This document shows, one piece after another, positions 1 to 49,150 of a stretch of DNA of 49,150 bases. Location: NCBI GenBank assembly GCA_902788275.1, contig CADAJV010000007.1, positions 1 through 49,150 of the forward strand, read 5' to 3'. Under the pieces are notes generated by a model. That model did not search any database. It worked only from the letters and a program-made list of their open reading frames with translations, and was not told where the DNA came from. Position numbers and translations under genes: made by a program. The DNA comes from an uncultured Bacteroidales bacterium. GTDB taxonomy: Bacteria > Bacteroidota > Bacteroidia > Bacteroidales > Bacteroidaceae. The stretch's first letter is position 1. Every line of letters starts with the position of its first letter.

Positions 1-24
1 GACAAATAGGTATGACTGACTTGA

Positions 25-82
25 CTCTCCCTCTAAGATAGAGGGAGTACCCCGAAGGGGGGAGGGCGTATGATACTAACTT
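25..82. repeat. REP-like intergenic element, copy A
   Basis: A 9-bp perfect stem at 27-35 and 39-47 (loop AGA) is followed by CCCC-GAA-GGGG at 50-60 and then the tail GCGTATGATACTAACT. The same layout recurs at 143-199 and, inverted, at 49073-49129. It lies outside any gene. It resembles bacterial REP or MITE-type palindromic elements. No mobilising gene is in the window. Confidence 0.6.
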
Positions 83-142
83 TCCCCGGACACCAATATC
101 TTTCTTACGGCCCTTTTTTATAGTTACTCTCATACGCTCCTT

Positions 143-199
143 TGAAAGTTAGAGGGGGTGGCTGCGGAGCTCCGCAGACGGGGGCGTATGATACTAACT
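143..199. repeat. REP-like intergenic element, copy B
   Basis: This copy has a degenerate first half (GTTAGAGGGGGTGG), a 16-bp perfect palindrome at 162-177, and the same tail GCGTATGATACTAACT at 184-199 as copies A and C. A degenerate inverted tail (ACTCTCATACGCTCC) lies just before it at 125-139, so several element halves are packed into the first 200 bases. Confidence 0.55.
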
Positions 200-264
200 A
201 AAAGATAACAGAGGACAGAGAACAGATGCGCATAAGAGTGACTCTCTGCGCACAGCAATGATAC

Positions 265-302
265 ATTATGCGCCCCAGGCTTATGGACCTGGGGCGCATA
301 AT
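265..302 (-). terminator. Strong hairpin downstream of typA
   Basis: A perfect 15-bp stem (265-279 with 288-302, loop 280-287) lies about 40 bases past the typA stop codon. On the minus strand no clear T-run follows it. It may work as a bidirectional or imperfect terminator, or as a 3' mRNA-stabilising hairpin. Confidence 0.5.
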
Positions 303-320
303 TATAAATTTCTGAAAAAT

Positions 321-348
321 TTCTGGTAATTTCTTTCAGTCCTTACTC
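321..348. repeat. Short interspersed repeat (TTCTGGTAATTTCTTTCAG family), copy 1
   Basis: Related text recurs at 21702-21733 and 23500-23531. This copy runs into the typA stop codon (343-345), so the repeat supplies the last bases of the gene. The function is unknown. Confidence 0.45.
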
Positions 349-2142
349 CCTGTCGGCGCGCTTGCGCTGCATGTGGTCGAGGATAATCTTGCGCATGCGG
401 ATACTCTTGGGTGTCACCTCCACATACTCGTCGGCCTTGATATACTCCAGCGCCTCCTCAAGGCTGAACTCCACGGCGGGAATGATGTGGGCCTTCTCGT
501 CAGTGCCGCTGGCGCGCACGTTGGTCAGCTGCTTCGACTTAGTCACGTTGACCACCAGGTCAATCTCGTGGACATGCTCGCCCACCACCTGGCCGCCATA
601 GACCTGGTCCTGCGGATGGATGAAGAATCGGCCACGGTCCTGCAGCTTGTCGAGCGCATAGGCAAAGGCCGTGCCGCTTTCCAGGGCCACGATGGAGCCA
701 TTGACGCGACGGGTGATGTCGCCCTTGTAGGGCTGGTATTCCTTGTAGCGGTGGGCCATGATGGCCTCGCCCTGCGAGGCGGTGAGTATGTTGGTGCGCA
801 GGCCTATGATGCCGCGCGAGGGAATGTCGAAGGTTATGGTCACGCGGTCGTCCTTGCTCTCCATGGAGGTCATGTCGCCCTTGCGGCGGGTGATCATGTC
901 GATTATCTTGCTTGAGAACTCCTCGGGCACATTGATGGTCAGCTCCTCCACGGGCTCACACTTGCGGCCGTCAATCTCCTTGTATATCACCTGGGGCTGG
1001 CCCACCTGCAGTTCATAGCCCTCGCGCCTCATCGTCTCGATGAGCACACTGAGGTGCAGCACGCCGCGGCCCGACACGTTCCAGCTGTCGAAGTTGTCGG
1101 TCTTCTCCACCTTGAGCGCCAGGTTTTTTTGCAATTCCTTCATCAGGCGATCCTCTATCTGACGGCTGGTGCAGTACTTGCCCTCCTTGCCGAAGAAGGG
1201 CGAGTTGTTGATGGTGAAGAGCATCGACATGGTGGGCTCGTCAATGGTGATGGGCGGCATGGGCTCGGGGTTCTCAAAGTCGCAGATGGTGTCGCCAATC
1301 TCAAAGTTCTCCAGTCCGATGATGGAGCAGATGTCGCCGCACGGCACCTCGGCCACGCGCTTGCTGCCCATGCCCTCAAAGGTGTGCAGCTCCTTTATCT
1401 TGGTCTTCTCCATCGAGCCGTCGCGGTGGGCAATGGTGATATTCTCGCCCTCCCTGACCGTGCCCCTGTTTACGCGGCCCACGGCAATGCGGCCCGTGTA
1501 GTTGGAGTAGTCGAGCGAGGTGATGAGCATCTGCGTGGTGCCCTCGTTCTGCTTGGGGGCAGGTATGACCTCCACAATCTTGTCGAGCAGATAGTTGATG
1601 TCGCTGGTAGGCGTGTTGTAATCGGGGCCCATCCAGCCCTGCTTGGCCGAGCCATAGACCACGGGGAAGTCCAGCTGGTCCTCAGTGGCGCCGAGCGAGA
1701 ACATCAGGTCAAACACCATCTCGTACACCTCCTCGGGGCGGCAGTTGGGCTTGTCCACCTTGTTGACCACCACTATGGGCTTCAGGCCAATCTGCAGGGC
1801 CTTCTCCAGCACAAAGCGGGTCTGCGGCATCGGCCCCTCAAAGGCATCCACCAGCAGCAGGCAGCCGTCGGCCATGTTGAGCACGCGCTCCACCTCGCCG
1901 CCGAAGTCGCTGTGGCCCGGGGTGTCGATGATATTGATTTTTACGTCCTTATAGTTGATGCTGACATTCTTGGAGAGAATCGTGATGCCGCGTTCGCGCT
2001 CCAGGTCGTTGTTGTCAAGTATCAGAGTGCCCGTCTCCTGATTGCTGCGGAAGAGGTGACCCGCCAGCAGCATCTTGTCCACCAGCGTAGTCTTGCCGTG
2101 GTCCACATGGGCAATAATTGCTATGTTGCGTATCTCCGTCAT
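343..2142 (-). CDS. typA: Ribosome-associated translational GTPase TypA/BipA
   Basis: Translation-factor GTPase of the EF-G/LepA class that binds the ribosome and is linked to 50S assembly and stress or cold adaptation. At 599 residues it is the usual family length. Visible G-domain motifs are G1 [10 protein letters not shown] (residues 11-20), the switch region RERGITI, G3 DTPGHSDF (73-80) and G4 NKVD (127-130). EF-G-like domains and the BipA C-terminal region (residues [10 protein letters not shown], then YGGQVVGEH) follow. The ATG is preceded by a TAACTTCG promoter element at 2169-2176. The gene is monocistronic: a tRNA on the same strand lies upstream and a hairpin downstream. Its last codons overlap an interspersed repeat (321-348). 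Confidence 0.97.
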
Positions 2143-2168
2143 AAAAACAAGAATTCTCGTTTGCGGCG

Positions 2169-2176
2169 CGAAGTTA
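2169..2176 (-). promoter_or_regulatory. Bacteroidetes -7 element for typA
   Basis: The minus strand reads TAACTTCG, a one-base variant of TAnnTTTG, 27 bases before the typA ATG. This implies a leader of roughly 20 bases. No clear -33 TTTG was found. Confidence 0.5.
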
Positions 2177-2216
2177 CGAAAAAATCCTCACACCTTATTA
2201 TATAATAGGCCAAAAA

Positions 2217-2293
2217 GCAGTTGGCACAGATTACAGTCTCTGCGAAATAGTCATGCTCTCTCTGCGCCAACATCTGTGTCATTGCCTATAAAA
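2217..2293. repeat. 77-bp dispersed repeat, left copy
   Basis: Matches 48976-49052 over 77 bases with a single C/T difference, in the same orientation and 46.8 kb away. It contains the inverted pair GTTGGCACAGA and TCTG(C/T)GCCAAC, giving an 11-bp stem around a loop of about 40 bases. The right copy has the perfect stem and this one has one mismatch. It lies between typA and a repeat field, with no ORF. Confidence 0.75.
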
Positions 2294-2386
2294 TATTAAA
2301 ATGTTTTTTGCACACATTCCTGCATTGTTCCGGTTAAAGAGCTGAAAAACAGACGGTTTAATATGCAGGGCAATTTAGCCCTGTGG

Positions 2387-2610
2387 AAATCAAAACTAAA
2401 AGCCTTGAAAAAAAATCTAAGAGCCTTGAAACGAAATCTAAGAGCCTTGAAAATGACGGCTCGAGGCTCTTAGATTTTTTTTCCACGGAGTTAGTTTATT
2501 TTTCCACGGAGTTAATTCAACGGGATTAGATTTCAATTTCACAGACTTCGATTTCAAATTCACAGACTTCGATTTCAATTTCACAGACTTCGATTTCAAA
2601 TTCACAGGAA
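2387..2610. repeat. Field of degenerate repeats with exact 21-bp period
   Basis: Three unrelated motif families follow one another, each with a 21-bp step. AGCCTTGAAA occurs at 2401, 2422 and 2443. TTCCACGGAGTTA occurs at 2481 and 2502. ACAGACTTCGATTTCAA occurs at 2541, 2562 and 2583, with a broken copy at 2604. An inverted AGGCTCTTAGATTT sits at 2464-2477. There is no ORF and no match to a known RNA. Confidence 0.7.
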
Positions 2611-2694
2611 AAAGGCTCGACCCGACGAACTAAGGACTCGGCGCGACGCGCCATGACGAGGCGAGACCAGGACAAGGAAATGAAAAAGTGGGAA

Positions 2695-2730
2695 TAAAAA
2701 AAGTAAGGGAGTCACGAATTGTGACTCCCT
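2695..2730 (-). terminator. Intrinsic terminator of tRNA-Asn
   Basis: On the minus strand a 10-bp stem (2706-2715 with 2721-2730, loop of 5) lies 7 bases after the encoded CCA and is followed by a T-rich tract (the complement of 2695-2701). Confidence 0.8.
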
Positions 2731-2737
2731 TGGTGGT

Positions 2738-2814
2738 TGGCGCTTCAGGATGGGCTTGAACCAACGACCCCCTGATTAACAGTCAGGTGCTCTAACCAAC
2801 TGAGCTACTGAAGC
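2738..2814 (-). tRNA. tRNA-Asn (anticodon GTT)
   Basis: The cloverleaf is complete: acceptor GCTTCAG/CTGAAGC, anticodon stem CCTGA/TCAGG enclosing loop CTGTTAA (anticodon GTT), and T-loop GGTTCAAGCC. Discriminator G is followed by an encoded CCA at 2738-2740. A single gene with its own terminator, transcribed on the minus strand. Confidence 0.97.
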
Positions 2815-2892
2815 AGGTGCTTGCGCGGGGTTTTTATACCCTCTTTCTGCGTTTTGCGGTGCAAAGGTAATGGTTTTTCTGAAATAAAGCGG

Positions 2893-2900
2893 TATCTTTG
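2893..2900 (+). promoter_or_regulatory. Bacteroidetes -7 element for the S41 protease gene
   Basis: TATCTTTG is a perfect TAnnTTTG match ending 21 bases before the ATG at 2922. It decides the start: a longer reading frame from TTG at 2898 would begin inside the promoter. Confidence 0.65.
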
Positions 2901-2921
2901 CAGAAAAATTTTGTCCTGACT

Positions 2922-4568
2922 ATGAAAAAAGTTTGTTTTTCCCTTTTGATATGTCTTGCCGCCACTGCGGCGATGGCCCAGAACCTGCAAAACGCCTCTA
3001 AGCAGCTGAAGGTATTCAATCAGCTCTACAAGACGCTGGACATGTACTACGTGGACACGCTGGATGCCGAGAAGAACATCACCACGGCCATCAATGCCAT
3101 GCTCTACGACCTGGACCCCTACACGGAGTACTACACTGCCAAAACGGCCAGGGAACTCAACACCATGACCACGGGCAAATATGCGGGCGTGGGCATGCTG
3201 ATACATTATTATAAGGCTGAGGACCGCTGCGTGGCCTACCAACTCTTTGAGGACAAGCCGGCGCAGAAAGCCGGCATCAAGGTGGGCGACGTGATTCTCT
3301 CCATCGACGGCAAGGAGATGGGCCCCAAGGGCAGCAAGCCGGTCAACGATTTCACCAACTCAGTGAGCAGCGCCCTGCGCGGCGACCCTAACACCGTGGC
3401 CCACGTGAGGGTGAAGCGCCTGACGGACACGCTGGACATTGACATCACCCGCGCCAGCGTGCAGCTGCCGGCCATGCCCTACAGCGGCTTGGTTGACGGC
3501 GACGTGGGCTACATCTACCTCAGCTCCTTCACCACCGACTGCTCAGATGACGTGCGCCAGGCCGTGCGTAACCTGAAGGAGCAGGGTGCCAAGAGCATTG
3601 TGCTGGACCTCCGCAACAATGGCGGCGGACTGGCCAACGAGGCGGTGAAGATTGTCAATATCTTTGTGGAGAAGGGCAAACTGATACTGAAGATGAAGGG
3701 CAAGGTGGCTGCCGCCAACACCTCCTACGCCACGCAGGGCATCCCCGAGGACCTGGACATCCCCCTGGCTGTGCTGGTCAACGGTGCCTCGGCATCGTCG
3801 TCGGAAATTGTCTGCGGCTCGCTGCAAGACCTGGACCGCGCCGTGATAGTGGGCGAGCGCACCTTTGGCAAGGGACTGGTACAGCAGCCTCATGAGCTGC
3901 CGTATGACGGAGTGCTCAAGCTGACCACCAGCCACTACTACATCCCCTCGGGCCGATGCATACAGGCCCTGGACTACAGCCACCGCACTGACAACGGCGA
4001 GGCCTACCGCACGCCCGACAGCCTGACCCACACCTTCTACACCGAGGCGGGCCGCCCGGTGAAGGACGGCGGCGGCATAACGCCTGACATAACGGTAAGC
4101 GACACCATCCCCACCCTGCTGGCCTACCTGCGCAACAGCGATGAATACTTTGACTGGCTCAACGCCTACTGCCGCTCGCACGAGACCATCAGCCCCGCCG
4201 GCGAGTTTGGCATAAGCGACGAGGATTATGAGGCCTTCACCGACAGCATCGTGAAGTCGGGCTTCACCCCTGAGAACAGAAGCAAGAGGGTTGTGGAGCA
4301 GCTACGCAAAATACTGAAGGCCGAGGATGCCTCGGAGGAGGCTATGCAAAACCTCAGCACGCTGGAGGAGAGCCTCAAGCCCGACCTTGCCAAAATTCTG
4401 GCGCAGCATAAGGACAAGATGAGCCGCTGCATCAATGCCGACATCTGCGACCGCTACTACTACAGCGCCGGGGCGCAGCAAAACGCCCTGCTGCATGACG
4501 TGCAGCTGGACGCCGCCGTAGCCGTACTGAAGGACAGCAAGCGATACAAAGAGATTTTGGGGCAATAG
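2922..4568 (+). CDS. Exported S41 (C-terminal processing) peptidase with PDZ domain
   Basis: Periplasmic or envelope serine protease of the CtpA/Prc family, 548 residues, which cleaves protein C-termini. Residues 1-20 form a signal peptide ending AMAQ. A PDZ domain follows at about residues 88-175 (GVGM at the start, then AGIKVGDVILSIDG). The S41 core holds the serine loop NGASASSSE (from residue 287) and the lysine in ERTFGKG (K317), giving the Ser-Lys dyad. A C-terminal helical extension of about 150 residues follows. The start was chosen by the promoter at 2893-2900 and the signal peptide. It converges on gpmI with a shared terminator between them. A second S41 protease lies at 16209-17804. 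The substrate is unknown. Confidence 0.93.
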   Translation: MKKVCFSLLICLAATAAMAQNLQNASKQLKVFNQLYKTLDMYYVDTLDAEKNITTAINAMLYDLDPYTEYYTAKTARELNTMTTGKYAGVGMLIHYYKAEDRCVAYQLFEDKPAQKAGIKVGDVILSIDGKEMGPKGSKPVNDFTNSVSSALRGDPNTVAHVRVKRLTDTLDIDITRASVQLPAMPYSGLVDGDVGYIYLSSFTTDCSDDVRQAVRNLKEQGAKSIVLDLRNNGGGLANEAVKIVNIFVEKGKLILKMKGKVAAANTSYATQGIPEDLDIPLAVLVNGASASSSEIVCGSLQDLDRAVIVGERTFGKGLVQQPHELPYDGVLKLTTSHYYIPSGRCIQALDYSHRTDNGEAYRTPDSLTHTFYTEAGRPVKDGGGITPDITVSDTIPTLLAYLRNSDEYFDWLNAYCRSHETISPAGEFGISDEDYEAFTDSIVKSGFTPENRSKRVVEQLRKILKAEDASEEAMQNLSTLEESLKPDLAKILAQHKDKMSRCINADICDRYYYSAGAQQNALLHDVQLDAAVAVLKDSKRYKEILGQ

Positions 4569-4592
4569 CCAACGGCCATTAGAAAGAAAAAC

Positions 4593-4646
4593 AATAACCG
4601 TCAGCCTTAAGTCCGGCATATCATCGGGACTTGGCTGACGGTTATT
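4593..4646. terminator. Bidirectional terminator between S41 protease and gpmI
   Basis: A 14-bp perfect stem (4593-4606 with 4633-4646) continues inward as AAGTCC/GGACTT. A-rich sequence lies on the left and T-rich on the right, so it can end transcripts from both convergent genes. Confidence 0.85.
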
Positions 4647-4676
4647 ACTTATTATTGGTTTACTGGCTCTTGCCGG

Positions 4677-6212
4677 CTAATCTTCAATCAGATTCTGACC
4701 CGTCATCTCCTTAGGCTGCTCAAGGCCCATGATGTGGAGAATGCTGGGAGCCACGTCGGCCAGGATGCCGTCCTTGACCTTGGCGGCCTTATTCTCAGTG
4801 ATGTAGATAAACGGCACGGGATTGAGCGAGTGGGCAGTGTTGGGAGTGCCGTCGGCATTGAGAGCGTGGTCGGCATTGCCGTGGTCGGCAATGATGATGG
4901 TCTCGTAGCCGGTCTCATTAGCTGCTGTCACCACGTCCTTGACGCAGGCGTCAACGGCCACCACGGCCTTCTCGATGGCCTCGTAAACGCCAGTGTGGCC
5001 CACCATGTCGCCATTGGCGAAGTTAACCACGATGAAGTCATAGACATTCTTCCTGATAGACTCCACGAGTTTGTCCTTAACCTCGTAGGCCGACATCTCG
5101 GGCTTGAGGTCGTAGGTAGCCACCTTGGGCGATGCCACGAGGGTGCGGTCCTCGCCCTCATAGGGAGCCTCGCGACCGCCATTGAAGAAGAAGGTGACGT
5201 GAGCATACTTCTCAGTCTCTGCGGTGTGGAGCTGGCGCAGGCCCTTGCTGCTGATGTACTCGCCGAGAGTGTTGTCAACATTCTCCTTGGGGAAGAGGAT
5301 GCCCACGCCCTTGAAGCTGGCGTCGTAGGGAGTCATGCAGTAATACTTGAGGCCGGGGATGGTGTGCATACCCTCCTCGGGCATGTCCTGCTGGGTGAGC
5401 ACGATGGTGAGCTCCTTGGCGCGGTCGTTGCGGAAATTGATGAAGATAACTACATCGCCCTCCTTGATGGTGCCGTTGACATTGGCATTGATGAGTGGCT
5501 CCATAAACTCGTCGGTGTCCTTGTGCTCCTCGGTGTCGGAGTCGTAGCAGAACTGCACTCCCTCCACCATGTCGGCAACCTCCTTGCCCTTGCCGTGAAT
5601 AAGCTGGTCGTAGGCAATCTTGATACGGTTCCAACGCTTGTCGCGGTCCATGGCGTAGAAACGGCCGATGATTGAGGCCACGGCGGCACCATTCTTGTCG
5701 CAATGCTCGGTAAGCTGGCTGATGAAGCCCTTGCCCGAGCGGGGGTCGGTGTCGCGGCCGTCCATAAAGCAATGAACGAAGGTGCGGCCGTCGAGGCCAT
5801 ACTCATGGGCAATCTCAATGAGCTTAAACATGTGGTCGAGGCTGGAGTGGACGCCGCCATCGGAGGTAAGGCCCATAATGTGGAGGTTCTTGCCGGTCTC
5901 CTTGGCGTAGGAGTAGGCCTCCTTCACCTGCGCATTGTCGCGGATGGAGCCGTCGGCGCAGGCACGGTTGATTTTTACGAGGTCCTGATAGACAATGCGG
6001 CCGGCACCGATATTGAGGTGACCGACCTCGGAGTTGCCCATCTGGCCGTCGGGCAGGCCCACATACTCACCGCTGGCCTGCAGCTGCGAGTGAGCATAAT
6101 TGGCGTTGAGATAGTCAAGATAGGGAGTAGGGGTGCAGCTGATAACGTCGTCTTTCTGCTTATCGCCGATTCCCCATCCGTCGAGAATCATAAGTAATGC
6201 TTTCTTTGCCAT
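4677..6212 (-). CDS. gpmI: 2,3-bisphosphoglycerate-independent phosphoglycerate mutase
   Basis: Cytosolic glycolytic and gluconeogenic enzyme interconverting 3- and 2-phosphoglycerate, of the Mn-dependent alkaline-phosphatase fold. It has 511 residues, the usual length. Visible motifs are DGWG (metal ligand D11), the nucleophile serine in [15 protein letters not shown] (S61), the substrate loop HCFMDGRDT, and the C-terminal metal-binding [10 protein letters not shown]. The ATG is preceded by AT-rich sequence, and no clean -7 element was identified. It is transcribed alone between the shared terminator and the BACON-like lipoprotein gene. Confidence 0.97.
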
Positions 6213-6314
6213 ATTTTTAGAGTTTTAAAAGTTCGAAAGTTCAAGAGTACCGATTTGCTCTCACGGCTCCTTCCAACCAATGGTCGCGATAACTACGGCA
6301 CTCGGGAGTTTGTT

Positions 6315-7016
6315 TTATTTTTCCTGCACAATGGTCACCGTGGTCTTGGCTCCGGTGGACGAGAGCAGGGTGACATTGGCCTTGCGCTCGGCTCCAGTGG
6401 TGTTCTGGCCAATGGTCAGGGTAACAGTGTTGTCGCCCTTGGCGAGAGAGGTCTGTTCAATAGCAAGCCACTCCTGGTCGGAGGAGATAGTGGCATCGGC
6501 ATAGAGCACAGCGCTGACAGTAGTCGTCTGTGCTGCTGCGCCAACCTTCTTGCTGAACGATGCGCCAACATAGGTTGAGGCATCGGTGTAAACGGCCGCA
6601 GGTTCAACCACGTTAAGATGGTTGAGCTGCAGGTAGAGCAGCGAGATGGTGTGGCCATTGGCCTTAAGGAGAACAGCCGTACGGCGCACCGCATCAGTGG
6701 TATTGGGCTCGATGCTTACCGGTCGCAAAAAGACCTTCTCGCTACCATAGACATAGTCAAACTTTTCTTCGTCCTTCTGCGTACCAGTCTGGGTAAAGAG
6801 CATCCAGCTGCACTGAGTATCGGCCACCCACGGGTCAGTGGAGCGCAGCATGAGGGTATCGTCTGTCTGGTCGGCATAGAGCCCGACTATCGGACCGTCG
6901 GTTAAGCGCGACGTAATGCCAAGAGTGTGGTAGTTGGGATCACTCTCGCTACAACTATTCATTGTGAGCATTGTGCATAGCACAGCACACATGAGAAGGG
7001 TTATTTTCTTCATCAT
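6315..7016 (-). CDS. Probable lipoprotein with two BACON-like domains
   Basis: Envelope protein of 233 residues with a lipoprotein-type signal: MMKKITLL, a hydrophobic stretch, then NSC followed by SESD. Two Ig-like repeats are visible. The first contains CSWMLFTQTG and EPNTTDAVRRTAVL. The second contains QEWLAIEQTSL, GDNTVTLTIGQNTTGAERK and TTVTIVQEK, close to the BACON consensus. BACON domains are common in Bacteroidetes surface proteins and may bind glycans or mucin. The start was chosen at the Met pair 7016/7013. An upstream in-frame ATG at 7058 lies inside the promoter at 7056-7063. No SusC/SusD genes or enzymes adjoin it, so the ligand is unknown. Confidence 0.75.
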   Translation of the reverse strand: MMKKITLLMCAVLCTMLTMNSCSESDPNYHTLGITSRLTDGPIVGLYADQTDDTLMLRSTDPWVADTQCSWMLFTQTGTQKDEEKFDYVYGSEKVFLRPVSIEPNTTDAVRRTAVLLKANGHTISLLYLQLNHLNVVEPAAVYTDASTYVGASFSKKVGAAAQTTTVSAVLYADATISSDQEWLAIEQTSLAKGDNTVTLTIGQNTTGAERKANVTLLSSTGAKTTVTIVQEK

Positions 7017-7055
7017 AAGGTATCTCTTTATTAAGTGAATCATCGTTTCGGGGTG

Positions 7056-7063
7056 CAAAGTTA
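7056..7063 (-). promoter_or_regulatory. Bacteroidetes -7 element for the BACON-like lipoprotein
   Basis: The minus strand reads TAACTTTG, a perfect TAnnTTTG match about 40 bases before the chosen start. Confidence 0.6.
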
Positions 7064-7199
7064 GTGCAAGCCGAGCGGAAAACCAAATTTTATTTGAGTT
7101 TTCCCAAGGCGCCGCCTAACTTGACTTGCAATGCAGGGCAAAGTCAACAATTTCACATCTTTTAATCCGTTGCATCCCTCATTAGTGAAGAAAAAGTCC

Positions 7200-7207
7200 T
7201 AACTTCG
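7200..7207 (+). promoter_or_regulatory. Possible promoter of the exported flavin pair
   Basis: TAACTTCG, a one-base variant of TAnnTTTG, lies 119 bases before the FMN_bind gene. The leader between them holds no hairpin I can support. It ends in the text repeat AATTAGAAATTAGAAATT that abuts the ATG. Confidence 0.35.
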
Positions 7208-7325
7208 CCGCGCAAAAGCCTATACCTTATTATAACACTGGCATCGCGAACCGAAGCAGTGCTGTCGCAAAGCGGAGCACGAAAAGCGGAGGCGAGAGCG
7301 AAGCGGCAATTAGAAATTAGAAATT

Positions 7326-7805
7326 ATGAAAACAAAGACAATCATTTTATCATTACTTCTCGTTGCCACCACAGTCATGGCGCAGCACGGTGGCAGCAGC
7401 AACGCCTCCTACAAGAATCCGCAACTGACTTCCAAGCACCTTGCCGCGCTCGGCATGGCCAACATCAAGGTGAAGCAAAAGAGCGAAGGTGTGTGGGTCA
7501 GCGACAAAGGGGTAACAATCTACTCCTCACACCCCTACGGCGACAACATCAAGGGCTTCAGCGGAGCTACGCCGCTCTTCATTGCCGTGGGCAAGAATGG
7601 CAAGATACAGGCTGTGGCACCGGCAGCCAACACCGAGACCTCCGACTTCTGGCAAAGGGTAAAGGACTCCAAGCTCTTTAAGGCTTGGAAGGGCCTCACC
7701 CCCGCCCAAGCCGCCAAGAAAAAGGTGGACGCCGTGAGCGGTGCCACCTATAGCTCGACCGCCGTAATCAAAACCGTGCAGGCAACTGCAAACAACATCA
7801 AATAA
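7326..7805 (+). CDS. Exported FMN-binding (FMN_bind/RnfG-like) protein with flavinylation motif
   Basis: A 159-residue secreted protein with a signal peptide (MKTKTIILSL to about residue 20, TVMAQ). The C-terminal half matches the FMN_bind fold found in RnfG, NqrC and NosR: GFSGATPLFIAVGKNGKIQAV, then VDAVSGATYSS at residues 134-144. In that family an ApbE flavin transferase attaches FMN covalently to the Thr of SGAT (here T141). It is one base upstream of an exported nitroreductase gene, so the two are probably one transcript and may form a redox relay outside the cytoplasm. The electron donor is not visible in this window, and apbE is not here. Confidence 0.88.
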   Translation: MKTKTIILSLLLVATTVMAQHGGSSNASYKNPQLTSKHLAALGMANIKVKQKSEGVWVSDKGVTIYSSHPYGDNIKGFSGATPLFIAVGKNGKIQAVAPAANTETSDFWQRVKDSKLFKAWKGLTPAQAAKKKVDAVSGATYSSTAVIKTVQATANNIK

Positions 7806-7806
7806 T

Positions 7807-8397
7807 ATGAAAACACTGAGAACAATCGTTGCCGTACTCGCTTGCCTGATTGCAGCGAACACATACGCAGAGAAAAAAGCCGACTTCTGGTCAGTGGTAA
7901 AGAACCGCACATCGGTGCGTCAGTGGGAGAATAAGCCTGTGGCCAAGGCCGACATTGAGGATCTGTTGCGCGCCGCCATGGCCGCCCCCACAGCAGTCAA
8001 CAAGCAGCCCTGGCGCTTCCTGGTCATCACTGATGCCGCCGAGCGCAATGCCCTGGCTGACAAGGTGGAGCGTGGCCAGATGTATAAAGATGCACCTGTG
8101 CTTATCGTAGTGTGCGGCGACATGGATGCCGCCCTGGAGGGCGAGGCACGCGAGTTCTGGGTGCAGGACTGCTCAGCCGCCACCGAGAATCTACTGCTGG
8201 CCGTCACCGCCAAGGGCCTCGGCGCAGTATGGACCGGCGTCTATCCCATCCAGAAGCGCACCCAAGCCCTGCAACAAGCCCTCGGCCTGCCACAGAATAT
8301 CGTGCCGCTTGACGTAGTGCTAATCGGCTACCCCAAGGACACCCCCAAGCCCAAGGACAAATGGAAACCCGAAAACATCCACTGGGAGAAGTGGTGA
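7807..8397 (+). CDS. Exported nitroreductase-family flavoprotein
   Basis: NAD(P)H-dependent FMN reductase family, 196 residues. The core shows the FMN phosphate-binding region NRTSVRQW (residues 33-40), AAPTAVNKQPWRF (59-71) and the late GLGAVWTGVYP loop. A signal peptide (MKTLRTIVAVLACLIAANTYA, about 21 residues) sits in front of the fold, which is unusual for an enzyme normally using cytosolic NAD(P)H. It starts one base after the FMN_bind stop codon, implying co-translation and joint function. The substrate (quinone, nitro compound or a partner flavoprotein) cannot be read from sequence. Confidence 0.9.
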   Translation: MKTLRTIVAVLACLIAANTYAEKKADFWSVVKNRTSVRQWENKPVAKADIEDLLRAAMAAPTAVNKQPWRFLVITDAAERNALADKVERGQMYKDAPVLIVVCGDMDAALEGEAREFWVQDCSAATENLLLAVTAKGLGAVWTGVYPIQKRTQALQQALGLPQNIVPLDVVLIGYPKDTPKPKDKWKPENIHWEKW

Positions 8398-8488
8398 AAA
8401 TCTTCCCTTAATCGACAAAATTGCCTATCAACAGCAGTTATCCAACCCGCCTCGCTTTTCGCGAAATACGAAAAACGGGGCGATTTTC

Positions 8489-8518
8489 TTGCTATTATAA
8501 CAATAATTATTATATTTG
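8489..8518 (+). promoter_or_regulatory. Promoter of the candidate structured RNA / TlpA leader
   Basis: TTG at 8489-8491 and TATATTTG at 8511-8518 (perfect TAnnTTTG) are separated by 19 bases, matching the Bacteroidetes -33/-7 arrangement. The predicted transcript begins near 8525, about 240 bases before the thioredoxin ATG. Confidence 0.65.
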
Positions 8519-8524
8519 TAACCG

Positions 8525-8743
8525 ATTTATAACCAACTGTCTATGTAGCATCACAGACAAAAGACATTTAAGATAGAAGCGTTAGCTTTATTCTTGTCAT
8601 CTGAAATTCGCCAAATTATAGAAATACTCAAGAGTAGAAGTTAATGCTCGCGCAGATAGCGTGGGCTTTTACTCGGATATGAGTGTTAAGGTGTTTGGCG
8701 ATACCTCAGATGACGTAGACGATAGTAATTGTCCACGTTTTTT
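8525..8743 (+). ncRNA. Candidate structured RNA or long regulatory leader with terminator
   Basis: A closing helix pairs 8596-8604 with 8706-8714 (9 bp perfect) and 8608-8615 with 8694-8701 (8 bp perfect), separated by a 3x4 internal loop. Inside sit three local hairpins: 8625-8636 (TACT/AGTA), 8646-8666 (8 bp with two G.U pairs, loop AGATA) and 8671-8684 (ACTC/GAGT). A 6-bp hairpin with one mismatch (8715-8736) followed by T6 at 8738-8743 looks like an intrinsic terminator. Upstream is a good promoter (8489-8518). The DUF4369-TlpA gene starts 22 bases after the T-run, so this may be either a free-standing sRNA or an attenuating leader. It does not match the TPP, cobalamin, fluoride or hammerhead consensus as I know them. 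Confidence 0.5.
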
Positions 8744-8765
8744 ATTAATCATAAATTTTATTTGT

Positions 8766-9803
8766 ATGAAAAAACTTTTTATTACCCTCTTGACTGTCTT
8801 TATGGGACACAATATCCAGGCACAAAACAACGTCTATTTTACACTGAAAGCCAATCTGAAGCATCTGCCCAAGACGCTCTATATTGGCGAAAGCCCATAT
8901 CCAAAAGTAGGTGAAGCAGACACTGTGAACGTAATAAACGACAAATTCGAATATACCATTCCTGCCAAGAAACTCACCTCTACTTCGCCCACTTGGATAT
9001 ATTTGACTAACGGTAAAGGCTTCATGCAAAATTATTTGGTAGTTCCTGGCGAAGTTATGACGATCAAAGGCGATGTCCGTTCTGACGTAGAGATTAACGG
9101 CACAAAATTCTACAAGCAATGGGGTGCTGTAAAACGTTTGCTGCAAACAATAGAGGATGACGACAACGAAGATTTGCTCATTTTGAATTTTATGAAAAAA
9201 AATCCCGACAACGAAGCTGCAATCTTCCTTCTTTATCGACTAGAACACATTGCACCTGATCGCATAGAAGAAGCTATCGGTATTATTTCGGATAAAGTAC
9301 GCAAGGAGCGTATGGGGGAATGGTACGACGACCAGTTGACACGCTTGCGTAACCGCATAAAGGACAATCAGGCGCGACAAACCTTGCAGGCTAACGGCCG
9401 TGAAGCTCCTGATTTCACTCTGAACGACATCGATGGCCATTCACTCTCATTATACTCACTTCGCGGCAAATATGTCGTGTTAGATTTCTGGGGATCCTGG
9501 TGCGTATGGTGCATGAAAGGTGTACCTAAAATGAAAGAATACTATAATAAATATGCAGGCAAATTTGAAATATTGGGTATTGACTGCAATGAAACTGAAA
9601 ACAAGTGGAAGCAAGCAGTTAAGGACTACCAACTGCCATGGCTGAACGTTTATTGCACCAACGACTCGGATGTAAAGCGTCTATTCGGCATCAAGGCTTT
9701 CCCTACGAAAATCATTCTCAATCCAGAAGGGAAGATTGTAATGTCGGTTGAAGGGGAAGACCCCTCCTTCTATGATAAACTGGATGAACTTTTCGGAAAA
9801 TGA
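8766..9803 (+). CDS. Exported DUF4369-TlpA thioredoxin-like protein (WCVWC)
   Basis: A 345-residue periplasmic thiol-disulfide protein. The signal peptide is MKKLFITLLTVFMGHNIQAQ. An N-terminal DUF4369-like beta region (residues about 25-125) and a helical linker precede a TlpA-type thioredoxin domain from about residue 205. The redox pair is C246/C249 in WGSWCVWCMKG, and the cis-Pro lies in FGIKAFPTKII. The start is the Met just upstream of the signal peptide. The longer frame from 8661 would run through the structured RNA and is rejected. A second DUF4369-TlpA at 39631-40725 has CGSC instead of CVWC. Base composition is AT-richer than neighbouring housekeeping genes. A terminator follows at 9909. 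Confidence 0.9.
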   Translation: MKKLFITLLTVFMGHNIQAQNNVYFTLKANLKHLPKTLYIGESPYPKVGEADTVNVINDKFEYTIPAKKLTSTSPTWIYLTNGKGFMQNYLVVPGEVMTIKGDVRSDVEINGTKFYKQWGAVKRLLQTIEDDDNEDLLILNFMKKNPDNEAAIFLLYRLEHIAPDRIEEAIGIISDKVRKERMGEWYDDQLTRLRNRIKDNQARQTLQANGREAPDFTLNDIDGHSLSLYSLRGKYVVLDFWGSWCVWCMKGVPKMKEYYNKYAGKFEILGIDCNETENKWKQAVKDYQLPWLNVYCTNDSDVKRLFGIKAFPTKIILNPEGKIVMSVEGEDPSFYDKLDELFGK

Positions 9804-9908
9804 CCACAAACACTATAAGCTACCATAATTCTGTCAACGATATGGTTTAAGGATTTAGGCATCAACGCATAAAGTACACCTTTATAGATAGACAGCCAGC
9901 AACAAACA

Positions 9909-9948
9909 AATCCCGATGCGAGACAATTCTCTTGCGTCGGGATTCTTT
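9909..9948 (+). terminator. Intrinsic terminator after the TlpA gene
   Basis: A 15-bp stem with two G.T wobbles (9909-9923 with 9930-9944, loop CAATTC) is followed by CTTTCTT. Confidence 0.8.
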
Positions 9949-9974
9949 CTTAGAGCGACCTTATGAAATCTTGC

Positions 9975-10441
9975 GCAGACCTCGCAGAAACTAATGCAGA
10001 CTTCGCAGAATCTTACGCAGAGTTCGTGGAATTTTAAGCGGACTTTATCAGAAAAAAGCCAGAGTTCCTGAAATTGTCTTCGCCGAAACACAACTTTGAC
10101 TCGGCGAAGATACATTCGTGTCTCGGCGAAGACACGAGCGGGAAGTCGCGAAAAGACTGAACGAAGTCTGCTTAAAATCTGGGGAGGACACGCCAAAATT
10201 AGACGAAGGCCGATTAAAAACTGGCGAGAGTGGCTTTAGTTTTCACGAGAGTAGGGATAAATAAAACGAGAGTGGACTTCGTAAAATTTATCTCTGTTCG
10301 CGTTCACATTTATCTCTGTTCGCATCAGATTTATCTCTGTTCGCGTTACAAGGCGAAGTCTGCGCACGAAATCTTAGAGTCTGCGCGTGAAAACTAAAAG
10401 TCTGGGCGCGAAATCTTAAAGCCTGCGCATGCACTCGCGCA
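9975..10441. repeat. Second field of degenerate repeats on a 21-bp grid
   Basis: Different motif families, nearly all stepping by 21 bp. GCAGAC-type units lie at 9975, 9996, 10017, 10038 and 10059. ACGAAG occurs at 10161 and 10203 (42 bp). CGAGAGT occurs at 10225, 10246 and 10267. ATTTATCTCTGTTCGC occurs at 10286, 10308 and 10329 (22 then 21). AGTCTGCGC-type units lie at 10357, 10378, 10399 and 10420. CTCGGCG occurs at 10100 and 10122 (22). On the minus strand one frame gives a heptapeptide repeat (CEVC-like units) for about 100 residues, a by-product of 21 being 7 codons. There is no other gene in 9804-10579. Confidence 0.7.
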
Positions 10442-10579
10442 CGGCTTTTCTTGACGGGAGGTGCGAGATAGTTTGCCAGAGTTCTGAGATACGACTGACG
10501 GGATGGTTCGTTCTTTTAGTTAACACTTAACACTGTTAACCTCCGCAAGGACAAAAATAAAGAGTGTGACCTACATTTT

Positions 10580-10879
10580 TCAGACTGATGGACGCAGTTC
10601 TACTGCTAACCCCATTGCTGCAGCTATTCGATATAGCGTTGAAACTGAAGGTATCGTTAATCCACGTTCTAAACGGGACACATATCCCTTGTTTGCCCCT
10701 ATTCGTTCTGCCAATTCTTGTTGCGTAAGTCCTGCATTCTTTCTGGCATCCAAGAGTATTTGTGCATTATATTCCTCCCATGCCTTGTTCTCTGCGGCCT
10801 TTCTGCTTTCTGAACCTCTCGGACCAAACTCCTGTTCCAGTTCAGCACTAACATCATAAATCTTTCTTTCGTTTTTCAT
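10580..10879 (-). CDS. higA: HigA-type antitoxin, XRE-family helix-turn-helix protein
   Basis: A 99-residue DNA-binding antitoxin. The C-terminal half is a Cro/CI-type HTH: AGLTQQELAERIGANKGYVS followed by RLERGLTIPSVSTLYRIAAA. The N-terminal half is a charged helix likely to contact the toxin. Its start overlaps the 3' end of the upstream toxin gene by 26 bases, the toxin-first order typical of HigBA. It probably represses its own operon through the palindrome at 11209-11234. Confidence 0.9.
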   Translation of the reverse strand: MKNERKIYDVSAELEQEFGPRGSESRKAAENKAWEEYNAQILLDARKNAGLTQQELAERIGANKGYVSRLERGLTIPSVSTLYRIAAAMGLAVELRPSV

Positions 10880-11192
10880 TTTTATATTCCTCCTTCAATT
10901 TAATGGCTTTATCTATTTCTCGTTTGGGTGCTTTTTGCGTCTTCTTCGTATAGCAGTTAAACAATACTACAATTGTATTTCCATCATAGATGAAAAAAAA
11001 TCGAAACTCTTTGCTGCCATAGGTGACACGAAACTCATACAGCCCATCCCTTATATAACTTATATAATGACGAGGTATCTTATCTTCCGTCTCAAACAGC
11101 AACAAGGCGCGTCTGATTTTACCACGCTCTTGCTCTGAGAGTTTTTTCATGAACTCTATGTAATAGTTCTTATATGCAATGATTTTTCTCAT
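10854..11192 (-). CDS. higB: HigB/RelE-family toxin (Gp49-like)
   Basis: A 112-residue protein of the RelE-fold, HigB/Gp49-like family, in which toxins cleave mRNA on the ribosome. Family features are YYIEFMKKLSEQERGKI near the N-terminus, DGLYEFRVTYGSKEFRFFF, and IVVLFNCYTKKTQKAPKREI. The basic residues after the last beta strand fit the catalytic and RNA-binding region. The ATG at 11190-11192 was chosen. A TTG three codons earlier lies inside the -7 element. The promoter spacing then leaves almost no 5' leader. The downstream partner is the HTH antitoxin. Confidence 0.88.
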   Translation of the reverse strand: MRKIIAYKNYYIEFMKKLSEQERGKIRRALLLFETEDKIPRHYISYIRDGLYEFRVTYGSKEFRFFFIYDGNTIVVLFNCYTKKTQKAPKREIDKAIKLKEEYKNEKRKKDL

Positions 11193-11198
11193 CGGCTG

Positions 11199-11206
11199 CA
11201 AAATTA
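11199..11206 (-). promoter_or_regulatory. -7 element of the higBA operon
   Basis: The minus strand reads TAATTTTG (perfect TAnnTTTG), ending 7 bases before the higB ATG. Transcription would therefore begin at or just before the start codon. Confidence 0.65.
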
Positions 11207-11208
11207 AT

Positions 11209-11234
11209 AAAAGTTGTACAGCTATACAACTTTT
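11209..11234. promoter_or_regulatory. Palindromic operator of higBA
   Basis: AAAAGTTGTA (11209-11218) and TACAACTTTT (11225-11234) form a perfect 10-bp inverted repeat around a 6-base centre. It lies directly upstream of the -7 element, where a bound HigA dimer would block RNA polymerase. It is the only such palindrome nearby. Confidence 0.7.
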
Positions 11235-11305
11235 CCTAGGATTTTTTTGAAAAAGTAATAAAACAGCCGCTATTTCTTACTTCTAAAAGGCGAGAAAACA
11301 CAACT

Positions 11306-11878
11306 CTAGAAGTACTCCTTGAAATACGCCTGCAGCGCAGCGCGGGCATGCGCCAGCTTGGATGCCCAGGCTTCCACGGAGTTCTGGCCCAGTTTGTCGG
11401 TGACGTACTTCACGGCAAGGAAAGGCACGCCGGCCTTGCGACAGGTCCACGCCAAGGAAAAAGACTCCATGTCAACGGCATCGCAGCCAAGGTCCTCCTC
11501 GGGACTGAAGACAAAATTGTCGCCGGTGTTAACGGTCATCGGTGCAGTGCTCTCAGCACCGTCCACCAAGGAGGGAAGGCCGTAGGCGAAGCTGCTATCG
11601 GTCATGTCAATCTCCCTGCACACGCCGTCAAGGGGGAGGCGGTGCATGTCGCGGTCAATAAAGCGACGGCACACCAAGATGTCGCCCACACTGTGGCGGT
11701 AGGTGCCCACGGTTCCAATGTTGAGCACTACGTCGGGTCTGTGCTCGGCAATGGCAAAAGCCAGCGAGGCCGCAGCCTGAGTCTTGCCCATACCGGTTAC
11801 CACTTTCACTATCTCTGCGCCTGCAATGGCAAGAGGAAACATTTCCTCCTTAAGCGCATAAGCCACTAAAATCTTCAT
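11306..11878 (-). CDS. Nucleoside phosphorylase-superfamily hydrolase (MTA/SAH nucleosidase or futalosine hydrolase type)
   Basis: A 190-residue enzyme of the purine nucleoside phosphorylase/MTAN fold, shorter than typical MTAN (about 230). Visible are MKILVAYALKEEMFPL, the VTGMGKTQAAAS glycine motif, VLNIGTVGTY, and the nucleobase/ribose site CDAVDMESFSLAW (VDME is conserved). The late Asp in KYVTDKLG matches the purine-contacting Asp region. It could cleave 5'-methylthioadenosine, S-adenosylhomocysteine or futalosine, and sequence alone does not settle the substrate. It is followed 9 bases upstream on the same strand by an acetyltransferase gene, so the two are probably co-transcribed. Confidence 0.8.
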   Translation of the reverse strand: MKILVAYALKEEMFPLAIAGAEIVKVVTGMGKTQAAASLAFAIAEHRPDVVLNIGTVGTYRHSVGDILVCRRFIDRDMHRLPLDGVCREIDMTDSSFAYGLPSLVDGAESTAPMTVNTGDNFVFSPEEDLGCDAVDMESFSLAWTCRKAGVPFLAVKYVTDKLGQNSVEAWASKLAHARAALQAYFKEYF

Positions 11879-11887
11879 GCTGCTTTT

Positions 11888-12364
11888 TTATTTATCAATA
11901 ATAATCTCCATCGTTGTTTTCTGCACCTGCATTCCCATGCTCCTGTAGAAACACAGTGCCGGGGCGTTGCCCTCCCACACATTGAGCGTGATATTGCGGC
12001 AGCCAATTGACTCTGCATACTCACGAACGAACTCAAACAATGTCTGACCAACGTGCCGACCACGGGCTTTCTCGTCCACACAAATGTCGTCGATATAAAG
12101 TGTCTTGATGTCCTGTAACAGAATATCGCCTTTCACCTCCTTGATCTGGCAAAAAGCATAGCCCTGCACCAACCCATCGTCATCGAAAACAAATATAGGA
12201 TTATTGCCGTTGCCAAGCAAAGCCACCAACTCTGGCTCCGAGTATTTAGTAGTGTGCGGTCTGAACAGGTCAGGGCGCTTCTCATAATGCACCATATTCA
12301 CCTGATGTAATAACTCGATGATGCGCGGAATATCGTTTTCCTGTGCTTTCCTTATCATTTTCAT
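11888..12364 (-). CDS. GNAT-family N-acetyltransferase
   Basis: About 158 residues. The fold is recognisable from MIRKAQENDIPRIIELLHQV at the N-terminus and the acetyl-CoA loop DEKARGRHVGQTLFEFVREYA (the R-G-x-x-G/A type motif), followed by NITLNVWEGNAPALCFYRSM and a C-terminal strand. The acceptor substrate is unknown. The start is uncertain: Met at 12364 or 12358 precedes the domain. A longer frame from 12427 adds 21 residues that do not look like domain sequence. Confidence 0.88.
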   Translation of the reverse strand: MKMIRKAQENDIPRIIELLHQVNMVHYEKRPDLFRPHTTKYSEPELVALLGNGNNPIFVFDDDGLVQGYAFCQIKEVKGDILLQDIKTLYIDDICVDEKARGRHVGQTLFEFVREYAESIGCRNITLNVWEGNAPALCFYRSMGMQVQKTTMEIIIDK

Positions 12365-12432
12365 TGGTTTCTTCGCAACCACCTTTTCTCGCCATGGCAG
12401 AATTGATGCAAGCATCATTCTGCTCATTTGGC

Positions 12433-13305
12433 TTAGCGAAAAGGTTCTTTTATTGTTGAGGGGAGTAGAGAGCGGTCCGTAAGGTGCAGCACACCGAGCG
12501 TCATCAGAAATACAATAATGCCGGCAAGCCCCATAGGAGCCGTCAGCAACTCGTCATTATGATCGAGAAACAGCACAACGAAAGTGGCAAACGCATTAAA
12601 CGAACCATGAAAGATGGCAGCAGCCACAACGGAGCCCGACTTCAGGCGAACGAACTGAACCACGGGTGCCAGGCAGACGCAGGCAACAACCATCATGAAC
12701 ACCCCGGCAACAGGATGGCTGGGGAAATTAAGACCACACAGTATCAGCGGCGCATGCCACAGACCCCAAATGGCACCTATAACGACTGCCGCGAAGAGGA
12801 ACTTTTTTCCAGCAAATTGCTTTAGCAGATAGCCACGCCATCCTACTTCCTCGCCAAAGGCAAACAGCGCATTGACTGTGGCGCCGGCAATAAAACCGTT
12901 GGCCAGCTGAATAAGCAGAAATATAGCTGGCGACAGTGCAGCTCCCTCGGGCAGCATCGAATTGATTTGCGTCAGTGCATCCGTCATCACTGCGCTCTCC
13001 ATTGTGAAATGCACACCGGGCATAAGACACGCCACACTAACAATAGCTGCAGCCATCAGTACCGGCAAGAGCCAAGCCACTATCCACCAACGATTGAATT
13101 TCCAGCGGATACCAATATTGCGCAAGACAGCTTCCTTGTGGATTAGCTGCGAAATAATTGTTGCTATCAGCGGCACAAGCATACACAGCACTGCCACGAC
13201 TACCCATAAGGGTGACGCTATGGCCGCTCCGCACAACCAGGCACCACCAATCAGCAACCATACGCCAACGTATGAAATTATAGTAAATATCAGACCTTTC
13301 TTCAT
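12433..13305 (-). CDS. CPBP-family intramembrane metalloprotease (CAAX protease-like)
   Basis: A 290-residue polytopic membrane protein with about eight hydrophobic segments, starting MKKGLIFTIISYVGVWLLIG. The Abi/CPBP motifs are present: motif 1 EEVGWRGYL, motif 2 WGLWHAPLI and motif 3 HGSFNAF, supplying the glutamates and histidines of the metal site. In bacteria these proteins serve in prenyl-protein-like processing, bacteriocin immunity or unknown roles. The start was chosen at 13305, 22 bases after a TATCTTTG promoter (13328-13335). The longer frame to 13425 crosses that promoter. Confidence 0.9.
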   Translation of the reverse strand: MKKGLIFTIISYVGVWLLIGGAWLCGAAIASPLWVVVAVLCMLVPLIATIISQLIHKEAVLRNIGIRWKFNRWWIVAWLLPVLMAAAIVSVACLMPGVHFTMESAVMTDALTQINSMLPEGAALSPAIFLLIQLANGFIAGATVNALFAFGEEVGWRGYLLKQFAGKKFLFAAVVIGAIWGLWHAPLILCGLNFPSHPVAGVFMMVVACVCLAPVVQFVRLKSGSVVAAAIFHGSFNAFATFVVLFLDHNDELLTAPMGLAGIIVFLMTLGVLHLTDRSLLPSTIKEPFR

Positions 13306-13327
13306 CACGACAATGTATTTCTTGCGG

Positions 13328-13335
13328 CAAAGATA
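13328..13335 (-). promoter_or_regulatory. -7 element of the CPBP protease gene
   Basis: The minus strand reads TATCTTTG (perfect TAnnTTTG), 22 bases before the ATG at 13305. Confidence 0.6.
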
Positions 13336-13445
13336 GCCAAATTCCCCAAAAAGAAAGACTTTTTTTTGGATATTGACAGGGAAAGTCCTAATTTTGCAAC
13401 CGGTTTTACGCGCAAATGACCTCACACCACAGGTCTGCTAAACGC

Positions 13446-13531
13446 GCTCGAATGGTGGAATCGGTAGACACGAGGGACTTAAAATCCCTTGCCCCGGAAG
13501 GGGCGTGTGGGTTCAAGTCCCACTTCGAGTA
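13446..13531 (+). tRNA. tRNA-Leu (anticodon TAA)
   Basis: An 86-base class II tRNA. The acceptor GCTCGAA/TTCGAGT has a terminal G.T pair, the anticodon stem GGGA/TCCC encloses CTTAAAA (anticodon TAA), the long variable arm is GCCCCGGAAGGGGC, and the T-loop is GGTTCAAGTCC. The discriminator is A. No CCA is encoded (the next bases are CAC), unlike tRNA-Asn in this window. Confidence 0.97.
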
Positions 13532-13672
13532 CACGGCGTAGGCGAGGCACACTGCCATTACTCTGGCAACAGATAAGGCAGGGTGCCTTCGCTTTTACGA
13601 CAGTATTGCCGTGGGCCAAAATACTGCAATGCTATGACTCTGAACAAATGGCTCATATATATAAAAACGATA

Positions 13673-13703
13673 ATCCGCAGTTGGTAAGTTCACCAGCTGC
13701 GGA
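13673..13703. terminator. Bidirectional terminator between tRNA-Leu and the AraC-type gene
   Basis: A 13-bp stem with a G.T pair and one mismatch at its base (13673-13685 with 13692-13703) is flanked by A-rich and T-rich tracts on either side (ATAAAAACG on the left, GTTTTATATT on the right). Confidence 0.75.
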
Positions 13704-13734
13704 CTGCGTTTTATATTGCCGTAATAGTCAAAGC

Positions 13735-14133
13735 TTATTTCTTAAAGCCATTCCTCTTAACATAGTTGAGCGGAGTGCGGTCAAACTTCTTAGCAAAGGC
13801 GCGACGGAATGTGCTTACTGAGGCAAAGCCACAGTCAGAAGCAAGGTCGCGGATGCTGTGAGTATTCATATAGTTGGGAGTCTGGAATAACTCCTCAGCC
13901 TTCTCCAGACGCAGTTGGTTAACATAGTCGTTGAATTTGCAACCCTTCACCTCGTTAATCATACGCGAAGCATAGGTGCGATTGGTAACGAGAGCTGCAG
14001 CAATCTCCTTAAGAGAGATGTCCTTGCGCAAATAGAACTTTGTCTTTTTTGCCAGGTCATCGAGTCTCTGCTCAAGGCGACGGTTCAATTCTGCCTTTTC
14101 CAGTCCGAAAGGTAATGCATTAGGTCTTTTCAT
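13735..14133 (-). CDS. AraC-family transcriptional regulator (HTH domain only)
   Basis: A 132-residue DNA-binding protein. The C-terminal 100 residues are an AraC/XylS double helix-turn-helix: SLKEIAAALVTNRTYASRMI is the first HTH, and SIRDLASDCGFASVSTFRRA followed by FAKKFDRTPLNYVKR is the second and the family signature. Only about 35 charged residues precede it, so there is no sensor or ligand-binding domain. Targets are unknown. It stands alone, with a perfect TAACTTTG promoter 80 bases upstream and a terminator downstream. Confidence 0.9.
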   Translation of the reverse strand: MKRPNALPFGLEKAELNRRLEQRLDDLAKKTKFYLRKDISLKEIAAALVTNRTYASRMINEVKGCKFNDYVNQLRLEKAEELFQTPNYMNTHSIRDLASDCGFASVSTFRRAFAKKFDRTPLNYVKRNGFKK

Positions 14134-14214
14134 AATTCTTGCAATATTTGTTTTTTATTTATGATTTAACAGATTTTCTTATTCGGTTCGGCATTATTGC
14201 TCATTTTCCAATCG

Positions 14215-14222
14215 CAAAGTTA
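14215..14222 (-). promoter_or_regulatory. -7 element of the AraC-type regulator gene
   Basis: The minus strand reads TAACTTTG (perfect TAnnTTTG), giving a leader of about 75 bases. Confidence 0.6.
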
Positions 14223-14518
14223 AAATAAATATTCTAAACCTACGCTTTTTTTTGCCTTTTTTATGGTATTTCACCACTTTTTTTATGCGTATCAGAGGGC
14301 AAAAGGTGCAATATTCAAATTGTTGACATATTATGCCGATACATTTTCGCAATATTTCCACTACCGCTATCAGCCAGCATAGTTAACCGGTCCAAATCAC
14401 TCACAACGCCAATTTCGTCTTTCGTAAGCAGATTGACTCGCTGTAGAAAAGACTTTGCAGCCTATTGTTCAGTTGCGTCAACATTACGCGCGCGAACATT
14501 ATTTATATATATAAAAAC

Positions 14519-14551
14519 TAAAAAAGACAGCGCTCTTGCATATTGATGCAA
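14519..14551 (-). terminator. Possible terminator of the parE-to-ybeY cluster
   Basis: A short hairpin TTGCAT/ATGCAA (14536-14541 with 14546-14551) lies downstream of ybeY, with a T-run on the minus strand (the complement of 14519-14525) 10 bases beyond it. Weak stem. Confidence 0.3.
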
Positions 14552-14589
14552 TGGGCACTGTATCATGAGGAGGATAAGATGTGACGGAC

Positions 14590-15015
14590 CTACCGGGCAG
14601 TGTGGCGCCACAGACGCAGGGCCTCATTCTCGGCCCGCTCCATAACAGCACGCTGGCCAGGACCTTTGTCATCAATGCCGCAGAGATGGAGCACACCGTG
14701 CACGATGACACGATGCAGTTCTTCCTCGTACTCGGTGTGCTGCTGCACAGCATTGCTGCTAACCGTGTCGAGACTGATAAATATATCACCGTTGATTACC
14801 GAACCCTCGGTATAGTCAAAAGTGATAATGTCTGTATAATAATCATGGGAAAGGTACTGGCGGTTGACCTCAATGATTTTGTCATCATTGCAGAACACGT
14901 ACCCCACCTCGCCGATGGTGTAACCGTGGAGAGCAGCCACAGAGCGCAGCCACCGCGTGGTATCGCGGCGGCGAATCTTAGGGAACGCTATGCCTTCGGA
15001 GTTGTATGTTATCAT
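14590..15015 (-). CDS. ybeY: Endoribonuclease YbeY (rRNA maturation factor)
   Basis: A 141-residue zinc-dependent endoribonuclease of the UPF0054 family, acting in 16S rRNA 3' maturation and ribosome quality control. The metal site reads HRVIVHGVLHLCGIDDKGPG. The first two histidines of the H-x3-H-x5-H pattern are present and the third position is Asp, a form I recall from Bacteroidetes YbeY. YLSHDYYTDIITFDY and GDIFISLD are the other conserved blocks. The Met at 15015 is preferred over one 11 codons upstream because conserved sequence starts after it. It is the last gene of the minus-strand cluster. Confidence 0.93.
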   Translation of the reverse strand: MITYNSEGIAFPKIRRRDTTRWLRSVAALHGYTIGEVGYVFCNDDKIIEVNRQYLSHDYYTDIITFDYTEGSVINGDIFISLDTVSSNAVQQHTEYEEELHRVIVHGVLHLCGIDDKGPGQRAVMERAENEALRLWRHTAR

Positions 15016-15103
15016 TTTATGTATCTGACTGTTTAATCGTTTAACCATCTGACGGCTGTGCGCGTACCTGCAAGATTACATGACGGCTGCCAGTCAAGAC
15101 AGT

Positions 15104-16165
15104 CTATTCAAACAAATCGGGATTGGTATCGAAGAGCGATGGCTGCTGACTTCCGCCCAAACCAAAACGACTGCGGCCCAGATGCTGATAAGCCAAGTCA
15201 GTGGCTTCGCGGCCACGTGGTGTGCGCTTGACAAATCCCTCCATGATGAGGAAAGGCTCATAGACTTCCTCCACAGTGCCCTGGTCCTCGCCAATGGCTG
15301 TGGCTATGGTTGTAAGGCCTACGGGACCTCCGCCAAACTTGTCTATAATGGTGGTGAGGATACGATTGTCTATTTCGTCCAGGCCAAAGGCGTCGATATT
15401 GAGGGCCTCCAGCGCCAAGTGGGCTATCCCGAGGTCAATACGCCCATTGCCCTTAACCTGAGCAAAATCTCTCACTCGGCGCAGCAAGGCATTGGCTATA
15501 CGCGGTGTGCCGCGCGAGCGGCTGGCTATCTCGCCGGCAGCGTCAGCATCGATGTCCACCTGCAGGATAGAGGCCGAACGGGTAATGATGCTCTTGAGCG
15601 TAGCGGCGTCATAGTACTCCAAGTGCAGATTGATGCCGAAACGGGCCCTGAGCGGTGCAGTGAGCAGTCCGCTGCGGGTGGTAGCTCCCACCAGGGTAAA
15701 CGGATTGAGGTCTATCTGGATAGAGCGTGCCGAGGGCCCCTTGTCAATCATTATATCGATGCGGTAGTCCTCCATGGCGGAGTATAGGTATTCCTCCACA
15801 ATGGGGGATAGACGATGAATCTCGTCAATAAAAAGCACATCGTGGGACTCTAGCGAGGTAAGGAGGCCAGCGAGGTCACCGGGCTTGTCAAGCACAGGCC
15901 CAGAGGTTATCTTAAAGCCCACGCCGAGTTCATTGGCGATGATATTGCTCAAGGTGGTCTTACCCAGGCCCGGAGGTCCGTGAAGCAGAGTATGATCTAA
16001 CGGCTCGCCGCGATACTTGGCAGCCTCCACAAAGACCTTGAGATTGTCCACCACCTTATTCTGGCCGTGGAAATCGTCAAAACTAAGCGGACGGAGCGCA
16101 TTCTCATAATCCTTATCGGTGATTGCGCCAGTCTGCTGGGCTCTTATGTCAAAGGTATCGTCCAT
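15104..16165 (-). CDS. ruvB: Holliday junction branch migration ATPase RuvB
   Basis: A 353-residue AAA+ motor that drives branch migration with RuvA during recombination repair. Visible are [12 protein letters not shown], Walker [12 protein letters not shown] (about residues 62-72), Walker [11 protein letters not shown], sensor 1 [11 protein letters not shown], the arginine-finger region PLRARFG, and the C-terminal winged-helix with [12 protein letters not shown]. Length is normal. It lies 43 bases downstream of an S41 protease gene on the same strand. ruvA and ruvC are not in this window. Confidence 0.98.
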
Positions 16166-16208
16166 CGTAGTTGTTTTTATAGTAGCTATAGTGCCTGTAC
16201 TTTTTATA

Positions 16209-17804
16209 TTATTCCTTTTCCTCCTCGTTGGCCAACAGTTCCAATGCCCGTCTTACGGCGGCGTCCTCCTCGTTCATAATGACATAATACTCATTGGTAT
16301 CCCAGAGGTCACGGGCCAGGAGTGCCTTGAGCTGTATGCGCAGTCTCTTGGCTGTGTTCTCTTGCTCCTCGTTATTAGCAGGGTGCACATCAGCCTTGAC
16401 GCCACGACTCATGATGGTGTCAACCAGCTCTCGGGGAATCTCAAAGTCCTGCTTGAAACTGTCAAAGCCATCAAACTTGGCCGCCAACTCGCTGCGGTGT
16501 TTGTCATACCACTCCATATAGGAATTGATGATGATATTCTTACGGGCCAGCGCACGATAATGTTTGGTATAGACCATGGTATCGAGGGGCACGAAGATAT
16601 CGGGCATGATTCCGCCGCCGCCATATACTACGCGGTGCTTCTTGAGGGTATAGCACTTCAGTGAGTCGGCAAAATGTATGCTATCCTGGTGCATCAGTTC
16701 GCCGTTGTTGTAGCGGTTGAGCATATCGGAGTCGTAATCCTTCTTCTGTCCCTTGACGTAGGGTTTCTGTATGCAGCGTCCAGAGGGTGTGTAGTAGTGC
16801 GACACTGTGAGGCGTACCATGCTGCCATCAGGCAGTTCTATGGGTCTCTGCACCAGGCCCTTGCCGAAAGTACGGCGACCGATGATAATGCCGCGGTCAT
16901 TGTCCTGCACGGCTCCGCTGACAATCTCCGCCGAGGAAGCAGTATATTCATCCACCAACACGATGAGTCGGCCTTTCTCAAAGGAGCCCTTGCCCGTAGC
17001 CACATGGCGCTGTTTAGGCACTGACCGTCCATCGGTATAGACCACCAGATCGCCCTTGTCCAGAAACTCGCTGGACACGGCATAGGCTGCCTCAAGGTAG
17101 CCACCGCCATTAGTCTGCAGGTCAAGGATGAGGCTCTTCATGCCCTGCTTCTTGAGTTTCTTGATAGCCTCGTGCAGCTCATCCTTGGTACTCACGGCAA
17201 AATTCTCGAGGCGAATGAGGCCGACCTCAGGCCTTATCATATAGGCGGCGTCAAGCGAATGGAGGGGAATCTTGTCGCGCACCAGGCGGAAGTAGAGCGT
17301 CTCCTCCACCCCACGGCGCTTCACTCCAACCACCACTACGGAGCCCTTAGGTCCCCTGAGGCGCTTCATCATCTGCTCGCGGGTGAGCTTGACACCTGCA
17401 AAAACCGAGTCGTTTACCAATATTATGCGGTCGCCGGCCAGGATGCCGGCCTTCTCTGACGGCCCCTTCGACACGGGCTGGATAACCACCAATGTATCGT
17501 TGAGAATATTAAACTGCACGCCGATGCCCTCAAAATTGCTGTTGAGCGGCTCGGTAAAGCGCTTGGTCTCCTCGGCGTTGGAGTAGCTGGAGTGGGGATC
17601 GAGCTGCGAGAGCATGCCCTTGATAGCTTCGTCGGCCAATTTGGTTGTGTTGACGGTGTCGATATACAGTCCCTTGATGGCCATGAGCGTTGCGCCCATC
17701 TTCTGCACAGCCATGTTGAGCTCAGCCCGCTCGTGCAGGGTCTGGCCGACAGCCGTCAGCTGCGCCACAGCCAACAATATAAATAATGTAAGTATCTTCT
17801 TCAT
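16209..17804 (-). CDS. Exported S41 (C-terminal processing) peptidase with PDZ domain
   Basis: A 531-residue CtpA-type serine protease of the envelope. The signal peptide is [24 protein letters not shown] domain follows ([11 protein letters not shown], then [15 protein letters not shown]). The S41 core has [11 protein letters not shown], the serine loop [14 protein letters not shown] and the lysine in [13 protein letters not shown]-terminal extension of about 130 residues continues beyond the core. It is paralogous to 2922-4568, sharing the same architecture and the sequence around the active site. It sits 15 bases after coaD and before ruvB. The coaD-S41 adjacency is one I recall from Bacteroidales. 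Confidence 0.93.
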
Positions 17805-17819
17805 CTTATTTCAATGTCT

Positions 17820-18257
17820 TTAGGGCAGAAATTCGGAGACATCCCTGCCGTAATGCTGGAGTTCGCGCACGATGCTCGAACTGATGGCGGCAAGCTGCGG
17901 GCGGCAGAACAGCACCACCGTCTCCACTCCGCTCAACTGATAGTTGACATCGGCGATATCGCGCTCATACTCATAGTCCTTGATGGTGCGCACTCCGCGC
18001 AGGATGAAGCCTGCCTGCTGCTGTCGCGCAAAGTCGGTAGTCAGACCCTCGTATGCAACGACAGATACCCTGTCGTCGGCATCGTATAGCCTGCTGATGG
18101 CAGCAACACGCTCCTCCACGGTCTGGCATGGCACCTTGCTGTCGTTCACCCCTATGGCAACGACTATGCGATCGAAAATCTCCAAGCCTCGTGCCACGAT
18201 GTCGGCGTGGCCCTTGGTAAAAGGATCGAAGGTTCCGGGAAAGATTGCTATTCTCAT
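17820..18257 (-). CDS. coaD: Phosphopantetheine adenylyltransferase
   Basis: A 145-residue nucleotidyltransferase catalysing the penultimate step of coenzyme A synthesis, from 4'-phosphopantetheine and ATP to dephospho-CoA. The T/HxGH nucleotide motif is in FPGTFDPFTKGHADIV at the N-terminus. Conserved RGVRTIKDYEYERDIADVN and SSSIVREL follow. It is about ten residues shorter than many homologues, with no gap in the motifs. coaBC, for the preceding steps, is also in this window (31963-33171). Confidence 0.96.
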   Translation of the reverse strand: MRIAIFPGTFDPFTKGHADIVARGLEIFDRIVVAIGVNDSKVPCQTVEERVAAISRLYDADDRVSVVAYEGLTTDFARQQQAGFILRGVRTIKDYEYERDIADVNYQLSGVETVVLFCRPQLAAISSSIVRELQHYGRDVSEFLP

Positions 18258-18339
18258 ATTAGATGGGAAGTGAAGTAGTTGGGTTGTTTAAGTGGTTAAG
18301 CCGATAGCCAGACTCATGTGCCGATAGCATGGCAGCTGT

Positions 18340-20382
18340 CTATTCATCGTACTCAAAGTCCTCTTCAGGCCTGTCCTCCTCAATCACCAGATTGTTGATG
18401 ATAAACGTCTGGCGCTCGGGGGTATTCTTACCCATGTAATAGCTCAGCAGGTCCTTCACCTGGTCAGCCTTGTGGAGGCTTACCTGCTCCAGGCGGATGT
18501 CAGGGCCTATAAACTCTTTGAACTCATCGGGCGAAATCTCTCCCAGACCTTTAAATCGCGTGATCTGCGGGTCAGGGCCAAGCTCCTGAATGGCATTGAC
18601 GCGGTCCTCCTCTGAGTAGCAGTAGCGGGTGATATACTCCGAACGCTCATTGCCGCTGCGTTTCTTGAGCAGTGCAGCCCCGGCGGCATCATCGTCAATC
18701 TTCTGGTTTTTGCTGGCTGAGCGCACCTTCTTCTTGTTGTTGCGCACACGAAACAGGGGCGTCTGCAGTATATAGACATGGCCCTTCTTGACCAGGTCAG
18801 GGAAAAACTGCAGGAAGAAGGTCAGCATCAACAGGCGGATATGCATGCCGTCCACATCGGCATCGGTGGCAATGATGACCTTGTTGTAGCGCAGGCCATC
18901 AAGGCCATCCTCAATGTTGAGGGCCGCCTGAAGCAGATTGAACTCCTCGTTCTTATACACCAGCTCCTTGGTCTCTCCAAAACTGTTGAGCGGCTTACCG
19001 CGCAGGCTGAAGACAGCCTGGGTCTGTGCATCGCGGCACTTGGTGATGGAGCCACTGGCCGAGAGGCCCTCGGTTATGAATATGGCCGTGTCGAGGCGGG
19101 GATCGCTGTCGGGGTCATCATTCTTGCGTTTAGTCTTGGGAGCCGGATCACTATAGTGCACAATGCAGTCACGCAGCTTAGGGTTGTTGATGTTTATCTT
19201 CTTTTGCTTCTCCTTGGCGGCCTTCGACACCACGCTGGCCATGGCCTTGCGGTCGCGCTCCGACTCCTGGATCTTCTTCTGTATCTCCTCGGCCGTTTCA
19301 GGGTGCATATGGAGATAATTGTCAACATTCTTCTTAATGAAATCGCCCACAAACTTGTTGACGCTCACTCCCGACAGGGGGAAGGGCTTGCCCCTGCTGT
19401 CCTTTTCGGGAGCCATGGTCAACGAGCCGAGCTTAATCTTTGTCTGACTCTCAAAAGTAGGCTCAATAACCCTAATGGCAATAGCGGCCACCAGACCGTT
19501 GCGGATGTCCACCGGCTCAAAGTTCTTACCCAGATGTTCCTTGATGACCTTGGCAATATGCTCCTTGAAAGCACTCTGGTGGGTACCGCCCTGTGTGGTG
19601 TGCTGACCGTTGACGTATGAGTAGTATTCCTCGCCATTCTGGTTAGCATGGGTAAAGGCTATGTCGATGCCCTCGCCCCGCAGGTGCACTATGTCGTAGA
19701 GGGCCGTCTCACTCATATTGTCATTAAGCAGGTCCTCCAGTCCGTTGCGGCTCACTATGCGCCTGTTGTTATAGACTATCGACAGCCCCGTGTTGAGGTA
19801 TGTATAGTTGCGCAGCAGCGTCTCCACGTGCTCGCCGCGGAATCGGAAATTCTTGAACAGCTGCGGGTCAGGCTCAAAATAGATGAATGTGCCGTCCTCC
19901 TCCTCGGTGCTACCCTGGCGGTCGTCGGTCAACTTACCCTGCTCGAACGTCACCTCATGAAACTGGCCGTCCCTGTGGCTGCGTGCCACAAACTTGCGGC
20001 TCAGCGCGTTGACCGCCTTCAGACCTACGCCGTTGAGGCCCACACTGGCCGTGAAGACCGACGTGTCATACTTGGCACCTGTGTTAAGGCGACTCACTGC
20101 ATTGAGCAGTCCGCCCAGAGGGATGCCACGGCCGTAGTCGCGCACCATGGCACAGAGGTCATCCTTCACCTCTACCTCTATGCGCTTACCGAAACCTTCG
20201 TTAAACTCATCTATACTGTTGTCGATAGTCTCCTTCAGTAGCACATAGATGCCATCCTCGCGATAACTGCCGTCGCCCAGACGGCCGATATACATACCAG
20301 GACGACGGCGGATGTGCTCCATGTCTTCAAGGTGCACTATCGACTCGTCGCCATAATTATTTTTCTTCAGGTCTTCTGCCAT
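18340..20382 (-). CDS. parE: DNA topoisomerase IV subunit B (type IIA, ATPase subunit)
   Basis: A 680-residue ATPase/TOPRIM subunit that decatenates chromosomes with ParC. The N-terminal GHKL ATPase shows [20 protein letters not shown] (Asn/Glu motif), DYGRGIP and [13 protein letters not shown]. The transducer has [14 protein letters not shown] shows [12 protein letters not shown], the [14 protein letters not shown] metal motif, and RFKGLGEI near the end. ParE is preferred over GyrB because of its length and the MHIR region, but GyrB paralogues are close. It heads the cluster with coaD 82 bases downstream. parC is not seen in the window. Confidence 0.92.
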
Positions 20383-20403
20383 GTTTCGTTATTTGAAATT
20401 TGA

Positions 20404-20444
20404 AAGGAGCCTCTCCCCAACCCTCGCCAAGGGAGGGAGCTCCA
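20404..20444. repeat. CTCTCCC-type palindromic intergenic repeat
   Basis: GGAGC at 20406-20410 pairs with GCTCC at 20439-20443, extended by the CTCTCCC...GGGAGGGAG text. Related text lies in the OmpA leader at 22155-22215 and in the REP-like elements at the window ends. It sits just upstream of parE. Confidence 0.45.
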
Positions 20445-20453
20445 GCTTAAACT

Positions 20454-21587
20454 CTATAGCCTCTTAGTATAGCAGCGGCGGCGCTTGTGGATGCGGTTCT
20501 CCAAATAGTGCCACTGCGACTGGATCTTGTCATTAACCTCCAGCTCGGGGTTAGTCTCGCCCCACTCAAAACCATGCTTGATGTAAATAGGTATCAGGTC
20601 AGCAAACATCATAGCGTTGACTCCCTTGCCCTGATACTCAGGCTTGATAGCTATCAGCAGCAGGTCGAGGATAGGCGGGCGCTTGATGAACAGCGCCTTC
20701 AGCAAGTGCCACCAGCCAAAGGGCCACAGCCGTCCCTTAGCCTTCTGCAGAGCCCTCGACAGTGAGGCCATAGAAATGCCTACGCCAACCAACTCATTGT
20801 CAGAATCCTCCACTAGGGTCACCATGCTCAAGTCGAGAATCGGCAGATACTCGTTGATATAGCGGTCAATCTGGGCCTTAGTCATCTCCGAGTAGCCGAA
20901 TAGCGGCTTGTAAGCCTCGTTGACCAAGTCGAATATCTTATAGCCCAGCCCCGTGCGGCGTATCTCCCTCACACTGCGCAGCTTGCGCACATGCAGGTTA
21001 AGCCTCTGCTGCACAATGCGAGCAATCTTCTCATACTGTTCAGGCAGCCTCTCCGGCACCTTCAGCTTCATCTCCACCCAGTCTATAGCCTTCTCCAGCC
21101 CCAACTTCTCCATGTGCTCTGGGTAGTAGGGGTAGTTATAGATGGTGGCCATCGTACTCAACTCATCAAAACCCTCTATCAGCATGCCCTCTGCATCCAT
21201 GTCCGTAAAGCCCAGCGGGCCCTCCATAGTCGTCATGCCCTTGTCGGCTCCCCACTGCTCAACCGCCTTAAGCAAGGCGCGGCTCACGTCAAGGTCGTCA
21301 ATGAAGTCTATCCAACCAAAGCGCACCGCTTTCTTGCCCCACGCGGCGTTAGCCTTATGGTTTATAATAGCAGCCACGCGACCCACCACCTTACCGTTCT
21401 GATAGGCCAGGAAATACTCCGCCTCACAAAACTCAAATGCAGGATTGCGCTCCCTGCTGAACGTCTTGAGGATATCCGAATAGAGGTCGGGCACCGAGTA
21501 GGGGTTATCCTTATAAAGCTTATAGTTAAAACGCGCAAACCTCCTCAGTTCGCGAGGAGAGCTTACCTTATGAATAGTCGTCATCAT
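20454..21587 (-). CDS. Conserved GNAT-like hypothetical protein
   Basis: A 377-residue protein without a signal peptide. The N-terminal part reads MTTIHKVSSPRELRRFARF and includes VGRVAAIINHKAN, the A-x-x-N of a GNAT acetyl-CoA fold. The C-terminal part has a second GNAT-like loop, IKPEYQGKGVNAMMFADL. Two acetyltransferase-like halves are therefore plausible. I recall this as a conserved Bacteroidetes family of unknown function, and no substrate can be read. It lies 71 bases upstream of parE on the same strand and may share its transcript. Confidence 0.75.
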   Translation of the reverse strand: MMTTIHKVSSPRELRRFARFNYKLYKDNPYSVPDLYSDILKTFSRERNPAFEFCEAEYFLAYQNGKVVGRVAAIINHKANAAWGKKAVRFGWIDFIDDLDVSRALLKAVEQWGADKGMTTMEGPLGFTDMDAEGMLIEGFDELSTMATIYNYPYYPEHMEKLGLEKAIDWVEMKLKVPERLPEQYEKIARIVQQRLNLHVRKLRSVREIRRTGLGYKIFDLVNEAYKPLFGYSEMTKAQIDRYINEYLPILDLSMVTLVEDSDNELVGVGISMASLSRALQKAKGRLWPFGWWHLLKALFIKRPPILDLLLIAIKPEYQGKGVNAMMFADLIPIYIKHGFEWGETNPELEVNDKIQSQWHYLENRIHKRRRCYTKRL

Positions 21588-22116
21588 AGTCTTTTTACAA
21601 TCAACACTTAGTTTATATTAGATTTAAAGTTCGAGAGTTCAAGAGCAGCGCAAACATGTTAGTTCGAGAAACGAATCCTTCGCGAGGAAATCACCATAAA
21701 TTTCTAGTAATTTATTTCTGTGCCTACTTCCTGAGCCGGCAACTTTCGTACTCTTAACTCATTCTCTAAAATTAATTACAAAAATACACATTCTTGCCGA
21801 CATAACCGCACTATCAACCCTAAAAAAAGAAAAACCGACATCAAGTAAGCAGAAAACGCAACACTTTTTGCTGTTACAATTGCAATGTTTCAGAGTAATA
21901 TCAAACGCTAACACGCAACATTTACAACAACAATAATGCCGGTAACGCAGATTTTATGACAAACTTAGGATTGAATGACTCTGACACCTGCAGGACATTA
22001 AACTTTACGCCTCTCGAACCCTGCCGCTACGCTCCCAAACTCCCGATTTTCAATTTTCGATTTTCAATTTTCTTATAAAAAACAGGGAAAATCTTGGTAG
22101 GTATTAAATAATGTTG
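21588..22116. other. Intergenic region upstream of the OmpA-like gene
   Basis: No gene. It contains text repeats also seen elsewhere in the window. AAAGTTCGAGAGTTCAAGAG near 21626 resembles text near 6228. TTCTAGTAATTTATTTC at 21702 belongs to the family at 321 and 23500. CAATTTTCGATTTTCAATTT lies near 22050. The rest is AT-rich and featureless to me. Confidence 0.5.
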
Positions 22117-22124
22117 TAATTTTG
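22093..22124 (+). promoter_or_regulatory. Promoter of the OmpA-like gene
   Basis: CTTG at 22093-22096 and TAATTTTG at 22117-22124 (perfect TAnnTTTG) are 20 bases apart. The predicted leader is about 160 bases. It contains a CTCTCCC-type hairpin (22158-22174) and a 29-codon ORF at 22134-22223. Confidence 0.65.
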
Positions 22125-22289
22125 TTTAGAATTATGAAAAAGACAAGAGAGAGTCTCTCTCACCCCTCCCCAGGGAGGGAGCCTTGGTGCCAGTGGCCCC
22201 GTCCTGACGGAGGGACAAAGTAGAGGACTCTGGTTCGGACTCTATAACTCTTAAACTATTCAATTTATACATAAAAAACCTTTAACGCA

Positions 22290-23447
22290 ATGAAAAAGTT
22301 TAGATTTATCATCTCCCTGGCAGCCATGCTGGTTAGCGCTGCCGCAATGAATGCTCAGGAGAGGCCCACTACCAACACTGACGGCTCACACTGGTTTGTG
22401 GGCGTGCAGGGCGGTGCCTCATCAACTCTGACCAACTACAGCCCCTTCAAACTCATCACGCCGGTTGGCTCTGTCTATGTGGGCGGATTCTATAACAGCG
22501 TGGTCGGCGGCAGGCTACATTTCTCCGGCTTCCAGTCAAAGGGCGCCTTCCCCGACGTGGCGACTGACCTGGGCAAGAGGGATCTGAAATATAAAAACCG
22601 CTTCTATGATGCCAACCTCGACCTGCTGGTTAACCTAACTAACCTTTTCAGCAAGGAGAAGGAGCACTGTCTCAACCTTATCTTGGTAGGCGGCGTAGGT
22701 CTCAATTACTCATGGCACAACAAGGAAGTCAACGGCCTTATCAACCAATATAGCCTGCACAACCAGGCACCTGAGAGCTGGGCCAGCGACCGCCTGACTC
22801 ACAACGTGCGTCTCGGCCTAATGCTGGAGGCAAACATTAGCAAGCACTTTGCCATCAACCTGGAGGCTGATGCCAACAACGCTCACGACCGCTTCAACTC
22901 GAAGAAGAGCAACAGCGATGACTGGCGCCTGACGGCCCAGGTGGGCGTGGCCTATAAGTTTGGTTTCAAGAAAAAGGCTGAGCCTGTGGTAGTGCCCCCG
23001 GCACCTAAGCCAGTGGTAACCCCAGCACCTGCGCCCAAACCCGCACCGGCATCCGTGGTAGAGCCCAAGCCCGAACCCAAGCCCGAGCCCAAGCCCACCC
23101 CGGCAATAAAGAGCATAGACGAGAATATCTTCTACAGCATCCGCTCATCGAAGATCAACCCCTCCGAGTACGGCAAGATTGAGCGCGTGGCCAACTTCCT
23201 AAAGGAGAACCCCAAGGCTAATGTAACCATCACCGGCTATGCCGACGTGCAGACCGGCAATCCTAAGATTAATATGAAGTACTCGCAGGAGCGCGCAGAA
23301 GCTCTCAAGAAATATATCACCAGCAAGTACGGCATCGACCCCTCCCGCATCCAGACCGATGCCAAGGGTGACACCGTGCAGCCCTTCGACGAGGCCGTGA
23401 AGAACCGCGTCTCGATTGTCAGCGGCAAATATTCCGTCATGGAGTAA
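22290..23447 (+). CDS. OmpA-family outer membrane porin with peptidoglycan-binding domain
   Basis: A 385-residue outer-membrane protein. A signal peptide (to about residue 22, AMNAQ) precedes an N-terminal beta-barrel of about 200 residues rich in alternating aromatic strands. A Pro/Ala/Lys-rich linker follows with repeated PKPEPKPEPKP. The C-terminal OmpA domain (VTITGYADVQTGNPKINMKY, then SQERAEALKKYI) binds peptidoglycan. The linker repeat (CCCAAGCCCGA units) could vary in length by slippage. It is a major envelope-anchoring protein type in Bacteroidales. Strong promoter, long leader. Confidence 0.93.
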   Translation: MKKFRFIISLAAMLVSAAAMNAQERPTTNTDGSHWFVGVQGGASSTLTNYSPFKLITPVGSVYVGGFYNSVVGGRLHFSGFQSKGAFPDVATDLGKRDLKYKNRFYDANLDLLVNLTNLFSKEKEHCLNLILVGGVGLNYSWHNKEVNGLINQYSLHNQAPESWASDRLTHNVRLGLMLEANISKHFAINLEADANNAHDRFNSKKSNSDDWRLTAQVGVAYKFGFKKKAEPVVVPPAPKPVVTPAPAPKPAPASVVEPKPEPKPEPKPTPAIKSIDENIFYSIRSSKINPSEYGKIERVANFLKENPKANVTITGYADVQTGNPKINMKYSQERAEALKKYITSKYGIDPSRIQTDAKGDTVQPFDEAVKNRVSIVSGKYSVME

Positions 23448-23452
23448 AACTG

Positions 23453-23500
23453 AATCAGAATTGAGAATTGAAAGTTAGATAGTCATATTTCTGATTATTT
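23453..23500 (+). terminator. Weak terminator-like hairpin after the OmpA-like gene
   Basis: AATCAGAA (23453-23460) pairs with TTCTGATT (23489-23496) over a long loop and is followed by ATTTT. The loop itself is repeat text (TTGAGAATTGAAAG). Confidence 0.3.
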
Positions 23501-23579
23501 TCCGGTAATTTCCTTCAGTCCGTTTCCTCCGGACTTGGTGAATTTTCAATTTTCAATTCTCAATTTTCAAAAAACCATC

Positions 23580-24611
23580 GTGGCGAACATTTTGGCGATA
23601 AGATTCTCTGCTCTTGGCGACGTGGCAATGACTATTGCCGCCCTGAAATCGTTTGCCGACCAGTATCCCGACAACCGCATCACGCTGCTCAGCCGCCCAG
23701 TGGCCGGGCTGCTGATGGAAGGGCTGCCCCCTAACGTCGGACTACGCACGGTCAACCTCAACGAATACAAGGGACTGGGCGGACTGCGTCGGCTGAGCCG
23801 CGAACTGATGAAGGAGGGCTATGACGTGCTGGTCGATTGGCACGACGTGCTACGCAGCAAGGTTATACGCTTTTTCTTCCGCAAGGCTGGACGCAGGGTG
23901 GCTGTCATTGACAAAGGACGCAAGGAGCGCAGGGCTCTCACCCGCCAAAAAGACAAGGTGCTGACACCGCTCACCCCTTCGCCCGAACGATATGCCATGG
24001 CCTTAAAGGATGCTGGTTTTCCTATTGTACTGAAACCCTACCGTATGTTTGGCGATGTCAAGGCCGACATTACTGACCTGACTGACATCACAGGCCCCAA
24101 AGGCACAGACCGTTGGGTGGGCATAGCCCCCTTTGCCGCCCACGTAGGCAAGATTTACCCGCTCGGCCTGATGGAGCAGGTGATAGCAGGGCTGCAGGGC
24201 GTACGCATCTTCCTCTTCGGCAGTGGCAGCACCGAGCGAGCGTGGTGTGAGCAGATGGAGGCCTCCCACGGCAACGTCACCTCGCTCATCGGCAAGAGCA
24301 ACCTGGCCAAGGAGCTGCGATTGATAAGCAACATGGACCTGATGATTACCATGGACTCTGCCAACATGCACCTCAGCGCCCTGGCTGGCACCAAGACCCT
24401 CTCCATATGGGGAGCCACCCACCCCCTGGCCGGATTTGGCGGCATGCAGGTGGAGGGCAGCGTGCAAGTGCAGCAGCAGATGGACTGCCGCCCATGCTCC
24501 ATCTTCGGCAACAAGAGATGTCAATACAACGACTACCGCTGCCTCAACGGCATAACTCCTCACTGCATTGTCCAAGCGGCGATGAAGTGCTTAGACCTAA
24601 ACCGGCGATGA
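23580..24611 (+). CDS. Glycosyltransferase family 9 (heptosyltransferase-like)
   Basis: A 343-residue GT-B enzyme of the ADP-heptose:LPS heptosyltransferase family, acting at the inner leaflet on LPS/LOS core. The N-terminal Rossmann motif is ILAIRFSALGDVAMTIAAL. The donor site carries SLIGKSNLAKELRLISNMDL, ITMDSANMHLSALAGT and WGATHPLAGFG. The GTG at 23580 is preferred because an upstream TTG start would translate intergenic repeat text (NFQFSILNFQ). Its stop overlaps the next gene's ATG (ATGA), so the two are translationally coupled. Confidence 0.92.
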   Translation: MANILAIRFSALGDVAMTIAALKSFADQYPDNRITLLSRPVAGLLMEGLPPNVGLRTVNLNEYKGLGGLRRLSRELMKEGYDVLVDWHDVLRSKVIRFFFRKAGRRVAVIDKGRKERRALTRQKDKVLTPLTPSPERYAMALKDAGFPIVLKPYRMFGDVKADITDLTDITGPKGTDRWVGIAPFAAHVGKIYPLGLMEQVIAGLQGVRIFLFGSGSTERAWCEQMEASHGNVTSLIGKSNLAKELRLISNMDLMITMDSANMHLSALAGTKTLSIWGATHPLAGFGGMQVEGSVQVQQQMDCRPCSIFGNKRCQYNDYRCLNGITPHCIVQAAMKCLDLNRR

Positions 24612-25504
24612 TAAAATATAAAATAACGTACTCTGCATTCTACCTCCTCTCGCTACTGCCGATGAGAGTACACTATGTGTTCTCCGACATAATGTTCCCC
24701 CTTATATATTATATAATAAGGTATAGGCGCAAAGTGGTAAGGAAGAACCTCGTCAACAGCTTCCCCGAGAAGAGCCTCAAGGAGATTAAACACATTGAGC
24801 GCAAGTTCTACCGCTTCTTCTGCGACTACTTCGTGGAGAACATCAAGTCCCTGAGTATCAAGAAGGAAAACATGATGAGGCGCATGACATTTGGAGGCAT
24901 GGAGAATGTAGCCAAGTCGTTTGAAAAGAATCAGTTTATCATCCTTTACTTGGGCCACTTCTGCAACTGGGAACTCATCGCCTCGCTGAACTGGTGGTTG
25001 CCCGAGGGTGCAGGCTGTGCACAGCTCTATACCAAGCTGCACAGCGATACGATGGACCGTCTGTTCTATACCATACGCTCACGCTACGGCGGCGAGAACA
25101 TCAACAAAAAGGACGCCCTGCGCCGCATCATGGCCTTCAAGCAGTCGGGGCAGAAGAAGCTTATCGGCTTCGTCTCCGACCAGGCTCCCAAGCGCGGCAA
25201 CATCCACCTATGGGTGGACTTCCTGCATCAGGACACACCTGTATTCACCGGCGCCGAGCGCATAGCCAAGAAGGTGGGAGCCTCAGTTTACTACTCCAAA
25301 GTCCACCGCGTCAAGCGTGGATACTACCACTGCGAAATGATTAAAATCACCGATGACGTGAGCAAGTTTGGAGAGCATGAGCTCACCCGCCACTACATGA
25401 AGATGCTGGAGGATGACATCAAGCAGGAGCCCTACCGATGGCTGTGGAGCCACAACCGATGGAAACGGCAGCGCACCTCATCCGGCGAAATAATTACGAT
25501 ATAA
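24608..25504 (+). CDS. Lysophospholipid acyltransferase-family (lipid A acyltransferase, LpxL/HtrB type)
   Basis: A 298-residue membrane-associated acyltransferase of the lipid A late-acyltransferase family. A hydrophobic N-terminal segment (ITYSAFYLLSLLPMRVHYVF) is followed by RKVVRKNLVNSFPEKS and the catalytic H-x4-E motif in LGHFCNWELIASL. QAPKRGNIHLWVDF and the C-terminal EPYRWLWSHNRWKR block are family hallmarks. The ATGA overlap with the glycosyltransferase gene supports a joint role in LPS/lipid A synthesis. Confidence 0.93.
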   Translation: MIKYKITYSAFYLLSLLPMRVHYVFSDIMFPLIYYIIRYRRKVVRKNLVNSFPEKSLKEIKHIERKFYRFFCDYFVENIKSLSIKKENMMRRMTFGGMENVAKSFEKNQFIILYLGHFCNWELIASLNWWLPEGAGCAQLYTKLHSDTMDRLFYTIRSRYGGENINKKDALRRIMAFKQSGQKKLIGFVSDQAPKRGNIHLWVDFLHQDTPVFTGAERIAKKVGASVYYSKVHRVKRGYYHCEMIKITDDVSKFGEHELTRHYMKMLEDDIKQEPYRWLWSHNRWKRQRTSSGEIITI

Positions 25505-26362
25505 ATGAAAAAGACTCTTTTCACATACATAGCCGCCATGATCTGCCTTGCCACCGCAATGGCCCAGAGGCAGAAACCCGTAACGGCACGGGTGATGACC
25601 TTCAACATCCGCACCGAGACCAATGTGGACGGGTGCAACAACTGGGAACTGCGCTATCAGCCGGTAGGCACCTTTGTCAACAAGAGCAAGGCCGATATCA
25701 TTGGTATGCAAGAGGTACAGCACAGGCAGCTGACCGACCTCTGCGGCATACTGACCGACTATAGCTATGTGGGCGTAGCACGTGACGATGGAAGACAGAG
25801 GGGCGAATATAACCCCATCTTCTATCGCAAGGAGCGCTTCAACCTGCTGCGCAACGGCACCTTCTGGCTCTCTCCTACCCCGACAGAGCCGTCATACGGA
25901 TGGGGGGCCGCATGCCGTCGCATAGCCACCTGGGCCATACTGCAAGACAAGGCCACAATGAAGAGTGTCATTGTGCTCAACACCCACCTTGACCACATAA
26001 GCGAAGAGGCACGAGCCAATGGCGCAGCACTGATCAAGGAGCGACTGAGCCGCATGAACAATGAGCTGCCTGTCATAATAACCGGCGACATGAACAGCGA
26101 TGACAACAGCACCGCCTACTCCAAGTTCGCCACGGCAATGTTTGCCATGCAGGATGCCGCCAAGGCAGCCAAGCGCAAGAAAGGGCCCGACTATACCTTC
26201 CACGCCTTCGGCAAGTTGCCGCAGGACAAGCGCACCAAGATTGACCATATCTTCCTCTCACCGCAGATAATGGTAAAGAAATTCACCAATCACGACGGCG
26301 CCCTTGGCAACGGCCGATACCTGTCAGACCATAGCGCCATGATTGCAGACATTGTTTACTGA
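25505..26362 (+). CDS. Secreted endonuclease/exonuclease/phosphatase-family protein
   Basis: A 285-residue metal-dependent hydrolase of the EEP fold (DNase I, sphingomyelinase and inositol phosphatase relatives). The signal peptide is MKKTLFTYIAAMICLATAMAQ. Fold motifs are VMTFNIRTETNVDG, the metal Glu in IGMQEVQ, NTHLDH, TGDMNSD and the C-terminal SDHSAM with the catalytic His. The start codon directly follows the acyltransferase stop, so it is in the same operon. The substrate is unknown. A phosphodiester or phospholipid substrate is as likely as nucleic acid. Confidence 0.92.
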   Translation: MKKTLFTYIAAMICLATAMAQRQKPVTARVMTFNIRTETNVDGCNNWELRYQPVGTFVNKSKADIIGMQEVQHRQLTDLCGILTDYSYVGVARDDGRQRGEYNPIFYRKERFNLLRNGTFWLSPTPTEPSYGWGAACRRIATWAILQDKATMKSVIVLNTHLDHISEEARANGAALIKERLSRMNNELPVIITGDMNSDDNSTAYSKFATAMFAMQDAAKAAKRKKGPDYTFHAFGKLPQDKRTKIDHIFLSPQIMVKKFTNHDGALGNGRYLSDHSAMIADIVY

Positions 26363-26431
26363 ATTGGCGAAAATATACTGCTTTTTGCATTTTCCACACC
26401 CCATATTACTTAGTCCTTGCAAAAAAAACAT

Positions 26432-26439
26432 TACTTTTG
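26432..26439 (+). promoter_or_regulatory. -7 element of the L-threonine dehydrogenase gene
   Basis: TACTTTTG (perfect TAnnTTTG), 40 bases before the ATG at 26480. No convincing -33 element at the usual spacing. Confidence 0.55.
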
Positions 26440-26479
26440 CAGGCACAACGAAAAACAAAACCTTATAAATAACAATAAA

Positions 26480-27436
26480 ATGAAAAAAATCCTCATTATC
26501 GGCGCCACCGGCCAGATTGGCTCTGAGCTTACGATGACGCTCCGCAGTATCTACGGCGGCCAGAATGTAGTAGCTGGTTACATCATTGGTGCAGAGCCCA
26601 AGGGCGAACTCCTGGAGAGCGGCCCCGCCGAGGTCTGCGACGTTACCGATGCCAACGCCATTAGTGCAGTCGTCAAGAAGTATGGCATCGACACAATCTA
26701 TAACCTCGCCGCACTGCTATCAGTAGTAGCCGAAGGCAAACCCAAGCTGGCATGGAAGATTGGTATCGATGGCCTGTGGAATGTGCTGGAGGTGGCTCGC
26801 GAAAACGGCTGCGCCGTCTTTACCCCGAGCTCCATCGGCTCCTTCGGCCCCACCACTCCACACGTAATGACTCCGCAGGACACCATCCAGCGCCCACGCA
26901 CCATGTACGGCGTAACCAAGGTCACCACCGAGTTGTTGAGCGACTACTACTACCTCAAGTATGGCGTTGACACCAGGGCTGTGCGATTCCCCGGCGTAAT
27001 CTCCAACGTCACTCCTCCGGGCGGCGGCACCACAGACTATGCTGTGGACATCTACTACTATGCAGTGAGAGGCGAGAAGTTTACATGCCCCATCAAGGAG
27101 GGAACACTCATGGACATGATTTACATGCCCGATGCCCTGAAGGCTGCCATCGACATCATGGAGGCTGACCCCAGCCGACTAATACACCGCAACGCCTTCA
27201 ACATCGCATCAATGAGCTTCGCACCCGAGACCATCTATGCCTCCATCAAGAAGTATAAGCCAGACTTCGAAATGGTATATGACGTTGACCCGCTGAAGCA
27301 GAGCATTGCCGACTCATGGCCCGACTGCATGGATGACTCCTGCGCCCGCAACGAGTGGGACTGGAAGCCCGTCTATGACCTTGATGGCATGACACGCGAC
27401 ATGCTGGAGAAATTGCCAGCAAGAATACTTAGATAA
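26480..27436 (+). CDS. NAD-dependent epimerase/dehydratase family, probable L-threonine 3-dehydrogenase (SDR type)
   Basis: A 318-residue extended-SDR enzyme. The Rossmann motif GATGQIGSEL lies near the N-terminus, with YNLAALLSV, catalytic Ser in FTPSSIGSFG and YGVTK with Tyr/Lys. PPGGGTTDYAVDIYY and FTCPI match the SDR-type threonine dehydrogenases I recall from Bacteroidetes rather than UDP-sugar epimerases. It would oxidise L-threonine to 2-amino-3-ketobutyrate. The start was set at the Met after the promoter. The longer frame from 26417 crosses the promoter. It ends before a terminator-like hairpin. Confidence 0.85.
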   Translation: MKKILIIGATGQIGSELTMTLRSIYGGQNVVAGYIIGAEPKGELLESGPAEVCDVTDANAISAVVKKYGIDTIYNLAALLSVVAEGKPKLAWKIGIDGLWNVLEVARENGCAVFTPSSIGSFGPTTPHVMTPQDTIQRPRTMYGVTKVTTELLSDYYYLKYGVDTRAVRFPGVISNVTPPGGGTTDYAVDIYYYAVRGEKFTCPIKEGTLMDMIYMPDALKAAIDIMEADPSRLIHRNAFNIASMSFAPETIYASIKKYKPDFEMVYDVDPLKQSIADSWPDCMDDSCARNEWDWKPVYDLDGMTRDMLEKLPARILR

Positions 27437-27456
27437 AATAAGTCACAGTCTTTTAG

Positions 27457-27503
27457 GGAGCTCTCGGAGGACCCCCACCATACTCTGAGAACTCCTTATT
27501 TTT
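27457..27503 (+). terminator. Terminator or attenuator hairpin between threonine dehydrogenase and metY
   Basis: A 13-bp stem with one mismatch and one G.T pair (27457-27469 with 27483-27495) is followed by TTATTTTTTA. The T-run ends only about 7 bases before the metY ATG, so metY transcripts must either start inside it or read through it. Confidence 0.65.
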
Positions 27504-27510
27504 TACACCT

Positions 27511-28812
27511 ATGAAAATGGGAAAAAACAAACCTGGCACCATCTGCGTACAAGGCGGCTGGCAGCCCAAGAACGGCGAGCCGCGCCAAGTACCCATCTAC
27601 CAAAGCACAACCTTCAAGTACGATGACAGCGACCAAATGGCCCGCTTGTTTGACCTAAAGGAAAGCGGCTATTTCTACACCCGACTTGCTAACCCCACCA
27701 ATGACGCCGTAGCCATGAAAGTGGCACAGCTGGAGGGCGGAGTGGCAGCCATGCTTACCAGCAGCGGTCAGGCAGCCAACTTCTTTGCCGTCTTTAATAT
27801 CTGCGAGGCCGGCGACCATATCGTGTCGGCCAACACCATCTACGGAGGCACCTACAACCTCTTCGGAGTAACACTGCCCAAGATGGGCATAGAGTGTACC
27901 TTCGTCAACCCCGATGCCAGCGACGAGGAGATAAAAGCGGCCTTCCGCCCCAACACCAAGTGCCTTTTCGGAGAGACTATTTCTAACCCCGGCGGCAATG
28001 TGTTTGACATTGAGCGTTTTGCCAATATTGCACATGCCCACGGCGTGCCCCTCATTGTTGACAATACGTTTGCTACACCCGTCAACTGCCGCCCATTTGA
28101 GTGGGGAGCCGACATCGTCACTCACAGCACAACCAAATATATGGACGGACATGGCACCGCAGTGGGTGGGTGCATAGTGGACAGCGGCAACTTCGACTGG
28201 ATGGCCCATGCCGACAAATTCCCCGGCCTCTGCACCCCCGACGAAAGCTACCACGGACTTACCTATGCCACCGCCTTCGGCAAGATGGCCTACATAACCA
28301 AGGCCACTGCCCAGCTGATGCGCGACCTCGGCTCAATCCAGAGTCCGCAGAACGCTTTCCTGCTCAACATGGGGCTTGAGTCGCTCCACGTAAGAATGCA
28401 GCGCCACTGCGAGAATGCCCAGCGCATAGCAGAATTCCTACACGATGACCCACGCGTAGGATGGATTAACTTTGCCGGACTGCCCGACAACAAATATTAT
28501 CCGCTGGCACAGAAATACCTGCCCCATGGCGGATGCGGCGTAATAGCCTTCGGTCTCAAGGGAAGCCGCGAGGAGGCCATCCGCTTCATGGATTCACTCA
28601 AGCTGATAAGCATCGTCACCCACGTGGCCGATGCCAAGACCTGCGTGCTTCATCCAGCCAGCCACACCCACCGCCAGCTGAGCGATGAGCAACTGCGAGA
28701 AGCCGGCATTGCCCCTGACCTCATACGTCTCAGCGTGGGACTGGAAGACGCCGATGACCTGCTGGCCGACATCCGCCAGGCCCTGGATGCCGCCGACATC
28801 AAGCAGGCATAG
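27511..28812 (+). CDS. metY: O-acetylhomoserine sulfhydrylase (aminocarboxypropyltransferase)
   Basis: A 433-residue PLP enzyme of the Cys/Met metabolism family making homocysteine (or cysteine) from O-acetylhomoserine (or O-acetylserine) and sulfide. PLP-Lys is K209 in THSTTKYMDGHG. YTRLANPTND, SSGQAANFF and SANTIYGGTYNLF are the phosphate- and ring-binding blocks, and ISNPGGNVFD follows. Length matches MetY, not MetB (about 380). The start could also be the Met two codons later. A terminator-like hairpin sits just upstream and a strong one downstream. Confidence 0.95.
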   Translation: MKMGKNKPGTICVQGGWQPKNGEPRQVPIYQSTTFKYDDSDQMARLFDLKESGYFYTRLANPTNDAVAMKVAQLEGGVAAMLTSSGQAANFFAVFNICEAGDHIVSANTIYGGTYNLFGVTLPKMGIECTFVNPDASDEEIKAAFRPNTKCLFGETISNPGGNVFDIERFANIAHAHGVPLIVDNTFATPVNCRPFEWGADIVTHSTTKYMDGHGTAVGGCIVDSGNFDWMAHADKFPGLCTPDESYHGLTYATAFGKMAYITKATAQLMRDLGSIQSPQNAFLLNMGLESLHVRMQRHCENAQRIAEFLHDDPRVGWINFAGLPDNKYYPLAQKYLPHGGCGVIAFGLKGSREEAIRFMDSLKLISIVTHVADAKTCVLHPASHTHRQLSDEQLREAGIAPDLIRLSVGLEDADDLLADIRQALDAADIKQA

Positions 28813-28835
28813 CATAAACGCTTAACACAAAGAAA

Positions 28836-28876
28836 AAAAATCCCCGACTCACACTTACTGCAAGTCGGGGATTTTT
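28836..28876. terminator. Bidirectional terminator between metY and the DUF3127 pair
   Basis: A perfect 12-bp stem (28838-28849 with 28863-28874) has an A-run on the left and a T-run on the right, serving convergent genes. Confidence 0.9.
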
Positions 28877-28901
28877 ATTTCCTGGTATCAGCCGCTGAAA
28901 T

Positions 28902-29342
28902 TTAGAACGGCAAATCCTCTGTCACATCACCAGCCATCAACGGGTCTGCTGAAGGAGGCACCGAATCAGGCGAAACCGTAGCTGCGCCACCCATTGACGA
29001 GGGTGGGGGCAACGGCTGCCCTACACCTATGGGTGCATCGGCGACAGAATCAACCTGCGGCTGAGGGGGAGTAATGCGAACCACTCGCCATGCCCTTACT
29101 GAATTATAGTAACGACCATTATATTCACGGGCATCGAGGTCTATATCCACGGCAAGGTCGTCACCTTCCTTGATATTAAACTGCTGCAAACGGTCGGCAC
29201 CCCACACAGAGAAAAGGCAACGACGAGGGTATGGCTGATCATAGGATTCCAGCAGAAAGTCCTGCGCCATCCATGAGCCACGGTCATTCTGACCAGAGCG
29301 CGGCTCGAATGTCCTAATTATTTTTCCTTGAATAGTTGGCAT
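28902..29342 (-). CDS. DUF3127 (OB-fold, SSB-like) protein with acidic DLPF tip
   Basis: A 146-residue protein. The first 90 residues are the DUF3127 core (GKIIRTFEPRSGQNDRGSWM, then YPRRCLFSVWGADRL and AREYNGRYYNSVRAWRV), which reads like an OB fold. A Pro/Ser/Gly-rich disordered tail ends in TEDLPF. That end resembles the DDDIPF tip by which SSB recruits repair and replication proteins. It is the second of two tandem paralogues (33-base gap) sharing one promoter. DNA binding is an inference, not shown. Confidence 0.85.
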   Translation of the reverse strand: MPTIQGKIIRTFEPRSGQNDRGSWMAQDFLLESYDQPYPRRCLFSVWGADRLQQFNIKEGDDLAVDIDLDAREYNGRYYNSVRAWRVVRITPPQPQVDSVADAPIGVGQPLPPPSSMGGAATVSPDSVPPSADPLMAGDVTEDLPF

Positions 29343-29375
29343 AGTTGTTTTAGTTAGAAGTTAGAAATAAAGATT

Positions 29376-29762
29376 TTACTTCTCCCACGGCAGGGCATTG
29401 TCTGCTTCTGAAGCCTGAGGTTCGGCAGGAGGCGGCAGCGGTGCGCCTATTGGCGGCACCCCAGGCTGGGCAGCAGGCTGCGTAGCATCCACAGGCACTG
29501 CATTGACAGCCCTGAAGTCATTGTACCAACGATCTTGATACTCATGGGCGTCTATTGAGAGCGTAACACGCACCCTCTGGCCTACCTGCAAGTTAAACAT
29601 CGCAATATTGCCATCGGCAACGGTAAAGAGGCAACGTCTGGGATACTGTCCAGGAGTCTCTATCACATAGTCTTGACGCTGCCAGGTGTTGCCCGTACGC
29701 GAGCTGGTACCCGTGCGTAATTCTAATACTTTGGTAATAGTACCTTCTATTTCTATCTGCAT
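29376..29762 (-). CDS. DUF3127 (OB-fold, SSB-like) protein, paralogue with NALPWEK tail
   Basis: A 128-residue protein, homologous to its downstream neighbour along the core (GTITKVLELRTGTSSRTGNT, YPRRCLFTVADGN, AHEYQDRWYNDFRAVNAV). The tail is shorter, proline-rich and ends EADNALPWEK, a variant of the acidic hydrophobic tip with Trp in place of Phe. It is first in the two-gene unit, driven by a TATCTTCG element at 29798-29805. It is divergent from dnaN. Confidence 0.85.
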   Translation of the reverse strand: MQIEIEGTITKVLELRTGTSSRTGNTWQRQDYVIETPGQYPRRCLFTVADGNIAMFNLQVGQRVRVTLSIDAHEYQDRWYNDFRAVNAVPVDATQPAAQPGVPPIGAPLPPPAEPQASEADNALPWEK

Positions 29763-29797
29763 ATCTTAAAAAACGATTGTTATTTGATTTTATGCTG

Positions 29798-29805
29798 CGA
29801 AGATA
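29798..29805 (-). promoter_or_regulatory. -7 element of the DUF3127 pair
   Basis: The minus strand reads TATCTTCG, a one-base variant of TAnnTTTG, 35 bases before the ATG at 29762. Confidence 0.45.
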
Positions 29806-29955
29806 CTAATTTTTATCTTAACGGCAACAGAATGCACGTACTTTTTTGTGGAAGACAATAGAAAAAAGAGATTTTTACAATCCACTTTTATAACACTCTA
29901 TACTCGCAAAAAAATATTTTTCCTTATTTATATAAGGAGTTTAGAAAAAAAGGCG

Positions 29956-29963
29956 TACCTTTG
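29956..29963 (+). promoter_or_regulatory. -7 element of dnaN
   Basis: TACCTTTG (perfect TAnnTTTG), 25 bases before the ATG at 29989. It rules out the longer frame from 29848. Confidence 0.65.
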
Positions 29964-29988
29964 TAGCAGAGAAAAAACACCTAGCATT

Positions 29989-31116
29989 ATGAGATACACC
30001 GTTAACAGCGCAGAGCTTTACAGCCATCTGCAGAATTTAGACAAGGTCATCCTTGCGAAGAACACAGTTCCAATCCTTTCGTGCGTGCTTTTTGAGATTA
30101 AGGACTCCACCCTCAACATGCGCGCCACCGACAAGGAGATAACCCTTACCAGCAGTCTGCAGCTCGTGGAGTCGGGCGGCGACAGCAGCTTTGCCATCAA
30201 CGCTAAGCGCATCCTCGATATCCTGAAGGTCATTCCAGAGCAGCCCATCACGCTCGACGTAAACACTTCCAGCCTTCAGATTGACTTAAAGTATCTGAAC
30301 GGACACATGGTATTCCAGGGAGAGAATGCCGATGAATTTCCGCAGCTCAAGGCCCAGGAGAACGAGACCAGCTCTTTCCCTGTAGCTGCCAATGCGCTGA
30401 GCCAAGGTCTGGCTAACGCTGTCGTTGCCACAGCCAGCGATGACGCACGAATTGCCATGCAGGGCATCTTCTTTGACATCACTCCAGGCGAATTTGCCAT
30501 CGTGGCAAGCGACGGCCGTAAGCTCGTTCGCTCTCTTATCAACTGCGACACCAACAATGTAACCGCCAGTTTTATTCTCCCCCAGAAGCCCGTCAGCATT
30601 ATCCGCGCCGTGGTTGACAAGGCTCTTGACGACATCAAAATCAGCACCTATGCCGAGGGCAACGCCACCTTTGACATGGGCGACTATGTGATGCACTGCC
30701 GCCTTATAACCGAGGCATATCCAAACTACAAGAAGGTTATTCCACAAAACAACGACCGCATCGCCACCCTTGACCGCGAAGGCCTCATAGGTGCCCTGCG
30801 CCGCGTGATGGTGGGTGCCGACCACGCCACCTGTTTGGTAAAGATGCAGTTTGAAGCCGACAAGCTCACCCTTACCGCCGAGAACAACAACTACGCACAG
30901 TCAGCCGAGGAACACATCATCTGCCAGTACGAGGGCATGCCCATCAAGATTGGATTCCAGGGCAACTTCCTTATGGACCTGCTGGGCCGCCTAAGTACCG
31001 AGGAGGTAATCATACAGCTCTCCGACCCCAGCCGCGCCGGTCTAATTCTGCCTTCCAAGCAGGAAGAAAACTTTAACATCCTCATGCTGCTCATGCCGCT
31101 GCTTATCACCAACTAA
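29989..31116 (+). CDS. dnaN: DNA polymerase III beta subunit (sliding clamp)
   Basis: A 375-residue ring-forming processivity clamp. Three clamp-fold domains are visible. The protein begins MRYTVNSAELYSHLQNLDKV and includes VPILSCVLFEIKD, SDDARIAMQGIFFDI and ASDGRKLVRS. The C-terminal LLMPLLITN matches the family end MPMRL-type and lies at the peptide-binding pocket. The stop overlaps the exonuclease ATG (TAATG). dnaA is not adjacent, so this is not the classic dnaA-dnaN origin locus. Confidence 0.97.
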   Translation: MRYTVNSAELYSHLQNLDKVILAKNTVPILSCVLFEIKDSTLNMRATDKEITLTSSLQLVESGGDSSFAINAKRILDILKVIPEQPITLDVNTSSLQIDLKYLNGHMVFQGENADEFPQLKAQENETSSFPVAANALSQGLANAVVATASDDARIAMQGIFFDITPGEFAIVASDGRKLVRSLINCDTNNVTASFILPQKPVSIIRAVVDKALDDIKISTYAEGNATFDMGDYVMHCRLITEAYPNYKKVIPQNNDRIATLDREGLIGALRRVMVGADHATCLVKMQFEADKLTLTAENNNYAQSAEEHIICQYEGMPIKIGFQGNFLMDLLGRLSTEEVIIQLSDPSRAGLILPSKQEENFNILMLLMPLLITN

Positions 31117-31925
31117 TGAAACTGAACCTTAGCAAACCCCTGGTCATATTTGACCTCGAGACAACAGGAGTAAGTATCACCCACGACCGAATCGTGGAGA
31201 TATCCTACATAATCGTAGAGCCTAACGGCAACGAGCACTCCGAAACACTTCGCATCAACCCCGGCATCCACATCCCCGAAGAAGCCTCCAAAGTTCACGG
31301 CATCTATGACGACGACGTGAAGGATTGCCCCACCTTCAAGGATGTGGCTCAGACGTTGGCCAACAAATTCAAAGGTTGCGACTATGCTGGATTCAACTCC
31401 AATCACTTCGATCTACCGCTATTGGCAGAGGAGATGATTAGAGCCGGAGTGTCGCTTGACCTTGCCAACGCTCGCTTTGTGGACGTGCAGACCATCTTCC
31501 ACAAGATGGAACAACGTACACTGGTAGCCGCCTACAAGTTCTACTGCCACAAAGACCTGGAAGGAGCTCACGCTGCCGCCAACGATACCCGAGCCACCTA
31601 CGAGGTGCTGCAGGCGCAGCTGGACCATTACGGCGACAGCCTGAAAAACGACATTGCCTGGCTGGCCGAATTTTCGCGCAACAACCGCAATGCTGACCTG
31701 GCAGGACGTCTGGTTTATGATGATCAAAACGAGATAGTCTTCAACTTTGGCAAATACAAAGGAATGCGTGTCAACGATGTCCTCCAAAAGGATCTCGGCT
31801 ATTTCGGATGGATTATGCAGGGCGATTTTGCAGAAAGCACCAAGAAGGTGCTGACACAGCTCAAACTCAATGCCAGCAATATCGCCAAGAACAACTCTGC
31901 AAAGCCAAAGGACACCCTATTCTAA
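31116..31925 (+). CDS. DEDD 3'-5' exonuclease with C-terminal DUF3820 domain
   Basis: A 269-residue PolIII-epsilon-like exonuclease. ExoI is FDLETTGVS with the catalytic Asp and Glu. ExoII is NSNHFDLPLL. ExoIII is HAAANDTRATYEVL with the late His-Asp pair (DEDDh). The last 60 residues (FNFGKYKGMRVNDVLQKDLG, then YFGWIMQGDF) are a DUF3820-type module. It is coupled by one-base overlap to dnaN, so it may proofread or act on DNA ends with the clamp. Confidence 0.9.
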   Translation: MKLNLSKPLVIFDLETTGVSITHDRIVEISYIIVEPNGNEHSETLRINPGIHIPEEASKVHGIYDDDVKDCPTFKDVAQTLANKFKGCDYAGFNSNHFDLPLLAEEMIRAGVSLDLANARFVDVQTIFHKMEQRTLVAAYKFYCHKDLEGAHAAANDTRATYEVLQAQLDHYGDSLKNDIAWLAEFSRNNRNADLAGRLVYDDQNEIVFNFGKYKGMRVNDVLQKDLGYFGWIMQGDFAESTKKVLTQLKLNASNIAKNNSAKPKDTLF

Positions 31926-31962
31926 CATTGCAAGTGTTTCACTCCTTATAAAGCACGCGTTT

Positions 31963-33171
31963 ATGAGTCTCTGTGGCAAGCACATAGTTCTGGGCATAAC
32001 AGGCAGCATCGCCGCCTATAAGGCATGTACGCTAATCAGGCTGCTCATTAAGGCTGGCGCCGAGGTGCAGGTGGTCATCACACCCGCAGGCAAAGAGTTT
32101 ATCACGCCCGTCACACTCTCAGCCCTTACATCAAAGCCCGTTATCAGCGAGTTCTTTGCCCAGCACGACGGTAGCTGGCATAGCCATGTGGACCTCGGCC
32201 TGTGGGCCGATGCCATGATTGTGGCTCCCGCCACAGCCAGCACCATCGGCAAAATGGCTAACGGCATAGCCGACAACATGCTAATTACTACCTACCTCTC
32301 CATGAAGGCTCCCGTGTTCGTGGCTCCGGCAATGGATCTTGATATGTTTGCCCATCCCTCCACTCAGCACAATATGGACACCCTCCGCTCCTACGGCAAC
32401 ACCATCATTGAGCCTGCCGAGGGCGAACTGGCCAGCCACCTCATTGGCAAAGGGCGCATGGAAGAGCCGGAAAAGATTTTCCGCGTACTTGAGGATTTTT
32501 TCAGCGTAGGCCAACCTCTGGCAGGAAAGACTGTACTGATTACTGCCGGCCCCACTTACGAAAAGATTGACCCCGTACGTTTTATTGGCAACTACTCCAG
32601 CGGCAAGATGGGCTATGCCATAGCCCGCAGGTGCGCAGAATGCGGTGCCAGAGTGGAGCTCATCAGCGGCCCTACCCATCTCAGCATCAGCCACACGCTC
32701 ATCAACTTAACCCGTGTTGAGAGCGCCCAGGAGATGTATCGCCATGCAACGGAGAAATTCCCTGCCTGCGATGCAGCCATCCTCAGCGCTGCCGTAGCAG
32801 ACTTTACCCCCGACTCCAAGGCCGACTCGAAGATCAAGCGCGAGAAAGGCGAGCAGACCCTGATACTGAAGCCTACTCACGATATCGCGGCAGCCCTCGG
32901 CCGAATGAAAACAGCAAGTCAGAAACTGGTAGGTTTTGCCCTCGAGACTGACAACGAGCAAACCAACGCCGAGCACAAACTGGAGAAGAAAAATCTCGAT
33001 TTCATCGTACTCAATTCGCTGCGCGACAAGGGTGCAGGTTTCAATTATGACACCAATAAGATCTGCATAATCAGCCGTAGCGGACAGGTAAAGGAATTTC
33101 CCCTCAAGCCCAAGACCGAAGTGGCCGTTGACATTGTTACAGAACTGCAGCACCTCTGGCAAGCAGACTGA
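31963..33171 (+). CDS. coaBC: Bifunctional phosphopantothenoylcysteine decarboxylase/phosphopantothenate-cysteine ligase
   Basis: A 402-residue enzyme for two steps of coenzyme A synthesis. The CoaC half is a flavoprotein with VLGITGSIAAYKA, the Asn motif NGIADNML and PAMDLDMF. The CoaB half has AGPTYEKIDPVRFIGNYSSG, the AAVADF strand and KIKREKGE. The ATG at 31963 begins the flavoprotein fold. The longer frame to 31870 would overlap the exonuclease gene. Confidence 0.97.
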   Translation: MSLCGKHIVLGITGSIAAYKACTLIRLLIKAGAEVQVVITPAGKEFITPVTLSALTSKPVISEFFAQHDGSWHSHVDLGLWADAMIVAPATASTIGKMANGIADNMLITTYLSMKAPVFVAPAMDLDMFAHPSTQHNMDTLRSYGNTIIEPAEGELASHLIGKGRMEEPEKIFRVLEDFFSVGQPLAGKTVLITAGPTYEKIDPVRFIGNYSSGKMGYAIARRCAECGARVELISGPTHLSISHTLINLTRVESAQEMYRHATEKFPACDAAILSAAVADFTPDSKADSKIKREKGEQTLILKPTHDIAAALGRMKTASQKLVGFALETDNEQTNAEHKLEKKNLDFIVLNSLRDKGAGFNYDTNKICIISRSGQVKEFPLKPKTEVAVDIVTELQHLWQAD

Positions 33172-33190
33172 CAACACATTCGTTCCTACC

Positions 33191-34099
33191 ATGAGAATCA
33201 TACAGAAGATAGTCGCACTGATGATGACATTGCTCCCCATAGGCCACGCTGTTGCCCAGGAGCTCAATGCCACTGTGGAGATCAACACCTCGCGCATTGA
33301 CGGAACCAATAAGAGTGTCTTTGACAATCTCAAGGAGTCAGTCACGGCCTTTCTCAATGAGCGCCACTGGACCAACCTCCAGTTCAACAACAACGAGCGA
33401 ATCAAGTGCGGCTTCACCATCATCCTTAACAAATACAACAGCGATACCGGATTAGCCTCGGGCGAAGGATACATAAGCATTCAGCGCCCCGTCTATGGCT
33501 CAACCTACAACACTGTTACCTTCAGCCGCAAAGACAAAGACTTCAACTTCAACTACCACGAGTTCGACCAGCTGGACTTCAGCGATGAGAATGTGCAAAA
33601 CTCCCTTACCGCCCTGCTGGCCTTCTACGCCTATTTCATCATTGGCATTGATCTCGACACGATGGCTCCCCTTGGTGGCACCGAGATTCTGGATAAGGCC
33701 ATGTCTGTGGTCAATAATTCACAGAACTTCAATGTAAAGGGCTGGAAGTCCTTTGATGACTCCAGCAATCGCTTTGCCCTCATCAACGACTATCTAGAGG
33801 AAAAGTTTGCATCCTTCCGCCAACTGCAGTATAAATACCACCGCGAAGGTCTCGACAACATGACAGAAAATCCTGACCTCGCACGCACCGCCATAACAGA
33901 GTCCATCAATCTTCTCAAGGAGGCACGTGAGAGCAAGCCCCTCAGCTTCTGGCCGCAGTTGTTCACCGAGTATAAGCGTGACGAGCTGGTGGGCATCTAC
34001 CGCGGTCAAGGCACCGAGAGCACTAAGCAGCCCATCTACGACCTCCTGGTGAAACTCAACGCATCGCAGTCAGCCTACTGGAAGCAGCTGCTCAAATAG
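33191..34099 (+). CDS. DUF4835 family exported protein
   Basis: A 302-residue protein with a signal peptide (MRIIQKIVALMMTLLPIGHAVAQ). The mature part begins ELNATVEINTSRIDGTNKSV and contains FDQLDFSDENVQNSL and YAYFIIGIDLDTMAP, which I recall as DUF4835. The function is not known. The gene sits between coaBC and recN, an order I recall as conserved in Bacteroidetes. The start is the Met 19 bases after the coaBC stop. Confidence 0.85.
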   Translation: MRIIQKIVALMMTLLPIGHAVAQELNATVEINTSRIDGTNKSVFDNLKESVTAFLNERHWTNLQFNNNERIKCGFTIILNKYNSDTGLASGEGYISIQRPVYGSTYNTVTFSRKDKDFNFNYHEFDQLDFSDENVQNSLTALLAFYAYFIIGIDLDTMAPLGGTEILDKAMSVVNNSQNFNVKGWKSFDDSSNRFALINDYLEEKFASFRQLQYKYHREGLDNMTENPDLARTAITESINLLKEARESKPLSFWPQLFTEYKRDELVGIYRGQGTESTKQPIYDLLVKLNASQSAYWKQLLK

Positions 34100-34132
34100 C
34101 AGCAAAGCATACCCCACGCCATAAAGTTGCCT

Positions 34133-35803
34133 ATGCTCAACAACCTACACATACAGAACTACGCCCTGATAGAAAGTCTCGATATTGATTTTCAATCGGG
34201 GTTTTCTGTTATCACAGGTGAGACAGGCGCTGGAAAGAGCATCATTCTCGGCGCCCTCTCCATCCTGCTGGGCAACAGGGCCGACAGCACAGCCATAGCT
34301 CCCGCGGCCAGGCGATGCATAGTAGAGGCCACCTTCAGCCAACTGAGCGACAAAGCGGCAGCCTTCTTTCAGAATCACGACCTGGACTTCTACGACAACG
34401 AGTGCACCATTCGCCGCGAACTCACCGACTCAGGCAAGAGCCGTGCCTTCATCAACGACACGCCCGTCTCGCTCAGCCAAGTCAAGGAGCTGAGCACCCT
34501 GCTTGTTGATGTTCACTCCCAGCATCAGACACTGCTGCTCAACAATGCCGATTTCCAATTGGATGTACTGGATTCCGTAGCCGGCGATGATAAAATTCTT
34601 GACGCTTACCACGCAGATTACAGACAGTATATCGACGTCTCTCATAAGTTGCAGCAGCTGGAGCAACAGGCTGAGCAAAGCCGCGAAGCCCTCGACTTCA
34701 TCCAGTTTCAGCACAACGAGTTGCAGAGCGCCAACCTTGTTGATGGCGAACAGGAGGAGCTGGAGGAAGAGTTGCTAATCCTCGAAAACGCAGAGAGCAT
34801 CAAGCAAGCCATCTTTGATGCGCAGCACCTTCTGGCCGATATTACGGAAAAAACTCACACTGCCAGCCGCACCATTGACAAGATTGCCAATGTCTTCCAG
34901 CCCGCAGTGCAACTGGCCGAGCGCCTCGACAGCTGCGCCATAGAGCTTGACGACATCGACAGCACACTGGCTGCCAATGATACAACCTTCGATCCTCAGC
35001 GACTGGAGGAAGTCAACCAGCGCCTTGACACCATCTACTCACTGCAAAAGAAATATCACAAGGCAACCGTCGGCGAGCTCCTGCAACTCCAGGCCGAGCT
35101 CTCCGACAAGCTCAACAGCATCATCAACCACGATGACATAGTCCTTGAGAAACGCCGGCTCTGCAAGGAACTGCACGACAAGGCCCTCTCCACCGCCGTC
35201 AAGCTGACCGCTATACGCAAGCAGGCTGCTGCCAAGATAGAGCAGGAGCTTATCGCCCGTCTCAAACCTATGGGACTTCCCAACATCAGTTTCGTCGTAC
35301 AGTTCACCTCCCTTGACGAACTGGCACCCTTCGGCCAGGAGAAAGTATGCTTCCTCTTCAGCTCCAATAAGAGCACCTCGCCACGCAGTCTGGAGAAGAT
35401 AGCCTCTGGCGGCGAAATCGCCAGAGTAATGCTTTCGCTCAAAGCCATGCTCGCCGCCCACCGGCAGTTGCCCACCATCATCTTCGACGAGATCGACACC
35501 GGTGTTTCCGGGCGCATAGCGGACGAGATGGGCTCCGCCATGGAGGGAATATGCAACAGCACCGACAGCAGCAACACTACACAAGTCATCTGCATCACCC
35601 ACAATCCACAAATTGCCGCCCGCGGCCATCAGCACTACCGCGTCTTCAAGGAGGACACCGTACTCGGAGCCCACACCTATATCGAGCAGCTCGACTCCAA
35701 TCAGCGCATCCACGAGATTGCCAAGATGCTTTCAGGATCAGATGTGAGCGAAGCCGCCATATCAAACGCCAAAACACTTTTAAAATATGACACGCAAGAT
35801 TAG
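34133..35803 (+). CDS. recN: DNA repair protein RecN
   Basis: A 556-residue SMC-like ATPase for double-strand break repair. Walker A is TGETGAGKSII near residue 30. Two coiled-coil arms with Gln/Glu-rich heptads are centred near residues 160-220 and 300-360. The ABC signature is IASGGEIARVMLSL and Walker B is IIFDEIDTGVSGR. The ATG at 34133 was chosen two codons after a TTG. The 3' end overlaps the next gene's start by 17 bases, implying coupled translation. Confidence 0.97.
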   Translation: MLNNLHIQNYALIESLDIDFQSGFSVITGETGAGKSIILGALSILLGNRADSTAIAPAARRCIVEATFSQLSDKAAAFFQNHDLDFYDNECTIRRELTDSGKSRAFINDTPVSLSQVKELSTLLVDVHSQHQTLLLNNADFQLDVLDSVAGDDKILDAYHADYRQYIDVSHKLQQLEQQAEQSREALDFIQFQHNELQSANLVDGEQEELEEELLILENAESIKQAIFDAQHLLADITEKTHTASRTIDKIANVFQPAVQLAERLDSCAIELDDIDSTLAANDTTFDPQRLEEVNQRLDTIYSLQKKYHKATVGELLQLQAELSDKLNSIINHDDIVLEKRRLCKELHDKALSTAVKLTAIRKQAAAKIEQELIARLKPMGLPNISFVVQFTSLDELAPFGQEKVCFLFSSNKSTSPRSLEKIASGGEIARVMLSLKAMLAAHRQLPTIIFDEIDTGVSGRIADEMGSAMEGICNSTDSSNTTQVICITHNPQIAARGHQHYRVFKEDTVLGAHTYIEQLDSNQRIHEIAKMLSGSDVSEAAISNAKTLLKYDTQD

Positions 35804-37469
35804 CCTACTCCTTATTATAATTATAATGCTCTCCTGCCAGGCCTTCGGCCAGCTCGACAAGAAGGTCGCCCCCTCGCTGGTGAAGATAACGACAGCCAAG
35901 GCAGACGGCAGCAGCATTGGCGAAAGCACAGGCTTTGCCTTGACCATAGGTGAAGGCATTGAGATTGTAAGTCCCTACGGCATCCTCAAGAATGCCAGCA
36001 AGGCCACCGTAGCCGACAGCAAGGGCAAGACCACCCTCGCCCACCGCATTACCGGGGCCAACGACCTCTACGACGTAGCACGCTTCACCATAGAAAAGGC
36101 TGTCATGCCGCCGCTGACCATGGCAGAGCAGAAGCTGACCGCAGGCACCAAGGCAACCATTGTGCAGCCCACCGGCAAGCGCAAGGCCCAGGCCATCGAG
36201 GTCAGCATTGACGAAGCCACCGAGCACAGCGGCCTCACCTACTACACCATCCTCCGCCCCGCCGACAAAGCTCTTATCGGATGCCCCCTGCTCAACCAGA
36301 GCGGCCAGGTGGTAGGAGTCGTCCAGCGCAGCCCCGACAAAGAGGCTGACAAGACCTTCGCCATTGGCATCGAGTTTACCCAGGCTCTCCAGATTGGCAC
36401 CATGTCGGCTGCCGACCCCTCGCTGCAGTCCATCTACATCCCCAAGCAGCTGCCCGCCGAGCGCGAGCAGGCCGCCAGCTACCTCTACCTGCTCACCAAG
36501 AACACCGAGGACACACTCTCCTATCTTGCCAATTTAGGCGATTTCATCGAGAAATTCCCCGATAATTTCTTCGGATACACAGAGCGCGCCGCATACTACA
36601 TAGCCACCAGCCAGTATGCCCTTGCCGAGCGCGACTACACTCAGGCCCTTGAGGCCTGCGAGGACAAGGCCGACATACACCACGCCATGAGCGTAGCCCT
36701 CTACAACCTCTGCCAGCGCAAGTCCTACAGCCAGTACAAGGACTGGGACCTCAACCGCGCCCTCAGCGAGACCGAACAGGCCTACGCCCTCAACCCCACC
36801 CCCCTCTACCTCATGCAGAAAGGCAAGTGCCTCTACGCCCTCAAGCGCTACCGCGAGGCTTACGACACCTACGCCGAGATCAATGCCACGCGCTTCCGCT
36901 CGTCTGAAAACCTCTTCTGTCAGTCGCGCGCCCTTGAGATGGACGGCGGCGACAGCACCCAGGTACTCGCCCTGCTCGACAGTGCAGTGGTGCGCTTCAA
37001 GCGCCCTCTGCAACCCGATGCCGCGCCCTACATACTCTTCCGCGCCAATCAGCACAACCGCTACGGCTACTACAAGGAGGCCGCCCTCGGCTATCAGGAG
37101 TATGAGTCGCTCGTAGGCAGCAACATGCTCAGCGATGTCTTCTTCTATAATAAGGAACAGGTCGAGCTCAAGGCTCGCCTCTACCCCCAGGCGCTCAACG
37201 ATATTGAGAAAGCCCTGGCCATCAAGCCCAATGAGTACGTCTATCTTATAGAGAAAGCCCTTATCGAGACCCGCACAGGCCATTTTGAAGAAGCCATCTA
37301 CACAGCTACTCAGGCGCAGAAAGTCGATCCCAACGACCCAGACTCTTACAAACTCATCGGTATCTCCCAGAGCGAGCTGGGCCGCAAGGCCGAGGCACGC
37401 CAGAACCTGCAGCGCGCCTATGAGCTCGGCGACCCGCAGGCTCAGGAGTGGCTGAATAGTATGAAATAA
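35787..37469 (+). CDS. Exported degenerate trypsin-like domain fused to TPR repeats
   Basis: A 560-residue protein with a signal or lipoprotein-like N-terminus (MTRKISLLLIIIIMLSCQAF). Residues about 25-210 read like a trypsin/HtrA fold: IVSPYGIL where V-T-N-x-H-V is expected, YDVARF at the Asp position, and IGCPLLNQSGQVVGVVQ where NSGGPLLN is expected. The His and Ser positions are replaced, so protease activity is unlikely. From about residue 240 on there are tetratricopeptide repeats, clearest in the last 100 residues. Probably an envelope scaffold. It overlaps recN by 17 bases. Confidence 0.8.
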   Translation: MTRKISLLLIIIIMLSCQAFGQLDKKVAPSLVKITTAKADGSSIGESTGFALTIGEGIEIVSPYGILKNASKATVADSKGKTTLAHRITGANDLYDVARFTIEKAVMPPLTMAEQKLTAGTKATIVQPTGKRKAQAIEVSIDEATEHSGLTYYTILRPADKALIGCPLLNQSGQVVGVVQRSPDKEADKTFAIGIEFTQALQIGTMSAADPSLQSIYIPKQLPAEREQAASYLYLLTKNTEDTLSYLANLGDFIEKFPDNFFGYTERAAYYIATSQYALAERDYTQALEACEDKADIHHAMSVALYNLCQRKSYSQYKDWDLNRALSETEQAYALNPTPLYLMQKGKCLYALKRYREAYDTYAEINATRFRSSENLFCQSRALEMDGGDSTQVLALLDSAVVRFKRPLQPDAAPYILFRANQHNRYGYYKEAALGYQEYESLVGSNMLSDVFFYNKEQVELKARLYPQALNDIEKALAIKPNEYVYLIEKALIETRTGHFEEAIYTATQAQKVDPNDPDSYKLIGISQSELGRKAEARQNLQRAYELGDPQAQEWLNSMK

Positions 37470-37485
37470 ACGGTTAGCGTTCAGC

Positions 37486-37805
37486 GGCTTTGCGACTATG
37501 TGACTTTGCGGCTTTGCGACTTTGTGACTTTGCGGCTTTGCGACTATGTGACTTTGCAGCTTTGCGACTATGTGACTTTGCAGCTTTGCGACTATGTGAC
37601 TTTGCGGCTTTGCGACTATGTGACTTTGCGGCTTTGCGACTTTGCGACTTTGCGACTTTGCGACTATGTGACTTTGCGGCTTTGCGACTTTGCGACTATG
37701 TGACTTTGTGACTTTGCGACTATGTGACTTTGTGACTTTGCGACTATGTGACTTTGCAGCTTTGCGGCTTTGCGGCTTTGCGACTTTGCGACTTTGCGAC
37801 TATGA
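37486..37805. repeat. Octamer tandem array running into the dus start codon
   Basis: About 40 copies of an 8-bp unit (CTTTGCGG, CTTTGCGA, CTATGTGA, CTTTGTGA, CTTTGCAG variants) occur in tandem. Because 8 is not a multiple of 3 the pattern repeats in frame every 24 bp, and all three plus-strand frames stay open for most of it. The last unit, CTATGAAG, supplies the ATG (37802-37804) of the downstream gene. Confidence 0.9.
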
Positions 37806-38845
37806 AGATAGGTACCCTTGACCTCGGCCCACGTCCCGTACTCCTTGCCCCCATGGAGGATGTGACTGATATTGGCTTCCGGCTGCTGTGCAGGCAGATG
37901 GGAGCCAGCATGGTCTATAGCGAGTTCGTCAGCAGCGACGCCCTGGTGCGCAACGTCAACAGCACGCTCCAGAAACTCACCGTCAGCCCCGAGGAGCGCC
38001 CCGTGGCCATACAGATTTACGGCAAGTATCCCGACGCCATGGCCGAAGCTGCCCGCATAGTAGTTGACACCGCCCATCCCGATGTGCTTGACCTCAACTT
38101 TGGGTGCCCCGTCAAGCGCGTGGCCGTCAAGGGTGCTGGTGCCGGCTTGCTGCGCGACATCCCGCTGATGCTGGAGATTGCGCGCCGCGTGGTGGAGGCC
38201 GTTGATGTGCCCGTCACCGCCAAGACGCGCCTCGGCTGGGACTGCAACAACATCATCATCGGCGACCTGGCCGAGCAGCTGCAAGACCAGGGCATCCAAG
38301 CCCTCACCATCCACGGCCGCACCCGCAGCCAAATGTACACCGGCAATGCCAACTGGGAGCCCATCGCCCAGGTCAAGCGCAATCCGCGCATCCATATACC
38401 CATCATCGGCAACGGCGACATCGACAGTGCCGGGAAGGCAGTAGATGCCTTCGACAACCTTGGCGTGGACGCCATCATGGTGGGGCGTGCCACCTTCGGC
38501 CGTCCCTGGATATTCAAGGAGATACACGATGCCCTCTTCCCCGACGCCCCCATCGACACCACGGGCATCATCAACAGCCCTCACCCTCCGATGTCAACCG
38601 ACTGGAAGCTCGACGCCCTCAAGCAGCAGGTGCTCACCAGCATCAGCCATGTCCGCGCCCCCAAGGCTGCCGACGAGCGCGACCGCGAGCACCGTGGCAT
38701 CCTCCACTCGCGCCGTCACATAGCCAATAGCCCCATCTTCAAGGGCATCCCCAATTTCCGCGAGCGCCGCATAGCCATGCTGCGCGCCGAGACAGCCGAC
38801 GAGCTCTTCTCACTCATGGAGGAAGCCCGTCCGCTGATACAATAG
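37802..38845 (+). CDS. tRNA-dihydrouridine synthase
   Basis: A 347-residue FMN enzyme reducing uridines in the tRNA D-loop. The N-terminal FMN motif is VLLAPMEDVTDIGFRL. The catalytic Cys lies in LDLNFGCPVKRV, with KTRLGWD, TIHGRTRSQMYTGNANW and GNGDIDS following. It is a Dus family member, closest to DusB by motif. The ATG lies in the last unit of an octamer array. In-frame ATGs within the array (for example 37748) could give N-terminal extensions. It is separated from the TPR gene only by the array. Confidence 0.93.
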   Translation: MKIGTLDLGPRPVLLAPMEDVTDIGFRLLCRQMGASMVYSEFVSSDALVRNVNSTLQKLTVSPEERPVAIQIYGKYPDAMAEAARIVVDTAHPDVLDLNFGCPVKRVAVKGAGAGLLRDIPLMLEIARRVVEAVDVPVTAKTRLGWDCNNIIIGDLAEQLQDQGIQALTIHGRTRSQMYTGNANWEPIAQVKRNPRIHIPIIGNGDIDSAGKAVDAFDNLGVDAIMVGRATFGRPWIFKEIHDALFPDAPIDTTGIINSPHPPMSTDWKLDALKQQVLTSISHVRAPKAADERDREHRGILHSRRHIANSPIFKGIPNFRERRIAMLRAETADELFSLMEEARPLIQ

Positions 38846-38875
38846 ACTAAAAGACCAAAACCCCCTCTTTAGTAA

Positions 38876-39124
38876 ACCGCACTACCTTACAACAACAACG
38901 TGATAAACGCAGGCGACCAATACCTGCTATTATTCTGGGATGGCAAACAGTGGGCAACATGCGGAGAAAAGACCGCCGAATATGAATATCTCTTGTTCGA
39001 CAATATCCCTGCCAACAGACTCTATTGGCTCCGTGACATAACAAAAGGACAAGAGGAACTGCCTTTCCTCCTCACACCTTCAGGGCAACAGCGATTTATA
39101 TATCCTGATGTGATACGGGATTAA
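38876..39124 (+). pseudogene. C-terminal fragment of a larger surface protein
   Basis: An open frame (stop at 38873-38875 before it) encodes PYNNNV, then LLLFWDGKQWATCGEKTAEY and YWLRDITKG. This text resembles, as I recall, the C-terminal end of large Bacteroidetes transglutaminase/discoidin-type secreted proteins (PYNN..., YELLYWD-GW, LRN-TKGKEE). Recognisable sequence begins before the only available start (GTG at 38900), so the 5' part is missing. Probably a decayed remnant. Family assignment from memory only. Confidence 0.5.
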
Positions 39125-39430
39125 CATAATATGGGCAACGTTCTATTACATACCTGTTTTTAGTGCGCTTTTTGTCGCTGTTAAGTCGCGGTTAGATTTT
39201 TTTAGCACGCGATAATATTTTGTAAGGTAGCCCTTAAAGTTGTTAAGGGCTCTTTTTTGCGTGGGAAAAACTGTGGCATGGCTTGAATGGTTTTGGGGAG
39301 CTAACAGTAGGGAGGCACTAAAAAGTAGCCGGAAAGTAGCGCGACCTTTCGTGGCATAAACATATTTACCTGTTGATAATGTTGCGATTAAGTTCGCGCT
39401 ATTTTTTTTGAAAAAGTAGCCTCGTGACAA
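39125..39430. other. AT-rich non-coding stretch with a terminator
   Basis: No supported gene. It contains the terminator at 39229-39258 and otherwise degenerate AT-rich sequence. A 94-codon minus-strand frame (39146-39430) has no recognisable features. Confidence 0.4.
39229..39258 (+). terminator. Intrinsic terminator
   Basis: A perfect 9-bp stem AGCCCTTAA/TTAAGGGCT (39229-39237 with 39243-39251, loop AGTTG) is followed by CTTTTTTG. It ends the dus/fragment transcript. Confidence 0.85.
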
Positions 39431-39436
39431 AGGTCA

Positions 39437-39444
39437 TACATTTG
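39437..39444 (+). promoter_or_regulatory. -7 element of a small ORF
   Basis: TACATTTG (perfect TAnnTTTG), 18 bases before the ATG at 39463. Confidence 0.45.
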
Positions 39445-39462
39445 CAACCAAAATTACTGAAA

Positions 39463-39609
39463 ATGAAAAGAAAAACAAAGAAAAGTAACCAAAAGAAAAT
39501 AAAAGAAGGGGACATAGTCGTAGAATTCTACGCCTATGTCAACAACAACAAAACAACACATGCGCGAGAGATTTTTATGAAAAAAGAAATAATCGCTGGC
39601 ATTCCTTGA
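39463..39609 (+). CDS. Small hypothetical lysine-rich protein
   Basis: 48 residues, starting MKRKTKKSNQKKIKEGDIVV and ending with a cluster FMKKEIIAGIP. The N-terminus is strongly basic. No domain is recognised. A perfect -7 element with the usual leader length supports expression. The stop is 21 bases from the convergent TlpA gene end. It could be a by-product of AT-rich sequence. Confidence 0.4.
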   Translation: MKRKTKKSNQKKIKEGDIVVEFYAYVNNNKTTHAREIFMKKEIIAGIP

Positions 39610-39630
39610 AGAATTCCAGCGGTCATGTTT

Positions 39631-40725
39631 TCATTTCTCAAAGATAGCAGCTAAAATATCCGCCAACTTCCCATCAATTGTATAACCAAGCGAACGACGG
39701 GCAATGATGGTGCCATCGGGAGCAAAAAGGATCATCTCGGGAATGGCCCTAATATCATAAGTGTCGGTGGCAATCTTCTGCGAGTTGATAATTTGCGGAT
39801 AGGGTACCTTATCTTCATCTATGGCTTTGAGACTAGCATCCGGTTTGTCCCAACAAGCAATGCCTATGACTTGCAGGCCACGTTTGTGATATTTGTTATA
39901 TGCTTCAATAATATTTGGTATTTCTGCTCGACAAGAACCACACCATGAGGACCAGAAGTCAACAAGCACATATTGTCCACGACCTACGTAGTCTGACAGA
40001 CGAGTAGTCTTGCCATCATATTCTACAGCAAAGTCAACAAAATGTGTTCCTATACTTGTATCTGGAGTGGTCGCCATCTTGTTTTTCATCTTTTCAAGGT
40101 CTTCTATAAATCTTGGTCGGATACGGTTAAAATTAGGTAATCCATTTTTCAGTTGTGTATATAAATCAACCCATGTGGCGGGTTTTAAATAATATCGCCC
40201 GTAATTAAAGAGAAGATCTAAGCCATATAAGTCATTAATGTGACGAGTGATGTATTTCTGGCACACATCAGCTTTTGCGGCGAAAAAGTCTGAGAGCGGT
40301 TGCTCGTCTAATTGAACGACATCTTCCATTTCTTGGCGAAAGCCTTTAATATCTTCACAAATAGGTGTACCACTGATAAAGAGACAACCATTTTCCGGAT
40401 TATTTCCTTCTATATGGGTTGTGCCATCTGCAAGGAAAAGGTCCCACAAAGAAACAGCACTGGAAGGAATGCTGCTGTCTTCGTTGTTTTTTTCACTGAC
40501 CAAGTTGCACCATGCGATTTCAGGGAGATTTCCTTCTATGGGAATAATCTCCCCTTTTACAACATTTACGGAGTCTATTATCTTATCATACGCCACATCA
40601 TTAATTTTCAAGGTCCCCGTAAACTCTGGCATACCGATGTTTCCTTCTAAACGATAATGGATTTGTCCTTGCCCTGCTACCGCAAAGAGGGTTAATAGGC
40701 TGCCGATGAGGAATTGTTTTTTCAT
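39631..40725 (-). CDS. Exported DUF4369-TlpA thioredoxin-like protein (WCGSC)
   Basis: A 364-residue periplasmic thiol-disulfide protein. The signal peptide is MKKQFLIGSLLTLFAVAGQG, followed by a DUF4369-like beta region (GNIGMPEFTGTLKINDV) and a helical linker. The TlpA thioredoxin domain has C262/C265 in FWSSWCGSCRAEIP and the cis-Pro in IRAIPEMILF. It has the same architecture as 8766-9803 but a different CXXC dipeptide, so the redox potential may differ. The promoter at 40753-40760 is divergent to the outer-membrane barrel gene. Confidence 0.92.
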   Translation of the reverse strand: MKKQFLIGSLLTLFAVAGQGQIHYRLEGNIGMPEFTGTLKINDVAYDKIIDSVNVVKGEIIPIEGNLPEIAWCNLVSEKNNEDSSIPSSAVSLWDLFLADGTTHIEGNNPENGCLFISGTPICEDIKGFRQEMEDVVQLDEQPLSDFFAAKADVCQKYITRHINDLYGLDLLFNYGRYYLKPATWVDLYTQLKNGLPNFNRIRPRFIEDLEKMKNKMATTPDTSIGTHFVDFAVEYDGKTTRLSDYVGRGQYVLVDFWSSWCGSCRAEIPNIIEAYNKYHKRGLQVIGIACWDKPDASLKAIDEDKVPYPQIINSQKIATDTYDIRAIPEMILFAPDGTIIARRSLGYTIDGKLADILAAIFEK

Positions 40726-40752
40726 ATGACTTGCTATTTATATTTTTGTTCG

Positions 40753-40760
40753 CAAAGATA
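40753..40760 (-). promoter_or_regulatory. -7 element of the WCGSC TlpA gene
   Basis: The minus strand reads TATCTTTG (perfect TAnnTTTG), 27 bases before the ATG at 40725. Confidence 0.6.
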
Positions 40761-40894
40761 GGGGCTATTTCTGACAAAATCGACTCGAAAACAGTTAAAT
40801 TATGTAAACAACAGGGGGGGGCGCTAAATTATGTTAATCAAGAAGATAAACCATCTGTTTTTCTTAACTTCGCATCAAAATATGGTAAAGAAAA

Positions 40895-43735
40895 ATGATG
40901 ATGAGATTTTTTCATACGGTTTTACTATTGCTCATATCTATATGTGTTTATGCAAGTGGTGATATACTTGTTGGGCGTATTATTGACAAAGACACAGGAG
41001 AACCTATTCCTGATGTTTCATTTTCTGTAGAAGGGAAAAATGCTATGGGAGGAACCGTTACTATGAGATACGCGAACAACAGAACAGACTCTTTAGGAAG
41101 ATTTAAGATATATACAGTTTTGGGCGAGACAACGATTACCTTTTCATATATAGGTTATCACGATGCCAAATATACGAGGATGGGTGGAGCCGACACTACA
41201 CATGTTGATATAGGTGACGTTAAGATGCGTATGGATGCGTTACTCTTAAAGTCGGTTACTGTTAAGGCTAAGCGTAAGCAATTTTATATGCGTGGCGATA
41301 CGGTGATATATGACCCTCAAGCATTCAATTTAAAAAGCGGTGATCGTATTGCAAAACTCATAAGTCGATTGCCTGGTGTTACCGTTGATGAGTTTGGCAG
41401 CCTAAGTTGGCTCGGCAATCCAGTCAGGATGATACTTAATGGCAGGGAAAATCCGATTGCATCTACTTTTCTTTCACAAGTAGATGCGGAAGCTGTGGAG
41501 AACATTAAAGTCTATAATAAAAGTACTGACAACTGGGGCGATACTTTAGGTGTTAATGAATATTATAAGGTACTTGATGTTCGCATCAAGCCTTCATGGA
41601 TGGAACGATGGTATGGTGAGACTGGTGTATCTGGTCAGACAAATCGCTACTACGGCATGCTTGGTACAGCTTATAGCTTATCAGACAAAGTACCTATGCA
41701 GGTCGGCATAAGCATGAGTGATGGTGACGGGGTATATGATGTCTCACGCTATAGTAAAGAGAGAATTCAGCGCGATAAGACTACCATAGTTCGTTCACAG
41801 CAATTACGGGTAGATTACGGTCAACAGCCTGTTATATACACAGGCAAAAAATCTTTACGAGCCAAAGCCTATATTGATCATTCAGACAAGCGCAAACACA
41901 GCGAATCTAATTCGGAGGAGTATCTGTCGGATGGCGAGATAAAATACAAAGAAAGTACATCTTCTTCTTACCGTCATAATCTGCAAATAACCCCATTGAA
42001 TTTTATTTTTCAACGGCATAAGCATCAGGGTATTAATTGGACGGCAGAAGGACAAATAACATTTTATAAAAGGCAAACAGATTTATCCTCGGCGGAAGCT
42101 ACTTTTAAGGATAATCCTTATGAGCTTGAAAATCATCCTTTAAACAAACTGCTTATATCAGACAACGCCCTTGCAGATATTGCCCTAAATAGCAATATGG
42201 AGAAACGACACATAAATTCTCATACACTCAATAGCTATGCAGAATTTACTCTGTCAATTCCTCTGGATAGCAAATTAAGGTTTAATTCTTCTTTGTTTAC
42301 AAAGTATGATAGTAATTCTGAAAAAGATTATTCTACTCGTATTACAAATTATTATGTTCTCACTAAACCTCTTTCTCAAATAGACCGCCAGTATTCTTCT
42401 ACACCATCGCACGATTTCCAATATTCTCTTGAAACAGGACTAACTAAAAATACCGGTGATTTTAATTTTAATATTTCTTACATTAATTCTCTGCAAAATA
42501 GTAGTATCAAAAAAGCTCGTTATCGCCTCCTGCAAGATGATAGTATAAAAAGAAGTTTTTTGCACGAGTTCGATTATGCAGAGGACATACCGATAGAAAT
42601 GTATGAATATGACTGGAGTAATAGCAAATATAAAAACCAGACAGATTTGGGAAATGAAGTACAATTGTCTTCTTTTTTAAGAAAGGGAAAACACGAGGAT
42701 GAAGTGACTGTCAGGATGAGTATCTCCTCAAAATACTTATACCAGCGTATGCATTATAGGCGTGGAATTAAGATAGACACAATAGCCCACCGTGATGTCT
42801 TGTTGCCAAATGTGGATATGAAAATTTCTAAGGCTTTCAATGGCAAACTGACAGTCGCTCTTCAGAGTTCTTTTAACAAATCGGCAACTGATTTCGAGCA
42901 CACTATTGGCTATACAGATGATACAAATCCACTCTACATAGTACAAGGAAATCCAAAGTTGCGTAATTACGCTATTCTGAGTAATGGTTTCCAATCTTTT
43001 TTAAATCTACCAGAGAAGCAAATAATGGCATCTCTTTTTGTGGCGTTGACACAAATATACGATGGTCTTGCGTCGAAAGTATATTACAATTCTCAAACAG
43101 GCAGCTACCGCGAGAGATATGACAATGCGCCTGGTGGACATGCATGGAGCGTGAGAGGAACTTTCGATTTGAGGTTATCTCCTAAGGCCAACTTGAAAGT
43201 TATGCCATATTACCAGTTTCAAAAGAATTACAGATATCTTACTATTAAAGAAGATAATCCCGAATACGTGCTAAACACACAGCGTCTCCATAATCTGACT
43301 AATGATATAAATCTTCGATGGTACAATGATATCTGCGAGCTGAAACTATTTGCCAACATTTCGCTGCGTAAGTACAACAATACAGAGGGGGCGTACTCTC
43401 ACTATACTTACTTTGATTATAATATAGGTATGGGAAGCAGCGTGGAGGTTTGCCCAACGGTAACAGCAGGGCTGGATGTCTCCCTTAATGGAAAAAACGG
43501 CTACCTGCAGGCTGATATGAATAAGGACCGCTGGCTCATGGATGCCTCTATAGCCATCCGTATGCTCAGGGGCAAGGGCACTCTCACCCTCTCCGCCATC
43601 GACATCCTGCGCCAGCAAACCCACCGCAGCTACAACGTCACGGCTTCCTCCCGCTCCGAAACACGCACCTACGGCCTCACCGACTATTACATGCTCTCTT
43701 TCAGCTACATGTTTGGCAAACCGAAAGGACAGTAG
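40895..43735 (+). CDS. Outer-membrane beta-barrel protein with N-terminal CarboxypepD_reg domain
   Basis: A 946-residue protein with a signal peptide (RFFHTVLLLLISICVYAS). Residues about 24-120 are a CarboxypepD_reg-like beta sandwich (GRIIDKDTGEPIPDVSFSVE, then TITFSYIGY). A plug-like segment follows (ISRLPGVTVDEFGSLSWLGN, NPVRMILNGRENP), then a long barrel with alternating aromatic strands ending YMLSFSYMFGKP. It is of the TonB-receptor-like OMP_b-brl type. No TonB box or SusD partner is visible. Codon use is AT-rich for about 2.5 kb, then abruptly GC-rich in the last 200-300 bases. The start may be any of three consecutive Met codons. Confidence 0.88.
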   Translation: MMMRFFHTVLLLLISICVYASGDILVGRIIDKDTGEPIPDVSFSVEGKNAMGGTVTMRYANNRTDSLGRFKIYTVLGETTITFSYIGYHDAKYTRMGGADTTHVDIGDVKMRMDALLLKSVTVKAKRKQFYMRGDTVIYDPQAFNLKSGDRIAKLISRLPGVTVDEFGSLSWLGNPVRMILNGRENPIASTFLSQVDAEAVENIKVYNKSTDNWGDTLGVNEYYKVLDVRIKPSWMERWYGETGVSGQTNRYYGMLGTAYSLSDKVPMQVGISMSDGDGVYDVSRYSKERIQRDKTTIVRSQQLRVDYGQQPVIYTGKKSLRAKAYIDHSDKRKHSESNSEEYLSDGEIKYKESTSSSYRHNLQITPLNFIFQRHKHQGINWTAEGQITFYKRQTDLSSAEATFKDNPYELENHPLNKLLISDNALADIALNSNMEKRHINSHTLNSYAEFTLSIPLDSKLRFNSSLFTKYDSNSEKDYSTRITNYYVLTKPLSQIDRQYSSTPSHDFQYSLETGLTKNTGDFNFNISYINSLQNSSIKKARYRLLQDDSIKRSFLHEFDYAEDIPIEMYEYDWSNSKYKNQTDLGNEVQLSSFLRKGKHEDEVTVRMSISSKYLYQRMHYRRGIKIDTIAHRDVLLPNVDMKISKAFNGKLTVALQSSFNKSATDFEHTIGYTDDTNPLYIVQGNPKLRNYAILSNGFQSFLNLPEKQIMASLFVALTQIYDGLASKVYYNSQTGSYRERYDNAPGGHAWSVRGTFDLRLSPKANLKVMPYYQFQKNYRYLTIKEDNPEYVLNTQRLHNLTNDINLRWYNDICELKLFANISLRKYNNTEGAYSHYTYFDYNIGMGSSVEVCPTVTAGLDVSLNGKNGYLQADMNKDRWLMDASIAIRMLRGKGTLTLSAIDILRQQTHRSYNVTASSRSETRTYGLTDYYMLSFSYMFGKPKGQ

Positions 43736-43755
43736 TAAAACTTTGTACAATGTAA

Positions 43756-43959
43756 TTAACCCTTATAAATTAAAACAAAATGAAAACGAAGATTATCAGA
43801 CGCATAAACAATTGCTTCTTCAAAAAGGTCAATAACATATAGATATATGTTTGTTGAATAACAAAACTCTTGTAATGCCTGAAGTCGAGTTTCTGCCTTC
43901 TCTTTTTCTTCCTTAGAAAAAAAGAGTCCGTTACGTATGTTCCTTTCTTTATCTGCCAT
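43756..43959 (-). CDS. Small hypothetical protein
   Basis: 67 residues starting MADKERNIRNGLFFSKEEKE, with an amphipathic helix (KAETRLQALQEFCYSTNIYL). No family is recognised. A perfect TACCTTTG promoter element (43981-43988) ends 21 bases upstream of the ATG, the same distance as for well-supported genes in this window. It is convergent with the barrel gene. Confidence 0.45.
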   Translation of the reverse strand: MADKERNIRNGLFFSKEEKEKAETRLQALQEFCYSTNIYLYVIDLFEEAIVYASDNLRFHFVLIYKG

Positions 43960-43980
43960 ATCTTTTAAGAAATCACATTG

Positions 43981-43988
43981 CAAAGGTA
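43981..43988 (-). promoter_or_regulatory. -7 element of the small minus-strand ORF
   Basis: The minus strand reads TACCTTTG (perfect TAnnTTTG). Confidence 0.45.
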
Positions 43989-44087
43989 ATCCAATTTCCT
44001 ACATATCACATGACCCAATTGGGTGAAAAACAGCAGAATTTTACAGAAAATGACCCTGCTTTTTCATTAATAATAACGAGTTTTGTT

Positions 44088-44095
44088 TATTTTTG
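44088..44095 (+). promoter_or_regulatory. -7 element of the tandem lipoprotein unit
   Basis: TATTTTTG (perfect TAnnTTTG), 28 bases before the ATG at 44124. It excludes the longer frame from 44010. Confidence 0.6.
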
Positions 44096-44123
44096 CATGT
44101 GTAAACTCATAAGAATCACAGCC

Positions 44124-45335
44124 ATGAAACAGATAGTTTTTCTTTCCCTCGGCATTATCGCCCTTTTGTGCTCTTGCTCGCGGTCGCTGACGGATTTAGG
44201 ATATTCTTCACGGGCGATAAATACGAATGTGCATACGGAGAATAATTTCTACAGGTATTCACAAACGGCAGTACCAGACATGCACAATCCTGGTCCCGGT
44301 TATGTTACACGCGACAAAAACTACGCGACTTACAATATCATTGCAGATGAAGATTTAGAGAACCTCTTCCTTGTATCCGTAAAAGTACGCATGGCTGCCC
44401 TTCAAAAGTTCTATTCAGATCTTAAAACCGGCACTTTCAGCAAAGCAAGGTTTAACAAGGAATATGCAAGTCTCTGTTCTCCTGCCATCAAACAGAGAGC
44501 GTCTTCTTTCGCTACGAGAAACAGTGATGATGGTGTTTTAGGCGGATGGCAGATATTCAAGCCTTACCCGGGGCTTGATTCAGAGGACGCCCAGTACAAG
44601 ATTGCCTATGAAAGCAACGACTGGTTCAGCGTAACACCAGTAGGCGACAGCGAGTATGTAAGGCTGAAAGTTGTCCTTACCGGACGCAGTATGAATCCTG
44701 TTATCGTGGAAATTGACAATCCCTCTTTCGGAATAAAAACCCAATTCTCCGATTACCAAAACATAGGCAAAGGCTATAACTTCCCATATGAAAAAGCTCT
44801 CAGCGCCAACAACACATACCAGCGAAGTAGGAACTATTATGATTGGCTTGCAGAAACACTGACCCGCACAAGCAGCGTAAAAGGAGACAACTGCCTTACA
44901 GACTCCACAATAATTGGTTTCTATAAGAAAAGCATCATAGACAGAGAGGTATTGATGACCAGCTTCTACGACAATCTTAATTCCTGTGATTTCAACAAAA
45001 AAACTTTCTCAAAGAAATATGGCTCATGGATTTACTATGATGTTGATAAAAACATACGCGCTTCCAAAATCTACGACAAAAAATCTGATTTTGGATTATG
45101 GAATGCTTTTAGGAGCGCAAATAAGGATGTGAGTATATCCTATGAAGGCAACAACTGGTTTTGCATTAGCGGCAACGAACAAAGCGACAGCGTTCACGTC
45201 CAGTTAGTGTCCTGTGAAAGCAAAATGCGCCCGATGATTATCGGACTGAAAAACAACACTGCGAAAATCAGTATCGGAGAAGACTTGAACACCATAAGGA
45301 AAGACATTACCGGCTGGCCTTGGGTAATTCAGTAG
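44124..45335 (+). CDS. Lipoprotein with duplicated domain, paralogue 1
   Basis: A 403-residue predicted lipoprotein (MKQIVFLSLGIIALLCSC, lipobox LCSC). Two related halves are visible. The first has ALQKFYSDLKTGTFSKARFN, a W-x-x-F-K-P block, YKIAYESNDWFSV and VILTG-like MNPVIVEIDN. The second has LMTSFYDNLNSCDFNKKTFS, WNAFRSA, VSISYEGNNWFCI and MRPMIIGLKN. The repeated unit reads like a small alpha+beta fold, perhaps DUF3828/NTF2-like, but I cannot name it securely. It is followed 33 bases later by a paralogue. Confidence 0.75.
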   Translation: MKQIVFLSLGIIALLCSCSRSLTDLGYSSRAINTNVHTENNFYRYSQTAVPDMHNPGPGYVTRDKNYATYNIIADEDLENLFLVSVKVRMAALQKFYSDLKTGTFSKARFNKEYASLCSPAIKQRASSFATRNSDDGVLGGWQIFKPYPGLDSEDAQYKIAYESNDWFSVTPVGDSEYVRLKVVLTGRSMNPVIVEIDNPSFGIKTQFSDYQNIGKGYNFPYEKALSANNTYQRSRNYYDWLAETLTRTSSVKGDNCLTDSTIIGFYKKSIIDREVLMTSFYDNLNSCDFNKKTFSKKYGSWIYYDVDKNIRASKIYDKKSDFGLWNAFRSANKDVSISYEGNNWFCISGNEQSDSVHVQLVSCESKMRPMIIGLKNNTAKISIGEDLNTIRKDITGWPWVIQ

Positions 45336-45368
45336 AATATATAGGTCTCATCATTAAATTTCGCGATT

Positions 45369-46547
45369 ATGAATAGGCATAAATTTCTGTTTGGTTTTGT
45401 ATTGCTCGGCATTGCGGCCCTAATTTGCTCCTGCAATGGAAGCATCAGGGAGATAAACACGAGCAGCGTTTCACAGCTCTACGACCAGACTCCGCCGCCG
45501 ATGCGTCTGCATGACTACGGATATTCGGATAGCTATCCGGGTGTGTCAAGCAGCTACCGCCACTACAACTTTGTCATAGGCAGCGACCTGGAGCAGTTCT
45601 ATAAGGCAAGCGTCGATTTGCGGATGACCATTCTCAATGATTTCTATACGCAACTGAATGCACAGAGATTTAATCTCCAGACCTTTGAGAAAGAGTATCA
45701 CGCTTTCCTCTCTCCCCACATCAAGGCCACAAGTCGCGGCCTCGACAGATGGATGCTCTTCAAACCACAGGAGGCAAACGCTAAGTGCCAGATAACATAC
45801 GAGGGTAATGACTGGTTTTCTGTGAAAGCATTGGGGGGCGATGCCGCTGTAAGGCTGCGCGTGGTGCTCACTGGTGAGAACCTTCAGCCCGTCATTGCGG
45901 AAGTGGAAAACACCAGACTCGGCATCAAGACCGGCTTAGGAGCCGGCAGTGACCTCGGCTCCGGCTATATGCTTACCCGCGAATGGGAGTACGGCATCTT
46001 TAACAACAAGAAGCGTAACAACGGATTCAGAAACTATGTCGCAGGCATAATATACCACAACTGCTGCAAAGCCAAAGACGGGCGTTCCTTCATTACCGAG
46101 AAAGAACTTCTGTCCTTTATAGAGAGCACCGAGCAGAAGCGCGAGCAACTGCTTAAAGACTTCTATGCAGACCTCACGGCAGCAAATTTCTCCGACAAGT
46201 CCTTCTCCGAGAAATACGACAATATTGTCACCGGCGCTGTTGCCAACGCCATGGGCTCGGCAAAAGGTAAGGCAGCAAAGTCGCGCACTTATGGCAAGTG
46301 GACTCCCTTTGTGCCACAAGACAGAGCCATCTACACGCTTGCCTATGACGAGCAGGACTGGTTTACCGTCTCGGGCGACAAGGCAGCCAAGCCTGACCTC
46401 TACATGCAGGCCGTCTTCTATGGGCAGGAGATGCGCCCGCTGATTGTCGGGCTTTACAACGAGGCTCTAAATGTGAATGTGCAGCAGGAGTTTATGACCG
46501 ACCGTAACTCCCACACCTTTGGCTGGGAGCTGCGCAAGCATTGGTAA
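45369..46547 (+). CDS. Lipoprotein with duplicated domain, paralogue 2
   Basis: A 392-residue predicted lipoprotein (FLFGFVLLGIAALICSC). It has the same two-half architecture as its upstream neighbour: ILNDFYTQLNAQRFNLQTFE, WMLFKPQ, CQITYEGNDWFSV and LQPVIAEVEN, then LLKDFYADLTAANFSDKSFS, WTPFVPQ, YTLAYDEQDWFTV and MRPLIVGLYN. It is GC-richer than paralogue 1, so the pair diverged in base usage or was acquired separately. Probably co-transcribed with paralogue 1. Confidence 0.75.
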   Translation: MNRHKFLFGFVLLGIAALICSCNGSIREINTSSVSQLYDQTPPPMRLHDYGYSDSYPGVSSSYRHYNFVIGSDLEQFYKASVDLRMTILNDFYTQLNAQRFNLQTFEKEYHAFLSPHIKATSRGLDRWMLFKPQEANAKCQITYEGNDWFSVKALGGDAAVRLRVVLTGENLQPVIAEVENTRLGIKTGLGAGSDLGSGYMLTREWEYGIFNNKKRNNGFRNYVAGIIYHNCCKAKDGRSFITEKELLSFIESTEQKREQLLKDFYADLTAANFSDKSFSEKYDNIVTGAVANAMGSAKGKAAKSRTYGKWTPFVPQDRAIYTLAYDEQDWFTVSGDKAAKPDLYMQAVFYGQEMRPLIVGLYNEALNVNVQQEFMTDRNSHTFGWELRKHW

Positions 46548-46598
46548 GGAAGCACATACATATTTGAGCCTTAAGCCTATATTTTATTAATTCTTAGT

Positions 46599-48584
46599 TC
46601 AGAGTTTCACAGCCTTCGTCTGACCATCGCGGATGACGAAGGTCTGACTCTTTGTGCCCTGGGCAACGGTGAGTTTGACAGTAGAGCCTTTGGCTCTCTC
46701 CACCTTTATGCTGAAGTCGGTGCCGAAGGCGCGGATGTGGCGCAGCTCCATGCTGGGCCATGCCTTGGGCAGGTGGGGCGTGAGTGTGAAGGAGTGGAAT
46801 CCGGTGGGGCGTATGCCGAAGAGGCCCTCGGTGATGATGCGGCCGTAGAGGGCGCTCTCGGCGGAGAGGTGGCGCTGGCTGCCCTCGGGCCACGCCTCGA
46901 TGGCGTAGGGCACGTGGGTGCCGAGCAGTCGGGTCTCGCTGTAGCGGTGGAGGAAGTCGAGGGCGCGCTCGGTGTCGCCGACATAGAAGGCTCCGCGCAG
47001 TGCGTAGAGGGTGGAGCGGTCCCAGAAGGTCTTGTCGCCGGCCTGTGTGAGCATGCCGTTCTCAGTCCAGAGGCGCGGTGAGAAGAGGGCGTCAAGGGTG
47101 CCGGCGGCCTTTTCGTCGATGCCCATCACCAGCGGGATGCAGATCCACGAGCGCAGCACGTCGTTGCCCTTATAATAGATATAAGTGTCGAAGCCCTCAA
47201 TGGGCCCGGCGAAATACTTGTTGATATTGGTGCGCATCTGCCTGGCCTCAGCGGCATAGGTCTTGCCCTTGGCGGCCTCGCCCAGCAGCGGAGCCAGGTA
47301 GGAGGCCGAGAGCAGGGCGTCATAGTAGAGACTGGAGGTGCAGAGGTTGGCGTCGCCGGCAGGGAAGCGGCCCTCCAGCTCGTCAGTGTTGCTGGCCACG
47401 ACGCCGCCGTCGTTGAGCTTATGCTTACAGTAATTGAGGCACCACTTGATGAGGGGCCACAGCTCGCGGGCCTCGTCGAGGTCGGCGCGAGCCAGCACAT
47501 AGCGGGCTGCACCGTAGGCTATCATGGCGGCATCGCCACGGTCGCCGGCGCCATTCCAGATGTCGGTGCCCTCAGCAATGATGGAGGACGGGATGGGGCG
47601 CATCTCATCGTTCATGAAGCGGGCGAACATCTTATAGCTGTTGAGAGCTGAGGCGTTGCCGTAGGCATAGCCCGTGAAGGGGAAATAGGGGTTGATATAC
47701 TCAGCCTGGTCGTTGGCCCAGATGGCGGCATAGTAGCTCTCGCCGCCGGGGCCGTGCATGGGACCGCCGGCCGTCTCGTAGATGCTCTCGCAGGCCCTCA
47801 CCTTTGAGAATGCGAACATGCGGTTGATGACCTCATCGGGGGTCTGCAGCTGCAGGTTGTCCTGCAGCTCAGCCACCAGGGCCTTGCGGGCGGCGAGCTC
47901 CTCGGCTAATTGATAATTGATAATTGACAATTTAAAATTACCGGTCTCCTCGCCAACGATGGCGGCATGAAACTCCACGCTCTCGCCCTTGCGGAGGGTG
48001 ACGGTCTGCGGGTTGAGGGCAACGCAGCGCACGGCGTAGCTGCCCTTCACTCCCTTGGCGGGGTCGGTGAACGACACATTATTATAATAAGGTATGGTGA
48101 CCTTCATGTCCTTGTCGCCGAGGTTCTTCACTGTCAGCAGCTCCATCACCGCGGGCTGCTCGGTGGAGGGGAACCACTCGCGGGTGACGGCGGCATCGCC
48201 CCATCGGCTCTCGGCGCGCAGCGTACCCTTGAGGCTGATGAGCTCCACGCGGTCGCGGCTGGCGCGGTAGTTGTTGATAACCAGCTCGTCCATGAGGTCC
48301 CAGGCCACTCGGCGCATAAGCGAGGCGTGGGTATTGTTGGGCACGGTGCGCAGCATGGGCCACACCATTCCCTTGTTGACGGTGAGCGAGCCGTCCTTCT
48401 GCACGGCATAGCGCAGCACCACGCTAACGCGCTTGCCGCTCATCTCCACGTGGTCGGAGTAGCCCGCAAGCTTGTCGCCGCTAAGCACTATCGAGCCGTC
48501 GTCGGCCATCTGCCACGTGGCGGCCGTGGCAGCCACACCAATCATAACACTCACACAAAACAGGATTCTCTTGAAGGTAAACAT
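46599..48584 (-). CDS. Exported six-hairpin (alpha/alpha toroid) glycosidase-like protein
   Basis: A 661-residue protein with a signal peptide (MFTFKRILFCVSVMIGVAAT). An N-terminal beta sandwich (about 25-230) precedes a long (alpha/alpha)6-type region with GPGGESYYAAIWANDQAEYI, AEGTDIWNGAGDRGDAAM, SNTDELEGRFPAGDAN and HVPYAIEAWPEGSQRHLSAE, rich in acidic residues at hairpin turns. A C-terminal beta domain (residues TLTPHLPKAW onward) resembles the end of six-hairpin glycosidases. The glycoside family and sugar are not assignable. In-frame repeat text inserts NFKLSIINYQL near 47907-47940. Confidence 0.8.
   Translation of the reverse strand: MFTFKRILFCVSVMIGVAATAATWQMADDGSIVLSGDKLAGYSDHVEMSGKRVSVVLRYAVQKDGSLTVNKGMVWPMLRTVPNNTHASLMRRVAWDLMDELVINNYRASRDRVELISLKGTLRAESRWGDAAVTREWFPSTEQPAVMELLTVKNLGDKDMKVTIPYYNNVSFTDPAKGVKGSYAVRCVALNPQTVTLRKGESVEFHAAIVGEETGNFKLSIINYQLAEELAARKALVAELQDNLQLQTPDEVINRMFAFSKVRACESIYETAGGPMHGPGGESYYAAIWANDQAEYINPYFPFTGYAYGNASALNSYKMFARFMNDEMRPIPSSIIAEGTDIWNGAGDRGDAAMIAYGAARYVLARADLDEARELWPLIKWCLNYCKHKLNDGGVVASNTDELEGRFPAGDANLCTSSLYYDALLSASYLAPLLGEAAKGKTYAAEARQMRTNINKYFAGPIEGFDTYIYYKGNDVLRSWICIPLVMGIDEKAAGTLDALFSPRLWTENGMLTQAGDKTFWDRSTLYALRGAFYVGDTERALDFLHRYSETRLLGTHVPYAIEAWPEGSQRHLSAESALYGRIITEGLFGIRPTGFHSFTLTPHLPKAWPSMELRHIRAFGTDFSIKVERAKGSTVKLTVAQGTKSQTFVIRDGQTKAVKL
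47907..47940. repeat. Intergenic-type repeat text inside a coding sequence
   Basis: TAATTGATAATTGATAATTG and adjoining TTTAAAATTA are typical of intergenic text in this genome (compare the ATTTTCAATTCTCAATTTTC text near 23543). Here it is read in frame on the minus strand as NFKLSIINYQL within the glycosidase-like protein. Confidence 0.7.
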
Positions 48585-48975
48585 AATTTTGATTTCACAA
48601 TTTTACGATTATACAATTTCACGATTTAGCCAGGTCCGGGAGCTCATCCTCAGTCTTTAGGGGAATAACTGGGAGCTCGGGGAGCAAGAGGGGGACTCAT
48701 CTTCCCCTTTTAGGATGCTGATTGTTCGCAAAGTTAAGCATTAAATTTCTTATTTGGCACCAACAAGACCCAAAAAGAGAACAAACTCCTGATTTTTAAT
48801 CCACATCTGCCAAAATATAAACCCAAGCACATGAATTTTAATTGCGCAGTCGCCGATTATAATTGCGAACGGAGAAAATCTAAACGCGCTGAGCCGACAA
48901 TTTCTTAGCTAAGACACCATTAATTCTTAGTTAAGAATTTCAAATCTCTTCGCTTTAAGTTTGCGCAACAATATA
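48585..48975. other. Intergenic region upstream of the glycosidase-like gene
   Basis: No gene. It holds the leader with text repeats (48590-48630), a -7 element at 48729-48736, then AT-rich sequence with TTAGCTAAGACACC near 48905 and TTAGTTAAGAATTTC near 48930 (partly repeated). Nothing else is recognised. Confidence 0.5.
48729..48736 (-). promoter_or_regulatory. -7 element of the glycosidase-like gene
   Basis: The minus strand reads TAACTTTG (perfect TAnnTTTG). The implied leader is about 140 bases. Confidence 0.55.
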
Positions 48976-49052
48976 GCAGTTGGCACAGATTACAGTCTCT
49001 GCGAAATAGTCATGCTCTCTCTGTGCCAACATCTGTGTCATTGCCTATAAAA
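48976..49052. repeat. 77-bp dispersed repeat, right copy
   Basis: Identical to 2217-2293 except for one base (T instead of C), in the same orientation. Here the internal 11-bp stem GTTGGCACAGA/TCTGTGCCAAC is perfect, so this copy may be closer to the ancestral sequence. Confidence 0.75.
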
Positions 49053-49072
49053 AAATATTGCTGTCCGGTAAA

Positions 49073-49129
49073 AGTTAGTATCATACGCCCCCGGCCCTAC
49101 GGGCCACCCCCTCTATCTTAGAGGGGGAG
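49073..49129. repeat. REP-like intergenic element, copy C (inverted)
   Basis: AGTTAGTATCATACGC at 49073-49088, then GGCCC/GGGCC (49093-49097 with 49101-49105), then a perfect 9-bp stem at 49107-49115 and 49119-49127 with loop TCT. This is the reverse complement layout of copy A at 25-82, with compensated stem bases (CCCCC/GGGGG instead of CTCCC/GGGAG). Confidence 0.6.
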
Positions 49130-49150
49130 CTGACACGCCATTCTTCTGTT

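Follow-up and report, generated by a model that had tools for sequence, protein, structure and literature searches.

A covarying leader RNA in front of diverse genes across Bacteroidota, probably a genetic switch

A structured RNA lies directly upstream of the gene for a secreted thioredoxin-fold protein in an uncultured Bacteroidales bacterium (GenBank assembly GCA_902788275.1, contig CADAJV010000007.1). The window, the whole stretch of DNA that was analysed, comprises positions 1 to 49,150 of this contig. Comparison with its relatives makes it likely that this is a cis-acting leader RNA belonging to a large, uncatalogued family of Bacteroidota, and that it would work as an attenuator in the window and in close relatives. 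The leader is probably a genetic switch at the start of the messages downstream of it. To our knowledge, few regulatory RNA classes are known in this phylum. The features of the window copy are collected in Table 1.

Table 1. Leader RNA of the window: its parts, its promoter and the gene that follows
Feature	Position in the window	Strand	Sequence, evidence or remark
Promoter	8489-8518	+	TTG 8489-8491 (-33), TATATTTG 8511-8518 (-7)
Transcription start	near 8525	+	predicted from the promoter
5' module	8539-8570	+	GTCTATG in the window, GCCTATG in most relatives, then AAAGACAT
P1 hairpin	8577-8588	+	AAGC-GUUA-GCUU
J1/2 strand of P10	8589-8596	+	UAUUCUUG; partner 8629-8636, CAAGAGUA
P10 partner strand	8629-8636	+	just after P4; overlaps the P5 5' strand in the window copy
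P2	8596-8604 / 8706-8714	+	8 of 8 model pairs with double changes (A6)
P3	8608-8615 / 8694-8701	+	covariation in A6, A5 and A10
P4	8623-8629 / 8681-8687	+	7 of 7 model pairs with double changes (A6)
P5	8632-8639 / 8667-8674	+	window fold and A6 covariation; capped by P6
P6	8646-8653 / 8659-8666	+	window fold and A6 covariation
GGU and ACC flanking the P3 3' strand	8690-8692 / 8703-8705	+	pseudoknot or alternative helix
P7 terminator hairpin and T6	8715-8743 (8715-8720 / 8731-8736)	+	sequence, pair probabilities
Switch strand (putative)	8728-8740	+	P8 strand in relatives at 8728-8734; P0 pairing with 8577-8582 possible for 8735-8740
Downstream gene, secreted TlpA-like thioredoxin-fold protein, 345 aa	8766-9803	+	Pfam Thioredoxin_8, 2.8e-19

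The nested fold in the window is a single rod in which helices P2 to P6 are stacked, with hairpin P1 on the 5' side and hairpin P7 followed by T6 on the 3' side. For segment 8525-8743 the folding energy is -74.6 kcal/mol; 200 dinucleotide shuffles average -45.3 (sd 4.5), and none of them is as good (z -6.5). A preliminary description, made from the letters alone, had called a structured RNA here and correctly placed the two paired blocks that close it. The 5' strands of P2 (GTCATCTGA) and P3 (TCGCCAAA) are exact reverse complements of their 3' strands. Inside these blocks it had drawn three hairpins side by side; what lies there is instead the one rod, with P4, P5 and P6 stacked. Pair probabilities are 0.95-1.0 for P1, P2 and P3 (0.98-1.0 for P1 alone) and 0.87-1.0 for five of the six pairs of P7, the sixth being an A.C mismatch. 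The promoter and terminator that it had assigned to the RNA were borne out as well. TTG and TATATTTG match what we take to be the Bacteroidetes -33/-7 promoter consensus, and a TAnnTTTG element recurs upstream across the family. The terminator stretch (8713-8743, -8.5 kcal/mol) ends in T6 at 8738-8743. A hairpin with a U-run ahead of a gene, a feature of attenuators that use an intrinsic terminator, is thus present at 8715-8743. The gap of 22 nt from the end of T6 to the ORF start at 8766 was also as described. For the encoded protein, the earlier label DUF4369-TlpA is sound in its thioredoxin domain and not in its DUF4369 part, which falls below the Pfam cutoff (19.3 vs 25 bits). Elsewhere in the window, the intergenic region after this gene (9955-10150) holds degenerate repeats, by eye CTTCGCAGAA-like and TCGGCGAAGA-like. 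A gene pair on the minus strand (10580-11201), HTH_3 and Gp49-like, is likely a toxin-antitoxin of the HigA/HigB type.

The RNA has many relatives. BLAST found three more copies at 77-87% identity in the source genome, together with short matches, and many in related genomes; one short match, on contig 44 of the source genome, later proved to be a divergent copy. A pattern scan (GGTG...ACCT) of named contigs yielded at least 117 loci, all of which also match a covariance model, R1, built from nine copies. Among the matches listed (80 titles), most are from Prevotella, Prevotellaceae and Bacteroidaceae, with Muribaculaceae, Salinivirgaceae and Alistipes also present. A second model, R2, was built from 53 diverse members. 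At E up to 0.002 it finds 12 sense copies in the source genome, the window copy among them, plus one antisense echo of a palindromic copy. With the source genome counted each time, the leader RNA occurs in 190 of 301 genomes and 22 of 30 genera of the same family, Bacteroidaceae (R1), in 77 of 198 genomes and 63 of 151 genera of the order (R2), and in 36 of 296 genomes and 20 of 140 genera of the phylum, other classes included (R2). The genomes examined carry one to 16 copies each; copy numbers from the family, order and phylum surveys are lower bounds, since up to 9, 13 and 9 candidates per genome, respectively, were scored. At E up to 1, Prevotella sp. tc2-28 has 7 matches, one of these at E about 0.02, and Bacteroides muris has 17, of which one at E about 0.02 is an antisense echo. 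In a small negative control, 50 kb of E. coli DNA searched together with the window gave no extra match at E up to 10.

Altogether 221 model matches were reduced to 191 distinct cores by dropping one antisense match and two cut by contig ends and by merging duplicates. Three loci that have lost the rod (L045, L046 and L047) were left out of this set. They keep the 5' module of the leader, and a strong hairpin takes the place of the rod. A T-run and an ECF-sigma-like gene (by sequence) follow in L046 and L047, and L045 is cut off by the contig end. Just upstream, the sequence resembles that of L002, where the rod is intact. Within the 5' module, GCCTAT is found in 107 of 160 loci and GACATA in 104 of 160.

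Covariation in favour of the nested fold is overwhelming. By comparison, the RNA folds as a rod (P2-P6) with conserved internal loops, preceded by the 5' hairpin P1. The model alignments A6 (95 distinct rows), A5 (30 rows) and A10 (27 rows) are biased towards the modelled structure; in them 95.5, 92.7 and 90.0% of cells are paired, against 84, 69 and 63% when columns are shuffled and 32-48% when partners are slid. Without the one antisense row that A6 includes, its figure is 95.6%. Double changes are found in 29, 43 and 46 of the 48 pairs, respectively. In A6, 523 cells are changed on both sides, compared with 141 in shuffles and 45-78 when slid, these being counts of sequences rather than of independent events. 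The covariance-model homologues carry compensatory changes in both closing blocks, the check that the preliminary description had proposed. P3 undergoes wholesale switches between unrelated sequences (UCGCCAAA/UUUGGCGA, UUGGGGA/UCCCCAA, CUGAGAAA/UUUCUCAG and others), and P2 and P4 are almost free in sequence, with complementarity nearly always kept. P1 is paired in 94.7, 97.5 and 95.4% of cells, with double changes in 1, 2 and 3 of its 4 pairs (A6, A5 and A10). A U.G pair within P6 is preserved in 92 of the 95 sequences of A6, which speaks for an RNA over a DNA palindrome. RNAalifold returned 17 pairs on an early, misregistered alignment, A2, which served as a view of the pattern only.

Outside the nested fold, and crossing it or competing with it, three more helices recur: GGU/ACC, P10 and P8. 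All three emerge from comparison and were tested on unaligned sequence. For GGU/ACC, the pattern scan itself selects GGTG...ACCT, so its loci were kept apart in the count. Among 105 cores that were not pattern-selected, 87 have GGU/ACC, 10 GGC/GCC, 6 GGU/GCC and 1 GGC/GUC, and 1 is unpaired at the third pair; the script fixes GG and, bar GUC, CC, and this third pair is the test. The 112 pattern-selected loci comprise 110 with GGU/ACC, 1 with GGC/GCC and 1 in which it was not found. On A6, whose rows are mostly pattern-selected, 90.3% of cells are paired vs 89.5% in shuffles, a value reached by 51 of 500 shuffles, and in 36 of 88 the outer A-U pair does not form.

P10 joins J1/2, which directly precedes P2, to J4/5. 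Its mean energy in 55 divergent cores is -9.56 kcal/mol vs -7.37 with swapped partners, a z of -7.1; the positive control of this test, P2/P3 strands taken at fixed coordinates, came to only -2.6. In 36 non-redundant cores z is -7.6. No P10 signal appears in 162 close cores, in which the two strands are almost constant. Control pairings of J1/2 with the P2-P3 5' strands (z 2.1), P5-P6 (z -0.1) and the 3' tail (z 1.2) are not tellingly below zero. Two more comparisons reached significance: J1/2 with the 3' region holding the P2 3' strand (z -5.8), which is expected since the tested stretch overlaps P2, and the P1 5' strand with J4/5 (z -2.8), for which we have no explanation.

In P8 the 3' strand of the terminator hairpin pairs with sequence past the terminator, at a usual distance of 28-39 nt. 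This distance holds for 43 of the 44 six-base matches, and the remaining one lies at 59 nt. Helices of at least 6 bp are found in 43 of 159 close loci (5.6 expected) and 12 of 48 divergent loci (1.2 expected); most loci, 116 of 159 and 36 of 48, fall short of 6 bp. P8 covaries locus by locus, with differing sequences at a near-fixed distance. The window lacks P8 at the usual place and has just a 5-nt complement inside the gene (8805-8809). P0, the pairing of 8577-8582 with 8735-8740, is nearly always possible. It is paired in 93.9% of A6 cells, as in shuffles, and does not covary there; the divergent set gives a p of 0.036 only.

Other pairings were rejected or lacked support. The preliminary description had proposed a switch by pairing of 8539-8545 with 8714-8720, which is possible in the window and finds no covariation in the family. 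Its energy in cis is -8.65 kcal/mol vs -8.67 when swapped across 161 close loci, and p is 0.65 in 55 divergent loci. This pairing, which would join the 5' module to the 5' strand of P7, was dropped as a family feature for this absence of covariation; as both strands are near-invariant in close relatives, it may still form in the window. Pairing of the 5' leader with the tail after the terminator (25 of 160 vs 33 expected) and a hairpin presenting GGACU in P8-bearing loci (17 of 54 vs 9.8 expected, a weak enrichment) were also set aside.

Comparison further shows a unit with a promoter of its own, placed directly ahead of a same-strand gene. Of the 191 distinct cores, 11 have too little DNA around them, hence 180 are testable. 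In 175 of these the closest ORF of 100 aa or more runs in the same direction as the RNA, in 3 it is on the opposite strand, and 2 have none (median distance 59 nt). ORF starts lie within 150 nt at 154 loci and peak 40-70 nt past the model end. The tie rule of this count favours the plus strand, so a strand-blind recount was made with the longest ORF within 300 nt, which gave 167 same, 3 opposite and 10 none. TAnnTTTG occurs 40-99 nt upstream of the model start at 102 of 181 loci, vs 8 of 181 for an equally wide stretch further up; a separate count gave 103 matches. A U-run, defined as 7 or more T among the 9 nt that follow ACG, is present in 153 of 161 close relatives and in 6 of 25 and 10 of 23 members of the divergent sets. 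P7 itself pairs in only about 70% of A10 cells.

The preceded genes are enriched for signal-peptide-like starts. Such a start, called by a crude hydrophobicity rule, is found in 132 of 154 preceded genes vs 191 of 515 other ORFs at the same loci (Fisher p 7e-28). We scanned 139 of 149 non-redundant downstream proteins, cut at 450 aa; ten were left out. The families found include LRR_5 of the BspA type (36), dockerin (10), outer-membrane barrel (6), Big_2 (5), thioredoxin families (2) and SPFH (2). One of the two thioredoxin-type proteins is the window's own, and an element specific to thioredoxin or redox genes was rejected on this count. The earlier interpretation, a redox- or metabolite-responsive attenuator of the thioredoxin gene, is thus partly supported: the attenuator-like position before the gene stands, and the redox or thioredoxin link finds no support. 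PADLOC, run on the same 139 proteins, found four families only, with one protein each and a best E of 9.5e-7. SPFH (Band_7_1) genes come after the leader in three different genomes (L009/L103, L210 and L251), directly in two. Seven leaders from other classes (L226, L227, L232, L236, L238, L239 and L241) lie 225-579 nt before proteins that resemble TonB-dependent receptors in their N-terminal sequence. All seven have two TAnnTTTG boxes within 70 nt upstream.

Defence-like genes also appear behind the leader. Among the first genes after the 12 copies of the source genome are two PDC-S31 matches (one also DUF2971 in Pfam), two type II methyltransferases and one methyl-directed nuclease-like gene, 244 nt from its leader. 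The others are two LRR_5 genes, one ankyrin-repeat gene and the window's TlpA-like gene; two match nothing, and at L251 a small ORF comes first, with the SPFH gene 649 nt away. In L246, L252 and L002 of this genome, the leader is followed by a defence-like gene (PDC-S31 match, SRA-domain nuclease-like) and then by an LRR-like or dockerin-like surface gene, the latter two surface-gene labels being by sequence. A non-secreted gene sits between leader and surface gene at these three loci and at L077, L162 and L167. As a general feature such a cargo slot was rejected. A signal-like second gene on the same strand follows 18 of 36 non-signal first genes vs 41 of 109 signal-like ones (Fisher p 0.24), and with no excess the slot rests on single loci.

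Genome G673 carries four leaders (L275, L276, L277 and L278) with 76-86% mutual identity over about 290-460 bp. The four proteins after them are without detectable mutual similarity, one being LRR-like by sequence, so the leader seems to be exchanged between genes as a module. The L276 cargo is a PDC-S31 match followed by LRR-like sequence, and related sequence also comes after the L278 cargo. In the order survey many copies lie near contig ends. Invertible DNA as the cause found no support at the ends that could be resolved, two in G741 and three in G673: these fall within duplicated leader regions, with no sign of inversion.

We propose that the leader adopts two states. In the stop state, P1 would form together with the P7 hairpin and its U-run. 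In the go state, the strand AGUCC|ACGYUU would leave P7 and pair with the upstream AAGCGU (P0) and, in copies that have the site, also with GGACU downstream (P8), making an H-type pseudoknot. P7 and P8 share a strand, as do P0 and P1, so the states P1 + P7 and P0 + P8 are mutually exclusive. Comparison establishes P1, P7 and P8 as helices; P0 and the switching itself we infer. The conserved loops of the rod, with the extra helices, would form the sensor, the decision being made by a small ligand or a protein. In the window and its close relatives, P7 together with the conserved U-run points to premature termination as the likely output. Since P8 requires the polymerase to be beyond the U-run, its target may be translation or stability of the read-through message and not termination. 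The weaker U-run of divergent copies and the partial pairing of P7 in A10 imply that termination alone does not account for the family. Where divergent copies lack a good U-run there may be a second mode, in which the strands named above would instead influence translation or the stability of the mRNA.

The downstream genes are too varied for us to name a ligand, and we consider a small ligand and a protein about equally likely as the signal. c-di-GMP (GEMM) leaders are terminator-type riboswitches in which a sensor domain is followed by a terminator, and they precede diverse surface genes. The layout of the leader RNA is similar to that of terminator-type riboswitches such as these; no Rfam riboswitch matched it in the loci scanned. 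The RfaH/ops JUMPstart, UpxY and LoaP elements exert a similar leader control over operons of accessory and surface genes, and are short. It is possible, if not our favoured reading, that a dedicated RNA-binding protein or NusG-type antiterminator recognises the rod and lets the polymerase through on surface and defence genes. The broad secreted and defence gene set resembles the regulons of such specialised NusG proteins (RfaH, UpxY, LoaP) more than one metabolic path, and the large duplex-rich rod would suit a protein; the conserved internal loops and the three extra helices are more aptamer-like. A wider reading we hold only tentatively and with some doubt. It is that a pseudoknotted, phylum-wide class of RNA switches forms an exchangeable promoter-leader cassette. 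This would put surface genes under one common signal and, at some loci, also phage-defence cargo (DUF2971/PDC-S31, type II methyltransferases, methyl-directed nuclease) located between the leader and a surface gene.

It is unlikely that these are trans-acting small RNAs that happen to precede genes, with the terminated RNA as a product that pairs with distant mRNAs. They do have their own promoter, their own terminator in close relatives and several copies per genome, and paralogous small RNAs (FopS, Rfam RF04319) exist in Bacteroidetes. However, 175 of the 180 testable loci precede a same-strand gene, mostly at narrow spacing, which also speaks against the stand-alone small RNA that had been suggested for the window. 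P8, moreover, links the RNA with mRNA sequence past the terminator, covarying from one locus to the next, and P2 and P4 are free to change, as a seed would not be. A terminated leader might nevertheless have trans activity as a by-product. Less probable again is a self-cleaving ribozyme that sets the mRNA 5' end, for which the compact fold, several candidate pseudoknots and the phylum-wide occurrence before unrelated genes would speak, whereas the conserved U-run and P7 of close relatives point to termination. A DNA-level palindrome, as a mobile element end or recombination site, is very improbable: weak antisense model matches (19-38 bits) and leader modules that appear to move between genes would fit it, but promoter and gene orientation are strand-specific, the U.G pair is kept, and the window sequence as query has no blastn match for this copy in plasmid or phage collections, which also counts against carriage on either.

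The cis-acting leader that we prefer is filed as a new class within a known kind, riboswitch- or attenuator-like in anatomy. Rfam 15 gave no match on the leader RNA in the window and the 44 distinct loci scanned (the window and 20 loci at gathering score, the window and 30 loci at permissive E-values). The best permissive match in the window scores 21.9 bits vs a cutoff of 128. FopS is likewise a Bacteroidetes family of paralogous RNAs; its model has 71 positions vs 179 for the leader RNA, and its sole match, in L207 (1013-1079), lies off the leader RNA (1501-1674). Flavo-1 (Rfam RF01705) is likewise a Bacteroidetes motif of unknown function. Its matches fall in several 5' transcribed regions, indistinctly sense or antisense in the passages of PMC9723704 that treat it, whereas the leader RNA is almost always sense and the scanned loci have no Rfam match to Flavo-1. 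Bacteroidales-1, Bacteroides-1 and Bacteroid-trp, candidate structured RNAs from the same bacterial group (Weinberg 2010, PMC2864571), have Rfam numbers and are unmatched by the leader RNA. GUCCY-hairpin and Bacteroides-2, listed without an Rfam number in the PMC2864571 table, fall outside the Rfam comparison. In the literature searched, including passages of PMC2864571, PMC8040213, PMC7366714, PMC10994844, PMC9723704 and PMC7160235, no account of the leader RNA was found; the supplement of PMC8040213, with 3161 candidate structures, may list fragments.

Bacteroidota are a main phylum of gut and rumen bacteria, and the leader ties surface proteins and defence genes together. Its signal, once found, would show how accessory surface and defence genes are turned on. 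The leader is also a potential ready-made control element for engineering gut commensals.
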